A stretch of DNA of 64,000 nucleotides from Kribbella sp. NBC_01245. Its GTDB lineage: Bacteria > Actinomycetota > Actinomycetes > Propionibacteriales > Kribbellaceae. Under the pieces are notes generated by a model that did not search any database, had not been told where the DNA came from, and worked only from the letters and a program-made list of their open reading frames with translations. The translations under genes and the position numbers were made by a program. This document shows, one piece after another, positions 1-64,000 of this stretch (its first letter is position 1; each line of letters opens with the position of its first letter). The stretch is from assembly GCF_036226525.1 (NCBI RefSeq), contig NZ_CP108487.1, positions 7,440,001 through 7,504,000 of the forward strand, read 5' to 3'.

Positions 1-1
1 T

Positions 2-1549
<1,548 letters not shown>

Positions 1550-1567
1550 TCCCCGTAGTCAGATAGG

Positions 1568-1603
1568 AGAGGCCCTTCCCGAGCGAATCGGGGAGGGCCT
1601 CTT
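1568..1603. terminator. Hairpin terminator between convergent katG and cupin gene
   Basis: A 13-bp stem (AGAGGCCCTTCCC pairing with GGGGAGGGCCTCT, one G-U pair) with a 9-nt loop is followed on the plus strand by TTT. It lies between the katG stop and the stop of the convergent cupin gene, so it can serve both. The U-tract is short, as is usual in high-GC actinobacteria. Confidence 0.75.
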
Positions 1604-1607
1604 TGCG

Positions 1608-2096
1608 CTATTGATGCTGCGGGAACGGCGGCGGTCCGAGGATCTCGATCGCGCCGGTCTCGATCGCGGCCGCGCGAATCCGATCGAAGTCGACGGGTGC
1701 GGGCGGACCGCCGGCCACGAAGGGCTCACTCGCCATCCGGTAGAACGCCTCGTTGTTCCCGGGCGTCTGGAAGGCCAGCATCCGCGCCGTGGGTGACGTG
1801 ACCATGAAGGCGTGCGGGATACCTCGCGGAATCGCCGCGATACTGCCGGTGCCGAGAGTTCGCTGGTCGCCATCGACGTCCAGCAGGACCTCGCCGTCGA
1901 GCAGGTAGAACGTCTCGTCGGTCTCGGGATGGAGGTGCATCGGCGTCACTTTGCCGAACTCCATCTCGTCCTCGAGGACGAGGAACATCCCGCCGCTTTC
2001 TTCGGCCGTCACCTTCCAGGTGAACAACCCGCCGCCGCAGAACCAGGCCCGCTCACCTTCGCCGCTCGCGCGCACCGTTACCGCAAGTGTTTTCAT
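1608..2096 (-). CDS. Cupin-domain protein
   Basis: A 162-residue single-domain cupin. Cupin motif 1 is visible as PMHLHPETDETFYLLDGEV, with two His and one Glu metal ligands, and motif 2 as PRGIPHAF with the fourth ligand His. These proteins are small metal-binding beta-barrels, such as dioxygenases, isomerases or binding proteins; the substrate cannot be read from sequence. Start chosen at ATG 2096, behind a purine-rich AAGGGGG. It diverges from the TetR gene at 2159, with a perfect operator-like palindrome between them, so it is the likely target of that repressor. Confidence 0.85.
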   Translation of the reverse strand: MKTLAVTVRASGEGERAWFCGGGLFTWKVTAEESGGMFLVLEDEMEFGKVTPMHLHPETDETFYLLDGEVLLDVDGDQRTLGTGSIAAIPRGIPHAFMVTSPTARMLAFQTPGNNEAFYRMASEPFVAGGPPAPVDFDRIRAAAIETGAIEILGPPPFPQHQ

Positions 2097-2114
2097 GTCA
2101 GCCCCCTTAGCTTA

Positions 2115-2132
2115 ATGGGACTGGAGTCCCAT
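2115..2132. promoter_or_regulatory. TetR operator candidate
   Basis: A perfect inverted repeat ATGGGAC-TGGA-GTCCCAT (7-4-7) lies in the 62-nt gap between the divergent cupin and TetR genes. Its size and position are typical of a TetR-family operator controlling both promoters. Function is inferred. Confidence 0.7.
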
Positions 2133-2158
2133 AACGAAACTACGGTACCATCTGGAGT

Positions 2159-2767
2159 GTGTCAACGTCTTACGAGCAGTCGGGCCGAGTCCAGCAGAAG
2201 ACGCGTACCCGCAATGAGCTGATCGCGGCAGCGCGTGAGCTCATTGCGCGCGGTGGCGCGACGCCGACGGTCGAGGAGGCGGCCGCCGCGGCGTCGATCT
2301 CCAGGACGACCGCCTATCGGTATTTCCCGAGCCAGAAGGCGTTGCTCGCCGCGGCCCATCCGGAGACCGAGGCGACTTCCCTGCTGCCGGAAGGTATTGG
2401 CGACGACCCGGCGGTCCGGCTCGATGCCGCGGTCGCGACGTTCGTACGATCGGTGATCGAGTCCGAGCGCCAGCAGCGGACGATGTTGCGGCTCTCGCTC
2501 GACACGGACACCGCGCCGCACGAACTGCCGTTGCGCAAGGGCCGGGCGATCGCCTGGTTCGAGGATGCCCTCAGTCCGCTGGTGCCGCGGTTGACCGCCG
2601 AGGGTGTGCACCGGCTTGCCGTCGCGCTACGCAGCGCGACTGGTATCGAGTCTCTGGTCTGGCTCACCGACGTCGGCGGCCTCAGTCGCGATGAGGCCGC
2701 CGAGACAATGAAGTGGACCGCTCAAGCCTTACTGCATCACGCGCTGACGGTCGCCCCGCCCGCATAA
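2159..2767 (+). CDS. TetR-family transcriptional regulator
   Basis: A 202-residue TetR-type repressor. The N-terminal helix-turn-helix spans roughly residues 15-62 (TRNELIAAARELIARGG, then AAASISRTTAYRYFPSQKAL). The remaining ~140 residues form the helical ligand-binding and dimer domain. GTG 2159 is used as start; a GGAG lies only 1-2 nt upstream, so the transcript may be nearly leaderless or the start may differ slightly. It diverges from the cupin gene over the palindrome at 2115-2132. Its last 31 nt overlap the convergent membrane-protein gene. The effector is unknown. Confidence 0.9.
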   Translation: MSTSYEQSGRVQQKTRTRNELIAAARELIARGGATPTVEEAAAAASISRTTAYRYFPSQKALLAAAHPETEATSLLPEGIGDDPAVRLDAAVATFVRSVIESERQQRTMLRLSLDTDTAPHELPLRKGRAIAWFEDALSPLVPRLTAEGVHRLAVALRSATGIESLVWLTDVGGLSRDEAAETMKWTAQALLHHALTVAPPA

Positions 2768-3333
2768 GTTGCCTGGTGCGACGTGCTCCAGAGCCAGACG
2801 GACAGCCAGCCGACCGCGAGGGCCAGGAGCAGCAGGCCGGCTTGCAGGGCTTCCTCCGGTACGGCGGCCCGCAGTGATACCGGCACGACGCCGACGGCCC
2901 ACATGACCAGGGCTGCGCGCGGCGGGCCGTCCCGGTGCCAGAGCGACGCGGTGAACAGCCAGGTGCTGACCAGGAACAAGAGCGAGGTCACGGTGAGCGC
3001 GATGCCAAGAGGGCCTGCGCGGAGTTCGGTAACCGTGGCGCCGTCCAGCCGCGGGAAGACGAGATTGAGCACGAACTCGACTCCAACCAGCAGCGCGACC
3101 GCGGTGAAGTTCAGGCCGAACGCCACCGCGCCGAAGTGACCGCTGCGCCGGCCGACCCGGACGAAGAGGGCCATCACCAGCCCCAGCGCGAGGACTTGTG
3201 CCAGGGGAGCGACGAGTTGGGTCGCCGGACTCACCGGGATCACGCCTGCGCGTTTCGCGGTGTTGACCGTGATCACCAGCCCGCTCAGCAGGCCCGCGAT
3301 CGCGGCTGTCCGGTAGAGCGTTGATGAAGTCAT
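2737..3333 (-). CDS. Multi-pass membrane protein, function unknown
   Basis: A 198-residue hydrophobic protein with about six predicted transmembrane helices (for example AIAGLLSGLVITVN, PLAQVLALGLVMALFV and LLLLALAVGWLSVWLW). No catalytic motif was recognised; the general look is that of DUF998/DUF4386-like actinobacterial membrane proteins. Its 3' end overlaps the convergent TetR gene by 31 nt. It diverges from the TetR gene at 3446 across two operator-like palindromes, so it is probably the regulated partner of that repressor. Confidence 0.75.
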   Translation of the reverse strand: MTSSTLYRTAAIAGLLSGLVITVNTAKRAGVIPVSPATQLVAPLAQVLALGLVMALFVRVGRRSGHFGAVAFGLNFTAVALLVGVEFVLNLVFPRLDGATVTELRAGPLGIALTVTSLLFLVSTWLFTASLWHRDGPPRAALVMWAVGVVPVSLRAAVPEEALQAGLLLLALAVGWLSVWLWSTSHQATYAGGATVSA

Positions 3334-3351
3334 CTGGGTTCCGCCTCTCTG

Positions 3352-3382
3352 AATAACGTGCGTTATGGATAACGCTTGTTAT
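3352..3382. promoter_or_regulatory. Double TetR operator candidate
   Basis: Two adjacent dyads lie in the divergent gap: ATAACG-TG-CGTTAT (perfect), followed at once by ATAACG-CTT-GTTAT. They repeat the same ATAAC half-site four times. The arrangement suggests two repressor dimers binding between the membrane-protein gene and the TetR gene at 3446. Confidence 0.7.
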
Positions 3383-3445
3383 AGTCAGCGCATCGGGTCT
3401 CGACCGCAAGGGCCGTGACCGGAACGTGTTGTGAACGGGAGTCCC

Positions 3446-3997
3446 ATGCCGCGCAGTGACCAGCCCGATATCCGCGAGCGCCTGCTGATCGGTGCGGCCG
3501 ACGTGTTGGTGGCAGACGGGATCGAAGGTCTGACCGTGCGCCGGGTGGCGGAGGCGGCTGGGCGTTCGACGATGTGCGTTTACACCAAGTTCGGCAGTCG
3601 GCGTGGATTGATGCACGAGGTCTTCGCCCAGGCCGAGACGAGTCTGGCGGCCGCGATGGAGAAGGCCAGACCGGTCGACGGTGATGCCGCACTCGGCCTG
3701 GCCGCGGCGTACCGGCGATTCGCCAAGCGCAACCCCGCGGCGTACGCCCTGCTCTTCGAACACCCCCTACCTACCCTCGACATCGACGAGTCCCTCCGCC
3801 GCGACGCGATCGCCCGCATCGTCACCCTTATCGGCCAGTCCAGCGCGGGGTTCGACGAGCAGTCGGCCGTCGCCATCTGGGCCCTGATGCACGGCCTCAT
3901 CGCCGCCGAACGAACCCAACCAGCACCACCGGGCGGCTGGGAGTCCTACTACCTGACCTCGATCGGCAACGCGAACGGATCCGGAGTGCGAGCATGA
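3446..3997 (+). CDS. TetR-family transcriptional regulator
   Basis: A 183-residue TetR regulator. The HTH is in the first ~55 residues (RERLLIGAADVLVADG, RRVAEAAGRSTMCVYTKFGSR), followed by a helical C-terminal domain with FAKRNPAAYALLFEHP, as in TetR_C proteins. ATG 3446 is preferred over GTG 3431 because GGGAG sits 5 nt upstream of the ATG. It diverges from the membrane-protein gene at 3333 over two ATAAC palindromes and shares ATGA with the next small gene. Confidence 0.9.
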   Translation: MPRSDQPDIRERLLIGAADVLVADGIEGLTVRRVAEAAGRSTMCVYTKFGSRRGLMHEVFAQAETSLAAAMEKARPVDGDAALGLAAAYRRFAKRNPAAYALLFEHPLPTLDIDESLRRDAIARIVTLIGQSSAGFDEQSAVAIWALMHGLIAAERTQPAPPGGWESYYLTSIGNANGSGVRA

Positions 3998-4353
3998 AAC
4001 TGACACGGGCCTGGATCTACGGCGGCGGTATCTACGTACTCGGCATCACCCTGTTGATGGCGATATCGACCTACTCCGACAGCCCGTCGCTCTACGTATG
4101 GGCGCTCCTGGCATCGCTGCCGCTAGGGGTAGTCGCGTACGTGCTCAGTTACTTCGCGTTCGTCGCTGTAATGCTGCTCGGCGTCGACCCGACGAGCAGC
4201 AGCCCGCTCTGGCTATCACCGGTACCCCTCTGGACGATCGCTGCCGCGGGCAACGTTGTGCTCGGGTGGCTGGCTTGGTCGGGTCTCAAGTCGTCCTGCC
4301 TGCCCCGCCTCCTGTCGTCTCGCTGGTGCCGGTCGGGTTTGCGGGTGTCGTAG
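3994..4353 (+). CDS. Small membrane protein
   Basis: A 119-residue protein with three hydrophobic segments (IYGGGIYVLGITLLMAI, LYVWALLASLPLGVVAYVLS, LWTIAAAGNVVLGWLAW) and a basic, Cys-containing tail. Its ATG overlaps the TetR stop as ATGA, so it is translationally coupled to the regulator. No family was recognised. The tail (SCLPRLLSSRWCRSG) looks unlike folded protein and may reflect a recent frame extension. Confidence 0.6.
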   Translation: MKLTRAWIYGGGIYVLGITLLMAISTYSDSPSLYVWALLASLPLGVVAYVLSYFAFVAVMLLGVDPTSSSPLWLSPVPLWTIAAAGNVVLGWLAWSGLKSSCLPRLLSSRWCRSGLRVS

Positions 4354-5838
<1,485 letters not shown>

Positions 5839-5895
5839 AGGCCTAACTTTCCGGCTCCGCGCTGCATCGTGGGGAGTGAGGGAAGGGGCGGAGCC

Positions 5896-8163
5896 ATGAG
5901 GCTTGTCGGCGTACTGGCGGTTGTCGGGCTGGGGCTTGCGGTGGCGGTGCCCGCGCAGGCTGATCCGGTGGGGTCGGTCGACCTGGATCGGGTGGCGAGC
6001 GAGCCGCCGGTCATCAGCGTGCTGGGGGCGTCCGCGGCCGGGGTGCTCTACCGCATCCAGACCATGGATCAGGACGTCCTTCGCGACGGGACGACCTGGG
6101 TGAAGCCCGCCGGGGCTGCGCCGTACCGGGTCGACAACAAGTTCAACCGGCTCTCCGGCAACAAGGTCTTCGGGCGGTTGGGCGTGGGGTATCCCGTCCA
6201 GTACCAGATCATCGGGACGCCGACGACGCTCCGGTGTGACGCCAGTCCGCAGCCGGCCAGTCCACTCGGCACCGTGTCGGACGTCTATGCGCCGTGGGGC
6301 TGGATCAGCGACGACGGCCACCGGGTCGAGGCGAGTGCCACCGGCTGCCAGATCACCGCGAAGTATGCCCAGCTCAGTTCGCGGAGTCTTGCCGCGGCCG
6401 ACGACCAGGGCTTCGTGACGTTCGAGCCCGTCAACAACGTCAAGAAGATCGTCTATCGCACGTACGCCGACCCGACCACGCTCCACGTCGTAGCTGATGG
6501 CGGCAAGGCGCCCATGTACCCGCAGGGCTTTGCGTTGTCCGGTAAGACCGTGACGTGGAGCCAGCTCGACTACGACACTGTGCCGATCAAGGACACGTCG
6601 TTCGTCATCCGGTCGACCGTCGACGGCAGTGCCGCTCCCGTGGTGACGTTCCTGGACCGATTGGCCACGAGTACGTCGATCCTGGGGGACAAGACAGGTT
6701 GGGCCGGTTGCTACGACGGCTACAACTACCCACCGGCACGTTGCAGCGCTGGGACCTTGCTTGCCGACGGCAGCCGCACGGAGTCGCCTCTAGCCCGTAC
6801 GGCGGTCTCTGACGGCAGCAGGTTCCTCTTCGACACGTACGGCGCTTCGCCCGGGATAGACGCCGGTACGACGATCAACGCCACCACGCGAACTAGGGTC
6901 ATCACGGTCGGCCTAGTCGCCCCCGAGGCGTACGCCGTCGCACTAGGTGCCTCTGGCGTGGCGTACGTCGATACGCAAGGCCCGAGTGTCTCCGTAACCC
7001 GTCGGGCGTACAGCCGATCGGGTAGTTCCGTAGGCCTCTACCCGCAGGTGCAGGTAGTTCCCGAGACAGTGCAGCGTGACGTGGGCCGGGATGGCCGCAG
7101 GACGGCGTACGTCGACAAGAGCTTCAACGTCTGGGTAGTGACCGACGACGGCGTACGGACCAGGGTGTTCGCGGCAGCCGACGGAGTGGCTCGGGCGTCG
7201 ACTGGTCTGACGTTGTCGGGTAGTCGACTCCTTTGGGCTAAGGCGAAGTACACGGGCATCCAGTGCGACCCGTCGCCCGTGTGCGGTCCGACGTACCACG
7301 ACGTGGTCCTGATGCTGACGGATCTCCGCACCAACACGAGCACGCAGCTCGCCATGAACGCGTATGGCTCGCGCACCAGCTTGTGGGGCAGCTATCTGGC
7401 CTGGCGTGACAACAACAACGCCATCTACCGCAAGGACCTCTCGTCTGGGCAGGTGCTGCAGGTCAAGGCCGGCGGAGGCGTTGGAGTCAACAGCTTGGAC
7501 GTCCACGGCGACTACGTCGGCTGGTCGACCTGTGACAACTCCTGGCCGTGTGGAAGCTCGGTGATCGCCTATCGCAACATGGCGACGCGTACGGCGGCAG
7601 TGGTTCTCGCGAGCTCTGGGACGAGCCGGGTGAAGTTGTCCGACGGACACCTCGCGTACGACGTTCAGACCGCGGGAACGCTTACTGCCACGCTGAAGGT
7701 GCTCCGGTTGGGAACACGTACTACCGGCGTCGTAGGCCCGATCTACATGGACAAGCCGTTCGACGTGTTCGACGAGACGTTGGCCTGGATCAACCCGGAC
7801 GGCATCGCGCGGATCGGCCCCAACTCGCCGTACGTCGCTCCGCCCAGGTATCTCGGCAACGCGACGGGCGCCTCGACCTTCCGGCCGAGCGCGGGCCGGA
7901 GCTGGCAGCCGGAGTTCGCGATCAGCAAGGCCCTCCCGACCTGCGCGATCACCATCAAGTCAGGCACGACGGTACGGCGAACGCTGTCGTGCGCCACCTC
8001 GGTCGGCTCCGCCCGCGTCGTCTGGAACGGCCGGGACTCGTCGGGCCGCCTCTTGCCCGCGGGCAAGTACGCCTGGACCCTGACCGGCCGGGACGCCGAC
8101 GGCACCCTGCGCTGGTGGAACGGCAACACGGCCCCCATCGCCGGCACGGTCACGATCAGCTAA
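5896..8163 (+). CDS. Secreted beta-propeller-like protein with FlgD-type Ig end
   Basis: A 755-residue exported protein. The first ~26 residues (MRLVGVLAVVGLGLAVAVPAQA) are a classical Sec signal peptide. The long middle region has recurring short beta-strand units (SGKTVTWSQLDYD, GSRLLWAKAKY, GSYLAWRDNNN, GDYVGWSTCDN), suggesting a six- to eight-bladed propeller. The C-terminal ~75 residues (RVVWNGRDSSGRLLPAGKYAWTL) match the FlgD Ig-like fold seen at the ends of secreted proteins. Two Cys pairs fit extracellular disulphides. No enzyme motif was found; a surface or secreted adhesin- or sensor-like role is possible. ATG 5896 follows GGAG. Confidence 0.75.
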   Translation: MRLVGVLAVVGLGLAVAVPAQADPVGSVDLDRVASEPPVISVLGASAAGVLYRIQTMDQDVLRDGTTWVKPAGAAPYRVDNKFNRLSGNKVFGRLGVGYPVQYQIIGTPTTLRCDASPQPASPLGTVSDVYAPWGWISDDGHRVEASATGCQITAKYAQLSSRSLAAADDQGFVTFEPVNNVKKIVYRTYADPTTLHVVADGGKAPMYPQGFALSGKTVTWSQLDYDTVPIKDTSFVIRSTVDGSAAPVVTFLDRLATSTSILGDKTGWAGCYDGYNYPPARCSAGTLLADGSRTESPLARTAVSDGSRFLFDTYGASPGIDAGTTINATTRTRVITVGLVAPEAYAVALGASGVAYVDTQGPSVSVTRRAYSRSGSSVGLYPQVQVVPETVQRDVGRDGRRTAYVDKSFNVWVVTDDGVRTRVFAAADGVARASTGLTLSGSRLLWAKAKYTGIQCDPSPVCGPTYHDVVLMLTDLRTNTSTQLAMNAYGSRTSLWGSYLAWRDNNNAIYRKDLSSGQVLQVKAGGGVGVNSLDVHGDYVGWSTCDNSWPCGSSVIAYRNMATRTAAVVLASSGTSRVKLSDGHLAYDVQTAGTLTATLKVLRLGTRTTGVVGPIYMDKPFDVFDETLAWINPDGIARIGPNSPYVAPPRYLGNATGASTFRPSAGRSWQPEFAISKALPTCAITIKSGTTVRRTLSCATSVGSARVVWNGRDSSGRLLPAGKYAWTLTGRDADGTLRWWNGNTAPIAGTVTIS

Positions 8164-8222
8164 GCATTCACCCTCATCTCATTGCAACAGGCCGTTTGCA
8201 TTCACCGTCAAAGCCATTGCAA
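8164..8222 (+). repeat. Tandem ~34-bp direct repeat upstream of ABC operon
   Basis: GCATTCACC at 8164-8172 recurs at 8198-8206, and CATTGCAA at 8180-8187 recurs at 8215-8222. This gives two diverged copies of a ~34-bp unit about 95 nt before the ABC transporter start. It may be an operator for an unlinked regulator. TTTGCATTCA at 8195-8204 also resembles the end of the large hairpin family, but there is no matching arm. Confidence 0.5.
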
Positions 8223-8315
8223 TCGCCAACAAAACAAGGCGAATCAGCGTTTGACGCACACTCGAATGGCCCGTAGCCTTCAAGAAATTCTGAACGCTTG
8301 AAGGTGGGGTCGACA

Positions 8316-9188
8316 GTGAGAGTGCTGGACGTCGAGGGACTGCGAATGCGGTACGGCACGACGGATGTGCTGCATGACGTGACGTTCCAGGTCGAACGAG
8401 GAGAGGTGCTGGCATTACTCGGGCCGAACGGCGCGGGTAAGACCACCACGATCGAGATCCTCGAGGGATTCCGGATGCGCTCGGCCGGTCGCGTCGACGT
8501 ACTCGGCACCGATCCGGCGTACGGCGACGAGCGGTGGCGGGCGGGCGTTGGCGTCGTACTGCAGTCGTGGCGGGATCACGGCAAGTGGCGCGTGCGGGAG
8601 CTCCTCGATCACCTCGGGTCGTACTACCGGGCGTACGCCAGTGCGACGGTCCAGCGGCCGTGGAACGCCGATGAGCTGATCGAGGCCGTCGGTCTGACTT
8701 CGCAGGCGAAGCAGAAGGTGAAGTTCCTGTCGGGTGGGCAGCGGCGACGGCTGGATGTTGCCATCGGCATCGTTGGCCGACCGGAGGTCTTGTTCCTGGA
8801 CGAGCCGACGACCGGGTTCGACCCGGCCGCACGGCATGACTTCCATGACCTGGTGCAGCGCCTGGCTCGTGAGCAGGGCACGACGATCCTGCTCACCACG
8901 CATGACCTCGACGAGGCGGAGCGGCTGGCCGATCGCATCGTCATCCTGGCCGGCGGTCGCATCATCGCGGACGGCTCGTCCGACGAGCTCGCGCGCCGGA
9001 TCGCCGGGCAGGACGAGGTCCGCTGGACTCGCGATGGCCAGGCGTTCCAGCAAAGGACGGGTGAGTCCACCGCGTTCGTGCGCGAATTGTTCAACCAGTA
9101 CGGCGAATTGATCGGTGACCTCGAGGTCCGGCGGGCATCGCTGGAGGCCACCTATCTCAGCCTCGTCCAGGAGAGTGAGACCCGATGA
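8316..9188 (+). CDS. ABC transporter ATP-binding subunit (ABC-2 exporter)
   Basis: A 290-residue ATPase with Walker A GPNGAGKTTT (near residue 37), signature LSGGQRRRL, Walker B VLFLDEPTTG and the H-loop TTHDLDEAERL. The ~70-residue C-terminal extension is typical of drug- or NodI-type exporters. It pairs with the permease at 9185 through an ATGA overlap and powers export of an unknown substrate. GTG 8316 is preferred, with AAGGTGG 8 nt upstream; a TTG at 8298 is also in frame. Confidence 0.92.
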   Translation: MRVLDVEGLRMRYGTTDVLHDVTFQVERGEVLALLGPNGAGKTTTIEILEGFRMRSAGRVDVLGTDPAYGDERWRAGVGVVLQSWRDHGKWRVRELLDHLGSYYRAYASATVQRPWNADELIEAVGLTSQAKQKVKFLSGGQRRRLDVAIGIVGRPEVLFLDEPTTGFDPAARHDFHDLVQRLAREQGTTILLTTHDLDEAERLADRIVILAGGRIIADGSSDELARRIAGQDEVRWTRDGQAFQQRTGESTAFVRELFNQYGELIGDLEVRRASLEATYLSLVQESETR

Positions 9189-10012
9189 ACCTCAGGATCG
9201 GCTGGCGGCGCGGCCTGATCGAGCTGCGGCAGTCCTTCACCAACAGCGCGGACCTGGTCAGCCACTTTCTCTGGCCGACGATGATGCTGGTCGTCATGTT
9301 CTTCCTGCGGGACAACGACTTCGGCGATACCGGCTTCCTGCTCGGAACCCTTGCCCTGCCGAGCATTCTCGGGATGAACGCGGCACTCGGCATGGTCAGC
9401 ATGAGCCAGCAGCTCACGGCCGAGCGCGAGGACGGAACGTTGCTGAGGGCAAAGGCCACGCCGGGTGGAATGCAGGGCTATCTCGTCGGCAAGGTGGTGT
9501 CCGTGGCCGGCTCGACGATCGCGGATCTGGCCATTCTGCTGATTCCCGCGCTGTTCATCGTCGAAGGGCTTTCGCTACAAGGCGGCTGGCTGACCTTCGT
9601 GTGGGTGCTGGTGCTCGGTCTGGTCGCGACGCTGCCGATCGGCGCGGTGCTCGGGTCGCTCTTCACCAGCGCGCGGGCGCAGGGCCTGGTGCAACTGCCC
9701 GTGCTCGCATTGATGGGGATCTCGGGCATCTTCTACCCGATCACCGCGCTGCCGGAGTGGGCGCAGTGGATCGCCCAAGGGACGCCGATCTACTGGCTGG
9801 GTCTCGGGATGCGCTCGGCCTTTCTCCCCGACAGTGCGGCCGCGATCGAGATCGGCGAGTCCTGGCGGCACCTCGAAACCCTTGGCGTACTTGGGGTTTG
9901 GGCGATCCTCGGTCTGCTGATCGCGCCGGTGGTGTTGCGCCGGATGGCTCGCCGCGAATCGGGTTCGACCGTCGCCAGTCGTCGCGAAAGAGCCTTACAG
10001 CGCGTCGGTTGA
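9185..10012 (+). CDS. ABC-2 type permease
   Basis: A 275-residue membrane protein with about six transmembrane helices (LWPTMMLVVMFFL, LGTLALPSILGMNAALGMV, TFVWVLVLGLVATLPIGAVLG, LPVLALMGISGIFYPITALP). It has the ABC-2 hallmark ...LTAEREDGTLLRAKATP in the first cytoplasmic loop. It forms the channel for the ATPase encoded immediately upstream, whose gene it overlaps by 4 nt. Its last 18 nt overlap the convergent hydrolase gene. Confidence 0.9.
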   Translation: MNLRIGWRRGLIELRQSFTNSADLVSHFLWPTMMLVVMFFLRDNDFGDTGFLLGTLALPSILGMNAALGMVSMSQQLTAEREDGTLLRAKATPGGMQGYLVGKVVSVAGSTIADLAILLIPALFIVEGLSLQGGWLTFVWVLVLGLVATLPIGAVLGSLFTSARAQGLVQLPVLALMGISGIFYPITALPEWAQWIAQGTPIYWLGLGMRSAFLPDSAAAIEIGESWRHLETLGVLGVWAILGLLIAPVVLRRMARRESGSTVASRRERALQRVG

Positions 10013-10843
10013 GCCCAGGTTTGTCTGCAGCCAAGGCGTGATGACGGGGAGGATCGTCTTGGCCTGCATGGTTTGCATGTGATCGAGGCCTGGCAGGATC
10101 TCGACCTGCCAGCCGAGTCGTTCCAGCTCCGCGCGGTTGGCGATGACCGGCGTGCCGATGGCGACGTGGGCGTTGCCCCAGCGCGGGCCGTAATCGATGT
10201 TGTCCGCCTCGCCGACCACGCAAAGCCGCGGACAGGTGATGCGGTCCTGGACGGCTCGATCGTCGAAGTCTCGCAGCGACTCGTACAGCGTGACGAACTG
10301 GCGAGTCTGCTCCTCGCTCAAAACCATGGTGGCGCTATCCCAATCACCCGGTACGGCCTCCGCCTGTTCCGCGGGCGGGTTCTTCGCCTGCTCGTAGGTG
10401 GCGAGCGTGACCTTCAGCATCGCGTCGTACGGCCCGTCGATCGGGGGATAGCCGCCCATCACCAAGGCGTTCAGCCGGTCGGTCCGGATGGCGAGTTGCA
10501 GTCCGGCGAGCGCCAGCCAGGAATAGCCGTAGTACGCGAAGTCGTCACATCCGGCGGCGTCGGCCACGGCCAGGAAGTCGTTCGCGATGGCCTCGGCGGT
10601 CAGCGTGTCGGCCTTCGGGTGCGCCTGGACGTGCCCCTCGTAGTCGAAGGCGATGACCCGGAAGTGCTCGACCAGGGTGTGCGTCAGCGTATGGCCGAGG
10701 GCCGGATCGGCACCCCAGGCACGCATTTGCTCGGCGGCTGGTCCTTCCTCCGCCGGGGCCGGGTTGACCGGCAGTAGTAGATCCGGGCCGGCGCCGTGGA
10801 CCTCGAACTCGAGTTCGGCTCCATCGTGCAGAACGGCGATCAC
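9995..10843 (-). CDS. Alpha/beta hydrolase
   Basis: A 282-residue alpha/beta-hydrolase fold protein. YYGYSWLALAGLQLA is the nucleophile elbow with the catalytic Ser. GEADN supplies the acid and GLDHMQ the His. The elbow is GYSWL rather than the usual GxSxG, so activity may be unusual. Its divergent partner is the TetR gene at 10908, with two TTTAC-N3-GTAA dyads between them; repression by that TetR protein is the likely control. The substrate is unknown. Confidence 0.85.
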   Translation of the reverse strand: MIAVLHDGAELEFEVHGAGPDLLLPVNPAPAEEGPAAEQMRAWGADPALGHTLTHTLVEHFRVIAFDYEGHVQAHPKADTLTAEAIANDFLAVADAAGCDDFAYYGYSWLALAGLQLAIRTDRLNALVMGGYPPIDGPYDAMLKVTLATYEQAKNPPAEQAEAVPGDWDSATMVLSEEQTRQFVTLYESLRDFDDRAVQDRITCPRLCVVGEADNIDYGPRWGNAHVAIGTPVIANRAELERLGWQVEILPGLDHMQTMQAKTILPVITPWLQTNLGSTDAL

Positions 10844-10857
10844 GTCACTCCAATCTC

Positions 10858-10900
10858 TTTACGCTGTAAACCGTTATACCCTAACACTTTACGACGTAAG
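10858..10900. promoter_or_regulatory. Pair of TetR operator candidates
   Basis: Two copies of the dyad TTTAC-N3-GTAAA/G, at 10858-10870 and 10888-10900 (30 nt apart), fill the divergent gap. The second overlaps the Shine-Dalgarno AAGGAG of the TetR gene, which fits autorepression. Confidence 0.7.
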
Positions 10901-10907
10901 GAGAAAG

Positions 10908-11717
10908 ATGCCCGAGTACGCCGGCCAGGGTGATCCCGCCCGCACGCTTGCCCTGCTCTGGGGCCGGCCTGTCCCGGGCGCGCCATCGGGCGCATCGGGC
11001 GCATCGGGTTCATCGGGCAAGACGGCGGGCAGGCGCGGGCCGAGTCAGGGGTCGAGTGTTGCCGAGATCGTCGCGACCGCTATCCGGGTCGCCGATCGCG
11101 ACGGCCTGTCCGGGCTCTCGATGCGGGCCGTCGGGCGGGAGCTGGGCCGGACCGCGATGTCGCTCTACACGTACGTGCCGAGCCGGGCCGAACTGCTCGA
11201 TCTCATGTACGACGACGTGCACGGTTCGCTTGCCCTGGGCAACCACAAGCCGTGGCGCAAAGCGGCCCTCGAGTGGTGCCGTTCCCTGCGGGCCATCTAC
11301 GTCGAGCATCCCTGGGTGTTGCAGGTGTCGTGGGCCCGGCCGGTGCTCGGGCCGAACGAGCAGACCGTTCTGGAGGCGTTGCTGCGGATTCTCGCGGCAG
11401 CCGGTTGCCCGATCGAGGCGCGTCCGGCGGCGACGAGCGCGCTGTTCAGCATCGTGCGAGGCGCTGCCCAGCAGGCGGCCGAGGCGAGTCGTGCCGCTGA
11501 CGCGACGGGCCAGTCGGATCCGCAATGGTGGGCCGCGCGGGCTGCTGCCTTCCAGGAGGTCGCGCCGGATTTCGCCGAGAGGTTCCCCGAGTCGACCGCG
11601 ATCGCCGCCCACCAGGCCAAGGGCGGCGGCGACGAGCCCTGGGTGCGGGCGGCCGAGCTCGCCTTCGAGGGCGCGGTATCACTGGTCCTCGACGGCATCA
11701 CCAAACTCAAGCCGTGA
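10908..11717 (+). CDS. TetR-family regulator (TetR/AcrR class C)
   Basis: A 269-residue regulator. An unusual N-terminal ~45-residue low-complexity tail rich in Gly, Ala and Ser (GASGASGSSGKTAGRRGPS) precedes the HTH (VAEIVATAIRVADRDG, SMRAVGRELGRTAMSLYTYVPSR). The C-terminal domain is of the TetR_C class found in tetracycline- and antibiotic-responsive repressors. ATG 10908 is chosen because AAGGAG lies 5 nt upstream; the frame is open further upstream, but that part lies under the divergent hydrolase gene. Confidence 0.9.
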   Translation: MPEYAGQGDPARTLALLWGRPVPGAPSGASGASGSSGKTAGRRGPSQGSSVAEIVATAIRVADRDGLSGLSMRAVGRELGRTAMSLYTYVPSRAELLDLMYDDVHGSLALGNHKPWRKAALEWCRSLRAIYVEHPWVLQVSWARPVLGPNEQTVLEALLRILAAAGCPIEARPAATSALFSIVRGAAQQAAEASRAADATGQSDPQWWAARAAAFQEVAPDFAERFPESTAIAAHQAKGGGDEPWVRAAELAFEGAVSLVLDGITKLKP

Positions 11718-11725
11718 CACCGCGG

Positions 11726-12418
11726 CTAGAGGGCGTCCGGGTGGGCGAGGGTGATCTGGAGGGCTGACGCCATCGCGGCCGCGACGGCGAGGTGGTCGGT
11801 GGGGGAGGTGTTGGCGATCGTCGCGCCGCCGAGGCTGCCGATCCCGCGCGTACCTTCCCACTGGCACTCGACGAAGACGGCCTTGTTGGCAGTAGCGTTC
11901 GAGAATTCGGCACCACTCAGATCGCAACCGCGAAACACCGTGCCGCCGAGCTCGGCCGAGACGAAGTCCGCGTTGGTCAGCCGGCAGTCGATGAACTCGA
12001 CCCGGCTGAACTTCGCGAACCGCCAAGAGCTCAGATCCAGAATCGAGTCCCGAATCGTCACGTGCTGCAGGGACATCGTCGGCGCGGACATACCGGTCAA
12101 CCGGCAAGAGAGGAACTCCGTGCGCACCGCGGACGAGTCGGCCCAGCGCGCGTTCGCGAGATCGCAGTGGTCGAAGACGGTGTCCGAGATCGTCAGCTTC
12201 TCCAGCTCGGACCCGGCCAGCCGGCACTGCGTCCACCGGCAGCCGGTCATATCGACCAACCGCCCGGACGCCGCGCCAAGGTCCAGCTCGGTCAAGGCGA
12301 GATCCTCGAGAAACGCCTCATCGCCCAGCTCGTCAACCGACAACGCGACCGCCCTCAGCCCATCCCGCAACCTCGGCGCCGCCACCTTAACCACCCGTCG
12401 AGAAGCCATCGCCGACAT
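11726..12418 (-). CDS. Pentapeptide-repeat protein
   Basis: A 230-residue protein built mostly of A(D/N)LxX pentapeptide units (for example LTELDLGAAS, FDHCDLANARWAD, FIDCRLTNADFVSAEL, FRGCDLSGAEF), which form a right-handed quadrilateral beta-helix. Some relatives mimic DNA and protect gyrase from quinolones; others have no known role, so function is left open. I chose ATG 12418, one base outside the large hairpin at 12419-12514. An in-frame ATG at 12430, whose first codons read MNAK, is inside the hairpin arm, and a third ATG lies at 12409. The start region is therefore uncertain and structurally unusual. Confidence 0.8.
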   Translation of the reverse strand: MSAMASRRVVKVAAPRLRDGLRAVALSVDELGDEAFLEDLALTELDLGAASGRLVDMTGCRWTQCRLAGSELEKLTISDTVFDHCDLANARWADSSAVRTEFLSCRLTGMSAPTMSLQHVTIRDSILDLSSWRFAKFSRVEFIDCRLTNADFVSAELGGTVFRGCDLSGAEFSNATANKAVFVECQWEGTRGIGSLGGATIANTSPTDHLAVAAAMASALQITLAHPDAL

Positions 12419-12514
12419 CTTTGCATTCATTCGTCGGAATCCGCCCTCCAGCCAAGGCATGCCTGTGCAGGTCCGCCGGCGGAGGAGGGCGGATTCCGAC
12501 GAATGAATGCAAAG
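12419..12514. repeat. Large hairpin element, copy 1
   Basis: Arms 12419-12448 and 12485-12514 are exact 30-nt complements around a 36-nt loop. The arm begins CTTTGCATTCATTCG and ends AATCCGCCCTC. The loop contains GTGCAGGTCCGCCGGCGG, shared with the copy at 31880. It lies between two minus-strand genes and abuts the pentapeptide gene start. Two 33-bp direct repeats follow at 12536-12590. Confidence 0.95.
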
Positions 12515-12535
12515 TGTGGTGGGCGCTCGCCCTTT

Positions 12536-12590
12536 GGTCACAAGGGACCGATGAACCGCGACGCGCCGCGTCACAAGGGACCGATGAACG
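12536..12590 (+). repeat. 33-bp tandem repeat, two units
   Basis: Two in-phase copies of GTCACAAGGGACCGATGAA, 33 nt apart, follow hairpin copy 1. A GC-rich simple tract of GGTGGCCGGTGGCC type then runs to about 12650. Confidence 0.85.
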
Positions 12591-12643
12591 GTATACCGGC
12601 GCGCCGGCGCGCCGGTGGCCGGTGGCCGGTGGCGGGTGGCGGG

Positions 12644-13528
12644 TTAGCGGGCGGCGCCGACTATGGCGGAGTGTTCGGTGTTGGCGGTGACGGTGATCGG
12701 GATGGGGATGCCGAGGGCCGCTTCGAAGGCTGGGCGGGTTAGGTCGAAGGCGCCTGAGATTGCGCCTCCGAGGACGACTGCCTCCGCGCCGAAGGACTTG
12801 AGCCAGGGCGAAAGGGCTTCGGCTAGAGCGATGAAGGCCGTGTTGAGTACGTCGATCGCCTGCCGCTGGCCGGATTCCGCGCGCTCGGCGATCTCGCGCA
12901 CGCCCGGCAGCTCCTCGCCGGTTGCCCGCTCGTATGCCGCCACGATGGCCCGATGTGACATGTGGTCCTCGATCGGTGGCGTTACCCGGAACAGCTCGCC
13001 GTTGGGCGGTACGTCGGACCCGGCGCGGATCGCCTTTCCCTCGCGGAGAAAGGCAGACCCGACGCCGGTGCCGAGTGTCACGCCCACGCACGACGTACGG
13101 CCTCGCGTTGTTCCGGCGGTCCACTCGCCGACGGCGAAGGCCTCGGCGTCGTTGACGAAGCGCAACGCCGTACCGGGTAGGTCGAGGGCTTCGGCGAGGC
13201 GCGCGCGGAGGTCAACGCCGTACAGCGCGTCGAACTTCTGCACCCCCTGGTACCAGGCGACGCCCGCCGTGTAGTCGAACGGTCCGGGCATCGCCAGCCG
13301 CAGCCCGTCGGTCAGCACCGCCCGCCCGGCCGCGGCCAGGTCGGCGACGAGCTGGTCGGCCGGCGCGTGTGGATCGAGCGACGAGCGCGCGACGATCTCG
13401 ACGGACCAGTCGGACTGCCGGACCCGGGCGGCGGTGACATGACTGCCGCCGATCTCCAGCACGCCGACGGGAAGTCCGACTGGAACACCGACGGGAGCAC
13501 CGGTGGAGGCTTCGGTAGTGAGGGGCAC
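12644..13528 (-). CDS. ROK-family sugar kinase
   Basis: A 294-residue ROK-fold protein. The N-terminal phosphate-binding strand is LEIGGSHVTAARV. LRFVNDAEAFAVGEW supplies the catalytic Asp region. VGVTLGTGVGSAF is the ATP-binding motif and VLGGAISGAF the adenosine motif. The ROK zinc-binding CxCGxxGC motif is not visible, as in some divergent sugar kinases. No N-terminal HTH is present, so this is an enzyme rather than a ROK repressor. The first ~20 residues are low-complexity (GAPVGVPVGLPVG) and the GTG start at 13528 is uncertain. It lies 18 nt behind the qor2-like gene and is probably co-transcribed with it. Confidence 0.85.
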   Translation of the reverse strand: MPLTTEASTGAPVGVPVGLPVGVLEIGGSHVTAARVRQSDWSVEIVARSSLDPHAPADQLVADLAAAGRAVLTDGLRLAMPGPFDYTAGVAWYQGVQKFDALYGVDLRARLAEALDLPGTALRFVNDAEAFAVGEWTAGTTRGRTSCVGVTLGTGVGSAFLREGKAIRAGSDVPPNGELFRVTPPIEDHMSHRAIVAAYERATGEELPGVREIAERAESGQRQAIDVLNTAFIALAEALSPWLKSFGAEAVVLGGAISGAFDLTRPAFEAALGIPIPITVTANTEHSAIVGAAR

Positions 13529-13546
13529 CAGGTAACTATTGCCGAT

Positions 13547-14398
<852 letters not shown>

Positions 14399-14420
14399 TG
14401 GTGGCTCCTCATTCAAGGGG

Positions 14421-14458
14421 GTACTTGCTTCTAGACTGCACTAACTTTTAGAAAGTAC
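14421..14458. promoter_or_regulatory. HxlR (QorR-like) operator candidate
   Basis: A long imperfect dyad, bounded by GTACTT (14421) and AAGTAC (ending 14458) with inner TTCTAG and TTAGAA, fills the divergent promoter region of the quinone oxidoreductase and HxlR genes. HxlR/DUF24 regulators bind AT-rich dyads flanked by GTAC-like ends; the assignment is inferred from position and symmetry. Confidence 0.6.
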
Positions 14459-14516
14459 AACCCATGAGTGAGCAGTGTCACAACCAGGGGTACGGCGGAA
14501 GGGGTACCGTGGATAC

Positions 14517-14909
14517 ATGGCCAAGACGAAGGAAACGACCGAACACGACGAGCTCGTGTTCGACGTCTTCGCCCGTGCCTGCACGTCGCGAGCGACGCTG
14601 GAGCACATCACCGGTCGTTGGGGCACGCTGGCGATGGTCGCGTTGCTCGAAGGCTCGCTGCGGTTCAACGCATTGCGCCGCCGCGTCGACGGCGTCAGCG
14701 AGAAGATGCTCGCGCAGACCCTGCACGCGCTCGAGCGGGACGGCTTCGTCTTGCGCGAGGCGCAGGCCACGATCCCGCCGCGCGTCGACTACAGCCTCAC
14801 GCCCGAAGGCATTCGGGTCGCGAGCAAGCTGATGGAACTGATCGAGCTGGTCGAAGCGACGATGCCCACCGTGACCGAGGCCAACGTCCGGTACGACGAA
14901 CGCGCCTAG
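14517..14909 (+). CDS. HxlR-family redox-sensing regulator (QorR-like)
   Basis: A 130-residue winged-helix regulator of the HxlR/DUF24 family (EHITGRWGTLAMVALLEG, FNALRRRVDGVSEKMLAQTLHALERDGFV). Cys22 in FARACTSRATLEHI matches the conserved N-terminal Cys that serves as the redox switch in QorR/YodB-type repressors. It diverges from the quinone oxidoreductase gene, its likely target. ATG 14517 gives the standard length. Its stop overlaps the convergent WYL gene by 4 nt. Confidence 0.88.
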   Translation: MAKTKETTEHDELVFDVFARACTSRATLEHITGRWGTLAMVALLEGSLRFNALRRRVDGVSEKMLAQTLHALERDGFVLREAQATIPPRVDYSLTPEGIRVASKLMELIELVEATMPTVTEANVRYDERA

Positions 14910-15865
14910 GTCTTGATCGCTTGTAGGTAGCGATTACCGATCACGCGCAGATGCTCGACCAACTCGGCCGGCTCGGTCACCTGGAAGTCCAGCCCGAGCA
15001 TGCCGATGTAGACGGCAACGACTTCGAGGCTGTCCGCGCCCGTGACCAGCACGCAGGTCGACTCGTCGATCGACTCGACCACGCCGACCGCCGCGTGGAT
15101 CCGCGACAGCACCTCCTCGGCCGACGCGAACACCGTGATCCGCGCGTGCACCTTCCACCCCGTCGTCGCGACATCGCGCAGCACGAAACTCGTGTAATCC
15201 TCACCAGGTAAGGGCGTTGGCGTGAATCGCTGCCCGGTCGGCATCCGCAGCTCGATCCAATCCACCCGGTACGTCGACCACGCGCCCGACGCGGGATCCC
15301 GGCCGACGAGATACCAATAGCGCACCCAGCTCACCAATCGGTACGGCTCGATCCGCACCGGGAAATCCGCCGACGCGTACTCGAACCGAAGGAAGTGCCG
15401 GTCCCGGATGGCGCTCGCGATCGTCGCCAGTACGCCGGCGTCGACCTCGGGATCCGGCACGTTGCTGCCGGTGTTGTCCGGGCCTTTCGAGGTGGCGTCG
15501 TTCAACGCGGTGACCTGACGGCGAAGGCGATGCGGCAGCACCTGCTCGAGTTTGGCCAACGCCCGGGCGCTGCTCTCCTCGATCCCGGCAACCCCCGAGC
15601 CGGTACGCAACCCGATCGCGACCGCGACGGCCTCCTCGTCGTCCAGCAGTAATGGCGGCAGTTTCGCGCCCGCGCCCAACTGGTAGTAGCCGGCGGGTCC
15701 GCGGACGGCGTCGACCGGATACCCGAGCTCGCGCAGGCGGTCCATGTCGTTGCGGATCGTGCGGGTGCTGACGTCCAGCCGCTCGGCCAGTTCGGACCCG
15801 GTCCACGCGGGTTTCGTCTGTAAAAGCGACAGCAGTGACAGCAATCGGGACGAGGTTTCGCGCAT
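14906..15865 (-). CDS. WYL-domain transcriptional regulator (locus 1)
   Basis: A 319-residue regulator with an N-terminal HTH_11 domain (LSLLQTKPAWTGSELAERL, STRTIRNDMDRLRELGYPV) and a WYL ligand-binding domain from about residue 140 (FEYASADFPVRIEPYRLVSW, RYWYLVGRD), plus the WCX C-terminal extension. It diverges from an epoxide hydrolase gene across a TAGGAA-N7-TTCCT dyad. A paralogous WYL/epoxide-hydrolase pair with the same layout lies at 37397-39562. Confidence 0.92.
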   Translation of the reverse strand: MRETSSRLLSLLSLLQTKPAWTGSELAERLDVSTRTIRNDMDRLRELGYPVDAVRGPAGYYQLGAGAKLPPLLLDDEEAVAVAIGLRTGSGVAGIEESSARALAKLEQVLPHRLRRQVTALNDATSKGPDNTGSNVPDPEVDAGVLATIASAIRDRHFLRFEYASADFPVRIEPYRLVSWVRYWYLVGRDPASGAWSTYRVDWIELRMPTGQRFTPTPLPGEDYTSFVLRDVATTGWKVHARITVFASAEEVLSRIHAAVGVVESIDESTCVLVTGADSLEVVAVYIGMLGLDFQVTEPAELVEHLRVIGNRYLQAIKT

Positions 15866-15885
15866 GCCGAAAATAGTCTCACAAT

Positions 15886-15903
15886 TAGGAATCTAACGTT
15901 CCT
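15886..15903. promoter_or_regulatory. WYL operator candidate, locus 1
   Basis: TAGGAA-N7-TTCCT lies in the 60-nt gap between the WYL and epoxide hydrolase genes. The paralogous locus carries TAGGAC-N7-GTCCTA in the equivalent place, with the same spacing and a compensated base pair, which supports a real protein-binding dyad. Confidence 0.7.
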
Positions 15904-15925
15904 GTATGGGTTCTACCTTTTACGC

Positions 15926-17062
15926 ATGACCGAGAACCTGAAGAACCTTCGCCCCTTCCGTGTCGAGATCGCCCAGGCCGACCTGGACGACCTCAATGAG
16001 CGACTCGCTCGCACCCGCCTCCCCGCTGCCGCGCCCGGCGACAACTGGGACCTGGGTACGCCGAACTCCTACCTGAGCGAGACCGTCGGGTACTGGCGGA
16101 ACACGTTCGACTGGCGGAAGCAGGAGGCCCGGATGAACGAGTTCCCGCACTACCTGACCGAGATCGACGGCCAGACCGTGCACTTCATCCACGTGCCGTC
16201 CGCCGAGGCCGACGCGACGCCGTTGCTGCTGGCGCACACGTACCCCGGCTCGTTCGTCGACTTCCTCGACATGATCGGCCCGCTGACCGACCCGGTGGCG
16301 TACGGCGGCGACGCGGCCGACGCGTTCTCGGTGGTCGTACCGTCGATCCCCGGCTTCGGATTCAGTACGCCGCTCGTCGATCGCGGCTGGACGATGGCCC
16401 GGGTGGCGCAGACCTTCGACCAGCTGATGCGCGGCCTCGGTTACGAGCAGTACGGCGTACACGGCAGTGACGCTGGTGCGATGATCGCCCGCGAACTCGG
16501 TCTGATGAACCCGGACGGCTTCCTCGGACTGCACGTGCTCCAGCTGTTCTCGTTCCCCTCGGGCGATCCGGCCGAGTTCGAGAAGCTCGAGCCGAAGGAC
16601 TACGCCGCCCTCGAGCACCTGGAGTGGTTCCAGTCGGTCGGCGGCTACAACGCGATCAACTCGACCCGGCCGCAGACCGTTGCCGTCGGCATCTCCGACT
16701 CACCCGTCGGGCAACTGGCCTGGAACGAGCTGTTCAACAACTTCGGCAACGGCACCAGCCTGGTCACCCGCGACCAGATCCTGACCGAGGTTTCCCTTTA
16801 CTGGTTCACGAATACGTCCGCCGCGGCCGGCCGGTACCACTACGAAGAGTCGCACCGCGGGGCCGAGCCGGTGGTCAACCACGCGCGAACCGGCGTGGCC
16901 GTCTTCGCCGACGACTTCAAGACCATCCGTACTTTCGCCGACCGCGACAACAGCAACATCGTGCACTGGAGCGAATTCCCCGACGGCGGCCACTTCGCCT
17001 CCCTGGAACGCCCCGAGCCCCTGGTCTCCGACCTCCGCACCTTCTTCCACCCAACCGCCTAA
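15926..17062 (+). CDS. Epoxide hydrolase (EHN-type), locus 1
   Basis: A 378-residue alpha/beta hydrolase of the microsomal epoxide hydrolase type. It has the N-terminal EHN domain (PFRVEIAQADLDDLNERLARTR, then the WRK...HYLTEIDG region), the nucleophile elbow HGSDAGAMI with Asp as nucleophile, and the terminal GGHFASLE with the catalytic His. It would open epoxides to diols; the substrate is unknown. It is divergently transcribed from the WYL regulator, and a large hairpin begins 15 nt after its stop. It is clearly similar to the second EHN hydrolase at 37397. Confidence 0.92.
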   Translation: MTENLKNLRPFRVEIAQADLDDLNERLARTRLPAAAPGDNWDLGTPNSYLSETVGYWRNTFDWRKQEARMNEFPHYLTEIDGQTVHFIHVPSAEADATPLLLAHTYPGSFVDFLDMIGPLTDPVAYGGDAADAFSVVVPSIPGFGFSTPLVDRGWTMARVAQTFDQLMRGLGYEQYGVHGSDAGAMIARELGLMNPDGFLGLHVLQLFSFPSGDPAEFEKLEPKDYAALEHLEWFQSVGGYNAINSTRPQTVAVGISDSPVGQLAWNELFNNFGNGTSLVTRDQILTEVSLYWFTNTSAAAGRYHYEESHRGAEPVVNHARTGVAVFADDFKTIRTFADRDNSNIVHWSEFPDGGHFASLERPEPLVSDLRTFFHPTA

Positions 17063-17076
17063 CCCCGACCCCACTC

Positions 17077-17174
17077 ACTTTGCATTCATTCGTCAGAATC
17101 CGCCCTCTCCCATCGCTGACCTGTACTGGGCCGCGGTGGCCGAGAGGGCGGATTCTGACGAATGAATGCAAAGT
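17077..17174. repeat. Large hairpin element, copy 2
   Basis: Exact 30-nt arms (17078-17107 and 17144-17173, plus one outer pair) enclose a 36-nt loop. This copy has TCGTCAGAATCC in the left arm and the matching GGATTCTGACGA in the right arm, a compensated G-to-A change against the consensus. The loop CTGACCTGTACTGG resembles that of the copy at 47974. It starts 15 nt after the epoxide hydrolase stop. Confidence 0.95.
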
Positions 17175-17201
17175 GGAGGTCGGCGCGGGTGACTGACGCG
17201 T

Positions 17202-17253
17202 GGTTACAAGGGCCCGATGATTCCCGACACGCCGGGGTGGGAGGGCCCGATGA
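17202..17253 (+). repeat. 33-bp tandem repeat, two diverged units
   Basis: GGTTACAAGGGCCCGATGA and GGGTGGGAGGGCCCGATGA are spaced by exactly 33 nt, next to hairpin copy 2. Confidence 0.75.
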
Positions 17254-17293
17254 GTGTCTAGGGGACGTGTCACGGGGTCGGTAGAGTGGGGGG

Positions 17294-17776
17294 ATGGTGC
17301 AGGGCGTGGTGGCGGGGGAGGTGCGGTGGCTGGATGCGCGGGAGGCGCGCGTTTGGCGGCTGTATCGCGACGTTCAGCGGGAGTTGGGTTCGGCGCTCGA
17401 GCGTCGGCTGACCGTCATTTCGGGTCTCTCCGGTGCCGACTATGCCGTGCTGGTGGCGTTGTCCGAGGCGCAGTGCGACAGCTTGCGTACCCGTGATCTC
17501 GGCCGGGCGCTCGGCTGGGAGCGCAGCCGCCTTTCGCATCAGGTGAGCCGGATGGAGAAGCGCGGGCAGGTCGTCCGGTTCGAGTGCGATACCGACGGCC
17601 GTGGCTCGATGGTCAAACTCACGCCGGCCGGGCGGGCCGCGATCGAGGCCGCCGCGCCGGACCACGTCGAGGCCGTTCGGGCGTACGTCTTCGATCGGTT
17701 GACGCCGGAAGAGCTCGACGCGTTCGGCGACGTACTGCAGCGCATTTTCAGCGGTCTTCCCCCCGCCAAGCCCTGA
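17294..17776 (+). CDS. MarR-family regulator
   Basis: A 160-residue winged-helix regulator (SGADYAVLVALSEAQ, TRDLGRALGWERSRLSHQVSRMEKRGQV, wing CDTDGRGSMVKLTPAGRAAIE). ATG or GTG codons near 17294 begin the frame, and the length fits MarR. No clear operator was noticed. It precedes the ABC exporter operon by about 115 nt on the same strand but may be independent of it. Confidence 0.88.
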   Translation: MVQGVVAGEVRWLDAREARVWRLYRDVQRELGSALERRLTVISGLSGADYAVLVALSEAQCDSLRTRDLGRALGWERSRLSHQVSRMEKRGQVVRFECDTDGRGSMVKLTPAGRAAIEAAAPDHVEAVRAYVFDRLTPEELDAFGDVLQRIFSGLPPAKP

Positions 17777-17892
17777 TCACGTCCGCCGCCTAACCCACCC
17801 GCCAAGCCCCGACCCCGTGGGCGGTCGCGGTGTCAGGTGCCGTGTCAGGTCGGTGTCAGGGGGGTGGCGGGGCGGGCGCTGAAAGTACTCGC

Positions 17893-18831
17893 ATGACTAG
17901 TTCAGCGATTGAGGCCTCAGGGCTGCGGAAGGCATTCGGGGACAAGATCGTCCTCGACGGTATCGATCTGGATGTTCGTGCGGGCACGGTCTTTTCGCTG
18001 CTCGGCCCGAACGGCGCAGGTAAGACCACAACGGTGAACCTGCTGACCACCTTGACCAAGGCCGACGGCGGTACGGCGCGCGTCGCCGGCCACGACATTG
18101 ACACCGAGACGAAGGCGGTTCGCGCGGCGATCGGGGTCACCGGTCAGTTCGCGGCCGTGGATGAGCTGCTGACGGGTCAGGAGAACCTGCAGCTGATGGT
18201 CGACCTGAACCGGGCGGTCTCCGGCGACGGCAAGCGGATCGTCGCGGAGCTGCTGGAACGCTTCGATCTGGTGGAGTCGGCGAACAAGCCCGCTTCAACC
18301 TACTCCGGCGGTATGCGCCGGAAGCTCGACCTGGCGATGACGCTGGTCGGCAACCCGCGGATCATCTTCCTGGACGAGCCGACGACGGGACTGGACCCGC
18401 GCAGCCGTCGCACGATGTGGGCGATCATCCGTGACCTGGTGGCCGATGGCGTGACCATCTTCCTCACCACCCAGTACCTCGAGGAAGCCGACCAGCTCGC
18501 CGACCGGGTCGCCGTACTCGACAAGGGTCGCATCGTCGCCCAGGGCACTCCCGACGAGCTCAAGCGCCAGCTCCCCGGGACCCACGTCCGGCTCCGGTTC
18601 ACCACTGTCGCCGAACTCGACGAGGCCGCGCGCCTCTTCACCGAGGCCACGCGCGACGACGAGGCACTGGCCCTGCGGGTGCCCAGCGATGGCGGCACGA
18701 AGTCGCTGCGGGCTCTGCTGGACCGGCTCGACGAGAACTCACTCAGTGCCGAGGAGTTCTCGGTGCACACCCCTGACCTTGACGACGTTTTCCTCGCCCT
18801 GACCGGCCACACCACGGAGGTTGCGAAATGA
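17893..18831 (+). CDS. DrrA-type ABC transporter ATPase
   Basis: A 312-residue ATPase. It has Walker A GPNGAGKTTT, signature YSGGMRRKLDLAMTL, Walker B IIFLDEPTTGLDP, and TTQYLEEADQLA, the Gln variant of the H-loop region found in DrrA (daunorubicin) exporters. The C-terminal DrrA-specific domain is present. It is coupled by ATGA to a permease and then to a DUF4097 protein. ATG 17893 is used; upstream in-frame codons are GC-rich non-coding sequence. Confidence 0.92.
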   Translation: MTSSAIEASGLRKAFGDKIVLDGIDLDVRAGTVFSLLGPNGAGKTTTVNLLTTLTKADGGTARVAGHDIDTETKAVRAAIGVTGQFAAVDELLTGQENLQLMVDLNRAVSGDGKRIVAELLERFDLVESANKPASTYSGGMRRKLDLAMTLVGNPRIIFLDEPTTGLDPRSRRTMWAIIRDLVADGVTIFLTTQYLEEADQLADRVAVLDKGRIVAQGTPDELKRQLPGTHVRLRFTTVAELDEAARLFTEATRDDEALALRVPSDGGTKSLRALLDRLDENSLSAEEFSVHTPDLDDVFLALTGHTTEVAK

Positions 18832-19577
18832 GCGCCAAATCCCACTCGATGGTCATGTTGCGCCGCAACTTCAAGCACATCGCCCGGAACCCGACCTCGG
18901 TCTTCAACGCGGTCCTGATGCCGATCATCGTCATGTTGATGTTCGTGTACATGATGGGAGGCGCCTTCAGTGTCGGCGTCGACTACATCGACTACGCGAC
19001 GCCGGGACTGATCCTGCTCGCCGTCTGTTACGGGCTGGGGGGCACCGCGATCGCGGTGAACTCCGACATGACCAAGGGAATCATCAACCGGTTCAAGGTC
19101 ATGGACGTCTCCCGTAGTGCAGTGTTGACCGGTCATGTCGTCGCCAGCCTCCTGATCAACCTGATCGCCATCGCGGCCCTCGTCGGGGTGGCCTTCCTGC
19201 TGGGATTCAACCCGGCGGCGAGTCTGCTCGACTGGCTCGGTGTGGTCGGCATGGTCGTGCTGCTAGGTGCCGCGACCGGCTGGATGACGGTCGCCTTGGG
19301 CCTGTCGGCGAAGACCCCGGAAACGGCCGGTATGGCCGCCGTGCCGCTGGTCATGCTTCCGTTCTTCAGCAGCGCGATCGTGCCGGCGGAGAAGATGGGA
19401 CCGGGCCTCAAGCAGTTCGCCGAGTACCAGCCCTTCACGCCGATCATCGAGACCATCCGTGGGCTGCTCAACGGCACCCCGTCTTCCAGCGACGCGATGA
19501 TCGCCATCGCCTGGTGCGCCGGCATCGCTCTGGTCGGCTACCTGTGGGCGGGCTCCACGTTCAAGAAGCGCGCATGA
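18828..19577 (+). CDS. DrrB-type ABC-2 permease
   Basis: A 249-residue membrane protein with six hydrophobic helices (NAVLMPIIVMLMFVYMMGGAF, LILLAVCYGLGGTAIAVN, VVASLLINLIAIAALVGVAFLLG, GMVVLLGAATGWMTVALGL). It also has the ABC-2 motif DMTKGIINRFKVMDVSRSAVLTGHV. It partners the upstream ATPase (4-nt overlap) and is itself overlapped by the DUF4097 gene. The substrate is unknown; hydrophobic drugs are typical for the family. Confidence 0.9.
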   Translation: MSAKSHSMVMLRRNFKHIARNPTSVFNAVLMPIIVMLMFVYMMGGAFSVGVDYIDYATPGLILLAVCYGLGGTAIAVNSDMTKGIINRFKVMDVSRSAVLTGHVVASLLINLIAIAALVGVAFLLGFNPAASLLDWLGVVGMVVLLGAATGWMTVALGLSAKTPETAGMAAVPLVMLPFFSSAIVPAEKMGPGLKQFAEYQPFTPIIETIRGLLNGTPSSSDAMIAIAWCAGIALVGYLWAGSTFKKRA

Positions 19578-20410
19578 CCACCTTCGAAACCCCCGGCCCC
19601 ATCGCCGCGATCGTGGAGGTCGCGGGAGCCAAGGTGCGAGTCAGCGCCAGCGACCGGACCGACACCGTGGTGCTGGTCGAACCCATCGATGCCGCCAGCC
19701 GGAAAGACGTCAAGGTGGCCGAGAACACCAAGGTCGAGTTCGCCGACGGTCAGCTCTCGGTCAAAACGAAGACCGCCGGGGACAAGAACGGATCGGTCGC
19801 CATCACGATCGACCTGCCCACCGGCTCCAGCCTGGTCGCGCACCTGGCTTTCTCGGCGGTGCGCACCGAGGGCTCGCTCGGCGCGAGTGAGCTGCACATG
19901 GCCTCGGGGCAGGCCGAGCTGGATCGCGTAGACGCACTGAAGGCGAACATCTCCTCCGGTGAGGTCGCGATCGGGCACATCGCCGGCAGCGCCGACATCG
20001 ATGGTGCCGCGTTCGCGCTGCGGATCGGCGCGGTCGCGGGAACCCTCGGGTACCGGGGCGCGGGTGGGCAGACCTGGATCGGCCACGCCGCGGCCGACCT
20101 CGAGCTCAGCAGCGCCACCTCCGACTTCGACATCGGGCGCGCCGACGGCAGCGTTACCGCCTCGACGGCCAGCGGCGCCATTCGGATCGGCCGGATGACG
20201 AACGGACAGGCGAAGCTGAAGAACGGCTCCGGCAACATCGAGGTCGGCATCAGTGCGGGCACCGCCGTCTCCGTCGACGTAGACAGCGAGCGCGGGGCGG
20301 TGCACAACTTCGTTGCCATGCAGGCCGAACCGGGCCCGTCCGACGCGAAGATCTCGGTCCACGCCCGCACGCGGCACGGCGACATCACTCTGCACCGTGT
20401 GGCGAGCTGA
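19574..20410 (+). CDS. DUF4097-type beta-helix protein
   Basis: A 278-residue soluble protein made of short beta repeats of DUF4097 type (ELDRVDALKANISSGEVAIGHIAG, ELSSATSDFDIGRADGSVTASTASGAIRIG). No signal peptide or membrane anchor is present. Its start overlaps the permease stop as ATGA, so it is the third gene of the exporter operon. Proteins of this type often accompany DrrAB-like exporters and a SARP regulator; the biochemical role is unknown. It is followed 3 nt later by the convergent SARP gene. Confidence 0.82.
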   Translation: MTTFETPGPIAAIVEVAGAKVRVSASDRTDTVVLVEPIDAASRKDVKVAENTKVEFADGQLSVKTKTAGDKNGSVAITIDLPTGSSLVAHLAFSAVRTEGSLGASELHMASGQAELDRVDALKANISSGEVAIGHIAGSADIDGAAFALRIGAVAGTLGYRGAGGQTWIGHAAADLELSSATSDFDIGRADGSVTASTASGAIRIGRMTNGQAKLKNGSGNIEVGISAGTAVSVDVDSERGAVHNFVAMQAEPGPSDAKISVHARTRHGDITLHRVAS

Positions 20411-20413
20411 CCG

Positions 20414-23400
20414 TCAGGACGCGAGCGTGACTTCGATCAGCTCAGACCAGCTCGTCTCCGCACCTTCCTGCGTCACCTCGGCGAACCGCGCGTCGCCGAG
20501 GTGGCGCCGCGCCGTCTGCTCGACCCTGGCCGTATCCGGGTGGAAGCGATCCGGTAATCCGCGGACACCGGCGCTGGCTGCGAGCAACCGAGCCGCCTGT
20601 TCGTACTGGTCGAGGCGAACTGCCAGGTCCGCGACCCCAACGAGGATCTTGGCGATCACGATCGGGGCTCCCGCCTCGGACGCCGCCTGCCAGGCAGCCA
20701 CGCGATGGGTGCGGGACTCCCGGAGATCGTCGGCCAGGTAGCCGAGCAGGTCGTGGATCTCCGCGCGGATGAGCGGCTGCTCCGCGGCATCGCCCAAGAG
20801 GGTGGTCGCGAGGCCGAGTTGGCGGCGGGCCTCCACGGTGTCACCGCCCAGGCGAGCAAGCTCCGCCTTGGCGAGCGCCAGGTTGATCAGAGCGTACGGC
20901 CAGGTGACGCCTTCGGCGCTCCGCTCGGCCTCGGCGATGGCGGCAGCGCTGGCATCGCGATCGCCGTTGAGCCAGTACAGCAAGGCCTGCTGGGTCCGCA
21001 CCTCGATGACATCCTCGACGGCGCCGATCTCGGTGACGACCGTGACCGCCTGTTCGTAGTACTCGCAGGCACCCGCGAGTTCTCCCCGTTTGGCGAGTTG
21101 GCCCGCCAGCTCGGACAGGGCCAAGAAGATCCCGAACCGTTCGCCGAGTGCCCGGAACTCCGCGAGCGCCTGCTTCACCCGGGCCTCGACCTCCTGGCCG
21201 CCCTGGCCGAACATGCTGCGCATCTTGGCGCCTTGCCAGCGACCCATAGCGCGCACCCAGGGGTCAGCGCTGTCCAGCAACGGCTCGAACGCGGTCACCG
21301 CTTCCTCCGGTGCCTGCAACAGGCGTTCCAGTGGGGCCGCGAACGCCAGCATCGGGTGGTCGTGCCGGCTCTGCCGGCTGAACCGATATGCCTTGTGAAT
21401 CCATTCCGCGCCCAGGTGTTCGTCGCCCCGCCCGGAGGTCACGTAGAGAACCACCATCCCGTACGTCATAGCGCGGACGTCATCGGTCACCTCGCCCGGC
21501 AGGTTGGCGGCCGCGATCAGCAGCTCGAGGCCCTCGGTCCGGCGCCCACCCAGCCACCAGTACCAACCAGTGGCGGACGCGAGCCGCATCGCCGCCTGCG
21601 CGTCCCCGGCCGCGATCGCCCCCCGCAGTGCGGCGCTGAGGTTGTCGTGGTCGGCCTCGAGCGTGGCGAGCCATTCCAGTTGCTCGGCGCGGCGCAGATG
21701 TGGCTCCGCGGTCTCGGCGAACTCGGTGAAGTAGGCGAGGTGCGCCTGCCGGGCCTTGTCTGACTCTCCGGCCTCGGCGAGCCGGTCCGCGGCGTACTCC
21801 TTGATCGTGGTGAGCATGCGATAACGCGGGGCACCGTCGCCCGCGGTGACCAGCAGCGACTTCTCGGCCAGCGAGGTGAGCAACTCCAGCACTTGGTCGC
21901 GCTCGACGGCGTCACTGAGGCAGACGCGCTCGGCCGCTTCGAGGCCTGCCCCGCCCGAGAACACCGACAACCTGCGCAGCACTGTCCGCTCGGCATCGGT
22001 GAGCAACTCCCAGCTCCAGTCGACCACCGCGCGCAAGGTTTTGTGTCGCGGCAAGGCGGTACGGCTTCCGCTGGTCAGCAGGCGGAATCGGTCGTCGAGC
22101 CGGTTGGCGAGCTGCTCGACGGTCATGGTGCGCAACCGGGCGGCAGCGAGTTCGATCGCGAGCGGCATTCCGTCCAGCGAGCGGCAGATCCGTACCATCA
22201 ACGCCTCGGTGTCTTCGTCGGTCCCGAGGTCTTTGCGTACGGCGCTCGCGCGGTCTCGCAGCAGGCGGAGTGCCGGCGAGGAGGCGGCCTCGGCCGGGCC
22301 GGCGCTGGTTGGCAGGGCCAGCGGCTCGACTTGCCATAACGCCTCGCCGGTGATGCCGAGTGGTTCGCGGCTGGTGGCCAGGATCCGTAGTCGGCGGCAT
22401 TCGCCGAGGACGCGTTCGGCGAGCGCCGCCACTGACTCGATCACGTGCTCGCAGTTGTCGAGGATCAGCAGCATCTCCCGGTCGCGGATCGCGGCGATCA
22501 GGCCGTCGATGGGGTCCGCGCTGGGGGACGCGCCGAGGAGGGCATCTCGGAGGCCGAGTCCGGCGAGCGCCGTTTGGGCTACGTCGCCGTCGGTGCCGAT
22601 GGGGGCGAACTCGACCAGCCAGAGTCCGTCTGGCAGGTCGCCGATCATTGTGCGTGCGGTTTCTGTGGCGAGTCTGGTCTTGCCGGAGCCGCCTGAGCCG
22701 ATCAGGGTGGTCAGGCGGTGCTCGTTGATGAGTGCGCGGACCGCGGTGAGGTCGGTTTCGCGGCCGACGAAGCTGGTCAGCTCGGCGCGGACGTTGGTCT
22801 TGCGGTTCTCCTCGCGGCGGCCGACCTCGCCTCGCAGCAAGGCGACGTGTAAGGCCGACAGCTCCGGGGAGGGGTCGACGCCCAGGGCGTCGGCCAGGGC
22901 TTCTCTCGTACGCTCGTAGGTGAGCAGGGCTTCGGAGTCGCGTCCAGCGGCGACTAGGGCACGCATTTGCGCGGCGACTAGTCGTTCTCGGAGTGGATGG
23001 GCGGTTACGGCGTCGGTTAGTTCTGCGACGACCTCGGTGGCGTGGCCGAGGCTGACTTCTGCTTCGAAGCGGTCTTCCATGGCGGTTAGACGGAGTCCGT
23101 CGAGTCGGGTTGTGGCTGCGTCGAACGCTTCGCTGTCTTCCAAGCCGACATCCTGCATGGCGGTGCCGCGCCATAGGGCTAGGGCTTCGCGTAAAAGTCG
23201 AAGCTGCGCGAGGCCGTGCTCTTGGCGGGCCTGAGCGAGGAGGCGTTCGAATCGGAGGGCGTCGACGGCGTCGGGGGTCACCGCTAGCCGGTAGCCGCCT
23301 GTTTGTCCTTCGATCACGCCTCCGGGTAGCGCCTTCCGCAGCCGGGAAGCCAAGCGCTGCAGGGCATTCGCGGCATCGGCGGGCGGCCGCTCACCCCAGA

Positions 23401-23551
23401 TCCAGTCGACAAGCGTGGCCTTCGGCACCACCCGACCCGCTTCAAGCGCCAGCGCGATCAACAACGCCCGCAACCGAGCCCCCGGCACGTCGGCCAAAAC
23501 CCCATCGCCCGCACGAACCTCAAACGCCCCAAGCATCCCGATCTGCACCAC
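20414..23551 (-). CDS. SARP/AfsR-like regulator with predicted ATPase and TPR domains
   Basis: A 1045-residue multidomain regulator. An OmpR-type winged helix occupies residues ~1-95 (GMLGAFEVRAGDGVLADVPG, WIWGERPPADAANALQRLASRL). A bacterial transcriptional activator (BTAD) domain follows to ~245. A P-loop ATPase has Walker A LIGSGGSGKTRLA near 285 and Walker B MLLILDNCEHV near 365. A long helical TPR-like C-terminus completes it. SARP proteins activate secondary-metabolite or stress operons through heptamer direct repeats. Its likely target is the neighbouring convergent exporter/DUF4097 operon or an unlinked cluster. GTG 23551 follows GGAGG; a TTG at 23554 is also possible. Confidence 0.92.
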   Translation of the reverse strand: MVQIGMLGAFEVRAGDGVLADVPGARLRALLIALALEAGRVVPKATLVDWIWGERPPADAANALQRLASRLRKALPGGVIEGQTGGYRLAVTPDAVDALRFERLLAQARQEHGLAQLRLLREALALWRGTAMQDVGLEDSEAFDAATTRLDGLRLTAMEDRFEAEVSLGHATEVVAELTDAVTAHPLRERLVAAQMRALVAAGRDSEALLTYERTREALADALGVDPSPELSALHVALLRGEVGRREENRKTNVRAELTSFVGRETDLTAVRALINEHRLTTLIGSGGSGKTRLATETARTMIGDLPDGLWLVEFAPIGTDGDVAQTALAGLGLRDALLGASPSADPIDGLIAAIRDREMLLILDNCEHVIESVAALAERVLGECRRLRILATSREPLGITGEALWQVEPLALPTSAGPAEAASSPALRLLRDRASAVRKDLGTDEDTEALMVRICRSLDGMPLAIELAAARLRTMTVEQLANRLDDRFRLLTSGSRTALPRHKTLRAVVDWSWELLTDAERTVLRRLSVFSGGAGLEAAERVCLSDAVERDQVLELLTSLAEKSLLVTAGDGAPRYRMLTTIKEYAADRLAEAGESDKARQAHLAYFTEFAETAEPHLRRAEQLEWLATLEADHDNLSAALRGAIAAGDAQAAMRLASATGWYWWLGGRRTEGLELLIAAANLPGEVTDDVRAMTYGMVVLYVTSGRGDEHLGAEWIHKAYRFSRQSRHDHPMLAFAAPLERLLQAPEEAVTAFEPLLDSADPWVRAMGRWQGAKMRSMFGQGGQEVEARVKQALAEFRALGERFGIFLALSELAGQLAKRGELAGACEYYEQAVTVVTEIGAVEDVIEVRTQQALLYWLNGDRDASAAAIAEAERSAEGVTWPYALINLALAKAELARLGGDTVEARRQLGLATTLLGDAAEQPLIRAEIHDLLGYLADDLRESRTHRVAAWQAASEAGAPIVIAKILVGVADLAVRLDQYEQAARLLAASAGVRGLPDRFHPDTARVEQTARRHLGDARFAEVTQEGAETSWSELIEVTLAS

Positions 23552-23632
23552 CAAATCCTCCCACGCCCCCGCTCACCCCCACCCGCCACGTTGCGCCGAC
23601 GGTCACCACCCACGACCGCGGCGAGCAACCGT

Positions 23633-23727
23633 CCACCTTGCGTCGATTGGTCTGGATTTGACCGCTTCAAGCGGCGGGTCAGGTCGATCGCCTACGGTCT
23701 GCGGGCAAATCCTGACCAATCGTCGCC
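23633..23727. repeat. Variant hairpin element, nested pair, outer-left unit
   Basis: Arm 23633-23666 (CCACCTTGCG...TTTGACCGCT) and arm 23701-23727 (GCGGGCAAATCC...) form a ~95-nt hairpin with four mismatches. The first arm is a near-exact complement (one base off) of 23865-23898, and the second an exact complement of 23805-23831. The region can therefore fold either as two side-by-side hairpins or as one nested double hairpin. Confidence 0.85.
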
Positions 23728-23804
23728 TGCGTCCGCCACGCATCACCCGGTCCCGCGAAGCGTCGTACGGGATGTCTCGGCTTTGGTGATACCGGGCAGG
23801 CGAT

Positions 23805-23898
23805 GGCGACGATTGGTCAGGATTTGCCCGCGGACTGTTTGTGACCACAGCGGGCCGCCGCGGCAGCGGGCAAATCCAGACCAATCGACGCAAGGTGG
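23805..23898. repeat. Variant hairpin element, nested pair, right unit
   Basis: Arms 23805-23831 and 23865-23898 form the second ~95-nt unit, with two mismatches within the unit. It is arranged as an inverted copy of 23633-23727. The two loops are unrelated in sequence but similar in length (about 34 nt). The unit lies 109 nt downstream of the stop of the minus-strand ArsR-like gene. Confidence 0.85.
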
Positions 23899-24007
23899 AG
23901 GGTTGCTCGCCGCAAGGTGGTGGGTGCTCGCCGCGGTGGTGGGTGGTGGCCCGACCGCGACCTGGGTGGTTGCTCGCCGTGGTGCTGGGCGGGTGCTGGC
24001 CGTGGGG

Positions 24008-25006
24008 TTAAGGGGTGGTGTGGCCCGTTAGGAGGGATTTGCCTAAGGGGGTGATGCTGTGGATTACGGCGCCGCCGTCGCGGACGCTGTTGATTAGGCC
24101 GGCGTTTTTGAGGATGGACGCCTGTTTGCTGGCCGTGCCGACGGACATGCCGAGGTGGCGGGCCAGGTCGCTTGTGGTCTGTGGCGTGCGGAGGAGAACC
24201 AAACAATCCGTACGCGTCGGGCTGAGCAACGGACCGAGGGCAGCCTGTACGTCGTGTTCGGAGCGCGCCGGTGCCGCACCGCGGTTGGTGGCCGGGAAGA
24301 CCAACACGGGCGAGAGCTCCGGGTCGATGAGCGTGACCGGCATGCCGTGACAGAAGTACGACGGGATCAGGGTCACGCCACGGCCGCGGAGGTCCACCGT
24401 GTACTTGCGCGGATACGTCATCGTCAACACTCGCCCATCCCAATCGAGGGCGCCGGGCAATTGCGCGAGCAACTGACTAAGACCGTCATTCGCAAGGACC
24501 TGCACACGTTGATGCCGATCAGCCGTGACCGAGTGCCGGACCTGGGACCAGAACGGCGCCACCAGTACGTCGTACCCCTGGCGAACCGACTTCACCATCT
24601 GCTGGACCTGACCGGGATCGCCAGCGGCGAGTTCGCGGACCCAGCGCGGCCGTTGCCGGTCGCCGAAGACCTCCGCGAGATCCGTGCGCAACCGCGTGCC
24701 GGGCATGCGCGCCAGCTCGTCGCAGCCCTCGTCGACCGAGGTGATCAGCGGACGCGGCGTGAGGAAGTCCGGGAAGTTTCCGGCCGGTGGCACCAACGTG
24801 CAGAGGATCGAGGCCCACTGGCGCCAGGCCGGACCGGACGCGGTCAGGCGCCGGCGCACCGACTGCTCCCAGCCGTCCTGCTGGGTCTCGGTCCTGCCGG
24901 TCTGGAGCCGGTGCAGGCTCAGCACCAGCTCCCACAGCGGATCCGGCTCCGCGGCCAGGCGCACCTTTTGCAGGTCCGCCGAACCGAACACCATTCGCAA
25001 TACCAT
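24008..25006 (-). CDS. ArsR-like winged-helix regulator with DUF5937-type N-terminus
   Basis: A 332-residue protein. The first ~240 residues form an alpha/beta region seen in actinobacterial ArsR relatives (VLRMVFGSADLQKVRLA, DPLWELVLSLHRL). The C-terminal ~90 residues are a winged helix (LSPTRTDCLVLLRTPQTTSDLARHLGMSVGTASKQASILKNAGLI). No Cys/His metal site is obvious. ATG 25006 has GAGGGGG upstream. It diverges from the importer operon at 25229; two direct copies of CAATGGGTAA (25051, 25117) in the gap may be its sites. Confidence 0.8.
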   Translation of the reverse strand: MVLRMVFGSADLQKVRLAAEPDPLWELVLSLHRLQTGRTETQQDGWEQSVRRRLTASGPAWRQWASILCTLVPPAGNFPDFLTPRPLITSVDEGCDELARMPGTRLRTDLAEVFGDRQRPRWVRELAAGDPGQVQQMVKSVRQGYDVLVAPFWSQVRHSVTADRHQRVQVLANDGLSQLLAQLPGALDWDGRVLTMTYPRKYTVDLRGRGVTLIPSYFCHGMPVTLIDPELSPVLVFPATNRGAAPARSEHDVQAALGPLLSPTRTDCLVLLRTPQTTSDLARHLGMSVGTASKQASILKNAGLINSVRDGGAVIHSITPLGKSLLTGHTTP

Positions 25007-25049
25007 CGGGCCCCCTCGGTGGAAAACTACGCGAGGTGGCCGCGCTCGA

Positions 25050-25130
25050 ACAATGGGTAATCGCAAAATTCACCCCGGACACGCCGTCCGCCACCCGGCC
25101 TCAGGCGGAGCCGCCACAATGGGTAACGGC
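25050..25130 (+). promoter_or_regulatory. Direct repeats ACAATGGGTAA in divergent region
   Basis: ACAATGGGTAA-N2-GC occurs at 25050-25064 and again at 25116-25130, between the ArsR-like gene and the importer operon. The spacing (66 nt) and shared sequence suggest two operator sites, probably for the ArsR-like regulator. This is inference from position. Confidence 0.45.
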
Positions 25131-25162
25131 CCGGCTTCTAACCGTTGACGCGGCAATGAAGT

Positions 25163-25177
25163 TGACAACTATTTTCA
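25163..25177 (+). promoter_or_regulatory. Zur-box candidate upstream of importer/biosynthesis operon
   Basis: TGACAACTATTTTCA is a 7-1-7 dyad that matches the actinobacterial zinc-uptake-regulator consensus TGAAAATNATTTTCA at 12 of 14 specified positions. It lies 51 nt upstream of the lipoprotein start, in an AT-rich island of an otherwise GC-rich region. Zur binds such sites with zinc and represses. The match was made by eye from the known consensus; no score was computed. Confidence 0.6.
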
Positions 25178-25228
25178 TTAACGGCAGGATCCGTTCGGCG
25201 ACGACCCTCCACCGTGAAGGAAATGCGT

Positions 25229-26773
25229 ATGTCCGATGCCCTGAACCGCCGCGGTTTTCTCGGCTTGGCCGGTGCCCTCGGCATCGGCGCGCTGACCGGA
25301 TGCGGTGGTGACGGTGCGGCCTCGACGGGCGCGACCGGGACCCCCAAGACCGGGGGTGTGCTGCGCGCGGTCTTCGCCGGCGGCGGACCGAAGGAGGTCC
25401 TCGATCCGCACGTGCAGAGCCTGTTCGTCGACATCGCGCGGCACAAGGCGATGTTCGAGAAGCTGGTCGATCTCGGCCCGGATCTCAAGCCGATCCCACG
25501 CCTCGCGGCCAAGTTCGAGCCGAACGCGCAGGCGACGGTCTGGCGCTTCACCCTGCGCGACGCCGTCTTCCACGACGGCGCCAAGCTCACCAGCGAGGAC
25601 GTGCTCTACAGCCTCGCGCGCGTCCTCGACCCGGCCGTCCCGGAGCGAGTGGCGCAGGTCGCGCTGGCAAAACTCGACCTCAAGCGCAGCCGGGCCGTCG
25701 ACGCGAAGACGGTCGAGCTCACGCTGACCGCGCCGAACGCCGAGTTCCCGGCGCTGCTCGCCGGTATCGGCACGCACATCGTGCGCAAGGGGTACGCCGA
25801 TCCCGCCAAGCCGATCGGTACGGGCGCGTTCCGGTTCGTCTCGTTCGAGCCGGGCCGGTCGATGGTCGCGAAGCGGTTCGACGACTACTGGGACGGCCCG
25901 GCGTATCTCGACGAGCTGCAGATCCTCTCGGCCGAGGCGGAGGCCCGCGGTAATGCGCTGCAGGGCGGACAGGCCGAGTACGCGAACGAGATGACCGCGA
26001 CCTTCGCCCGGACCGCCGAATCGGGCAAGTCGATCAAGATCGTCGCCGCGAAAGGCAGTACTACCCAGGCCCTGGTGATGAAGACCGACCGGGCGCCGTT
26101 CGACAACCCCGACGTGCGGATGGCGTTCAAGTTGATCGCGGATCGCCAGCGCCTCGTGGACGTCGTCCTGTCCGGGCGCGGTCTGGTCGCGAATGACCTT
26201 TTCGGTAAGGGATTCCAGTACTACCCGCAGGACCTGCCGCAGCGGGAGCGGGATCTCGACGAGGCTCGCGCGCTGCTCAAAAAGGCAGGCGTACTGAACA
26301 AGCCGCTCGAGATCTACACCGCGGATGCCGCCGCCGGTTTCGTCGAGGCGGCGACGCTGTTCGCGGAGCAGGCGGGTGAGGCCGGGCTGAAGGTGAAGGT
26401 CACGACCGGCAACGCCGAGAGCTACCACAAGGACCTGCTGACCAAGGGCTTGATCGGCAACCACCGGTCCGGCGCGATGCCGATCCCGCAGTACATCACC
26501 GACCGGCTGCTCTCCACCTCGCCGTTCAACGCGACGGCGTGGCGACGGCCCGCGTTCGACGCGGCGTTCGCCTCCGCGCAAGTGCTGACCGACGAGCCGG
26601 CCCGCGCCGCGAAGTACGTCGAACTACAGAAGACCATTCATAATGAAGGTGGTCTCCTTGCCTGGGGCCATCCGGATTTCCTGGTCGGTATCTCGGCCAA
26701 GGTCCAGGGCGTGCAGGCCGCGCCGCCGAACACGTTGGACTCCGCCCGGTTCGACAAGGTGTGGCTCGGCTGA
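25229..26773 (+). CDS. ABC transporter substrate-binding lipoprotein (SBP family 5)
   Basis: A 514-residue extracellular solute-binding protein of the peptide/nickel/metallophore family. The N-terminus ALNRRGFLGLAGALGIGALTGCGG combines a twin-arginine-like signal with lipobox LTGC, so it is lipidated at the outer face of the membrane. Family 5 features include KFEPNAQATVWRFTLRDAVFHDG and PIGTGAFRFVSFEPG. ATG 25229 is chosen because AAGGA lies 7 nt upstream. It heads an operon with two permeases and a double ATPase. Zur-type control is suggested by the box at 25163, so the ligand may be a metal-chelate. Confidence 0.92.
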   Translation: MSDALNRRGFLGLAGALGIGALTGCGGDGAASTGATGTPKTGGVLRAVFAGGGPKEVLDPHVQSLFVDIARHKAMFEKLVDLGPDLKPIPRLAAKFEPNAQATVWRFTLRDAVFHDGAKLTSEDVLYSLARVLDPAVPERVAQVALAKLDLKRSRAVDAKTVELTLTAPNAEFPALLAGIGTHIVRKGYADPAKPIGTGAFRFVSFEPGRSMVAKRFDDYWDGPAYLDELQILSAEAEARGNALQGGQAEYANEMTATFARTAESGKSIKIVAAKGSTTQALVMKTDRAPFDNPDVRMAFKLIADRQRLVDVVLSGRGLVANDLFGKGFQYYPQDLPQRERDLDEARALLKKAGVLNKPLEIYTADAAAGFVEAATLFAEQAGEAGLKVKVTTGNAESYHKDLLTKGLIGNHRSGAMPIPQYITDRLLSTSPFNATAWRRPAFDAAFASAQVLTDEPARAAKYVELQKTIHNEGGLLAWGHPDFLVGISAKVQGVQAAPPNTLDSARFDKVWLG

Positions 26774-26775
26774 GC

Positions 26776-27723
26776 ATGCGCTCGTATGCGGCCCAACGCG
26801 CGCTGCTGGCGGTCGCCCAGCTGGCGGTGCTGTCCGCTTTGGTCTTCCTGCTCACGGCCTTGCTGCCCGGCGATGCCGCGGACATGCGATTCACCGAGAC
26901 GCTCACCCCTGAGCAGGTGGATCGCCTCCGCGAGCAACTCGGCCTCAACCAGCCCGCGCTGGAGCGATTCGCAAACTGGGCCGGCGGTGTCGTCACCGGT
27001 GACCTCGGGACCTCCCTGGTCAGCGGTGGTCCCGTGCTCGACATCGTCAAGTCCTCGGTCGGCGCCACGCTGGTGCTCACGATCGCCACGCTGGCCGTCG
27101 TGCTGCCGCTGGCCGTTGCCCTGGGCATCTTGGCCGGCACCCACGAAGGCGGCCGCATCGACCGTACGATCAGCTCGATCACGTTGGCGCTGAGCGCGAT
27201 CCCCGATTTCGTCATCGCCGTCGTCCTGGTCGCGGTCTTCTCGCTCCGCCTCGGTCTGCTGCCCGCGACGTGGGTCGGTTCCACCGGCGCCGACCTGGTC
27301 CAGCAGCCCGCGCTGTTGGTACTACCGGTCGCCGTACTGCTCGGCCGTACGGTCTGCCTGCTATCACGCCAAGTCCGCGCGGGCACGGTCAACGCTTTGC
27401 ACGCGGAGTACGTCGTCCAGGCGCGCCGCCTCGGCGTACCGCGACGACGGATCCTGCTGCGCCACGTCCTCCCGAACGCGGCCGTTCCCGGCGTCCAGGA
27501 GCTCGCCCGAACCGGCGACACCTTGCTCGGTGGAGTCCTCGTCGTGGAGGCCATCTTCGCGATTCCGGGCTTCGCGACGGCCCTCATCTCCGGTGTCGAA
27601 GCGCGCGATATCCCCGTGGTGCAAGGGCTTACGCTCGTCCTGGCCGTTGCCGCGCTCGTCATCAACCTCGGCGCCGACCTCCTCTGCAATCGCCTCGTGC
27701 CGCGAACCGAGCTGCTGCGATGA
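26776..27723 (+). CDS. DppB/NikB-like ABC permease
   Basis: A 315-residue integral membrane protein. It has the N-terminal helix of DppB permeases (AAQRALLAVAQLAVLSALVFLL), DMRFTETLTPEQVDRLREQLGL, and the EAA-loop region AEYVVQARRLGVPRRRILLRHVLPNA that contacts the ATPase. ATG 26776 starts 2 nt after the lipoprotein stop, so translation is coupled. It forms the inner-membrane channel with the next permease. Confidence 0.92.
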   Translation: MRSYAAQRALLAVAQLAVLSALVFLLTALLPGDAADMRFTETLTPEQVDRLREQLGLNQPALERFANWAGGVVTGDLGTSLVSGGPVLDIVKSSVGATLVLTIATLAVVLPLAVALGILAGTHEGGRIDRTISSITLALSAIPDFVIAVVLVAVFSLRLGLLPATWVGSTGADLVQQPALLVLPVAVLLGRTVCLLSRQVRAGTVNALHAEYVVQARRLGVPRRRILLRHVLPNAAVPGVQELARTGDTLLGGVLVVEAIFAIPGFATALISGVEARDIPVVQGLTLVLAVAALVINLGADLLCNRLVPRTELLR

Positions 27724-28532
27724 GGACGTTCCTACGCCGTACGCCGATGGCCGTCGCGATCATCCTGGTGGCCGTCCCGCTGGTGGTCGCCGTACTCGGG
27801 CCGGTCGTCGCGCCCAGCCTCGAGACCCGGCCGGGTCTGCCGTACATGCTGGGCGACGGGCACCTCCTCGGCACGGACGGCCTCGGTCGCGACGTACTGG
27901 GGCTGCTACTCGTCGGCGGCCGGACCGCCCTGGGGATGGCCGTTGGCGCTGTCGCCGTCGCGTACCTCGTTGGCGGCACGATCGGCCTGGTGGCGGCCTC
28001 GGCTCGGCATCGCTGGCTGGACGAACTCCTGATCCGGCCGCTCGACATCCTGCTGCCGTTGCCGTCGTTGCTGGTGATCAGCGTGGTGGCCGTCGGCTGG
28101 CGCGCTTCGCCTCTCGCTATCACGCTGGCCGTTGCCGCGGTCAACGTTCCGACCGTGGCGCGGCTGGTTCGGGCGGCGGCGCTCGACGCGGCCAGTAGTC
28201 CCGTCGTGGAGGCCTTGCGGATGCAGCGCGAGAGCTGGATCGGGATCCACTTGAACTATGTCGGGCGATCCGTGCTCGGCCCGGTCGCGGCGGATATCGG
28301 TACCAGGATCACGTTGGCCGTGTTCTTGGTTGCCTCGGTCAACTTCCTTGGCCTCGGGTTGAGCCCGACCGCGCCGGATTGGGCTGTCAGCGTTTCCCGC
28401 AACCGCGAAGGCCTGCTGCTCCAGCCGTGGGCCGTACTCGCGCCCGCGCTGCTGCTGGTGGCGTTCACCCTGGGGTTCAATCTGGTCGCGGATCGCCTGG
28501 TCACCCGCTCCCGCAAGGTGGTGGTGGGATGA
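27720..28532 (+). CDS. DppC/NikC-like ABC permease
   Basis: A 270-residue second permease. It has HLLGTDGLGRDVLGLLLVGGRTAL, the DppC hallmark, and an EAA-like loop VEALRMQRESWIGIHLNYV. Its ATG overlaps the previous stop (ATGA) and its stop overlaps the ATPase start. It completes the heterodimeric import channel. Confidence 0.92.
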   Translation: MRTFLRRTPMAVAIILVAVPLVVAVLGPVVAPSLETRPGLPYMLGDGHLLGTDGLGRDVLGLLLVGGRTALGMAVGAVAVAYLVGGTIGLVAASARHRWLDELLIRPLDILLPLPSLLVISVVAVGWRASPLAITLAVAAVNVPTVARLVRAAALDAASSPVVEALRMQRESWIGIHLNYVGRSVLGPVAADIGTRITLAVFLVASVNFLGLGLSPTAPDWAVSVSRNREGLLLQPWAVLAPALLLVAFTLGFNLVADRLVTRSRKVVVG

Positions 28533-30034
28533 CCGTCGTGGTGTCGGGACTGACCGCCACGGCTGGTGACGCCGTACTGGTCGATGATGTCTCGTTCGAG
28601 GTCTCGCCAGGCCGGATCACCGCACTGGTCGGCGCCTCGGGTAGTGGCAAGACGACGTCCGCGCTGGCCTTGCTCGGTGAGGCCGGGCCGGGTGTTGCGC
28701 TCACGGGCGCCGTCGAAGTCGGGGGAGTCCAGGTCGTCGACGCCAACGGCCCGACGGCAGCGGCCGCGCAGGTCCTAGGCCGGGTGGTGGCCTACATGCC
28801 GCAACACCCGGGCAGCGCGCTGAACCCGGCTCGCCGAATCGGCGCGGGCCTGACCGAGCTCGCCCGGCTGCACGGTGGCGACGTTGCCGAGGCGATGCGG
28901 GCGGCCCAACTCCCGGGCGATCGGCCGGTTCTCAAGCGCTTCCCACACCAGTTCAGTGGGGGCCAAAGGCAACGAATCGCTCTTGCGCAAGCCCTGGTCT
29001 GCGGCCCCAAGGTGCTCGTCCTCGATGAACCGAGCACCGGCCTCGACTCGGTCACCCGCCTGCAACTCGTGGGCGAACTCGCGGATCTGGCCGAGCGTGG
29101 ACTCGGCATTCTCCTGCTCAGTCATGACCTCGACCTGGTCCGAGCGCTGGCCGATCACGTCGTGGTCCTTGCCTCAGGCAAAGTTCAACGCAGCGGTCCG
29201 GCAACGACCGTGCTACCTCCGCACGACGCCCTCGATCCATCCTGGGGGAGGCCGTCCCTGGAACCCGTCTTGGCCGTCTCAGACCTGCACGCCGCACTAC
29301 GCAGACGCGGCAAATCCCCTGTGTTGCAAGGGATTGACCTCGAACTCGCGCGTGGCGACTGCCTCGGCATCGTTGGTCGCTCGGGCAGCGGCAAGACCAC
29401 GCTCGCGCGCTGTCTGGCAGGCCTCCACGAGAGGTACGCCGGACACCTCACCCTCTCCGGCGACCCGCTTCCGGTGCTGCGCAAACGCACGTCCGAACAG
29501 GTCCGGCGAGTGCAGTACGTCTGGCAGGAAGTGCGCGGGTCTTTCGATGACCGACGACCCGTGCTCGACCAAGTGGCCCGTACGGCGATTCGCCTGCGCG
29601 GGCTCTCCGTGGCGGACGCCCGCGCGGAGGCGGTGGACTTGCTGGCGCAGCTGGGAGTGGCCGAGTCGATCGCCTTGCGTACGCCTGGGTTGTTGTCCGG
29701 CGGCGAGTTGCAGCGTTCGGCATTGGCGCGGGCGCTCTTGGCGGCGCCGGACGTACTGATCTGCGACGAGATCACCACTGCCCTCGACGAGGAGGGCACG
29801 CGCAAGGTGCTCGACGTACTCGGCCGCCGAAAGGCCGACGGAATGGCCCTGCTCTGGATCAGCCACGACCTCGGCCTGGTCGCCGCCGTTGCCGACCACC
29901 TGCTCGTGCTGGCCGACGGCCGAGTGGTCGAACGCGGTGATCCCGACACCGTGCTGGCTCAACCCGCGGACCCCGAGACCCGGCGGCTGCTCGCGGCCAC
30001 GCTGGTCGGCCGGGAACCCTTCCGCGCCGCCTGA
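28529..30034 (+). CDS. Fused DppD-DppF-type double ABC ATPase
   Basis: A 501-residue protein with two complete nucleotide-binding domains. The first has Walker A GASGSGKTTS near residue 34, signature FSGGQRQRIALAQAL and Walker B VLVLDEPSTGLD. The second has Walker A GRSGSGKTTL near residue 288, signature LSGGELQRSALARAL and Walker B VLICDEITTALDE. Separate DppD and DppF subunits are thus fused, as in some Gsi/Opp-like systems. The usual DppD Cys cluster for an Fe-S centre is not obvious. It energises import by the upstream permeases (4-nt overlap). The biosynthetic genes follow 82 nt later on the same strand. Confidence 0.92.
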   Translation: MTVVVSGLTATAGDAVLVDDVSFEVSPGRITALVGASGSGKTTSALALLGEAGPGVALTGAVEVGGVQVVDANGPTAAAAQVLGRVVAYMPQHPGSALNPARRIGAGLTELARLHGGDVAEAMRAAQLPGDRPVLKRFPHQFSGGQRQRIALAQALVCGPKVLVLDEPSTGLDSVTRLQLVGELADLAERGLGILLLSHDLDLVRALADHVVVLASGKVQRSGPATTVLPPHDALDPSWGRPSLEPVLAVSDLHAALRRRGKSPVLQGIDLELARGDCLGIVGRSGSGKTTLARCLAGLHERYAGHLTLSGDPLPVLRKRTSEQVRRVQYVWQEVRGSFDDRRPVLDQVARTAIRLRGLSVADARAEAVDLLAQLGVAESIALRTPGLLSGGELQRSALARALLAAPDVLICDEITTALDEEGTRKVLDVLGRRKADGMALLWISHDLGLVAAVADHLLVLADGRVVERGDPDTVLAQPADPETRRLLAATLVGREPFRAA

Positions 30035-30116
30035 CTTGCCGGCCTGACCCGCCTGGCCCACTGATTTCCGCCCGTGCTGACCGTCCACCGGTGCCGACAC
30101 GAGAGGTTCACCCCTG

Positions 30117-30821
30117 ATGACCGAGCTGAGTATCGAGAGCCTTCCCGCAACCCTGTCCGTCGCCGAGATCCGAGCCGTGAATCCGCCCCGGCCCGAGTTG
30201 CACACCCACCGCACCTACCAGTGGAACGGCTGGGACTTCGACCTGCCACCGGGCGTCTTCCAGCCGGGTGAGACCAGCCGGCTGGTGCACGCACGACTGC
30301 TCGACCGCACCATCGACCTGGCCGGCCGGACGTACGTCGCGATGGGCGTCGGCCTCGGCGTGGAAGCCGTCATCGCCGGTGAGGTCGGCGCTGCGGAGAT
30401 CGTTGCCGTCGACATCGATCCAGAAAGTGTCACAGCTGCCGCCGCGCATTTTCGCCGTATACATGGGGATTCGCCCGCACTGAAGCCGATCGTGTCCGAC
30501 CTGTTCGAGGCCGTACCGGACGGGCCGTACGACGTGATCACCTTCAACCCGCCGGCCGTGGCGGAGCGAGTGACGGAGGATCCCGTTGCCGTGCGCAACT
30601 TCTGCGTCGGTGCCACCATCGCGACCCGGTTCTTCGACCAGATCGTGGCGCGGGATCTGCTCGCGCCCGACGGCGAGATCTTCCTGATCGTGTCGAATAC
30701 GGCCGATCTCCGCGGCATCGCGCGGTACGCGGTACAGGAGGGGTTCCGGCTGGAGGTGGTCCATCACGAGGACTGGCCAGGGGATGACGTCGAGACCTTC
30801 CTGTTCCGGGTGACGCGATGA
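30117..30821 (+). CDS. SAM-dependent methyltransferase-fold protein (PrmC/MTS-like)
   Basis: A 234-residue class I SAM-binding protein. The SAM motif reads YVAMGVGLGVEAVIA, with VDIDPESVTAA as the acidic-loop ribose contact and ITFNPPAV as the NPPY-like motif, typical of N-methyltransferases of the PrmC/MTS family. The start FQPGETSRLVH resembles VFxPxxDT. It is coupled (ATGA) to a cysteine-synthase-like gene. In this context it could methylate a small amino-acid product or, like nicotianamine-type enzymes, transfer the aminobutyryl group of SAM; neither is shown by sequence. Confidence 0.8.
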   Translation: MTELSIESLPATLSVAEIRAVNPPRPELHTHRTYQWNGWDFDLPPGVFQPGETSRLVHARLLDRTIDLAGRTYVAMGVGLGVEAVIAGEVGAAEIVAVDIDPESVTAAAAHFRRIHGDSPALKPIVSDLFEAVPDGPYDVITFNPPAVAERVTEDPVAVRNFCVGATIATRFFDQIVARDLLAPDGEIFLIVSNTADLRGIARYAVQEGFRLEVVHHEDWPGDDVETFLFRVTR

Positions 30822-31873
30822 ACGCACGACCGGCAGTGCTGTACGACCATCTGGCCGAGGCGATCAAGGATCCCGACGCCGTCCGGGTCGGGGATGACCT
30901 GATCTGCCTGCGGTTCGAGACGATGAAGGTCTACTCCGCGCTCGGCGCCGTCCGGCATCTGCTGGACACCGGCGTCGTCAGCCCGGGGGACACCCTGATC
31001 GACAGCTCGAGCGGCATCTACGCGCACGCGCTCGCGCTGGCCTGTCACCGGTACGGCATGAGGTGTCACATCGTCGGATCGACCACGGTGGACCGGACGT
31101 TGCGGATCCAGCTGGAGATCCTCGGCGCGACGGTCGAGCAGGTGCCGTCGTCGAACAACCTGCAGCTGGACCAGAACCTGCGCGTCCGCCGGATCGGGGA
31201 GATCCTGCGCGCCAATCCGTCGTACCACTGGATGCGGCAGTACCACGACGACATCCACTACCTCGGCTATTCGGCCGTCGCCGAGCTGGTCGGCAAACTC
31301 GTGCCGACCGGTCCGCTGTGCCTCGTCGGTGGCGTGGGCACGGGCGCGTCGACCGGTGCCATCGCGCAGTACCTCCGCGACCGCGGGCGTGACGTGAACC
31401 TGGTCGGCGTACAGCCGTTCGGCAGCATCACGTTCGGGGCCGAGAAGACGTGCGATCCGGACATGATCATCGCGGGCATCGGCAGCTCGATCGAGTTCCG
31501 GAACGTGCGGCACGAGTTGTACGACCGGCTGCACTGGGTCTCCTTCGAGTACGCGATGTCGGCCGCGGTCGACCTGTTGCGGTCGAGTGGCGTGTTCGCG
31601 GGGTTGTCTGCGGGGGCGGCGTATTTGTCCGCGCAGTGGGAGCACGCGTGCGACTCGTCGCGGAAACACGTGTTCATCGCGGCGGACACCGGCAATCGGT
31701 ACGCCGAGTCGGCTTTCTCCCGTCATGCCGAGGCTTTCTCGATGGACGCGATGCGGCCGCGCGAGATCACCTCGCTGGACGACCTGGCCGTGCCGTGGTC
31801 CGCGATGTCCTGGGAGCGTCGCGGACCGGGCCTGCTGGCCGGTGCCCAAGTCGCCGAGGGAGTGCGTTCTTGA
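30818..31873 (+). CDS. Cysteine-synthase-like PLP enzyme
   Basis: A 351-residue fold-type II PLP enzyme. The PLP Lys is in RFETMKVYSALGAV near residue 37. DTLIDSSSGIYAHALALACHRYGM corresponds to the substrate loop (TSGN region) of cysteine synthases. GGVGTGASTGAIAQYL is the phosphate-binding loop. The substrate loop has SSSG rather than TSGN, so the reaction probably differs from O-acetylserine sulfhydrylation. SbnA- and AesA-type enzymes, which make diaminopropionate-type metallophore precursors, belong to the same fold. ATGA coupling to the methyltransferase-fold gene; a large hairpin starts 7 nt after its stop. Confidence 0.85.
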   Translation: MNARPAVLYDHLAEAIKDPDAVRVGDDLICLRFETMKVYSALGAVRHLLDTGVVSPGDTLIDSSSGIYAHALALACHRYGMRCHIVGSTTVDRTLRIQLEILGATVEQVPSSNNLQLDQNLRVRRIGEILRANPSYHWMRQYHDDIHYLGYSAVAELVGKLVPTGPLCLVGGVGTGASTGAIAQYLRDRGRDVNLVGVQPFGSITFGAEKTCDPDMIIAGIGSSIEFRNVRHELYDRLHWVSFEYAMSAAVDLLRSSGVFAGLSAGAAYLSAQWEHACDSSRKHVFIAADTGNRYAESAFSRHAEAFSMDAMRPREITSLDDLAVPWSAMSWERRGPGLLAGAQVAEGVRS

Positions 31874-31876
31874 GGA

Positions 31877-31978
31877 CGTCTTTGCATTCATTCGTCGGAA
31901 TCCGCCCTCCGACCACAGCGTGCATGTGCAGGTCCGCCGGCGGGGGAGGGCGGATTCCGACGAATGAATGCAAAGACG
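31877..31978. repeat. Large hairpin element, copy 3
   Basis: Core arms 31880-31909 and 31946-31975 are exact complements, extended by three outer pairs. The 36-nt loop includes GTGCAGGTCCGCCGGCGG, as in copy 1. It sits inside an otherwise tightly packed operon, 7 nt after the PLP-enzyme stop and 30 nt before the PhyH start. Confidence 0.95.
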
Positions 31979-32007
31979 CTGGGCGGGCCGCCACGGAGAG
32001 TGTACTT

Positions 32008-32820
32008 ATGCGACCTAGTCGCACTAAACTGAACCCCGACAACTATCGGGGAATGGTGCGCGTGACGGGTTTTCGCTTACTGACGGGGCTTTTCGGGCCT
32101 GCGGAGGTGGAGCGGCTGCGCGCCGTGGCGGAGACCGTGCACAACGAGGTGGTCGCCGCGGCCGAATCCGGCGAGACCGAGCTGACGGTCTGGCCGGATG
32201 GTCACCGGCTGGAGCGGGTTCGCGGTACCACCGTGCACTGGGAGCCCGATGCGCCGGGCAAGGCGGTGCGCAGTCTCGCGCCCGTCTCCCAGCTCCACCC
32301 CGCGCTCGAGGCGTTGTGGACCGAGCCGCGGCTGACCGAGCCGATGAGCTCCTTGCTGGGTGTGGATCGGGTCGGGCCGTTCGTCTCGAAGTTGAACTTC
32401 AAGCGAGCTGGAGTCGGCTCGGAGTTCGCGTGGCACCAGGACTTCCCGTACTGGTACTGCTGCGCCGGGGACGCGGCGTACGACGTTGCCACGGCCATCG
32501 TGATGCTGGACGACAACTCGGCGGCAAACGGCGCGATGACGCTGATCCCGGGCAGCGCATTGAACGGTCCGGCCCGGCGTGATCCGCTGGAGCCGACCGG
32601 CCTGCTGGTCGACCCGCTGTCCGTCGACGTGGAGCTGGCGGTGACCGTCGAGGCGCCGGCCGGGTCGGTGCTGATGTTCCCGGGGCTGATGGTGCATCGG
32701 TCCGCGCCGAACCTGACCGCCTCGGACCGGCGGTCGTTGCTGTACTGCTTCCAGCCTGCCGGACGGGCGGAGCTTTCGACGTTCACCTACAACGCCGAGA
32801 GGCTGGCCGACCTGCGATGA
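32008..32820 (+). CDS. Phytanoyl-CoA dioxygenase (PhyH)-family oxygenase
   Basis: A 270-residue non-haem iron(II)/2-oxoglutarate oxygenase of the PhyH family. WHQDFPYWY supplies the HxD iron ligands near residue 142, MVHRSAPN the distal His, and SDRRSLLYCF the Arg that binds 2-oxoglutarate. Such enzymes hydroxylate or halogenate small molecules and amino acids. ATG 32008 follows GGAG at 9 nt. It lies between the PLP enzyme and the DUF364-like gene, suggesting a tailoring step in a small-molecule pathway. Confidence 0.88.
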   Translation: MRPSRTKLNPDNYRGMVRVTGFRLLTGLFGPAEVERLRAVAETVHNEVVAAAESGETELTVWPDGHRLERVRGTTVHWEPDAPGKAVRSLAPVSQLHPALEALWTEPRLTEPMSSLLGVDRVGPFVSKLNFKRAGVGSEFAWHQDFPYWYCCAGDAAYDVATAIVMLDDNSAANGAMTLIPGSALNGPARRDPLEPTGLLVDPLSVDVELAVTVEAPAGSVLMFPGLMVHRSAPNLTASDRRSLLYCFQPAGRAELSTFTYNAERLADLR

Positions 32821-33623
32821 AGACCGTTGCCGAACTCACCGATGCCGTTCTGTCCGGGGCGTATGGCCCGGACCCCGCCGATTTGCCCGTGATCAGCGCG
32901 TTTTGGTTGCATCACACCACCCGTCTGCCCGGTGCGGACGTGACCTATCGCAACTACTACGTGTTGTTGCGGGTCGGCGACGCCTTTGGCGCTTGCTCAT
33001 TCGAGGCGGGCGAGCTTGATCCGTCGTCCTGCGCGGACGCCTCGGGCATGCCGCTCGCCTCGCTGATCGAGTCCGCGCCGGCGCCGGTCCGAATCGCCGC
33101 GCTCGACGCCTACCTGGCCTCGGTGGACCCACATCACCTCGCTGCTGGTGCGACCGAGATCGTGTTGCCGGCCGGGCCGCCGGACGTGCGCGCGAAGGCC
33201 CGGGATGCGGCTGTTGCCGGTTTGCTCGATATCCAGCCCGGTACGAAGGTGGCGTTGATCGGCGTGGTGAACCCGTTGGTCGACGCGATCACCGCTTTGG
33301 GTGGCGAGTGTTTGCCGTGCGATTTCAACCTCGCGGTGACGGCCTCGGGGTTGCCGGTTTCCCGCGATATGACGGCAGTTCTCGACCAGGCCGATGCCGT
33401 CGTCGCGACCGGAATGACCTTGAGCAACGGCAGTTTCGACGTTCTGCTTGATCGTTGCCTGCAGCAAGGAATGCCGTTGGCCGTCTATGCTCAGACCGGT
33501 AGCGCGGTGGCGCGCGCGTTCCTCGGTCACGGGGTGACCGCCTTGTCGGCGGAGCCCTTTCCGTTCTCCCAGTTCAGCGCGCGCCCAAGCAGCTTGTATC
33601 GCTATGTCCAATCTTCCGCTTAG
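32817..33623 (+). CDS. DUF4213/DUF364-like (putative heavy-metal chelation) protein
   Basis: A 268-residue protein whose C-terminal half is Rossmann-like (KVALIGVVNPLVDAITALGG, DQADAVVATGMTLSNGSFDVLL), resembling DUF364. The N-terminal ~110 residues (GACSFEAGELD, PVRIAALDAYLA) resemble the DUF4213 enolase-N-like part. The family is annotated as putative heavy-metal chelation and is poorly characterised. Recognition is by pattern, not by search. ATGA coupling to PhyH places it in the same pathway; it may build, sense or release a metal-chelating product. Confidence 0.7.
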   Translation: MKTVAELTDAVLSGAYGPDPADLPVISAFWLHHTTRLPGADVTYRNYYVLLRVGDAFGACSFEAGELDPSSCADASGMPLASLIESAPAPVRIAALDAYLASVDPHHLAAGATEIVLPAGPPDVRAKARDAAVAGLLDIQPGTKVALIGVVNPLVDAITALGGECLPCDFNLAVTASGLPVSRDMTAVLDQADAVVATGMTLSNGSFDVLLDRCLQQGMPLAVYAQTGSAVARAFLGHGVTALSAEPFPFSQFSARPSSLYRYVQSSA

Positions 33624-33641
33624 GACGGAGTTGTCCTCATC

Positions 33642-34871
33642 GTGAGCACTGACCACCTGCAAGGCCGGAGCGCCCCTCCGGTCGATGTAGTCCCGCCGGA
33701 CCTGCGGATGGCCCGCAGGCTCTGGCCGTTCCTCTTGGCGGCAGCCGTGAGTCTGCTGCCGTTCACCGTGTTCAGCACCTTCCTGGTGCCCATCGCGGCC
33801 GCGACCGGCGGCAGCGTGGCAGAGATCGGCGGGCTGCGGGGGCTCGGCGGACTGGCCGCACTGCTGGTCGGCGTGGCCATCGCGCCACTGCTCGACCGGA
33901 TGGCTCGCGAGCTCGTAGCGGCGTACGGCCTTGCATTGCTGGGCATTTCGTCGCTATTGGGTGCTATTGGCAACATCTTCGCTCTTGCCGCCTTCTGCTT
34001 GCTGGTTGGCGCGGCCACGTCGGTGCTCGGGCCTTCGGTTGGTGCCGCGGCGGCTGATCGGTTCAAGTCGCAGGCCGCGGCCGGTCGGGCGGCAACGTTG
34101 GTCACGGCAACTACTTCGATGACCGCGATGCTGGCCGCGCCGGTGATCGCCGTGCCCGCGTTGTTGTGGGGTTGGCGAGGAAATCTCGTCGGCGTCGCCG
34201 TCGTCTCGCTTGCGTTGTCCGGCGCCTTCTTCTGGCGGGGTCGCGGCCGGAAGGCGCCCGCTATGGCGAACGGCCGGATCGGCTACATCGCGTCGTACCG
34301 GGCGCTCGGACGGATCTCAGGCGCAGTGCCGTTGCTCATCGTCGCGATGCTCCGAACGGCCGCGTTTATGGGCTATCTGGCGTATTTGGCCGCGTTCTAC
34401 GACGAGCGGTTCGACCTGACGCCGGGGTTGTTCGCCCTGGTGTGGACTCTGAGTGGCGCGGCGTTCTTCTTCGGCAACCTGCTGTCCGGGCGTTACATCG
34501 CGATGGACCGGCCGTGGATCGGGCCGGAGCGGATGCTGGTGCTCGCCCTCGGCGTGGCCTTGCTGAGCGTGGTGGCGTTCTACTTCGCGCAGACCCTGCC
34601 GCTGGCCTTGTTGCTCACGGCAATGATGGGCGCGAGCCATGCCGCCGTGGCCGCGTGCGTAACCACTTTGCTGGTACGTCGAAGCGGCGATCTGCGCGGT
34701 TCCGCCCTTGGTGTGAACGCCGCCGGGATGAGCCTCGGCGTCTTCCTCGGCGCCGGCAGTGGTGGGCTCGGCCTCGGTCTCGGCGGCTACCCGGGTACGG
34801 CCGTTGCCTTCGGCACCATCACGTTGATCGCGGTTTGCGCGGCGCTTCGAGTGCGACCGCCCGCGCATTGA
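33642..34871 (+). CDS. MFS transporter (probable exporter)
   Basis: A 409-residue major-facilitator protein with twelve hydrophobic segments (LWPFLLAAAVSLLPFTVFSTFL at the start, TLITL-type helices at the end). The loop APLLDRMARELVAAYG lies between helices 2 and 3. GTG 33642 follows the DUF364-like stop by 18 nt. As the last gene of the biosynthetic run it is the likely exporter of the product, which the upstream ABC importer could take back. Its final 53 nt overlap the 3' end of the convergent sigma-factor gene. Confidence 0.85.
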   Translation: MSTDHLQGRSAPPVDVVPPDLRMARRLWPFLLAAAVSLLPFTVFSTFLVPIAAATGGSVAEIGGLRGLGGLAALLVGVAIAPLLDRMARELVAAYGLALLGISSLLGAIGNIFALAAFCLLVGAATSVLGPSVGAAAADRFKSQAAAGRAATLVTATTSMTAMLAAPVIAVPALLWGWRGNLVGVAVVSLALSGAFFWRGRGRKAPAMANGRIGYIASYRALGRISGAVPLLIVAMLRTAAFMGYLAYLAAFYDERFDLTPGLFALVWTLSGAAFFFGNLLSGRYIAMDRPWIGPERMLVLALGVALLSVVAFYFAQTLPLALLLTAMMGASHAAVAACVTTLLVRRSGDLRGSALGVNAAGMSLGVFLGAGSGGLGLGLGGYPGTAVAFGTITLIAVCAALRVRPPAH

Positions 34872-36078
34872 GGTGACGCCGCTCCGGCTGGCTGGTGGTC
34901 AGTCGCGCGGCCTTGAGGTAATGCTCGCGCGCTTCCTGGAGTTCACCCGCTTGCTCCAGGAAGTGCGCGCGGGCGGTCTCGAGCCGATGGTGGTTGGCCA
35001 GGCGCGGGTCTTTGCCGAGCTCGTCGAGGAGGTCGAGCCCGGCCTTGGGGCCAAGGACCCGCGCGACGGCGACGGCCCGATTGAGCTGGGCGATCGGATT
35101 GTCCGACAGCTTCAGCAGCAGGTCGTACAGCCCGACGATCTGCCGCCAATCGGTCGCGTCCGTCGTCTCGGCTTCGTCGTGCAAGGCCGCGATCGCCGCT
35201 TGCAACTGGTACGGGCCCAACGCCGTACGGCTCATTGCATCCGTGACCAGGGCGGTGCCTTCGGCGATGTACGCCCGATTCCACTTGGCGCGGTCTTGCT
35301 GGTCTAGGGGTACTAACTCGCCGTCGTCGGTCCGAGCGGCACGCCTCGCATCGGTCAGCAGCATCAACGCCAAGAGGCCAGCGACCTCGCCGTCATCGGG
35401 CAGTACGGCGTACGCGAGGCGGGTGATGCGGATGGCCTCGTCGGCGAGTTCGGACCGGTCGAGGCTGGTGTATCCCTCGTTGAAGATCAGGTACAGCACT
35501 TGCAGTACGGCGGCGAGTCGTTCCGCCCGCTCCGCGGCTGGTGGCAGGCGGAACGGTAGGCCGGACTTCTTGATCGTCTGTTTGGCTCGCGTGATCCGCT
35601 TGCGAAGGGTCTCCTCGGGGACGAGTAGGCCGCGGGCGATCTCCTCAGTGGAGAGACCGCCGACCGCTCGGAGCGTCAGTGCCAGTTGGGACGGCCTCGG
35701 CAGGCTCGGGTGGCAGCAGAGGAAGAGCAGGATGAGAGCGTCGTCCTGGTCTTCCGGCTTGCCGGCCGCCTCGCCCTCGGCCGACGGGGCGAGGTAATGG
35801 TCGAGGGGGACCTGGGTGGCGACGGTCTCCTCCCGGCGGCGGCGGGCCTGCTCGCTGCGCAGCTCATCCGTCAGCCGCCGCGAGGCCACCCGGATCAACC
35901 AGGCGAGCGGATTGTCCGGGAGCTCTGTCGGCCATTGCTGGGACGCCGCGAGCAGGGCCTCCTGGACGGCGTCTTCGCAGGCGTCGAAGTGGCCGTAACG
36001 CCGGACCAGCGCGCCGAGAACCCGCGGCGCGAGTTCGCGCAGCAGGTCCTCGATGCGTTCCACCGTCGGTGCGGTCAT
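34819..36078 (-). CDS. ECF sigma factor, ECF42-type with TPR-like C-terminus
   Basis: A 419-residue sigma factor. Region sigma2 has DACEDAVQEALLAASQQWP and PLAWLIRVASRRLTDELRSEQ. Region sigma4 has LSTEEIARGLLVPEETLRKRITRAK. A ~200-residue helical C-terminal extension (LYLIFNEGYTS, IAQLNRAVAVARVLGP) is typical of the ECF42 group. That group is known to be encoded beside DGPF/YCII proteins, and here it overlaps one by ATGA. It directs RNA polymerase to as yet unknown promoters. Confidence 0.9.
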   Translation of the reverse strand: MTAPTVERIEDLLRELAPRVLGALVRRYGHFDACEDAVQEALLAASQQWPTELPDNPLAWLIRVASRRLTDELRSEQARRRREETVATQVPLDHYLAPSAEGEAAGKPEDQDDALILLFLCCHPSLPRPSQLALTLRAVGGLSTEEIARGLLVPEETLRKRITRAKQTIKKSGLPFRLPPAAERAERLAAVLQVLYLIFNEGYTSLDRSELADEAIRITRLAYAVLPDDGEVAGLLALMLLTDARRAARTDDGELVPLDQQDRAKWNRAYIAEGTALVTDAMSRTALGPYQLQAAIAALHDEAETTDATDWRQIVGLYDLLLKLSDNPIAQLNRAVAVARVLGPKAGLDLLDELGKDPRLANHHRLETARAHFLEQAGELQEAREHYLKAARLTTSQPERRHLNARAVALEAPRKPRST

Positions 36079-36443
36079 ACGTCGCCGGCGTCGCCGTCCA
36101 TCAGGGGCCGGATCTCCACGGTGTCGCCGACCGCGTCCGTGATCCGCGCGCCGATCTCGAGCGCCCGATCGAGGCTCGCGCAGTCGATGATCCCGAAGCT
36201 GACCAGGACTTCCTTGACCTCGGCGTACGGTCCGTCGCTGGCAACCGGCCCGGTGTCGGTCTTCCGGATGGTCCGTGTGTGGGTCGGATCGCCGAGGCCG
36301 GCCGTCGAGACGAACTCGCCCGACTCGGTCAGCTCCTTGCCGAGCTGCTCGTAGAAATCACAAGCCGCTTGGACGTCGGCCGGGTCGAAATCGCCTGAGG
36401 CCCAGCTCTCGGCGTTGGTGTAGGCGAGCATGATGAACTTCAT
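36075..36443 (-). CDS. DGPF/YCII-domain protein, partner of ECF42
   Basis: A 122-residue ferredoxin-like-fold protein of the YCII/DGPF family. It starts MKFIMLAYTN and has the diagnostic VASDGPYAEVKEVL segment (DGPY variant of DGPF). The start at ATG 36443 is fixed by this family N-terminus. It is translated first and its stop overlaps the sigma-factor start. DGPF genes are usual targets and partners of ECF42; their biochemical role is not known. Confidence 0.9.
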   Translation of the reverse strand: MKFIMLAYTNAESWASGDFDPADVQAACDFYEQLGKELTESGEFVSTAGLGDPTHTRTIRKTDTGPVASDGPYAEVKEVLVSFGIIDCASLDRALEIGARITDAVGDTVEIRPLMDGDAGDV

Positions 36444-36648
36444 TTCCGCACTCCTTGTCCGGTGCCACCGGCGGGCACCTCTGACCCGGATGTCGGAGCC
36501 GAAGCGCGCGGCGGGACATCCCTGCCGACATTCTCCCGCCCAGCCCGGTCCACGGCCATGCGCTGCTGGGCCCGGGCGGATTCCCGGGGGAAGATCCGGG
36601 ACCTCCCTGCTTCTGGCGTCGGCCGATTCGGGGATATCGTTCCGGGTC

Positions 36649-37329
36649 ATGGAGAACCTGCCCGAGCGCCAGAATCCGAATGCCCACGTCCGGGCCTCCG
36701 ACGTGGACCGCGACCGGGTCATCGAGGTGCTGCGGGACTCGCTGATGACGGGCCGGCTGGACCAGGACGAACATGCCGAGCGGCTCGAGCAGGTGCTGAA
36801 CGCGAAGACCCTCGGCGAGCTCGAACCGATCACGCATGACCTGGTCGTGCCCGGCCAGACCGCCGGCGCTTCGTCTGCTGCGGCGACCGGGCAGTCCGTC
36901 GTACCGATCGAACCGCCCGCGAACCCGGACGACAACGGCGACTTCGTGGTCGGCATCTTCGGTGGCGGCGAGCGTTCGGGCCGCTGGCGGGTGAAGCGCA
37001 AGACCACCGCGATCTGCGTCTTCGGCGGGTACGACCTGGACATGACCGATGCCGTGTTCGAGGGCCGCGAGGTGGTCGTGCGGGCGTTCGCGATCTTCGG
37101 TGGGGTCGACATCACCGTTCCCGACGGCGTTCAGGTCCGGAACCACGGCGTCGGGATCTTCGGCGGTTTCGGTGGTTGGGGTGGCGGCGGCGACATCGAC
37201 CCGAACGCTCCGACCGTCGTACTGAAAGGTCTCGCTCTCTTCGGCGGCGTCGGCGGCCAGCCCAGCAGCAAGCGCCACCGCAACCGCGGCAAGGGTGGCG
37301 GCCACCACGGCGGCCACCACTCCCACTGA
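36649..37329 (+). CDS. DUF1707 protein with LiaF-like C-terminal domain
   Basis: A 226-residue protein. Residues ~12-65 are a DUF1707 domain (RASDVDRDRVIEVLRDSLMTGRL...EHAERLEQVL). Beta-strand repeats of the cell-wall-active-antibiotic-response (LiaF-like) type follow (TAICVFGGYDLD, RAFAIFGGVDITVPDGVQV). The C-terminal tail is Gly/His-rich (GGGHHGGHHSH) and could bind metal. ATG 36649 gives the canonical short N-terminus. A perfect 22-bp hairpin follows 12 nt after the stop. Confidence 0.85.
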   Translation: MENLPERQNPNAHVRASDVDRDRVIEVLRDSLMTGRLDQDEHAERLEQVLNAKTLGELEPITHDLVVPGQTAGASSAAATGQSVVPIEPPANPDDNGDFVVGIFGGGERSGRWRVKRKTTAICVFGGYDLDMTDAVFEGREVVVRAFAIFGGVDITVPDGVQVRNHGVGIFGGFGGWGGGGDIDPNAPTVVLKGLALFGGVGGQPSSKRHRNRGKGGGHHGGHHSH

Positions 37330-37341
37330 CCCTTCTCCTTA

Positions 37342-37387
37342 CCTCTCTTTGCGACGAGTGGACGGGTCCACTCGTCGCAAAGAGAGG
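37342..37387. terminator. Perfect 22-bp hairpin between convergent genes
   Basis: Arms 37342-37363 and 37366-37387 are exact complements with only two unpaired bases at the tip. CTCTCTTTGCGACGAG begins the left arm. It lies between the stops of the DUF1707 gene and the epoxide hydrolase gene and probably ends both transcripts. CTCTTTGCGACGAGTGG also recalls parts of the large hairpins (CTTTGC, GTCGCAA, GAGTGG). Confidence 0.8.
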
Positions 37388-37396
37388 GAGGATGGT

Positions 37397-38545
37397 TCAG
37401 CGGAGCTTGCTGAAGAACGCCCGGACGTCGCCGATGAGCAGGTCGGGGGCTTCCATGGCGGCGAAGTGGCCGCCGCGGCCGAATTCGGACCAATGCACGA
37501 TGTTGTGTTCGAGCTCGATCGTGCGCCGGATCGACACGTCCAGGGGGAACACCGCGACCCCGGTCGGTACCGTCGAACGCTCACTCGCGCCCCAGGCTCC
37601 GGCATGCGCGGTCTCGTAGTAGCTGTTGGCCGAGGACCCAGCCGTGCCGGTGAGCCAATACAGCATCACGTTGGTGAGCAGTAGATCCCGATCGACCGCG
37701 TCCTCGGGCAGCTCGGCGGCCGGATCGGTCCACTCCTTGAACTTCTCCACGATCCAGGCCAGCTGCCCGACGGGGGAGTCGTGCAGCCCGTACGCCAGAG
37801 TCTGCGGCCTGGTGATCTGGATCATCACGTAGCCGGAGCCCTCAGTCTTCAAGTACTCCAGGTGCTTCAGCCGCGCCTGCTCGGCCTCGGTCAGCGTCTC
37901 CACGTCGCCCGGGTCGGTGAACGCGGAGAGCCCGTTCGCGTGGACGCCGACGACCTTGTCGGGGTTGAGCCGGCCGAGCCCCGGCGAGACGACCGCGCCG
38001 GTGTCGCCGCCCTGCGCGCCATAGCGGTCGTAACCGAGCCGGTCCATCAGTTCGGCGAACGCTCGGGTCACGCGGTTGGTGTCCCAGCCGGCCTCGCCGG
38101 TCGGCCCGGAGAACCCGCTGCCCGGGATCGACGGGATCACCAGGTGGAACGCGTCCGCCGCGTTGCCGCCGTACGCCTTGGGGTCGGTCAGCGGGCCGAT
38201 GACGTTCAGGAATTCCACGATCGAGCCGGGCCAGCCGTGGGTCAGGATCAGCGGCAGCGCGTCCGGCTCGGGCGAGCGCACGTGCAGGAAGTGGATGTTC
38301 TGCCCGTCGATCTCGGTGGTGAACTGCGGGTACTTGTTCAGCTCCCGCTCGTAGGTACGCCAGTCGTAGCCGTCGCGCCAGTACTCGGCCAGACCCTTGA
38401 GATAGCTGACCGGCACCCCGCGGCTCCAGCCGACATCGGGCAGGTCCGCGGCCCACCGGGTCCGGGCGAGCCGGTCTCGCAGGTCGTCCAGGTCAGCCTG
38501 GGGAATGTCGATGGTGAAGGGCCGGATCTCGCTGTTGGTCTCCAT
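37397..38545 (-). CDS. Epoxide hydrolase (EHN-type), locus 2
   Basis: A 382-residue relative of the enzyme at 15926. It has the EHN domain ([47 protein letters not shown]), the nucleophile elbow [12 protein letters not shown] with Asp, and the terminal [12 protein letters not shown] with His. It would hydrolyse an unknown epoxide. ATG 38545 starts opposite the WYL gene at 38609; TAGGAC-N7-GTCCTA lies between. A perfect hairpin is found just beyond its stop. Confidence 0.92.
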
Positions 38546-38567
38546 ACCAAGAACTCTATTCGCCGGT

Positions 38568-38586
38568 TAGGACGACTTCAGTCCTA
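38568..38586. promoter_or_regulatory. WYL operator candidate, locus 2
   Basis: TAGGAC-N7-GTCCTA is a perfect 6-7-6 dyad in the 63-nt gap between the divergent epoxide hydrolase and WYL genes. It has the same half-site and spacing as the dyad at 15886-15903. Confidence 0.75.
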
Positions 38587-38608
38587 GGCTCGTGACAGAC
38601 TTTTAGCT

Positions 38609-39562
38609 ATGTGGGAAACCTCGGCAAGACTGCTGCGATTGCTCTCGCTCTTGCAGACCCGACGCGACTGGTCCGGCGCCGAACTGGCCGAGCGACTGGA
38701 GATCACGCCGCGCACCGTGCGCCGCGATATCGACCGGCTGCGCGGGCTCGGCTATCCCGTACTGGCCACCGCGGGCACCGCCGGCTATCGGCTGGGCGCG
38801 GGCGCGAACGTGCCGCCGTTGCTGCTCGACGACGACGAAGCCGTCGCGGTCGCGATGGGCCTGCGTACGGCGGCCGGCGGCTCGATCACCGGGATCGAGG
38901 AGACCTCGGTGCGGGCCTTGGCCAAGCTCGAGCAAGTACTGCCGTCCCGGCTGCGCCATCGGATCAACGCCCTGCAGTCGGTGACGGTGCCGATGACCAA
39001 CACAGGGCCAACCGTCGATCCGAGCACGCTCACAGCGATCGCTGCCGCCTGCCGTGACTCGCACCGCCTGCGCTTCGACTACCGCACGCATGACGGAACC
39101 AGCAGCATCCGTACGACGGAGCCGCATCGGCTGGTGCACACGGGGCGGCGTTGGTACCTCATCGGCTGGGACGTCGACCGCGAGGACTGGCGGACGTACC
39201 GCGTGGACCGGCTCGACCCGCGCACGCCTACCGGCCCGCGGTTCACTCCGCGTACTCCGCCAGACACCGACATCAGCGCCTACACCTCGCGCGCGATCTC
39301 GACGTCGGCCTACCACTACCAGGCCCGATTCACCCTGTACGTCAGCGCCGAGACGGCCGCGGAGCGGATCACCCCCACCACCGGCGCCCTCGAGCCAATC
39401 GACGCCCACACCTGCACCCTCCGCGCCGGCTCCAACTCACTGGACGAACTAGCCATCTACGTGTCAGGCAAAGGCTTCGACTTCCAGATCCACGAACCCC
39501 CGGAACTGGTCGAACACGTCAAAACTCTGGCAGCCCGTCTAACCCGCGCAACCCAAACCTGA
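38609..39562 (+). CDS. WYL-domain transcriptional regulator (locus 2)
   Basis: A 317-residue paralogue of the regulator at 14906. The HTH is at residues ~1-60 (LSLLQTRRDWSGAELAERL, TPRTVRRDIDRLRGLGYPV) and the WYL core is FDYRTHDGTSSIRTTEPHRLVHTGRRWYLIGWD. Its start MWETSARLLRLLSLL matches MRETSSRLLSLLSLL of locus 1. The product probably controls the divergent epoxide hydrolase through TAGGAC-N7-GTCCTA. Confidence 0.92.
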   Translation: MWETSARLLRLLSLLQTRRDWSGAELAERLEITPRTVRRDIDRLRGLGYPVLATAGTAGYRLGAGANVPPLLLDDDEAVAVAMGLRTAAGGSITGIEETSVRALAKLEQVLPSRLRHRINALQSVTVPMTNTGPTVDPSTLTAIAAACRDSHRLRFDYRTHDGTSSIRTTEPHRLVHTGRRWYLIGWDVDREDWRTYRVDRLDPRTPTGPRFTPRTPPDTDISAYTSRAISTSAYHYQARFTLYVSAETAAERITPTTGALEPIDAHTCTLRAGSNSLDELAIYVSGKGFDFQIHEPPELVEHVKTLAARLTRATQT

Positions 39563-39644
39563 GCCGCTATCCGCGCCAGACGCTGCTCTTTTGCTGCATC
39601 GGGCCCGGTGGGATGCTGTGGCTAGTCATAACGGGGAGCACGTC

Positions 39645-40097
39645 ATGGTTACCAACAGCATTGAGATCGATCGTCCTGCTGGTGAGGTCTTCGCCTACCT
39701 CGAGCAATTCGAACGCCACAGCGAGTGGCAGCCCTCGCTCATCGCCGCGGAGATCAAGACACCCGGTCCGATTCAGGTGGGCACCAGGGTGGTCGAACGG
39801 CGGAAGACGCCGGTCGGCATCCGTGACATTCCGTTCGTGGTCACCGAGCACGATCCGCCGTACTTGCTGTCCTTCCGCGGTACCACCGGACCGGTTCGGC
39901 CGGTCGGAACGGCCACCGTTGAGGTGTTGAGCGAGTTCAGCTCGCGGCTGACCTTCGAGGTGGAGCTGGAAGGACGCGGGATCGGCAGGCTCATCGCACC
40001 CCTCGCGCTACGCCAGACGGCGAAGGAGATCCCGATGAGACTGCGCGGCTACAAGAAGGCGATCGAGGACGGCACTCCCGGTCCAACCCCGCGCTGA
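39645..40097 (+). CDS. SRPBCC (polyketide cyclase-like) protein
   Basis: A 150-residue START/SRPBCC-fold protein (VTNSIEIDRPAGEVFAYLEQFERHSEWQPSL at the start, CoxG- or polyketide-cyclase-like). It forms a hydrophobic pocket, and its ligand is unknown. ATG 39645 follows GGGGAG. Hairpin copy 4 starts 12 nt after its stop. Confidence 0.85.
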   Translation: MVTNSIEIDRPAGEVFAYLEQFERHSEWQPSLIAAEIKTPGPIQVGTRVVERRKTPVGIRDIPFVVTEHDPPYLLSFRGTTGPVRPVGTATVEVLSEFSSRLTFEVELEGRGIGRLIAPLALRQTAKEIPMRLRGYKKAIEDGTPGPTPR

Positions 40098-40107
40098 CGT
40101 CAACCTC

Positions 40108-40207
40108 CTCTTTGCATTCATTCGTCGCAATCCGCCCTCACCAGCCGCGTGCCTGGACTGGTCCTCTGAGGGACAGAGGGCGGATTGCGACGAATGAATG
40201 CAAAGAG
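40108..40207. repeat. Large hairpin element, copy 4
   Basis: Core arms 40110-40139 and 40176-40205 are exact complements, plus two outer pairs, with a 36-nt loop. The left arm has TCGTCGCAATCC and the right arm GGATTGCGACGA, a compensated G-to-C change against most copies. It lies between convergent genes. 33-bp repeats follow. Confidence 0.95.
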
Positions 40208-40233
40208 AGAGACGGCGGCACGCTCTGGGGCGT

Positions 40234-40288
40234 TGGTCAGAAGCGACCGATGAACCGGCGACACGCCGCGTCACAAGGGCCCGATGAC
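40234..40288 (+). repeat. 33-34-bp tandem repeat, two units
   Basis: GGTCAGAAGCGACCGATGAA and CGTCACAAGGGCCCGATGA are spaced by 34 nt, next to hairpin copy 4 and between convergent genes. Confidence 0.8.
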
Positions 40289-40335
40289 GCACCCCGGCGC
40301 CCCGGGCAGCGTTGGGCGTCCGGGGCGCCGCGTGC

Positions 40336-40992
40336 TCAGGTGAGGAGGGTGCGGACGGCTTCGGCGGTGCGGTGGGCGGACTGGGGGTTTTGGCCGGTTA
40401 CCAGGCGGCCGTCGACGACGACCTGGTCGGTGAAGTTGGCGGCCGGGTGGTGCTTGGCGCCCTTCGACTCGAGGGCGTCGGCGAGCAGGAACGGGACGAC
40501 GTCGGTGAGACCGACCGCTGCCTCCTCCTCGTTGGTGAAGCCGGCGACGTTCTTACCGTCGACCAGGTACGAGCCGTCGGACAGCTTCAGCTCGACCAGG
40601 GCCGAGGGGCCGTGGCAGACGGCCGCGACCACGCCGCCGCGTTCGTAGATGCTCGCGGCCAGTCCGGCGAGATCCGTCGCGGCCGGGAAGTCCCACATGG
40701 TGCCGTGCCCGCCCGCGTAGAAGATCGCGTCGTACTCGTCGGCCTTCAGGTCCGAGGCCTTCGCGGTGTTCTCGATGTCGACCGCCGCCAGGAATGCCTG
40801 CTGGATCTCGTCCGACACGTCGAGGCCGTCGGCGGGCGCCTTGCCACCGGCGACGGAGACCAGGTCGACGTCGAAGCCGGCGTCGGTGAAGACCTTCCAC
40901 GGCTCGGCCGCTTCGGAGACGTAGAAGCCGGTCTTCTTACCGGTGTCGCCGAGGTCGGAGTGGCTGGTCAGTGCGATCAGGATGCGTGTCAT
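40336..40992 (-). CDS. DJ-1/PfpI-family protein (class I glutamine amidotransferase-like)
   Basis: A 218-residue DJ-1/ThiJ/PfpI protein. YDAIFYAGGHGTMWDFP and VVAAVCHGPSALVELKL carry the nucleophile elbow with Cys and the adjacent His. Relatives are glyoxalase III, deglycase or chaperone enzymes (Hsp31-like) acting in the cytoplasm. ATG 40992 gives MTRILIALTSHSDLG; longer frames upstream overlap the divergent LysR gene. The LysR gene at 41065 is the probable regulator. Confidence 0.9.
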   Translation of the reverse strand: MTRILIALTSHSDLGDTGKKTGFYVSEAAEPWKVFTDAGFDVDLVSVAGGKAPADGLDVSDEIQQAFLAAVDIENTAKASDLKADEYDAIFYAGGHGTMWDFPAATDLAGLAASIYERGGVVAAVCHGPSALVELKLSDGSYLVDGKNVAGFTNEEEAAVGLTDVVPFLLADALESKGAKHHPAANFTDQVVVDGRLVTGQNPQSAHRTAEAVRTLLT

Positions 40993-41064
40993 GTGTTCAT
41001 GGTGACTGGTCGGACCCATAGAAAACCAATAGGACTCCTGGGGTTGTGTCATAAGATTTCCGAT

Positions 41065-41940
41065 GTGTTGTCCCTCGACCTGCTGCGCAGCTTCCTGGCC
41101 GTCCACCGGGCCGGCTCGATCACGGCCGCGGCCGAGGTGCTCGGGCTGTCCCAGCCGACGGTGACGGCGCACCTGCGTTCGCTGGAGCAGACCCTGGATC
41201 GGCCGCTTTTCGACCGGGTCGCGCGTGGGGTCGTGCCGACCGCTGCCGCGCATGAGCTGGCCCGTCGGGTGGCCGGGCCGATCGACGCGCTGCAGGCGTT
41301 GGCCCGGGACGAAGTGGGCGAGTTGCTGGGGGAGACCGTGCACCTCGGCGGGGCGTCCGACTTCCTCTGTCATCAGGCACTGCCCGCACTGGCTGGTCTC
41401 GTGGCGGACGGTCTGCAGTTGCGGGTCCAGTTCGGCCTGCCGGAGGCGATGGTGGACGAGCTGCTGGGGCGGCGGCTCGACTTGGTGCTCAGTTCGATTC
41501 GCCCGCGCCGTTCCGGGTTGGTCGTGACGCCGTTGTACGACGAGACGTTCGCCCTGGTCGCGGCACCGTCGTACGACCAGGTGCCCGAGGCGGCGTACGG
41601 GCCGGACGTGTTGCGCGCCGTACCGCTGGTGGCTTATGCGGAGGAGGCGCCGATCCTGCGGCGGTATTGGCGCACGGTTTTCGGCGTACGGCTGTCGCGG
41701 CCGGTGGACCTGGTGGTGCCGGATCTGCGCGGCGTACTCGAGGCGGTTCTGGCCGGTGCCGGGGCGAGCGTGCTGCCGACGTACTTGTGCGAGCCGCAGT
41801 TGGCCGCGGGGCGATTGCGCCTGCTGGTGGAGCCGGAGTTGCCGCCGCTCAACACGATCTACGTGGTGACCCGGGCGGACGCCGGGCCGCGCAGTCCGGT
41901 TGGCCAAGTACGGCAGGAGCTTCTTCGCGCGTTCGGGTGA
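41065..41940 (+). CDS. LysR-family transcriptional regulator
   Basis: A 291-residue LysR regulator. The HTH is in residues 1-60 (LDLLRSFLAVHRAGSITAAAEVLGLSQPTVTAHLRSLEQ), with a periplasmic-binding-like effector domain after residue ~90. GTG 41065 gives the standard N-terminus. It diverges from the DJ-1 gene across a 72-nt gap, the classic LysR target arrangement. Confidence 0.9.
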   Translation: MLSLDLLRSFLAVHRAGSITAAAEVLGLSQPTVTAHLRSLEQTLDRPLFDRVARGVVPTAAAHELARRVAGPIDALQALARDEVGELLGETVHLGGASDFLCHQALPALAGLVADGLQLRVQFGLPEAMVDELLGRRLDLVLSSIRPRRSGLVVTPLYDETFALVAAPSYDQVPEAAYGPDVLRAVPLVAYAEEAPILRRYWRTVFGVRLSRPVDLVVPDLRGVLEAVLAGAGASVLPTYLCEPQLAAGRLRLLVEPELPPLNTIYVVTRADAGPRSPVGQVRQELLRAFG

Positions 41941-41961
41941 CCGGGATGGGACCATGACGAG

Positions 41962-42498
41962 GTGGATAGCGCGCATGATCAACCCCTGCTGCCGTTCATC
42001 GGCGGCATGGCCCTGGTCGTCGCGGTTGTCGGCGGCATCATTCTCGCCGACAAGCTCCCGGAGCAACGGCTGGCGTCGAACCTGTTGCGCTCGGGTTCAC
42101 CCGCCACCGCGACCGAGGTGAGCGTGCTGATCGTGGAGCGGGAGAAGGGGCCGGAGCTGAACCGGGTCCGGGTGACGTTCGAGGAGTTCAACGGGCGGAT
42201 CGTGCGGGCCGAACTCACCGGCGCCATCACCGAGGACGACGACGCGCGACCGGGCTGGCACGCGCCCGCCGAGTCCTCGCGCTACGCCGAACCCGAGCTG
42301 CGTCTGCGCTTCGATCCGGACGATCCGACTCAGGTGATGTCCACGGCCGACGCGAAGGTCCGGGCCGGGCAGACCAGCACGCTGTTCATCTCCGGCGGCA
42401 TGCTCGTCGGTGGACTGGCCACGGCGGCGTACGTCTTCGTTGCCCGCCGCCCCACCAGACCCGGCCGCGGCGAACTCAAACCGCCAGCGGCCGCCTAG
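41962..42498 (+). CDS. DUF3592-like membrane protein
   Basis: A 178-residue protein with one N-terminal helix (FIGGMALVVAVVGGIILAD), a ~100-residue soluble beta region and a second helix near the C-terminus (LFISGGMLVGGLATAAYVFVA). This is the topology of DUF3592 proteins. GTG 41962 starts 21 nt after the LysR stop. Function unknown; it precedes the convergent pmt gene. Confidence 0.65.
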   Translation: MDSAHDQPLLPFIGGMALVVAVVGGIILADKLPEQRLASNLLRSGSPATATEVSVLIVEREKGPELNRVRVTFEEFNGRIVRAELTGAITEDDDARPGWHAPAESSRYAEPELRLRFDPDDPTQVMSTADAKVRAGQTSTLFISGGMLVGGLATAAYVFVARRPTRPGRGELKPPAAA

Positions 42499-42511
42499 CC
42501 CCTGCTGATGG

Positions 42512-44215
42512 TCAGATCCAGGTTTTGAACCACATTCGGCTCAGCCAGTCGGGATGCGGCAGCACCTGGTCGGTCAGCACCGGCCAGAGATAGGCGAAGT
42601 TCAGCACGACGAGTACGACGAACGCGCCCACCGCGGCACTGCCGATCAGCCGGCGCGCGCTCGACCCATACGTCACGCCGCCATCCTCGACCACCGGCGT
42701 CCGGGCCGGCCCGAGGATGTGCCCGAGGCAGAGCGCCACCGCCACCACCGTGAACGGGATCATCGTGACCGCGTAGAAGAAGAAGATCGGGCGATCGGTG
42801 TACATGAACCAGGGCACCCAGCCGGCCACGAACCCGGTCAGCGCGACGCCGAATCGCCAGTCCCGCTTGCCGATCCACAGCACCGCCGCGGCGATCAGCG
42901 CGAACACACCGGCCCACCACAGCAGCGGCGTACCGATCGCGGAGATGACCGACAGGCACTTCGTCGGCGCCTTGGCCTCGCAACCGGGCGAACCCGGCGC
43001 GATGTCGTTGACCGCGTCGAACCCGATCGGGCGGGCCAGGACCGGCCAGCCGCCCGGGTGCGACGAGTACGGGTGGGTGGCGTTCTTGATGTAGTCGCTG
43101 GTGTGGAAGTCGAGAACTTCCTTGTGGTAGTGCAGCAACGAGCGGAAGTCGTCCGGTACGACCTTCATCACCCCGTGCGCCGGGTTCTTCGAGGCGTAGT
43201 CATGCCCGTACGAGTTGTCGTGCAGCAGCCAGCCGGTCCAGGTCGCGGTGTACGTCACGACGGCCACCAGCACAATGCTCAGGAACGCCGGAATCCCGTC
43301 CCGCACGGCCGATCGCCAGACCGCGCCGCGAGCGCCGAGCGCCCGGCGGGCACCGATATCCCACGCGAACGTGAGCAGGCCGAAGACCGCGACGAACCAG
43401 ATCGCGTTCCACTTCACCCCGAGCGCCAGACCGAAGCAGACCCCCGCCGCGATCCGCCACGGCCGGAAGACCAGCGCCTTGCCGAAGCCGCCAGGGGTGT
43501 TGTCGTCGAGCGAACGGGCCAGCCGCGACCGCATCCAGTCGCGATCGCAGACCAAACAGGCCATCGCACAGACCAGCCAGAACGCCAGGAAGATGTCGAG
43601 CAACGCGACCCGGGACATGACGAAATGCAGGCCGTCCACCGCGAGCAGCAGCCCGGCGATACCGCCGATCAGCGTCGACCGGGTCATCCGCCGTACGGCC
43701 CGGATCAGCACCAGGATCGTCAGCGTGCCGGCCAGCGCGGGCACGAACCGCCAGCCGAACGAGTTCATCCCGAACAGCTGCTCGCCGGCCGCGATCATCC
43801 ACTTGCCGACCTCGGGGTGCACGGTCAGGCTCGGGGTGTCCTTGAAGACGTCGAGATTGCCCTTCAGGATCTCCTTGTCGGCGATGCCCTCGGAGCTGTC
43901 GATGAACTGCCGGGCATACCCGAACTTCAGCAGCGAATAGGCGTCCTTGGCGTAGTACGTCTCGTCGAAGACGAACTTCACCGGCGTGCCGAGATGCCAG
44001 AACCGCAGGATCGCGGCGAAACAGGTGATCGCGATCGTGGCGATCCACCCGTTGTCGAAGTCGCGCGGCATCGGCGGGTAAAGCCGCTGCTTCAGCGGGG
44101 GCAGCCGCCGCCCGAGCACGTCGCGTCCCAGCGTCTCGCGCGGCTCCTCGGCCGGTCGGGATGCGGGCGCGGAGCCGACGGTGTCGTCATCGATCACGGC
44201 AGTCACGCACGCCAT
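42512..44215 (-). CDS. pmt: Protein O-mannosyltransferase (PMT/GT39)
   Basis: A 567-residue multi-pass membrane glycosyltransferase of the dolichyl/polyprenyl-phosphate-mannose type. KFVFDETYYAKDAYSLL contains the essential acidic Asp-Glu of the first external loop. HPEVGKWMIAAGEQLFG and MSRVALLDIFLAFW are PMT hallmarks, with eleven or so hydrophobic helices. It mannosylates secreted proteins during Sec export. ATG 44215 is used; an upstream GTG/ATG frame exists only inside the hairpin region. Position opposite rsmI matches the mycobacterial Rv1002c-Rv1003 order. Confidence 0.93.
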   Translation of the reverse strand: MACVTAVIDDDTVGSAPASRPAEEPRETLGRDVLGRRLPPLKQRLYPPMPRDFDNGWIATIAITCFAAILRFWHLGTPVKFVFDETYYAKDAYSLLKFGYARQFIDSSEGIADKEILKGNLDVFKDTPSLTVHPEVGKWMIAAGEQLFGMNSFGWRFVPALAGTLTILVLIRAVRRMTRSTLIGGIAGLLLAVDGLHFVMSRVALLDIFLAFWLVCAMACLVCDRDWMRSRLARSLDDNTPGGFGKALVFRPWRIAAGVCFGLALGVKWNAIWFVAVFGLLTFAWDIGARRALGARGAVWRSAVRDGIPAFLSIVLVAVVTYTATWTGWLLHDNSYGHDYASKNPAHGVMKVVPDDFRSLLHYHKEVLDFHTSDYIKNATHPYSSHPGGWPVLARPIGFDAVNDIAPGSPGCEAKAPTKCLSVISAIGTPLLWWAGVFALIAAAVLWIGKRDWRFGVALTGFVAGWVPWFMYTDRPIFFFYAVTMIPFTVVAVALCLGHILGPARTPVVEDGGVTYGSSARRLIGSAAVGAFVVLVVLNFAYLWPVLTDQVLPHPDWLSRMWFKTWI

Positions 44216-44252
44216 CGTACGGATCCCCCAGTCCCACCGCCGCCGCCCACAC

Positions 44253-44360
44253 CTCGTCCTTTGCATTCATCGGTCCCAATCCGCCCTCTCCCGTAGGCAG
44301 ACCTGTACCTGCAGGAGATGGTCAGAGGGCGGATTGGGACCGATGAATGCAAAGGACGAG
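44253..44360. repeat. Large hairpin element, copy 5 (variant core)
   Basis: Core arms 44259-44288 and 44325-44354 are exact complements, extended by six outer pairs (CTCGTC with GACGAG), with a 36-nt loop. The variable segment reads CATCGGTCCCAAT instead of CATTCGTCGGAAT, and the opposite arm follows it exactly. It is the only copy lying between divergent genes. CATCGGTCCC is also the core of the 33-bp repeats. Confidence 0.95.
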
Positions 44361-44438
44361 AGCCGCGATCTCTGCCACGGGTGGTCACATCTGACCCCTG
44401 GCGCTGGGCCCGCCAGAGTCGTGCAATTGGGCCGGTGA

Positions 44439-44519
44439 GCGGACCGCCAGCTACACACGAAGGCGGTTTGCGGCCCGTTTCGGCCGTTTCGAGGCCGTCG
44501 TGTGGTGCTGGCGGTCCGC
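44439..44519. repeat. 81-nt hairpin upstream of rsmI
   Basis: 22-nt arms (44439-44460 and 44498-44519; GCGGACCGCCAG pairs with CTGGCGGTCCGC) with two mismatches enclose a 37-nt loop. The loop size equals that of the large hairpin family although the arms are unrelated. Confidence 0.8.
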
Positions 44520-44702
44520 CCAGGCGGTCAAGCACCACAACCCGGCGACGATCGGACGCGAAATGCGGCACCTGGTGCGCGATCACTCGCGAGAGGCCAG
44601 GTCGGCGAATGCAAAGACAGGCGGGCGCGGCTCCTAGACTTCCGGTATGACCTCGCGATGGGACGGGCCGTTGGACTCGCAAGAGCAGACGGATGTACGG
44701 CG

Positions 44703-45569
44703 ATGAGTGAGGGCGTTGGGCGGTTGGTGCTTGCGGGGACGCCGATTGGGGATCCGGGGGACGCGACGCCGAAGTTGGCGCGGGCGTTGGCCGAGGCGGA
44801 TGTGGTCGCGGCGGAGGACACGCGGCGGCTGCGCAGGCTCACGAGCGACCTGGGGATCACCGTTACCGGGCGGGTGACGAGCTACTTCGAGGGCAATGAG
44901 CGGCAGCGGACCGACGAGCTGGTGCAGGCGCTGACCGAGGGCCTGACCGTGCTGGTGGTGACCGACGCGGGCATGCCGAGCGTGTCGGACCCCGGCTACC
45001 GGCTGGTCGCGGCGGCGATCGAGGCGGGGATTCCCGTCACCGCCGTCCCCGGGCCGTCCGCCGTACTGACTGCCCTGGCGTTGTCCGGATTGCCGGTGGA
45101 CCGGTTCTGCTTCGAGGGGTTCCTGCCGCGGAAGGCGGGCGAGCGTTCGCGGCGGCTGGACGAGCTGAAGAAGGAACAGCGCACGATGGTCTTCTTCGAG
45201 GCGCCGCACCGGCTGGCGGTGAGCCTGGAGGCGATGGCGGAGGCGTTCGGCCCGGATCGGCGTACGGCGGTGTGCCGGGAGCTGACGAAGACCTATGAAG
45301 AGGTCAAACGCGGCGGCGCGGCCGAGTTGGCGAAGTGGGCCGCGGAGGGCGTACGCGGCGAGATCACCGTGGTCGTGTCCGGCGCGGACCCGGCCGATCG
45401 CGAGCTGGGCCCGGCCGAACTCGCCGCCGAGGTGGCCGCTGACGAGGAGGCGGGTACGCCGCGGAAACAGGCCATCGCGGACGTGGCCAAGCGCCTCGGT
45501 GTACCGAAACGGACCGTGTACGACGCCGTCCTGGCCGCCCGCGGTGATCAGCCGAAGGCGCCGCGGTAA
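44703..45569 (+). CDS. rsmI: 16S rRNA 2'-O-methyltransferase RsmI
   Basis: A 288-residue enzyme of the tetrapyrrole-methylase fold that methylates the ribose of C1402 in 16S rRNA. LVLAGTPIGDPGDATPKLA begins it, VAAEDTRRLRRL and VVTDAGMPSVSDPGYRLV are family signatures, and VPGPSAVLTALALSGLP lines the SAM site. The C-terminal helical domain ends KRLGVPKRTVYDAVLA. ATG 44703 is chosen; the frame is open further upstream without family sequence. It is followed by metG after 32 nt. Confidence 0.95.
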   Translation: MSEGVGRLVLAGTPIGDPGDATPKLARALAEADVVAAEDTRRLRRLTSDLGITVTGRVTSYFEGNERQRTDELVQALTEGLTVLVVTDAGMPSVSDPGYRLVAAAIEAGIPVTAVPGPSAVLTALALSGLPVDRFCFEGFLPRKAGERSRRLDELKKEQRTMVFFEAPHRLAVSLEAMAEAFGPDRRTAVCRELTKTYEEVKRGGAAELAKWAAEGVRGEITVVVSGADPADRELGPAELAAEVAADEEAGTPRKQAIADVAKRLGVPKRTVYDAVLAARGDQPKAPR

Positions 45570-45601
45570 AAGCATTGCCCGGGCCCACCTAGAATTCCCG
45601 T

Positions 45602-47164
45602 ATGTCCGAGAAGGCCTTCTACGTCACCACCCCGATCTACTACGTCACGGCGCCGCCGCATATCGGCAGCGCCTACACGACGGTGGCCGGGGACGTCCTC
45701 ACCCGCTGGCACGCGCAACGCGGCGAGCGGAAGTGGTACCTGACGGGTACCGACGAGCACGGTGAGAAGGTGATGCGCAGCGCTCAGGCGCAGGGCATGA
45801 GCCCGCAGGAGTGGACCGACAAGTTGGTCGAGGAGTCGTGGAAACCGGCCTGGGCCGACGTCGACATCGACTACGACGACTTCATCCGGACCACCGAGAA
45901 GCGGCACACCGAGCGCGTCCGCGAGTTCTGGCAGACGCTGTACGACAGCGGTGACGTCTACAAGGGTGAGTACGAAGGCCTCTACTGCGTCGGTTGCGAG
46001 GAGTTCAAGCTGCCGACCGATATCAAGGTCGACGAGGACGGCACCAAGCGCTGCGTCATCCACGGCACCGAGCTGGAGATGGTCTCCGAGACCAACTACT
46101 TCTTCCGGCTGTCGAAGTACGGCGACAAGCTGCTCGAGCTGTACGAATCGCAGCCGGACTTCGTCGCGCCGTTGAGCGCGCGCAACGAGGTGATCGCGTT
46201 CGTCAAGCAGGGCCTGCAGGATCTGTCGATCACGCGCTCGACCTTCGACTGGGGCATTCCCGTGCCGTGGGACGAGAAGCACGTGCTGTACGTGTGGATC
46301 GACGCGCTGCTCAACTACGTGTCGGCCGCCGGTTATGGCACGGACCCGGAGCGGTTCGAGGAGCTTTGGCCGGTTGACGTACACCTCGTCGGCAAGGACA
46401 TCCTGCGCTTCCACGCGGTGATCTGGCCCGCCATGCTGATGGCCGCCGGCGTCGCCGTACCGAAGCAGGTCTTCGCGCACGGCTGGCTGCTGGTCGGTGG
46501 CGAGAAGATGAGCAAGTCCAAGCTCACCGCCATCGCGCCGAAGGAGATCACCGACCACTTCGGCTCGGACGCCTTCCGCTACTACTTCCTGCGCACGATC
46601 CAGTTCGGGTCGGACGGGTCGTTCTCGTGGGAGCACCTGAGCGCGGTGTACACCTCCGAACTGGCCAACGGCCTGGGCAACCTGGCCTCCCGGATCGCGG
46701 CGATGGTCGGCAAGTACTTCGACGGCGTACTGCCCGAGTCGGTCGACCACGGCCCGGCCGAGCAGGCGCTGGCGGACCGGCTCGCGACCGAGGCGCGGAT
46801 CGCCGACACCGCGATGGACAAGCTCGAGTTCCACGACGCGCTGGCCTCGATCAACGACCTGGTCGGCGCGGTCAACGGGTACGTCTCCGAGCAGGAGCCG
46901 TGGAAGGTCGCGAAGGACCCGGAGCTCAAGGGCCGGCTCGCGACGATCCTCTACACCTCCGCCGAGGTGCTGCGGGCCGTCGCGGTGCTGCACCACCCGA
47001 CGATGCCGAAGGCCGCGGCCAAGCTGTGGACGTTGCTCGGCGCCGAGGACAAGCTCGGCCCGCTCGCCGACCAGCGCATCCAGACCGTCGGCACGTGGGG
47101 CCAACTCCCCACCGGCGCGGTCCTGGTCAAGGGCGACGCCCTCTTCCCCCGCCTGACCGACTGA
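45602..47164 (+). CDS. metG: Methionyl-tRNA synthetase
   Basis: A 520-residue class Ia synthetase that charges tRNA-Met. PHIGSAYT near residue 19 is the HIGH motif and GEKMSKSKLT near residue 302 is KMSKS. YCVGCEEF with KRCVIHG forms the zinc-knuckle region of the CP insert. The anticodon-binding helices end the protein; there is no C-terminal EMAP extension. Hairpin copy 6 lies 25 nt after the stop. Confidence 0.97.
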   Translation: MSEKAFYVTTPIYYVTAPPHIGSAYTTVAGDVLTRWHAQRGERKWYLTGTDEHGEKVMRSAQAQGMSPQEWTDKLVEESWKPAWADVDIDYDDFIRTTEKRHTERVREFWQTLYDSGDVYKGEYEGLYCVGCEEFKLPTDIKVDEDGTKRCVIHGTELEMVSETNYFFRLSKYGDKLLELYESQPDFVAPLSARNEVIAFVKQGLQDLSITRSTFDWGIPVPWDEKHVLYVWIDALLNYVSAAGYGTDPERFEELWPVDVHLVGKDILRFHAVIWPAMLMAAGVAVPKQVFAHGWLLVGGEKMSKSKLTAIAPKEITDHFGSDAFRYYFLRTIQFGSDGSFSWEHLSAVYTSELANGLGNLASRIAAMVGKYFDGVLPESVDHGPAEQALADRLATEARIADTAMDKLEFHDALASINDLVGAVNGYVSEQEPWKVAKDPELKGRLATILYTSAEVLRAVAVLHHPTMPKAAAKLWTLLGAEDKLGPLADQRIQTVGTWGQLPTGAVLVKGDALFPRLTD

Positions 47165-47183
47165 CAGCTAGGGGTTCTGGCTA

Positions 47184-47290
47184 CCGCCTTTTGCATTCAT
47201 TCGTCGGAATCCGCCCTCTCAGCCACCGCGGACCAGCACAGGTCAGCGGACGGAAGAGGGCGGATTCCGACGAATGAATGCAAAAGGCGG
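47184..47290. repeat. Large hairpin element, copy 6 (inverted orientation)
   Basis: Core arms 47190-47218 and 47256-47284 are exact complements, with six further outer pairs (GCCT with AGGC and more). The 37-nt loop is the reverse complement of the loop of copy 7 (47974) with only three differences, so this copy lies in the opposite orientation. It starts about 20 nt after the metG stop. Confidence 0.95.
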
Positions 47291-47362
47291 CTGTCGTTTT
47301 TGTCCAATCCTCTGCGGGTACCGGACGCCTACGGTCGGGGTAATTCGATACTTGGAGGAACC

Positions 47363-47956
47363 ATGACCAGCGGAAAACTCATGCCCGCCGCCGCCGAGAT
47401 GACCACTCGGGTGGTTGCCGGTGTGACCCCGGAGCAACTCGACGGGCCGACACCTTGCCCCGAGTACGACGTCCGGACCCTGGTGAACCACATCGGCCAC
47501 TGGACCGGCGAACGCGCCGAAAAGGCAGCCCGCAAGCAACCACAGACACCCCTGGATCCGTCGTACGACCCGATCGAGGCGGTCGGCGGCCTCGACAAAT
47601 GGTCCGAGCTGTACGACGACCAGGCGCGCGCCGCCGCCGAGGCCTGGACCGAGCCGTCCGCCTCGGAAGGCGAGACCGGTGTATCGGGTGAGGGCAAGAT
47701 GCCGGCCGGGATGATCGCGGGCATCCTCTTCGCGGAGTACCTCCTGCACGGCTGGGATCTCGCCGTCGCCACCGGTCAGCCCTTCGACCCGGAACCGCCC
47801 CTGGCCGAGGAACTCCTCACCCAAATGAACGCCTTTGCTGACATGGCCCGCGCAGGCGGATCCTTCGGCCCGGCCGTCGAAGTCCCGCCCGACGCCCCAC
47901 CCTTCCACCAGGCCCTAGGCCTAGCCGGCCGCACCCCCACCTGGCAGCCCAGCTAG
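47363..47956 (+). CDS. TIGR03086/DinB-like metal-binding protein
   Basis: A 197-residue four-helix protein of the mycothiol-dependent maleylpyruvate-isomerase/DinB superfamily (TIGR03086 type). LDGPTPCPEYDVRTLVNHIGHW supplies the first conserved His, and EYLLHGWDLAVATGQP the second region. Function is unknown; relatives act with mycothiol. GGAGGA lies 6 nt before ATG 47363. It is inserted between metG and tatD and is flanked by hairpin copies 6 and 7 in inverted orientation. Confidence 0.85.
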   Translation: MTSGKLMPAAAEMTTRVVAGVTPEQLDGPTPCPEYDVRTLVNHIGHWTGERAEKAARKQPQTPLDPSYDPIEAVGGLDKWSELYDDQARAAAEAWTEPSASEGETGVSGEGKMPAGMIAGILFAEYLLHGWDLAVATGQPFDPEPPLAEELLTQMNAFADMARAGGSFGPAVEVPPDAPPFHQALGLAGRTPTWQPS

Positions 47957-47973
47957 CCCTGCCTGCCTGGGGT

Positions 47974-48068
47974 TTTGCATTCATTCGTCGGAATCCGCCC
48001 TCGTCCGTCCGCTGACCTGTACTGGACCGCGGTGGCTGAGAGGGCGGATTCCGACGAATGAATGCAAA
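47974..48068. repeat. Large hairpin element, copy 7
   Basis: Exact 29-nt arms (47974-48002 and 48040-48068) with a 37-nt loop containing CTGACCTGTACTGG. It begins 17 nt after the stop of the TIGR03086-type gene. A single diverged 33-bp-type unit follows at 48081. Confidence 0.95.
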
Positions 48069-48080
48069 GACTTGCGCCGC

Positions 48081-48100
48081 GTCGCAGCGGCCCGATGGAC
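48081..48100 (+). repeat. Single degenerate 33-bp-family unit
   Basis: GTCGCAGCGGCCCGATGGAC differs from the consensus GTCACAAGGGACCGATGAAC at a few positions and follows hairpin copy 7, as the better copies follow other hairpins. Confidence 0.5.
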
Positions 48101-48140
48101 GGAGGGAGAGAGCGCCGGGGAGACGGAATAGGGTGGGGGT

Positions 48141-49055
48141 ATGGGTTTTGAGGGTGCGGAGGTGGAGCGGCCTACGCGGGAGCGGGCTGCGGTGAGTGAG
48201 GACGGGCGGTCGCGGGATCGGACCAGGCCGGCGTTGCCGGATCCGTTGCCGATGAGCGTGGTGGACGCGCATTGCCACCTCGATATCGCGGACGGCGAGG
48301 ACGGTAACTGGCTGGGCGCCGCCGAGGCGATCAAGCTCGCGAAGTCCGTCGGCGTGACGCGGATCGTGCAAGTCGGTTGCGATCTACCCGGCGCGGCCTG
48401 GGCGGTCGAGGCGGCCGCGACGTACAAGGGCGTGATCGCGGGCGTCGCCCTGCACCCGAACGAGGCGCCCAAACACGCCGAGGCGGGCGACCTAGAAGAC
48501 GCGCTGGCGGAGATCGAGCGGCTGGCCAAGAGTTCCGAGCGGGTGCGGGTGATCGGGGAGACCGGGCTGGACTACTTCCGGACCGGGCCCGAGGGACGCG
48601 CCGCGCAGCACGAGTCGTTCGCGGCCCATATCGAGCTGGCCAAACGCCTCGACAAGACCCTGATGATCCACGACCGGGACGCGCACGACGACATCCTGAA
48701 GATCCTCGACCGCGAGGGTGTGCCGGAGCGACTCGTCATGCACTGCTTCTCGGGTGATACCGAGTTCGCCCGCGAGTGCGTCAACCGCGGGGCCTATCTC
48801 AGTTTCGCGGGCGTGGTGACGTTCAAGAACGCGCAGTCGCTGCGGGACGCGCTCGCGGTGACTCCGCTGGACCGGGTGCTCGTCGAGACCGACGCGCCGT
48901 ACCTGACGCCCTCCCCGCACCGCGGCCAGCCCAACGCGTCGTACCTGATCCCGCATACCGTGCGGAAGATGGCGGCCGTACTGAACATCTCCGTCGCCGA
49001 GCTCTGCGCCGCGCTCAACGAGAACGCCGACAAGGTCTTCGGCGGCACCTGGTGA
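48141..49055 (+). CDS. tatD: TatD-family metal-dependent deoxyribonuclease
   Basis: A 304-residue TIM-barrel hydrolase. VDAHCHLD gives the HxH metal ligands. GETGLDYF supplies the bridging Glu, MIHDRDAHDD (His variant region) and VMHCFSGD the further His, and VETDAPYL the Asp. TatD proteins are 3'-5' DNases. The ~40-residue N-terminal tail (RPTRERAAVSEDGRSRD) is often seen in actinobacterial TatD, so ATG 48141 is kept; ATG 48252 is an alternative. It belongs to the metG-tatD-rpfB-ksgA-ispE block. Confidence 0.93.
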   Translation: MGFEGAEVERPTRERAAVSEDGRSRDRTRPALPDPLPMSVVDAHCHLDIADGEDGNWLGAAEAIKLAKSVGVTRIVQVGCDLPGAAWAVEAAATYKGVIAGVALHPNEAPKHAEAGDLEDALAEIERLAKSSERVRVIGETGLDYFRTGPEGRAAQHESFAAHIELAKRLDKTLMIHDRDAHDDILKILDREGVPERLVMHCFSGDTEFARECVNRGAYLSFAGVVTFKNAQSLRDALAVTPLDRVLVETDAPYLTPSPHRGQPNASYLIPHTVRKMAAVLNISVAELCAALNENADKVFGGTW

Positions 49056-49056
49056 C

Positions 49057-49983
49057 GTGACCCAACGCCATCCGACGGTGATCACCGACCAGGAGATCGC
49101 CATCGGGCTCACCCCGGCAAGAGGCGCCTCCTGGATGCGGGAGGCGTTGGTCGACGCGCACCACGGACGCCTCCACACGCCGCCCCGGGTCAGCGCCGAC
49201 CTGGGCGACGGCCGGCTCGTCTTCACCGCGGGCGCTCTCGACGGCGAGTGGTACGGCTTCCGCTCGTACGACTCCTTCGGCCGGGACGCGGGCGACCAGG
49301 TCATCGTCATCCACGACTGGTACGACGGCGCGGTCAAGGCTGTTGCCATTAGCAACGAGCTCGGTCCACGCCGGGTCGGGGCGATCGGCGCGGTCGCGGC
49401 CGACGTACTGGCCAATCCCCTCGCGACCAGCCTCGGCCTGATCGGCAGCGGCGTGCAGGCGCTCGCGCAACTCCAGGCCGTCGCGGCCGTGCGCCGGTTG
49501 ACCGATATCGCGGTGTTCGGACGTGATCCGGTACGACGTGAGGCCTTCTGTGCAAGGGCGAACGCGTTGGGGATCGGCGCCTATCCGGTCGAGTCGGCAC
49601 GTGACGCCGTGGCCGGGAAACAACTGGTGCTGGTGGCAACGAATAGCGCGACGCCCGCGATCGACCCGGCCTGGATCTCCCCGGGCGCGTTCGTCACGAC
49701 GCTCGGGCCGAAGCAGCAAGGGCGCGCCGAATTCGGTCCGGACCTGATCGCCCGGGCGGATCTGGCCGTCACGGACTCCATCGCGCAGACGCATGCGTAC
49801 GATCCGCCGTACGTCCTCGCCGGCACTCCCGAACACCAGCGGCTCGTCAGCCTCGGCGCGATCGTCGCGGGGGAGCGGCCGGGCCGGATCGATCCGGACC
49901 AGGTCGTGGTGTTCTGCTCGGTCGGGCTCGCGGGCACCGAGGCATACCTCTTGAACAGATTGGTCGAGCATGGAGTTCAGTGA
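49057..49983 (+). CDS. Ornithine cyclodeaminase/mu-crystallin family protein
   Basis: A 308-residue NAD(P)-binding enzyme. TSLGLIGSGVQALAQLQAVAAVR is the Rossmann motif, and VLVATNSATPAIDPAWISPGAFVTTLGP is typical of the family. Members deaminate ornithine or act as imine/ketimine reductases or N-(amino acid) dehydrogenases. The substrate is not evident. GTG 49057 starts just after the tatD stop. The nitroreductase gene overlaps its end by 14 nt. The pair is an insertion between tatD and rpfB. Confidence 0.88.
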   Translation: MTQRHPTVITDQEIAIGLTPARGASWMREALVDAHHGRLHTPPRVSADLGDGRLVFTAGALDGEWYGFRSYDSFGRDAGDQVIVIHDWYDGAVKAVAISNELGPRRVGAIGAVAADVLANPLATSLGLIGSGVQALAQLQAVAAVRRLTDIAVFGRDPVRREAFCARANALGIGAYPVESARDAVAGKQLVLVATNSATPAIDPAWISPGAFVTTLGPKQQGRAEFGPDLIARADLAVTDSIAQTHAYDPPYVLAGTPEHQRLVSLGAIVAGERPGRIDPDQVVVFCSVGLAGTEAYLLNRLVEHGVQ

Positions 49984-50578
49984 GGTCGTACGCCGTCGCC
50001 GGATGGTGCGGGATTACGACCCGGACCGGCCCGTACCGCCCGAGATCCTGGACCGGATCCTGGCGAACGGCCTCCGGGCTCCGTCGGCCGGCTTCAGCCA
50101 GGGCTGGGCGTTTCTCGTGCTGGAGAAGCCCGACACGGATCGGTATTGGGCTGTCGCCGCGCCGGACCCGGACCCGAAATACGTCCAGTGGATCGAGGGG
50201 CTTCAGCGGGCGCCGGTGCTGGTTCTGGCGTTCGCGCACAAGGACACCTATCTAGACCGGTACGCCGAGAAGGACAAGGGGCTGACCGATCGCGACGAGT
50301 CCCGCTGGAGTGCGCCGTACTGGTATATCGACACCGGGATGGCCGCGCTGTTGATGCTCCAGACGGTCGTGGATGAGGGGCTCGGCGCGTGCTTCTTCGG
50401 TATGCCGACCGACCGGATTTCCCTTATTCGCAAGGAGTTCGGCGTTCCTGAGGGGTACGACGCGGTGGGCGTGATCTCGATCGGCTACCGTGCGCCCGAT
50501 CGGCCGTCGCCGTCGCTCAAGCGGGGCCGCCGAACTCCCGCGGAAGTGGTGCACCGCGGCCAATGGCGTGAGGGTTGA
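49970..50578 (+). CDS. Nitroreductase-family oxidoreductase
   Basis: A 202-residue FMN-dependent nitroreductase-fold protein (EVVRRRRMVRDYDPDRPVPPEILDRIL, RAPSAGFSQGWAFLVL for FMN phosphate binding, VVDEGLGACFFGMP). It acts as a homodimer on quinones, nitro compounds or thiazolines; the target is unknown. It overlaps the upstream mu-crystallin gene by 14 nt, implying a common transcript. Confidence 0.9.
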   Translation: MEFSEVVRRRRMVRDYDPDRPVPPEILDRILANGLRAPSAGFSQGWAFLVLEKPDTDRYWAVAAPDPDPKYVQWIEGLQRAPVLVLAFAHKDTYLDRYAEKDKGLTDRDESRWSAPYWYIDTGMAALLMLQTVVDEGLGACFFGMPTDRISLIRKEFGVPEGYDAVGVISIGYRAPDRPSPSLKRGRRTPAEVVHRGQWREG

Positions 50579-50600
50579 TATCACTTAATGCAACCGAGCC

Positions 50601-50670
50601 GTTACTGTAATTTCACGCATTCGGCGAGTGGTTTGGCGTTTCGTGACGTTCTTCGTTACTGTCTCGTGAT
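50601..50670 (+). promoter_or_regulatory. OmpR/MtrA-type direct repeats upstream of rpfB
   Basis: CGTGAC (50642), CGTTAC (50654) and CGTGAT (50665) repeat at 12 and 11 nt, one helical turn apart, as expected for an OmpR-type response regulator. GTTACTGT also occurs at 50601 and 50655. MtrA, the essential actinobacterial response regulator, is known to bind GTNAC-like direct repeats and to control rpf genes. The assignment here is inference. Confidence 0.5.
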
Positions 50671-50675
50671 GTTGG

Positions 50676-51915
<1,240 letters not shown>

Positions 51916-51953
51916 TACCCGGCAATTGCGCGACATAAGCGAGACTGGGCGGC

Positions 51954-52859
51954 GTGACCGCTCATGAGACACCCGCATCCGCCGGACCGAGACTGCTCGG
52001 TCCGGCGGATGTGCGTTCGCTGGCCGCACGGCTGGCGCTGCGCCCGACCAAACAGCGTGGCCAGAACTTCGTCATCGACCCGAACTCGGTCCGCCGGATC
52101 GTGCGCGCCGCCGGCCTGGCCGAGACCGGTGAGACCGTGCTCGAGGTCGGGCCCGGGCTGGGCTCGCTGACGCTGGCGCTGCTGGCCGATGGTCACCGGG
52201 TCACCGCTATCGAGATCGACCCGCTGCTCGCCGGGGCACTGCCCGACACGATCGCGACGTACGCCCCGGCGCAGGCCGACCGCCTCACCGTCGTACTGGC
52301 TGATGCGATGACCGTGACGTCCGAGCAGATCGGCGCTCCCGACGCCTGCGTGGCCAACCTGCCGTACAACGTGGCCGTGCCGGTGTTGCTGCATCTCCTG
52401 TCGATCGCGCCGACGATTCGCCATGGGCTGGTGATGGTCCAGTCCGAGGTGGCCGACCGGTTGGCGGCACCGCCTGGCTCACGCACGTACGGCATCCCGT
52501 CCGCGAAGGCCGCTTGGTACGCCGACGTGCGCCGGGCCGGTCCGGTCGGGCGGCAGATCTTCTGGCCCGCCCCGAACGTCGATTCCGGGCTGGTCGGGTT
52601 CGAACGGCGCGAGCCGCCGGCCACCGAGGCCAGCCGCGAAGAGGTCTTCGCCGTGATCGACGCGGCCTTCTCGCAGCGGCGTAAGACCGTGCGTTCGGCG
52701 TTGGCCCGCTGGTGCCCGGATCGCGAGGTGCTGGACGAGGTGCTGCGTGCTGCCGGGGTCGATTCCGGTGCCCGTGGTGAGGTCCTCGGGATCGCCGACT
52801 TCGCCCGGATCGCGGGAGTTCGCGCTCAGATGCCGGGTCCCGATCCGGTCAGCCCCTAA
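51954..52859 (+). CDS. ksgA: 16S rRNA dimethyladenosine transferase
   Basis: A 301-residue RsmA/KsgA enzyme that dimethylates A1518 and A1519 of 16S rRNA. It has [23 protein letters not shown] motif [15 protein letters not shown], ribose contact AIEIDPLLA, the catalytic [11 protein letters not shown] (NLPY), and the C-terminal [19 protein letters not shown] 51954 is 38 nt after rpfB, and ispE follows after 3 nt. Confidence 0.96.
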
Positions 52860-52862
52860 TCT

Positions 52863-53795
52863 GTGCCCGTGCCTCCTGCCTCCCAGGTCACCGTCCGGGC
52901 CCCGGCGAAGATCAATCTCGGTCTGTCCGTTGGTGCGCCACGCTCAGACGGCTTCCATCCGCTCGCCACGGTCTACCAGGCCGTCGCGCTGTACGACGAC
53001 GTCACCGCGGTCTCCCGCGAGGATGGCGAGATCACCGTCGAGGTGCTCGGCGACTTCGCGACCGAGGTGCCGGCCGACGACACCAACCTGGCCGTGCGGG
53101 CCGCTCGGCTGCTGCAGTCCGAGTACGACGTTGACGCGGGCGTAGAGCTCACTATCCGCAAGACCATCCCGGTGGCGGGTGGGATGGCTGGAGGCTCTAC
53201 GGACGCTGCCGCCACCCTTGTCGCGTGTAACCGGCTCTGGGGCCTACAACTGGCCTCTGCCGACCTGGAACGGCACGCGGCCACACTGGGCAGCGACGTA
53301 CCGTTCTGCCTGGTCGGACACACAGCACTTGGCCGTGGCCGCGGTGAGCAGGTAACCGAGGTCATGTCGCGCGGGACGTTCCACTGGGTCTTCGCGATCG
53401 CTACAGGCGGTCTATCCACGCCCAAGGTGTACGGCGAGCTGGACCGGCTCAGGCCGCTGCGCCGGGTGGAGCCGCCAGAGGTTGCTCCCGAGCTCCTGTC
53501 GGCCCTCTTGACGGGTGAGCCGGCTGCACTTGCTCCTGCGCTCAGCAATGACCTGCAGGCGGCAGCGTTGTCCCTACGACCTGAGCTGGGGGAGACCCTG
53601 CAGTTCGGTCTGGACAAGGGTGCGCTCGCTGCGATGATCTCTGGCTCTGGACCCACCTGCTTGTTCCTCGCTCCGGACAGTCGCCGGGCAGTGGATCTAG
53701 CAGTTCACCTGGCCGACTCCGGGCTCTGCAGGATGGTCCGGCAGGCCGAAGGACCTGTGCCGGGTGCACGAATCATTCCGGGGCCGGCGCGCTAA
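52863..53795 (+). CDS. ispE: 4-diphosphocytidyl-2-C-methyl-D-erythritol kinase
   Basis: A 310-residue GHMP kinase of the MEP isoprenoid pathway. VRAPAKINLGLSVGAPRSDGFHPL is the substrate region. PVAGGMAGGSTDAAA is the Gly-rich ATP loop, and SGSGPTCLFL the third GHMP motif. GTG 52863 is used; GTG 52869 is also possible. It is followed by an overlapping start (TAATG) of the NB-ARC regulator. Confidence 0.95.
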   Translation: MPVPPASQVTVRAPAKINLGLSVGAPRSDGFHPLATVYQAVALYDDVTAVSREDGEITVEVLGDFATEVPADDTNLAVRAARLLQSEYDVDAGVELTIRKTIPVAGGMAGGSTDAAATLVACNRLWGLQLASADLERHAATLGSDVPFCLVGHTALGRGRGEQVTEVMSRGTFHWVFAIATGGLSTPKVYGELDRLRPLRRVEPPEVAPELLSALLTGEPAALAPALSNDLQAAALSLRPELGETLQFGLDKGALAAMISGSGPTCLFLAPDSRRAVDLAVHLADSGLCRMVRQAEGPVPGARIIPGPAR

Positions 53796-56119
53796 TGCCC
53801 GAGCCCTTCGCAGTGCTGCTGACCCGATGCCGTCGGGAGGCTGGACTGACGCAGGATGAGCTCGCCCATCGCTCTGGTCTGAGCGTCGAAGCCGTCAGCA
53901 CGCTCGAACGTGGCGCCCGGCGCTATCCCCGCCGGGTCACGGTCGAGCAGCTCGCGGCGGCACTCGGCGTACCGGCGGATCCGCTGCTGGAGGCCATCCC
54001 TAGCCGCCGGGCCATGCCTGTCGTCGCGCCGCCGGACGTGCCTCGGCAACTGCCTATGGCGGTCAGTGACTTCACTGGCCGGACTGAGGATGTCTCGCGC
54101 CTCACGGACTTGTTGTCGTCCAGGCGAGGGCCGGTGGTCGTCGCGGTTACTGGCATGGGCGGAATCGGCAAGACCACGCTCGCGATCGAGGTCGCGCAGG
54201 CGGTCGCGGACGACTACCCAGACGGACATCTCTGGCTCGACCTGCGCGGCCAGTCGCCGATCGAACCGCTGTCGCCGCTTGACGCGCTGGGGCAGTTGCT
54301 GCGCGGTTTGGCCACTCCCTCGGACAAAATCCCGGCGGAGACCGGACTGGCCGCGGCAAGGTTCCGCTCGCTCTTGCACGACCGGCGGGTTCTGCTCGTC
54401 TTGGACAACGCGGCGAACGTTGCGCAGGTGCTACCTCTGCTACCAGCCGGTCCAGGCTGTGCCGTCGTCATCACTAGCCGCCATACGATGACCGGTCTGG
54501 CCGGGGCTCACCAACTGCCGCTAGGCCTGCTGGCGCCCGACGAGGCCGAGGGCCTCTTGCGATCAATGGTCGGGCCAGCCCGGCTAGAGGCCGAACCGGC
54601 CGCCGTAGCCGACTTGATCGAAGCTAGCGGGCTACTGCCGCTGGCTGTTCGGTTGGCCGGCGCGCGGCTTGCCGATCGGCCCAGCTGGCCCGTGGCCTAC
54701 TTGGTCCAGCGGTTGAAGGCATCCCGGCTCGACGTCCTCGATGGGGCTGATGCCGGCATCCGAGCCGCCTTCGCAGTGTCGATCGATCAGCTCGCCAAGA
54801 GCTCTTCGGAGAGCGACCGGGCTGCGGCGGAGGCTTTCGCTAAGCTTGGCGCCTTCGATGGTCCAGACCTGTCGGGGCTGGTGGCAGGCGCCATGCTCGG
54901 GGTAGAGCCGTATGAGGCTGAGCGTCTGCTTGAGCGGTTGGCCGACCTACACCTGGTCGAACCGACTGCCGACGGGCGATACCGCTTCCACGACCTACTA
55001 CGGGTCTACGCGCGCGAGCTCGGCGTACAGCCTGATGTGGAAGGTCTGACGGCTCTATTCAATGCAGTGGCGTGGCGGGCGTGCACACTGAACCGCCCGA
55101 CCAGTGCGCGCCTGGCTTGGGCCGATGGACGCTGGGCCGGGGACGCACCTGAGCTGGGCGATCTCGTCACGACCCTCGATTGGCTGGAGGCCGAACATGC
55201 GAACCTGGTCGCGGCCGCTCTGCAGGGCACGCCTTCGGTGCTGCCGCTGGCGGTCGGCCTGGCGCAGTTCGGGATGTCGCGCGGCTACTGGCTGGATCAC
55301 TTCCGCATTTGCGAGATCGGCCTGCGGGTCGCGATCGAGATGGGCGACCGGATGGCGGAGGGGTTCGTGCGCAATGACCTCGGCCTGGTCCGGGTCGATC
55401 TCGTCCCGGCCGGCCTGAGTTCGTTCGAACGGGCGCTGGACGAATTCCGCGAGGCACTACGGGTCTTCGAGCAGGTCGGCTCGGCTGGGGGGATCGGACA
55501 GAGCCTGGTCAACCTCAGCTATGGCCTCGAGGCGGCCGGGCATCCCACCGACGCCGTGCGCTACGGCGAACGCGGTGTCGAGCACGCCCATCAGGTGGGC
55601 GACCGCCATGGCGAAACCTGGGCCCGGATCAATCTCGCCCGGATCTACGGCGGGGTCGGGCGCCACCAGGCCGAAGTGGCCGAGTACACCCAAGCGCTCA
55701 GCCTCAGCGAAAGTGACGGCTCTACGTTGGCCGCGCTGCTCGGCCGGGGTGCGGCGTACCGGGGCCGAGGCGACTACGCCGCCGCCGAGCGGGACCTGCG
55801 CCAGTGCGCGGAGATCGCGGACCGCCTCGGGCATCGCGGCAGCCAGGCCCGGGCCCGCGCTGAAGTCGGCCGGCTGGCGCAACTGCGCGGCGACCATGAG
55901 ACGGCCCTGCGCGAGCTGACCGCGGCGCTGGAACTGGCCCGCCGGTACGACGATCGCGGTGGCGAGGCCTCGACCCGTCATGGCCTGGGCCTGTCGCTGC
56001 TGGCGCTCGATCGCGAGCCGGAGGCCCGGGCGGAGCTGGCGGCGGCGCGGGCGATCTACGAGGTGACGGGCGAGATCGAGCTGGCCGCCGAGATGGACCG
56101 GATAATTCGCGAGCACTGA
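53795..56119 (+). CDS. XRE-HTH / NB-ARC ATPase / TPR regulator
   Basis: A 774-residue STAND-type protein. The N-terminal XRE helix-turn-helix spans residues ~5-62 (RREAGLTQDELAHRSGLSVEAVSTLERG). An NB-ARC ATPase has Walker A GMGGIGKTTLAIEV near 118 and Walker B RVLLVLDNAANVAQVL near 200. The C-terminal ~350 residues are tetratricopeptide-like helical repeats. Such proteins couple ligand-triggered ATP-dependent assembly to transcription. It starts within the ispE stop codon, so it is coupled to the core operon, an insertion compared with other actinobacteria. Confidence 0.9.
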   Translation: MPEPFAVLLTRCRREAGLTQDELAHRSGLSVEAVSTLERGARRYPRRVTVEQLAAALGVPADPLLEAIPSRRAMPVVAPPDVPRQLPMAVSDFTGRTEDVSRLTDLLSSRRGPVVVAVTGMGGIGKTTLAIEVAQAVADDYPDGHLWLDLRGQSPIEPLSPLDALGQLLRGLATPSDKIPAETGLAAARFRSLLHDRRVLLVLDNAANVAQVLPLLPAGPGCAVVITSRHTMTGLAGAHQLPLGLLAPDEAEGLLRSMVGPARLEAEPAAVADLIEASGLLPLAVRLAGARLADRPSWPVAYLVQRLKASRLDVLDGADAGIRAAFAVSIDQLAKSSSESDRAAAEAFAKLGAFDGPDLSGLVAGAMLGVEPYEAERLLERLADLHLVEPTADGRYRFHDLLRVYARELGVQPDVEGLTALFNAVAWRACTLNRPTSARLAWADGRWAGDAPELGDLVTTLDWLEAEHANLVAAALQGTPSVLPLAVGLAQFGMSRGYWLDHFRICEIGLRVAIEMGDRMAEGFVRNDLGLVRVDLVPAGLSSFERALDEFREALRVFEQVGSAGGIGQSLVNLSYGLEAAGHPTDAVRYGERGVEHAHQVGDRHGETWARINLARIYGGVGRHQAEVAEYTQALSLSESDGSTLAALLGRGAAYRGRGDYAAAERDLRQCAEIADRLGHRGSQARARAEVGRLAQLRGDHETALRELTAALELARRYDDRGGEASTRHGLGLSLLALDREPEARAELAAARAIYEVTGEIELAAEMDRIIREH

Positions 56120-56195
56120 CGGCGATTCGGCGGTACCGTCAGCGTGTTCATCGAGTGTGAACGTGTGTGAATCGTGGATGTGAGAGGAGTCGGGG

Positions 56196-56300
56196 ATGCG
56201 CCAGGCGTCGCAAGACATCGGGACCTCCTGTCTCTTCGCACACCCTTGGACCCTTCTTGCGTACCTCTGCTCTGACCATGGGGATTCTGGCCCACGTTGA
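56196..56300 (+). CDS. Leader ORF overlapping the ribosome-protection gene
   Basis: A 34-codon ORF with a better Shine-Dalgarno (AGGAG at 56185, 6 nt upstream of ATG) than the main gene. It encodes a peptide containing CLFAHPWTLLAYLC and ends at TGA 56300, inside the main coding sequence and in a different frame. AGGAG of its own ribosome site can pair with CTCCT at 56225-56229 within it. It resembles the leader peptides of antibiotic-inducible attenuators. Confidence 0.55.
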   Translation: MRQASQDIGTSCLFAHPWTLLAYLCSDHGDSGPR

Positions 56301-58125
56301 CGCCGGAAAGACCAGCCTGACCGAACGTCTGCTCTGGCAGGCCGGGGTCATCGACACCGTTGGCCGGGTCGATGACGGCAGTACCCAGACCGACTCGATG
56401 GACCTCGAGCGCCAGCGCGGGATCACCATCCGCTCGGCCGTGGTCTCGTTCCCGCTCGGCGATCTCACCGTGAACCTGATCGACACCCCGGGGCACTCCG
56501 ATTTCATCGCCGAGGTCGAACGTGCTCTGCGCGTGCTCGACGGCGCCGTACTCGTCATCTCGGCGGTCGAGGGCGTTCAGGCCCAGACGCGGCTGCTGAT
56601 GCGGACGTTGATGCGGCTGCGCATCCCGACCTTGTTGTTCGTCAACAAGATCGATCGGGTCGGCGCGCGGTACGACGATCTACTCGAGTCGATCGCGGCC
56701 AAACTCACGCCGACCGCCGTACCGATGGGCTCGGTGACGGACCTCGGCACCCGCGTCGCGTCGTACCAACCCTTTGCCCCAGGCAACGAAAAGTGGGTCG
56801 ACCGGGTCCGCGAGGCGCTGGCCGAGAACGACGACTCCTGGTTGCAGGCGTACATCTCCGGCTCATCGCCGGTCGCTGCTTTTGACGGCTTGGTCGATCA
56901 GACCCGGCGGGCGCTTGTGCATCCGGTCTACTTCGGCTCGGCCATTACCGGCGAAGGCGTGCCTGAACTCGCCGAGGGCATCCGCACTTTCCTTCCGGCC
57001 GCCTCCGCCCAGCCTGCGGATGGCGCGTTACAAGGCGAGGTCTTCAAGATCGAACGAGGTCCGGCCGGCGAACGCATCGCTTATGCCCGGCTCTTTGAAG
57101 GCGCGCTCGCTGTCCGGGACCGCGTCAGCCTTTTCGACGGGCCGACGTCGTACGACGGAAAGGTCTCCCGGCTGCAGGTCTTCGAAAGCGGTAAGGCCGT
57201 CCCGGTCGACCGTGCGGAGGCGGGCCGGATCGCGAAGATCTGGGGGCTCGGCGAGGTCCGGATCGGCGACCAGCTCGGCCGGTACGACGAACGCGCGGGC
57301 GCCATCTCGTTCCCGCCGCCGACGCTGGAGACGTCAGTGCGGGCGGCTGATCCGTCGGACCGGGTCCGGCTGTTCACGGCGCTCCAGAAATTGGCCGAAC
57401 AGGATCCGCTGATCCGTCTGCGGGTCAATGGTCACGAGGTGTCGGTATGCCTCTACGGCGAGGTGCAGAAGGAGGTGCTCAAGGCCCTCCTGCTGGGCGA
57501 TTTCAACGTGGCGGCCACGTTCGAACAGACCCGGCCGATTTTGCAAGAACGCCCGATCGGCATCGGCGAGGCCGTCCGCTTCATGGGCGAACCCGGCAAC
57601 CTCTGCATAGCCACCGTCGGCCTTCGGATCGAACCAGGTGCCGGTGTTGGATACCAGCTCGAGGTTGAGCTCGGTGGTCTGCCGCGTGCCTTTCACACGG
57701 CGATCGAGGAGACCGTGCATTCCTACCTTCGGCGTGGCGGCCTGCACGGCTGGGAGGTGTCGGAGTGCCTCGTCACGGTGACCCACACGGGGTATTCGTC
57801 GGTTGCCAGCACGGCCGGCGACTTCCGCCGCCTGGTCCCCGAGGTCCTGCACCTGGCCCTCGAACGCGCCGGCACCCAGCTCTGCCAGCCGATGAACCAC
57901 TTCGGCCTGGAAATCCCCGCCGACACCCTCGCCCCCGTACTCGCCAAGCTCGCCGAAAACGCCGCCATCGTGCAAGAAACCACCGTCACTCCCACGTCGG
58001 CCCACCTCACCGGCCTCATCCCAGCCGCCCGAACCCACACCTTCGAAACCCACCTCCCCGCCCTAACCCAAGGCGAAGCCCTCCTAACCACCACCCACCA
58101 CACCCACCACCCCCTCCCCCACTAG
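56257..58125 (+). CDS. Otr(A)/TetM-like ribosomal protection GTPase
   Basis: A 622-residue EF-G-related translational GTPase. It has G1 GILAHVDAGKTSLTERLL, the RGITIRSAVVSF switch I, G3 IDTPGHSDFIAEVERAL and G4 FVNKIDRVGARYDD, followed by domains II-V. The sequence is closest in pattern to Otr(A)/TetM proteins, which dislodge tetracycline from the ribosome. The start is ambiguous: TTG 56257 gives the expected ~8 residues before GILAHVDAG, whereas ATG 56278 gives a clipped N-terminus. A His-rich tail (TTTHHTHHPLPH) ends the protein. The leader ORF at 56196 overlaps the start. Confidence 0.88.
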   Translation: MRTSALTMGILAHVDAGKTSLTERLLWQAGVIDTVGRVDDGSTQTDSMDLERQRGITIRSAVVSFPLGDLTVNLIDTPGHSDFIAEVERALRVLDGAVLVISAVEGVQAQTRLLMRTLMRLRIPTLLFVNKIDRVGARYDDLLESIAAKLTPTAVPMGSVTDLGTRVASYQPFAPGNEKWVDRVREALAENDDSWLQAYISGSSPVAAFDGLVDQTRRALVHPVYFGSAITGEGVPELAEGIRTFLPAASAQPADGALQGEVFKIERGPAGERIAYARLFEGALAVRDRVSLFDGPTSYDGKVSRLQVFESGKAVPVDRAEAGRIAKIWGLGEVRIGDQLGRYDERAGAISFPPPTLETSVRAADPSDRVRLFTALQKLAEQDPLIRLRVNGHEVSVCLYGEVQKEVLKALLLGDFNVAATFEQTRPILQERPIGIGEAVRFMGEPGNLCIATVGLRIEPGAGVGYQLEVELGGLPRAFHTAIEETVHSYLRRGGLHGWEVSECLVTVTHTGYSSVASTAGDFRRLVPEVLHLALERAGTQLCQPMNHFGLEIPADTLAPVLAKLAENAAIVQETTVTPTSAHLTGLIPAARTHTFETHLPALTQGEALLTTTHHTHHPLPH

Positions 58126-58143
58126 CCCTCCCTCCCAACCCAC

Positions 58144-58195
58144 TCATCGGTCCCTTGTGACGCGGCGTGTTGCCCTTCATCGGTCCCTTGTGACC
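58144..58195 (-). repeat. 33-bp tandem repeat, two units, reverse orientation
   Basis: TCATCGGTCCCTTGTGAC occurs at 58144 and again at 58177, exactly 33 nt later. This is the reverse complement of the units found on the other side of hairpin copy 8. Confidence 0.85.
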
Positions 58196-58219
58196 AAAGG
58201 AGTTCTGGCGGGCCTACCG

Positions 58220-58320
58220 CACTTTGCATTCATTCGTCGGAATCCGCCCTCGTGGTCACAGCGGACCGGTGCAGGGGAGTTGACGGGCGAGGGCGGATTC
58301 CGACGAATGAATGCAAAGTG
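58220..58320. repeat. Large hairpin element, copy 8
   Basis: Core arms 58222-58251 and 58289-58318 are exact complements, with two outer pairs, around a 37-nt loop. It is flanked on both sides by 33-bp repeats in opposite orientations. Confidence 0.95.
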
Positions 58321-58357
58321 GAAGGCCCGGGCGGGACGCCGCGGAAGGCGCACGTGT

Positions 58358-58508
58358 GGTCAAAAGGGACCGATGAACCCCGACACACCGCGTCACAAGG
58401 GACCGATGAACGCCACCACGCCCGGTCAGAACGGTTCGATGACGCGCCGGGGTTTGGTCGGAAGGGACCGATGAACGCGGACACGCCGGGTCACGAGGGA
58501 CCGATGAG
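58358..58508 (+). repeat. 33-bp tandem repeat array, five units
   Basis: Five units centred on CGATGA at 58371, 58404, 58437, 58469 and 58502 give periods of 33, 33, 32 and 33 nt. The consensus is GGTCACAAGGGACCGATGAA followed by a less conserved CACGCC-rich half. The third unit is most diverged (GGTCAGAACGGTTCGATGA). Confidence 0.9.
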
Positions 58509-58572
58509 CGGGATATCAGGGGGTGGTGGGGATTCGGGTGGGGGTGGGGTGGGCGGTTAGGCTGGGCGGGTT

Positions 58573-60387
58573 ATGGCCGCTCCTGTCTCGAACCTTGTCA
58601 ATCTCGAAGCCGTTACCAAAGGCTTTGGGACCCGGATCCTTCTCGATGCCGTCAGTCTCGGGGTGGGCCGCGGTGATCGTATCGGTGTGGTCGGCCGCAA
58701 CGGTGACGGCAAGTCGACCCTGTTGCGGGTGCTCGCGCGCCAGGAGGAGGCCGACTCCGGCCGGGTGACGCATAACCGCGACCTGCGACTCGGATTCCTC
58801 GGTCAGACCGATGACCTGGATCCGGACTCGACGGTCGCGGCCGCCGTACTCGGCGACGTCGAGACCTACACCTGGGCCGCGGATCCGCGCGCGCGTTCGG
58901 TGATGGAACACCTGCTCGGTGGCGTCGACCACGAGGCGAAGGTCGCCAGCCTGAGTGGTGGGGAGCGGCGTCGTACCTCGCTGGCGAAGCTGCTGCTGAC
59001 CGATGTGGACCTGCTGATCCTGGACGAGCCGACCAACCACCTCGACATCGAGGCGGTCAACTGGCTGGCGGCGCACGTGGTCGACCGGGCCGGCGCGTTG
59101 ATCGTGGTCACACACGACCGGTGGTTCCTCGACGCCGTGTGTACGAACACGTGGGAGGTCCACGGCGGCGACGTGACGTCGTACGAGGGCGGTTACGCGG
59201 CGTACGTGCTGGCCAAGGCCGAGCGCTCCCGGACGGCGAAGGTCACCGAGGAGAAGCGGCAGAACGTACTGCGCAAGGAGCTGGCCTGGTTGCGTCGCGG
59301 TGCACCCGCGCGTACGTCGAAGCCGAAGTTCCGGATCGACGCGGCCAATGCGCTGATCGAGAACGAGCCGCCGCCCCGCGACCGCCTCGCGCTGGCCCAG
59401 CTCGCCACCTCGCGGCTGGGCAAGGACGTGTTCGACGCCGAGCACGTTTCGCTTGCCTATGGCAACAGAGTGCTGTTCGACAATCTGACCTTCCGGATCG
59501 GACCGGGCGATCGGCTCGGGCTGCTCGGGCCGAACGGCGCCGGGAAGACGACGTTCCTGCGACTGCTGACCGGCCAGGTCACACCGGACAAGGGGCGCGT
59601 CAAGCAGGGCAAGACCGTCAAGATCGCGCATCTCTCGCAGGCGCTGGAGGACCTCGACGGCTCGCTGACGGTGCTCAGCCACATCACTGGGATCCGTCGG
59701 GCGGCTCAGCTCGCGGGCTCGGGCGGCGAGATGACGGCATCGCAGTTGCTTGAGCGGTTCGGCTTCACGGGCGACAGGTTGACAACGCGGATCGGTGATC
59801 TGTCGGGTGGCGAGCGGCGCCGGCTGCAGTTGTTGCGGGTGCTGCTGGATGAGCCGAATGTGCTGATCCTCGACGAGCCGACCAACGATCTGGACGTCGA
59901 GACCCTCACGGTGATCGAGGACTTCCTGGACGGCTGGCCCGGCACGGTGCTGGTCGTCACCCACGACCGGTACTTCCTCGAGCGTGTCAGTGACAGCGTC
60001 TACACCGTGCCCGGCGACGGCACGGTCGTGCACCTGCCGCGTGGGGTCGAGCAATATCTTGAGCGACTTGGTACGACGCCCAGGCGGCGTACGGTGGCCG
60101 CCGCGCCGGAAGTTGCCGAGGACAACGATCCGGCGCCAGTCGTCAGTGCGGACGAGGCGCCGGCGGTGGATCCCGCGACGGCCCGGGCGGCGAAGAAGGA
60201 GCTGAACCGGATCGAGCGGCAGCTCGCGAAGCTGACCGAGACCGAGGCCAAACTGCACGACCAGATGGGCGCGAACGCCAGCGACTACGCCAAACTGGCC
60301 GAGCTGGACGCGGAGTTGCGCAAGATCGCCGACGAGCGCGGCGAGCTCGAACTCGCCTGGTTCGAAGCGGCCGAGCGCGCGGAGTAG
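58573..60387 (+). CDS. ABC-F ATPase (Uup-like)
   Basis: A 604-residue soluble twin-ATPase of the ABC-F family with no membrane domain. The first domain has GRNGDGKSTLL, LSGGERRRTSLAKLL and LLILDEPTNHLD. The second has GPNGAGKTTFL, LSGGERRRLQLLRVL and VLILDEPTNDLD. The arginine-rich interdomain linker is LRRGAPARTSKPKFR. A C-terminal coiled coil (AAKKELNRIERQLAKLTETEAKL) marks it as Uup-like. ABC-F proteins act on the ribosome. It follows ispE in many actinobacteria; here two extra genes intervene. Confidence 0.93.
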   Translation: MAAPVSNLVNLEAVTKGFGTRILLDAVSLGVGRGDRIGVVGRNGDGKSTLLRVLARQEEADSGRVTHNRDLRLGFLGQTDDLDPDSTVAAAVLGDVETYTWAADPRARSVMEHLLGGVDHEAKVASLSGGERRRTSLAKLLLTDVDLLILDEPTNHLDIEAVNWLAAHVVDRAGALIVVTHDRWFLDAVCTNTWEVHGGDVTSYEGGYAAYVLAKAERSRTAKVTEEKRQNVLRKELAWLRRGAPARTSKPKFRIDAANALIENEPPPRDRLALAQLATSRLGKDVFDAEHVSLAYGNRVLFDNLTFRIGPGDRLGLLGPNGAGKTTFLRLLTGQVTPDKGRVKQGKTVKIAHLSQALEDLDGSLTVLSHITGIRRAAQLAGSGGEMTASQLLERFGFTGDRLTTRIGDLSGGERRRLQLLRVLLDEPNVLILDEPTNDLDVETLTVIEDFLDGWPGTVLVVTHDRYFLERVSDSVYTVPGDGTVVHLPRGVEQYLERLGTTPRRRTVAAAPEVAEDNDPAPVVSADEAPAVDPATARAAKKELNRIERQLAKLTETEAKLHDQMGANASDYAKLAELDAELRKIADERGELELAWFEAAERAE

Positions 60388-60435
60388 CACCAAAGCGCCG
60401 AAGTGGTTCGCGGCCGGGTGGCGGCGGGTGGTGCA

Positions 60436-60534
60436 CAAGACTGCGACGATCGGTCCCAATTTGCCGCTCTTCTGCTGCCTGTCAGCTGATCGCCGGCGGC
60501 CAGCGGCAAATTGGGACCGATCGTCGCAGTCTTG
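60436..60534. repeat. Variant large hairpin (99 nt)
   Basis: Exact 33-nt arms (60436-60468 and 60502-60534) enclose a 33-nt loop. The arm contains GATCGGTCCCAATTTGCCGCT, near-identical in its core to the arm of copy 5 (CATCGGTCCCAATCCGCC). It lies 48 nt after the ABC-F stop. Confidence 0.93.
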
Positions 60535-60590
60535 AGTAGGCGTGCGCACCTGGTCTTGTGTAGGCGGGCGTCTCGCGGCGGCGGTGCGTG

Positions 60591-60641
60591 GGCACAAGGG
60601 ACCGATGAATGGCGACGTGCCGTGTCGTAAGGGGCCGATGA
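60591..60641 (+). repeat. 33-bp tandem repeat, two units
   Basis: GGCACAAGGGACCGATGAAT and TCGTAAGGGGCCGATGAG are spaced by 33 nt, following the variant hairpin at 60436. Confidence 0.8.
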
Positions 60642-60652
60642 GTGGGGTTGGT

Positions 60653-60707
60653 GGATCCGCGACGTACCCTCCCATCCCCTGTCGTGGGGAGGGTACGGCG
60701 CGGATCC
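60653..60707. terminator. Long hairpin with 21-nt arms
   Basis: GGATCCGCGACGTACCCTCC and its complement at 60687-60707 pair with one mismatch around a 13-nt loop. Unrelated to the other hairpins. It may be a bidirectional terminator for the ABC-F and MarR genes; there is no U-tract. Confidence 0.6.
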
Positions 60708-60953
60708 TGGGTCGGGCGGTCCCCAGACCGGCCGGTGTTGTCCGAGCCCCGAGCCCCGGACAGAACCAGCCGCTTTCGGCGGACCACCTCATTCCGCCGA
60801 AGCTTCGCAGGTACCGAATCGGACTGTAGTCAGTTGCTCACCAGGTGTCGATGGGGTCCGGACACAGCGCCTTTTCGATCTCGTTGCAACTAGCAACGAT
60901 CGGTGACGCCACAAAGTGACGCGCTGGATTTTCAGATATCTCTGATCACGGTT

Positions 60954-61442
60954 TCAGGCGTCGAACGGCCGCACGAGTTCGCGCAATACGCGCGCGATCC
61001 GGAGCTGATCGCGCTCGCTGATCGAACCGAGCAATGCCCGCTCATGCGCGAGCAGATCGGCCATCGCGGCGTCGACCGAATCACGGCCGGCATCGGTCAA
61101 CTGGACCAGCACGCCACGACGATCGGCCGGATCGGGCAGGCGCTCGACCAGTCCACGCGCGGCCAGCCGGTCCACCCGGTTCGTCATCGTGCCCGACGTC
61201 ACCAGCGTCTCCTTGAGCAACCGCCCGGGGGAGAGCTGGTACGGCGAGCCGGCCCGGCGCAATGCCGCCAGCACGTCGAACTCCCAAGACTCCAGGCCGT
61301 ACGACTCGAAGGCCTGGCTGCGGGCGCGGTCCAGGTGGCGGGCCAGCCGGCTGACCCGGGACAGCACCTCCATCGGCGCGACGTCGAGGTCGGGCCGCTC
61401 ACGGCGCCAGGCCTCGATCAGCCGGTCGACCTCGTCTTCCAT
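60954..61442 (-). CDS. MarR-family regulator
   Basis: A 162-residue winged-helix repressor (SWEFDVLAALRRAG, RLLKETLVTSGTMTNRVDRLAARGLVERL, DPADRRGVLVQLTDAGRDSVD). Two or three TCTTGA-based palindromes sit immediately upstream (61461-61512), suggesting autorepression and control of the divergent tam operon. The start METDEVD-like (MEDEVDRLI) is at ATG 61442. Confidence 0.9.
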   Translation of the reverse strand: MEDEVDRLIEAWRRERPDLDVAPMEVLSRVSRLARHLDRARSQAFESYGLESWEFDVLAALRRAGSPYQLSPGRLLKETLVTSGTMTNRVDRLAARGLVERLPDPADRRGVLVQLTDAGRDSVDAAMADLLAHERALLGSISERDQLRIARVLRELVRPFDA

Positions 61443-61460
61443 GGTGTCGAGCCTATGTCA

Positions 61461-61512
61461 TCAAGACTCTTGACATCAAGACAACTCGCCAGCAAGATAT
61501 CTTGATATCAAG
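61461..61512. promoter_or_regulatory. MarR operators
   Basis: TCAAGA-C-TCTTGA (61461-61473, perfect), CAAGATATCTTG (61493-61504) and CTTGATATCAAG (61501-61512) reuse the half-site TCTTGA/TCAAGA. They lie between the divergent MarR and tam genes. Confidence 0.75.
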
Positions 61513-61531
61513 AGACTTAATGGCCGGCACG

Positions 61532-61583
61532 GGAAGTTCGTCGAGTGGCTGCGGCGCCTAGGCACGCACCTCGACGAACTTCC
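61532..61583 (+). repeat. Hairpin in the tam 5' leader
   Basis: GGAAGTTCGTCGAG (61532-61545) and CTCGACGAACTTCC (61570-61583) are exact 14-nt complements around a 24-nt loop, ending 19 nt before the AGGAGG ribosome site of tam. It may be an attenuator or operator; a role is not evident. Confidence 0.7.
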
Positions 61584-61613
61584 GAGCCGATCACCTAGCG
61601 TCAGGAGGCGACG

Positions 61614-62420
61614 ATGCGCACCTCACCGGTGTGGAATCCCCAGCAATACGGCAAGTACGCGGACCAGCGCGGCAGGCCGTTCGCGGATCTGCTCTCCCGG
61701 GTCCGGGCCGATTCGCCCATCACCGTGGTCGACCTCGGGTGCGGTCCGGGCAATCTGACCGTCACGTTGCTCGACCGTTGGCCGGGTGCTTCCGTGCACG
61801 GCGTCGACAGTTCGGCGGAGATGATCGCGGCCGCGACGGAGTTCGAGGGGGAGCGACTGACCTTCGAGGTGGCGGATCTGCGCGAGTGGATCAAGGTCAC
61901 GCCGGCCGAGTCGGTGGACGTGATCGTGTCCAACGCGACGCTGCAGTGGTTGCCGGACCAACTCGACCTGCTGCCGGGGCTCGTCGAGCGCCTGCGTCCT
62001 GGTGGGTGGCTCGCGATCCAGATCCCGGGCAACCACGATGCGCCTTCGCACGAGATTCTCCGCGAGTTGGCGACCACCGCGCCGTACGCCGAATTCGCCG
62101 CGGCGAACGCCGTACGGACGAATTTGCCGGAGCCGTCCGACTACCTGGACGTGTTGACGTCGGCCGGGTGTGAGGTCGACGCGTGGGAGACGACGTACAG
62201 CCATGTCTTGCAGGGCGACAACGCGGTGCTCGAATGGGTCAAGGGGACGGGTGCTCGTCCGGTGTTGCAGTCGTTGCCGGATGAGTTGCGGGTGGAGTTC
62301 GAGCGGGAGTACGGCGAACGCCTGGCGCGGGCGTATCCCCGGCGGGCGTTCGGCACGGTGTTGCCGTTCCGCCGGATCTTCGCGGTTGCGCACAAGTCGG
62401 CCAATGGGGAGGAGAAGTAG
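61614..62420 (+). CDS. tam: Trans-aconitate 2-methyltransferase
   Basis: A 268-residue class I SAM methyltransferase. WNPQQYGKYADQRGRPFADLL is the Tam-specific start. VVDLGCGPGNLTVTLLDRWP is motif I, followed by HGVDSSAEMI and VSNATLQWLPD. The C-terminal half matches Tam (SYLDVLTSAGC-like, WVKGTGARPVLQSL). It esterifies trans-aconitate, an inhibitor of the citric acid cycle. ATG 61614 follows AGGAGG at 5 nt. The VOC gene begins directly after its stop. Confidence 0.93.
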   Translation: MRTSPVWNPQQYGKYADQRGRPFADLLSRVRADSPITVVDLGCGPGNLTVTLLDRWPGASVHGVDSSAEMIAAATEFEGERLTFEVADLREWIKVTPAESVDVIVSNATLQWLPDQLDLLPGLVERLRPGGWLAIQIPGNHDAPSHEILRELATTAPYAEFAAANAVRTNLPEPSDYLDVLTSAGCEVDAWETTYSHVLQGDNAVLEWVKGTGARPVLQSLPDELRVEFEREYGERLARAYPRRAFGTVLPFRRIFAVAHKSANGEEK

Positions 62421-62768
62421 ATGCGGCTCGACCATGTGCAGGTCTCGTGCCCGCCGGGTGGTGAGGAGATCGCCCGCGCGTTCTACCGCGACGCGCTCGG
62501 CATGACCGAACTCGACAAGCCCCCGCTACTCGCGGCCCGCGGCGGCTGCTGGTTCCGCCTGGGTGAGGCCGAGATCCATATCGGCGTCGAGGCGGACTTC
62601 CGCCCAGCCCGCAAGGCCCATCCGGCGCTGGCGGTGGACGACCTTGACCACTACGCGGAAGTCCTTGCGGCCAGGGGCTTTCCGGTCACCTGGGACAACG
62701 AGACGATCCCCGGCCGCCGCCGCTTCCATACGGTCGACGGCCACGGCAACCGCATCGAACTCGTCTGA
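62421..62768 (+). CDS. Glyoxalase/VOC-family protein
   Basis: A 115-residue vicinal-oxygen-chelate fold protein. RLDHVQVSCPPGGEE, ARAFYRDALGMTEL and RFHTVDGHGNRIELV are VOC landmarks; His4 and the terminal Glu fit metal ligands. Its ATG abuts the tam stop, so both are co-translated. Substrate unknown. Hairpin 62776 begins 7 nt after its stop. Confidence 0.88.
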   Translation: MRLDHVQVSCPPGGEEIARAFYRDALGMTELDKPPLLAARGGCWFRLGEAEIHIGVEADFRPARKAHPALAVDDLDHYAEVLAARGFPVTWDNETIPGRRRFHTVDGHGNRIELV

Positions 62769-62775
62769 CTCTGAA

Positions 62776-62872
62776 ACTCCTTTTGTCCGCGAGTGGTCAC
62801 ATCTGGTCCGCACGGTCGCCTCTGCCGGAGCGCCGCCCGGACCAGATGAGACCACTCGCGGACAAAAGGAGT
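62776..62872. repeat. Variant large hairpin (97 nt)
   Basis: 34-nt arms (62776-62809 and 62839-62872) match except for one base and enclose a 29-nt loop. The left arm contains TCCGCGAGTGGTCACATCTG. Size and placement (7 nt after a stop, between convergent genes) match the large hairpin family; arm similarity is weak (GTGGTCA, ATCTG). Confidence 0.88.
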
Positions 62873-63031
62873 GGGCCCGCCGGACAATGGGGCCGCTCGC
62901 GGACCCAGGAGTCGGCCGCCCGCCGCTAGACCGCCCGCCCTGGACCGCCCGCCCTGGACCGACCGCCCTAGACCGCGCGCCGCTGGGCCGGCCGGCGCTG
63001 GGACGGCCAGCGCCGGACGGCCAATCAAGGG

Positions 63032-64000
63032 TTACTCGGTGGCGAGGGCGCCGGCGGGGGCTACCTTGGCGGCGCGGCGGGCGGGGAGGACTGAGGCGAG
63101 TAGGCCGGCTGCGGCGGCGACCAAGGCGATCGTGAGGAGCAGCCCGGCCGGCACGGCGTACTCGATGGTCTTGGCCTGGTTCCCCATCAACGCGGCGGTT
63201 CCGGCCCAGCCATAAGCCAGCCCGAGCGCGACGCCGAGCCCGGCCGCGACCAACGCCATCAGCAACGACTCGATGGCGAGCATGCTGCGCAGTTGGCGAC
63301 GGGTGAGCCCAAGAGCGCGGAGTAGCGCGTTCTCCCGGGTGCGCTCGAGCACCGACAGGCTGAGCGTGTTGCCGACCCCGACCAGCGCGATCAGCACGGA
63401 GACCCCGAGCAGCGAGACCCCGATCGCGAGCAGTACGTCGAAGATCTTGGTGTAGCTGCTGCGCTCGGCCAGCCCACCCATCACGCCGAGATCCTTCACA
63501 CTGGGGATCGACTGCGACACGTCGTCGACCACGCGGGCGCCGTCGGCCTTGGCGTTCGCGTCGAGCCAGTAGCCGGAGATCGCCGCCTTCGGAGCCAGCT
63601 TCCGCAGATCCGTCGAGCTGAGCACGACCGGGTCGAACCCGTCCGCGCGATGGACCTTCACCCGCAGGGACCTGCCGCCCTGCGTCAGGGTGATGTTGTC
63701 GCCTTCCTTCAGCTCGAGCCCCATCATCGTGTCCCGGTCGACCAGGGCGACACCCGGCTTCAGCTCACCGATTTGGGTGCCGCGGGCAACGGACTTGGCG
63801 GCGGCCGGGTCGATTCCGGTCACGTAGACCTCGTTCGCCCCCTTCTTCACCATCACGCTGCGCACCGGTACGACCTGGTCGATACCGTCGATCTGGTCGA
63901 GCTGGGCCTGCGCGTTTGCCGGCAGCTTCTCGCTGGTGCTGACGATCAGGTCGACCGGATACTCGTCGTCCATCGCGGTATCGAAGGTCTTCTCCACCGA
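63032..64000 (-). CDS. FtsX-type ABC transporter permease, C-terminal part
   Basis: At least 323 residues, open at the window edge (the GTG at 63997 is probably internal). A soluble MacB-like periplasmic region comes first (ELKPGVALVDRDTMMGLELKEGDNITL). A FtsX domain follows with three to four helices (IFDVLLAIGVSLLGVSVLIALVGVGNTLSLSVLERTRENALLRALGLTRRQLRSML; AVPAGLLLTIALVAAAAGLLASVLPARRAAKVAP). Family members export lipoproteins, peptides or drugs, or transmit signals to cell-wall enzymes. The matching ATPase should lie just outside the window. Confidence 0.9.
   Translation of the reverse strand, partial: SVEKTFDTAMDDEYPVDLIVSTSEKLPANAQAQLDQIDGIDQVVPVRSVMVKKGANEVYVTGIDPAAAKSVARGTQIGELKPGVALVDRDTMMGLELKEGDNITLTQGGRSLRVKVHRADGFDPVVLSSTDLRKLAPKAAISGYWLDANAKADGARVVDDVSQSIPSVKDLGVMGGLAERSSYTKIFDVLLAIGVSLLGVSVLIALVGVGNTLSLSVLERTRENALLRALGLTRRQLRSMLAIESLLMALVAAGLGVALGLAYGWAGTAALMGNQAKTIEYAVPAGLLLTIALVAAAAGLLASVLPARRAAKVAPAGALATE

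Follow-up and report, generated by a model that had tools for sequence, protein, structure and literature searches.

Does the short reading frame that runs out of frame into a ribosome-protection gene of Kribbella sp. NBC_01245 control that gene, and by what means? The window analyzed here is a stretch of 64,000 nucleotides (NZ_CP108487.1, positions 7,440,001 to 7,504,000) within an 8.68-Mb single-contig chromosome. In window coordinates, the elements concerned are these:

56185–56189, + strand: Shine–Dalgarno sequence AGGAG of the leader, seen in the sequence; sites of the AGGAG or GGGAG type occupy the same place in relatives.
56196–56300, + strand: leader ORF MRQASQDIGTSCLFAHPWTLLAYLCSDHGDSGPR, from ATG 56196 to TGA 56298–56300, 34 codons plus stop, out of frame with the GTPase.
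56248–56250, + strand: weak Shine–Dalgarno-like GGA of the main gene; AGGA or AAGGA at the same place in relatives.
56257–58125, + strand: Otr(A)/TetM-like ribosome-protection GTPase with a TTG start; NF000120 match and Pfam EF-G domains.
56257–56300, + strand: stretch shared by the leader and the main gene; the TGA at 56298–56300 is formed by the P-loop Val–Asp codons GTT GAC.

The sequence-only reading had placed here a 34-codon leader with its AGGAG site and a CTCCT at 56225–56229, and these coordinates are correct. The gap between AGGAG and the leader ATG is six nucleotides, and the GTPase frame, whose stop ends at 58125, is +1 relative to the leader. For the main start, either TTG 56257 or ATG 56278 had been considered. 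As all 29 genus orthologues have a TTG, or once a GTG, at this position and the N terminus matches that of the family, the alignments indicate that TTG 56257 is the real start, and ATG 56278 can be set aside. The TTG lies 61 nt after the leader ATG, with the leader end 44 nt inside the gene (82 and 23 nt, respectively, if counted from ATG 56278). An in-frame GTG at 56167, giving a longer protein, was ruled out because many relatives have stops within that stretch. The main gene had been said to have no good ribosome site; a weak GGA lies at 56248–56250.

The GTPase is a full-length match to the ribosome-protection model and shows the EF-G domain order in Pfam. Its match to NF000120, the Otr(A) model, has an E value of 2.5e-219 and spans residues 5–610; the 729.9 bits fall short of the curated cut-off of 900, which marks the protein as related to, but distinct from, Otr(A). 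A second ribosome-protection (RPP) gene of the same genome is 52% identical to it. Directly downstream, at 58573–60387, lies an ATPase of the ABC-F family that resembles ribosome-protection proteins (its NF000355 score exceeds the cut-off), and the gap behind the GTPase gene (58144–58510) holds a perfect 33-nt inverted repeat (58220–58252 with 58288–58320) set among copies of TCATCGGTCCCTTGTGAC in both direct and inverted orientation. Upstream, an AfsR-related regulator with HTH, NB-ARC, and TPR parts (53795–56119) is placed between an ispE-like gene and the GTPase gene; in some relatives, the ispE-like C terminus is much nearer the ribosome-protection gene than in the window.

Conservation of the leader frame in orthologues had been named as a check, and the frame is indeed conserved. 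In 29/29 genus orthologues, the leader begins with ATGCGC behind a Shine–Dalgarno sequence, exactly 61 nt before the main start and in the same frame; in the 29 fetched sequences, the leader extends 38 or 47 nt into the gene before it stops, and a 6-nt length difference in the overlap of the genus alignment keeps both reading frames. At the class level, a ribosome-protection gene was found at an E value of 1e-130 or better in 39/296 genomes. We then called leaders by fixed criteria at 122 nonredundant Otr(A)/TetM-like loci, sampled from the class, two families, and a Streptomyces-like genus. Of these, 116 have an overlapping ATG leader preceded by a Shine–Dalgarno sequence, mostly starting 61–64 nt upstream of the GTPase start, lying in the +1 frame and ending inside the P-loop codons; nearly all leaders end inside the gene, the stop usually being 35–50 nt downstream of the main start. 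Length changes are multiples of three except in four frame-2 cases (frame-2 leaders include L056, L059, L196, L215, and others). Codon 2 is mostly Arg, with CGC, CGA, CGG, CGT, and AGG all used. Within the 62 main-class loci, the leader frame contained 0 stops in 1,240 codons vs. 68 in 1,178 codons of the next frame. The leader, which overlaps the gene start in another frame as claimed earlier, is conserved and apparently coding.

Among the six failures, L171, L219, and L223 do have a leader when their sequences are read, with a weak Shine–Dalgarno sequence or a GTG start. At L048, a Streptomyces-like ribosome-protection locus, the leader begins ~150 nt ahead of the P-loop motif and stops short of the main start, and by the fixed criteria, no leader was found at L067 (Chloroflexi) or L072. 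A frequency of 116/122 at homologous loci is far beyond chance, and the overlapping leader is a putative control element of ancient origin whose geometry has been kept across actinobacteria.

The position of the leader stop can be traced to the codons of the GTPase itself: the P-loop codons GGT AAG supply TAA and GTT GAC supply TGA, and 109/112 of the +1-frame leaders stop at one of these two pairs. The stop of the window leader comes from the GTT, a rare codon. The P-loop Gly is encoded by GGT in 101/122 loci (83%), compared with 695/7,617 (9%) of the other Gly codons in the same genes. Within that P-loop motif, the first Gly is encoded by GGT in only 1/83 nongenus loci, and at the equivalent Gly of TypA, used as a control, GGC was found in 30/30 and GGT in 0/30. 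The frame-2 leaders L056 and L059, which stop elsewhere, have GGA at that Gly. This codon usage argues that the leader stop is under selection. The P-loop Val is GTA in 30/122 loci (e.g., L038, L051, L203, and L206–L209) vs. ~3% of other Val codons; followed by GAC, it gives a TAG in the third frame, which is the actual leader stop in the frame-2 leaders L196 and L215.

A second conserved feature is an RNA stem over the main ribosome site. Main-class elements (offset −82) pair leader nucleotides 8–20 with nucleotides 50–61, leaving one bulged base; their main start follows closely, at nucleotide 64. The stem reaches 12 bp in the wider class, joins leader codons 4–7 to the main ribosome-binding site, and covaries. 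Across 35 sequences, 92.6% of the cells are paired, compared with 25–47% when the partner is slid, and the covariation score is 0.192 vs. 0.101 ± 0.011 in shuffles. Double-change cells number 17 vs. 4.3 ± 1.8 in shuffles (0/500), and compensatory changes occur at several stem pairs, with few independent events per pair according to parsimony. In the wider class, opening the main site costs 17.8 kcal/mol, or 9.0 kcal/mol with a ribosome modeled at the leader AUG, a relief of 8.8 kcal/mol compared with 1.1 ± 2.2 for shuffled leaders; in the genus, the cost drops from 9.9 to 6.2 kcal/mol, a relief of 3.7 vs. 1.0 ± 1.7.

For the window itself, the cost goes from 6.3 to 5.2 kcal/mol, and the relief of 1.1 does not differ from the 1.2 of shuffled leaders. 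The canonical stem was not detected at the window leader, which has no covariance-model match and a duplex z of −0.13. What folding does give is a pair of candidate arms:

56209–56215, + strand: candidate 5′ arm CGCAAGA, leader codons 5–7, the perfect complement of 56255–56261.
56255–56261, + strand: candidate 3′ arm TCTTGCG over the main TTG start, no better than shuffles.

The resulting 7-bp hairpin appears in some folds with the topology of the family stem but is not above chance. The idea of a structure over the main start that a leader ribosome could open is supported for the wider family by its covarying stem and does not extend to the window hairpin. The pairing originally envisaged, of the leader Shine–Dalgarno sequence with the CTCCT at 56225, finds no support, being confined to the single-sequence fold of the window and not conserved in aligned relatives. 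Another candidate, a pairing of the leader start with the main codons GGCGCAT given by RNAalifold for the genus, is disrupted in the window sequence. The canonical element does occur elsewhere in this genome, at the paralogue (model E value 3e-9 at G000:C1:1630357–1630444), whose sequence is itself one of the 35 in the model.

Variation is free at the bulged base and in the loop codons, with no third-position excess, which places the constraint on the RNA and the open frame and not on the peptide. A conserved arrest peptide was ruled out, as third positions of the loop codons are no more variable than the others, and stalling need not depend on the peptide. Rfam gave no match, and the window leader sequence has no T-run; no intrinsic terminator of the whiB7 type separates leader and gene, the overlap leaving no room for one.

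The transcript carrying the leader has a candidate promoter:

56101–56139, + strand: WblC/WhiB7-type promoter candidate with the published WblC geometry, score 9/13.

The WblC promoter has been described as GAAAWY, 3 bp, TKGMNN, 16–19 bp, and TANNNT (PMC7157823). In the window, GATAAT (56101–56106) is followed after 3 bp by the −35 element CGAGCA (56110–56115) and, after an 18-bp spacer, by the −10 element TACCGT (56134–56139), with a predicted transcript start at about 56146–56147. The spacing is right, the box and the −35 element are imperfect, and genus relatives have better matches at similar spacing. A score of at least 11/13 was reached in 51% of 116 loci vs. 1% of shuffles, and promoters of this type also stand at the ABC-exporter loci discussed below. 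The tetM gene of Streptomyces coelicolor, SCO0783, is activated by WblC (PMC7157823), and the promoters of the family look to be WblC/WhiB7-type. The window candidate begins within the 3′ end of the gene for the AfsR-related regulator.

The element is not confined to ribosome-protection genes. We ran a covariance model of 35 elements on 197 genomes of the class and 320 genomes of one order and read the downstream genes from the DNA, with Pfam confirmation on a sample: behind the matches were 94 RPP genes, 26 ABC exporters, 2 MFS transporters, and 1 chimera. At the exporter loci, the main start lies at 61 or 64 nt and is in the +1 frame in 25/26 cases; the leader stop is on average 38–42 nt inside the gene at ABC and MFS cassettes (42 at ABC exporters). 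The overlap and the internal stop have thus been kept though the coding sequence is unrelated, and the conserved stem accompanies the cassette to the ABC exporters. In the chimera L284 (G661:C504, element 1496–1583), the leader and the opening codons of an RPP gene (LRTLNLGILAHVNAGRT) lead without a break into an ABC exporter, which is evidence that the cassette was captured through recombination. At the two MFS loci, L371 and L374, the leaders start with MNFVMS or MNTVMS and the stem is in another register. We give even odds to the broader proposal that the leader, as sensor and gate in one, represents a portable class of antibiotic-responsive translational switches of actinobacteria that has not been described before. 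Such switches would have passed by recombination between genes for ribosome-protection GTPases, ABC exporters, and MFS transporters, and they would sense general early arrest and not a specific peptide.

We prefer, with a probability of about 0.58, to read the region as a translational attenuator with an overlapping leader, placed behind a WblC/WhiB7-type promoter, in which the leader probably lets drug-stalled ribosomes turn on the resistance gene. Ribosomes would load at the strong leader site, the main gene having a weak site and a TTG or GTG start 61–64 nt downstream. In most actinomycetes, leader codons 4–7 would pair with the main ribosome site and keep it closed, and running leader ribosomes would cross the main start before stopping inside the gene, leaving the main gene little chance. 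A tetracycline-like or other early-blocking drug would hold ribosomes on the first leader codons and the stem would open; the stalled ribosome would leave the main start free about one ribosome length downstream, with room for a second ribosome, and the protection GTPase or exporter would be made. Early-acting drugs would trigger the switch; ordinary translation would not. Because the leader ends about one footprint past the main start, terminating ribosomes should not block it. We infer from the comparisons the translation of the leader, the stalling by drugs, and the switching, as well as the working of the window copy, whose stem has diverged or been lost.

Running leader ribosomes might also cover the start without any hairpin switch, lowering basal translation until any block of the leader relieves it, the stem being an addition in some lineages. 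This account is favored by the overlap and the selected internal stop, which vary least of all the features, and by the window copy, which keeps leader, overlap, and stop without a supported stem; we nevertheless consider it unlikely, as the stem on the main ribosome site is strongly conserved in most of the family and moves with the cassette to ABC exporters. Stem and upstream overlapping frame would equally fit translational coupling, with leader ribosomes unfolding the stem and main initiation proportional to leader translation, free of drug sensing. In coupled genes, however, stop and start usually lie within a few nucleotides of each other, whereas this leader extends 35–50 nt past the main start and every leader ribosome therefore covers it, which renders coupling improbable.

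An ORF without function in the window organism, even if functional in relatives, would be consistent with the diverged middle of the window leader and its lack of a supported stem. We regard this as very improbable, given that the start, the Shine–Dalgarno sequence, the 61-nt spacing, the +1 frame, the rare stop-giving GTT, and the promoter geometry are all kept and that the 6-nt difference in overlap length preserves both frames. The passage of leader ribosomes into the GTPase by termination–reinitiation or programmed frameshifting, suggested in the sequence-only reading, has the least to recommend it. The leader overlaps the start and is in the +1 frame in most loci, but two different frame relations occur, as the frame-2 leaders show, and the element also precedes unrelated coding sequences. 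The leader stop is moreover set 35–50 nt downstream of the main start, within essential P-loop codons. Neither frameshifting nor reinitiation is therefore supported.

The attenuator that we prefer has several known counterparts. In the ermC and ermB attenuators, which the present switch would resemble in its working, drug-stalled ribosomes open an RNA structure hiding the main ribosome site (PMC5118997 and PMC8274638). There too, a leader ORF precedes a ribosome-resistance gene. An erm-type leader ends before the main start; the present one runs past it out of frame and terminates within the gene. A single stem here ties early leader codons straight to the main ribosome site, and the loop codons have neither peptide conservation nor an evident arrest-peptide motif. 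The actinobacterial whiB7/wblC uORF senses a block of translation (PMC11550727) and belongs to the same regulatory network (PMC7157823); it acts by transcription attenuation with a terminator, whereas the present element has no apparent terminator and places its structure on the ribosome site of the gene. Short uORFs also stand ahead of the ABC-F ribosome-protection genes are5sc and tiaA of S. coelicolor, where drugs stalled ribosomes at the start codon in toeprints (PMC12421871). Those have 3–9 codons within 5′ UTRs of 194–232 nt, with terminator/antiterminator folds and no main-gene overlap, unlike the leader described here.

A leader peptide gene likewise precedes the ribosome-protection genes tet(M) and tet(W) of mobile elements. 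We know of no overlapping frame in these leaders. Control of tet(W), which is preceded by the leader peptide gene tetLP, appears transcriptional, and the role of that leader is unknown (PMC3350403). Cysteine-responsive leaderless uORFs of mycobacteria, which sense cysteine through poly-Cys codons as far as the citing account relates (Canestrari 2020, cited in PMC13236596), are a further actinobacterial case of translation attenuation through a uORF, but the present leaders have no poly-Cys run. In the open literature, with mainly open-access coverage, we found tetM described as transcriptionally controlled and uORFs described for other genes; an overlapping leader ahead of an RPP gene did not turn up, although an earlier description is possible; such a leader is also absent from the main text of the uORF4u and Streptomyces lividans reannotation papers.

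Soil actinobacteria widely carry intrinsic tetracycline-type protection genes, for whose control the literature searched gives only WblC-dependent transcription. If the reading is true, a second, translational layer of fixed geometry would explain a fast response to the drugs that these proteins counter. The leader would be read out of frame into its own gene, and its stop codon constrains the P-loop codons of the GTPase. The element also provides a sequence model for finding further drug-response genes of unknown substrate.
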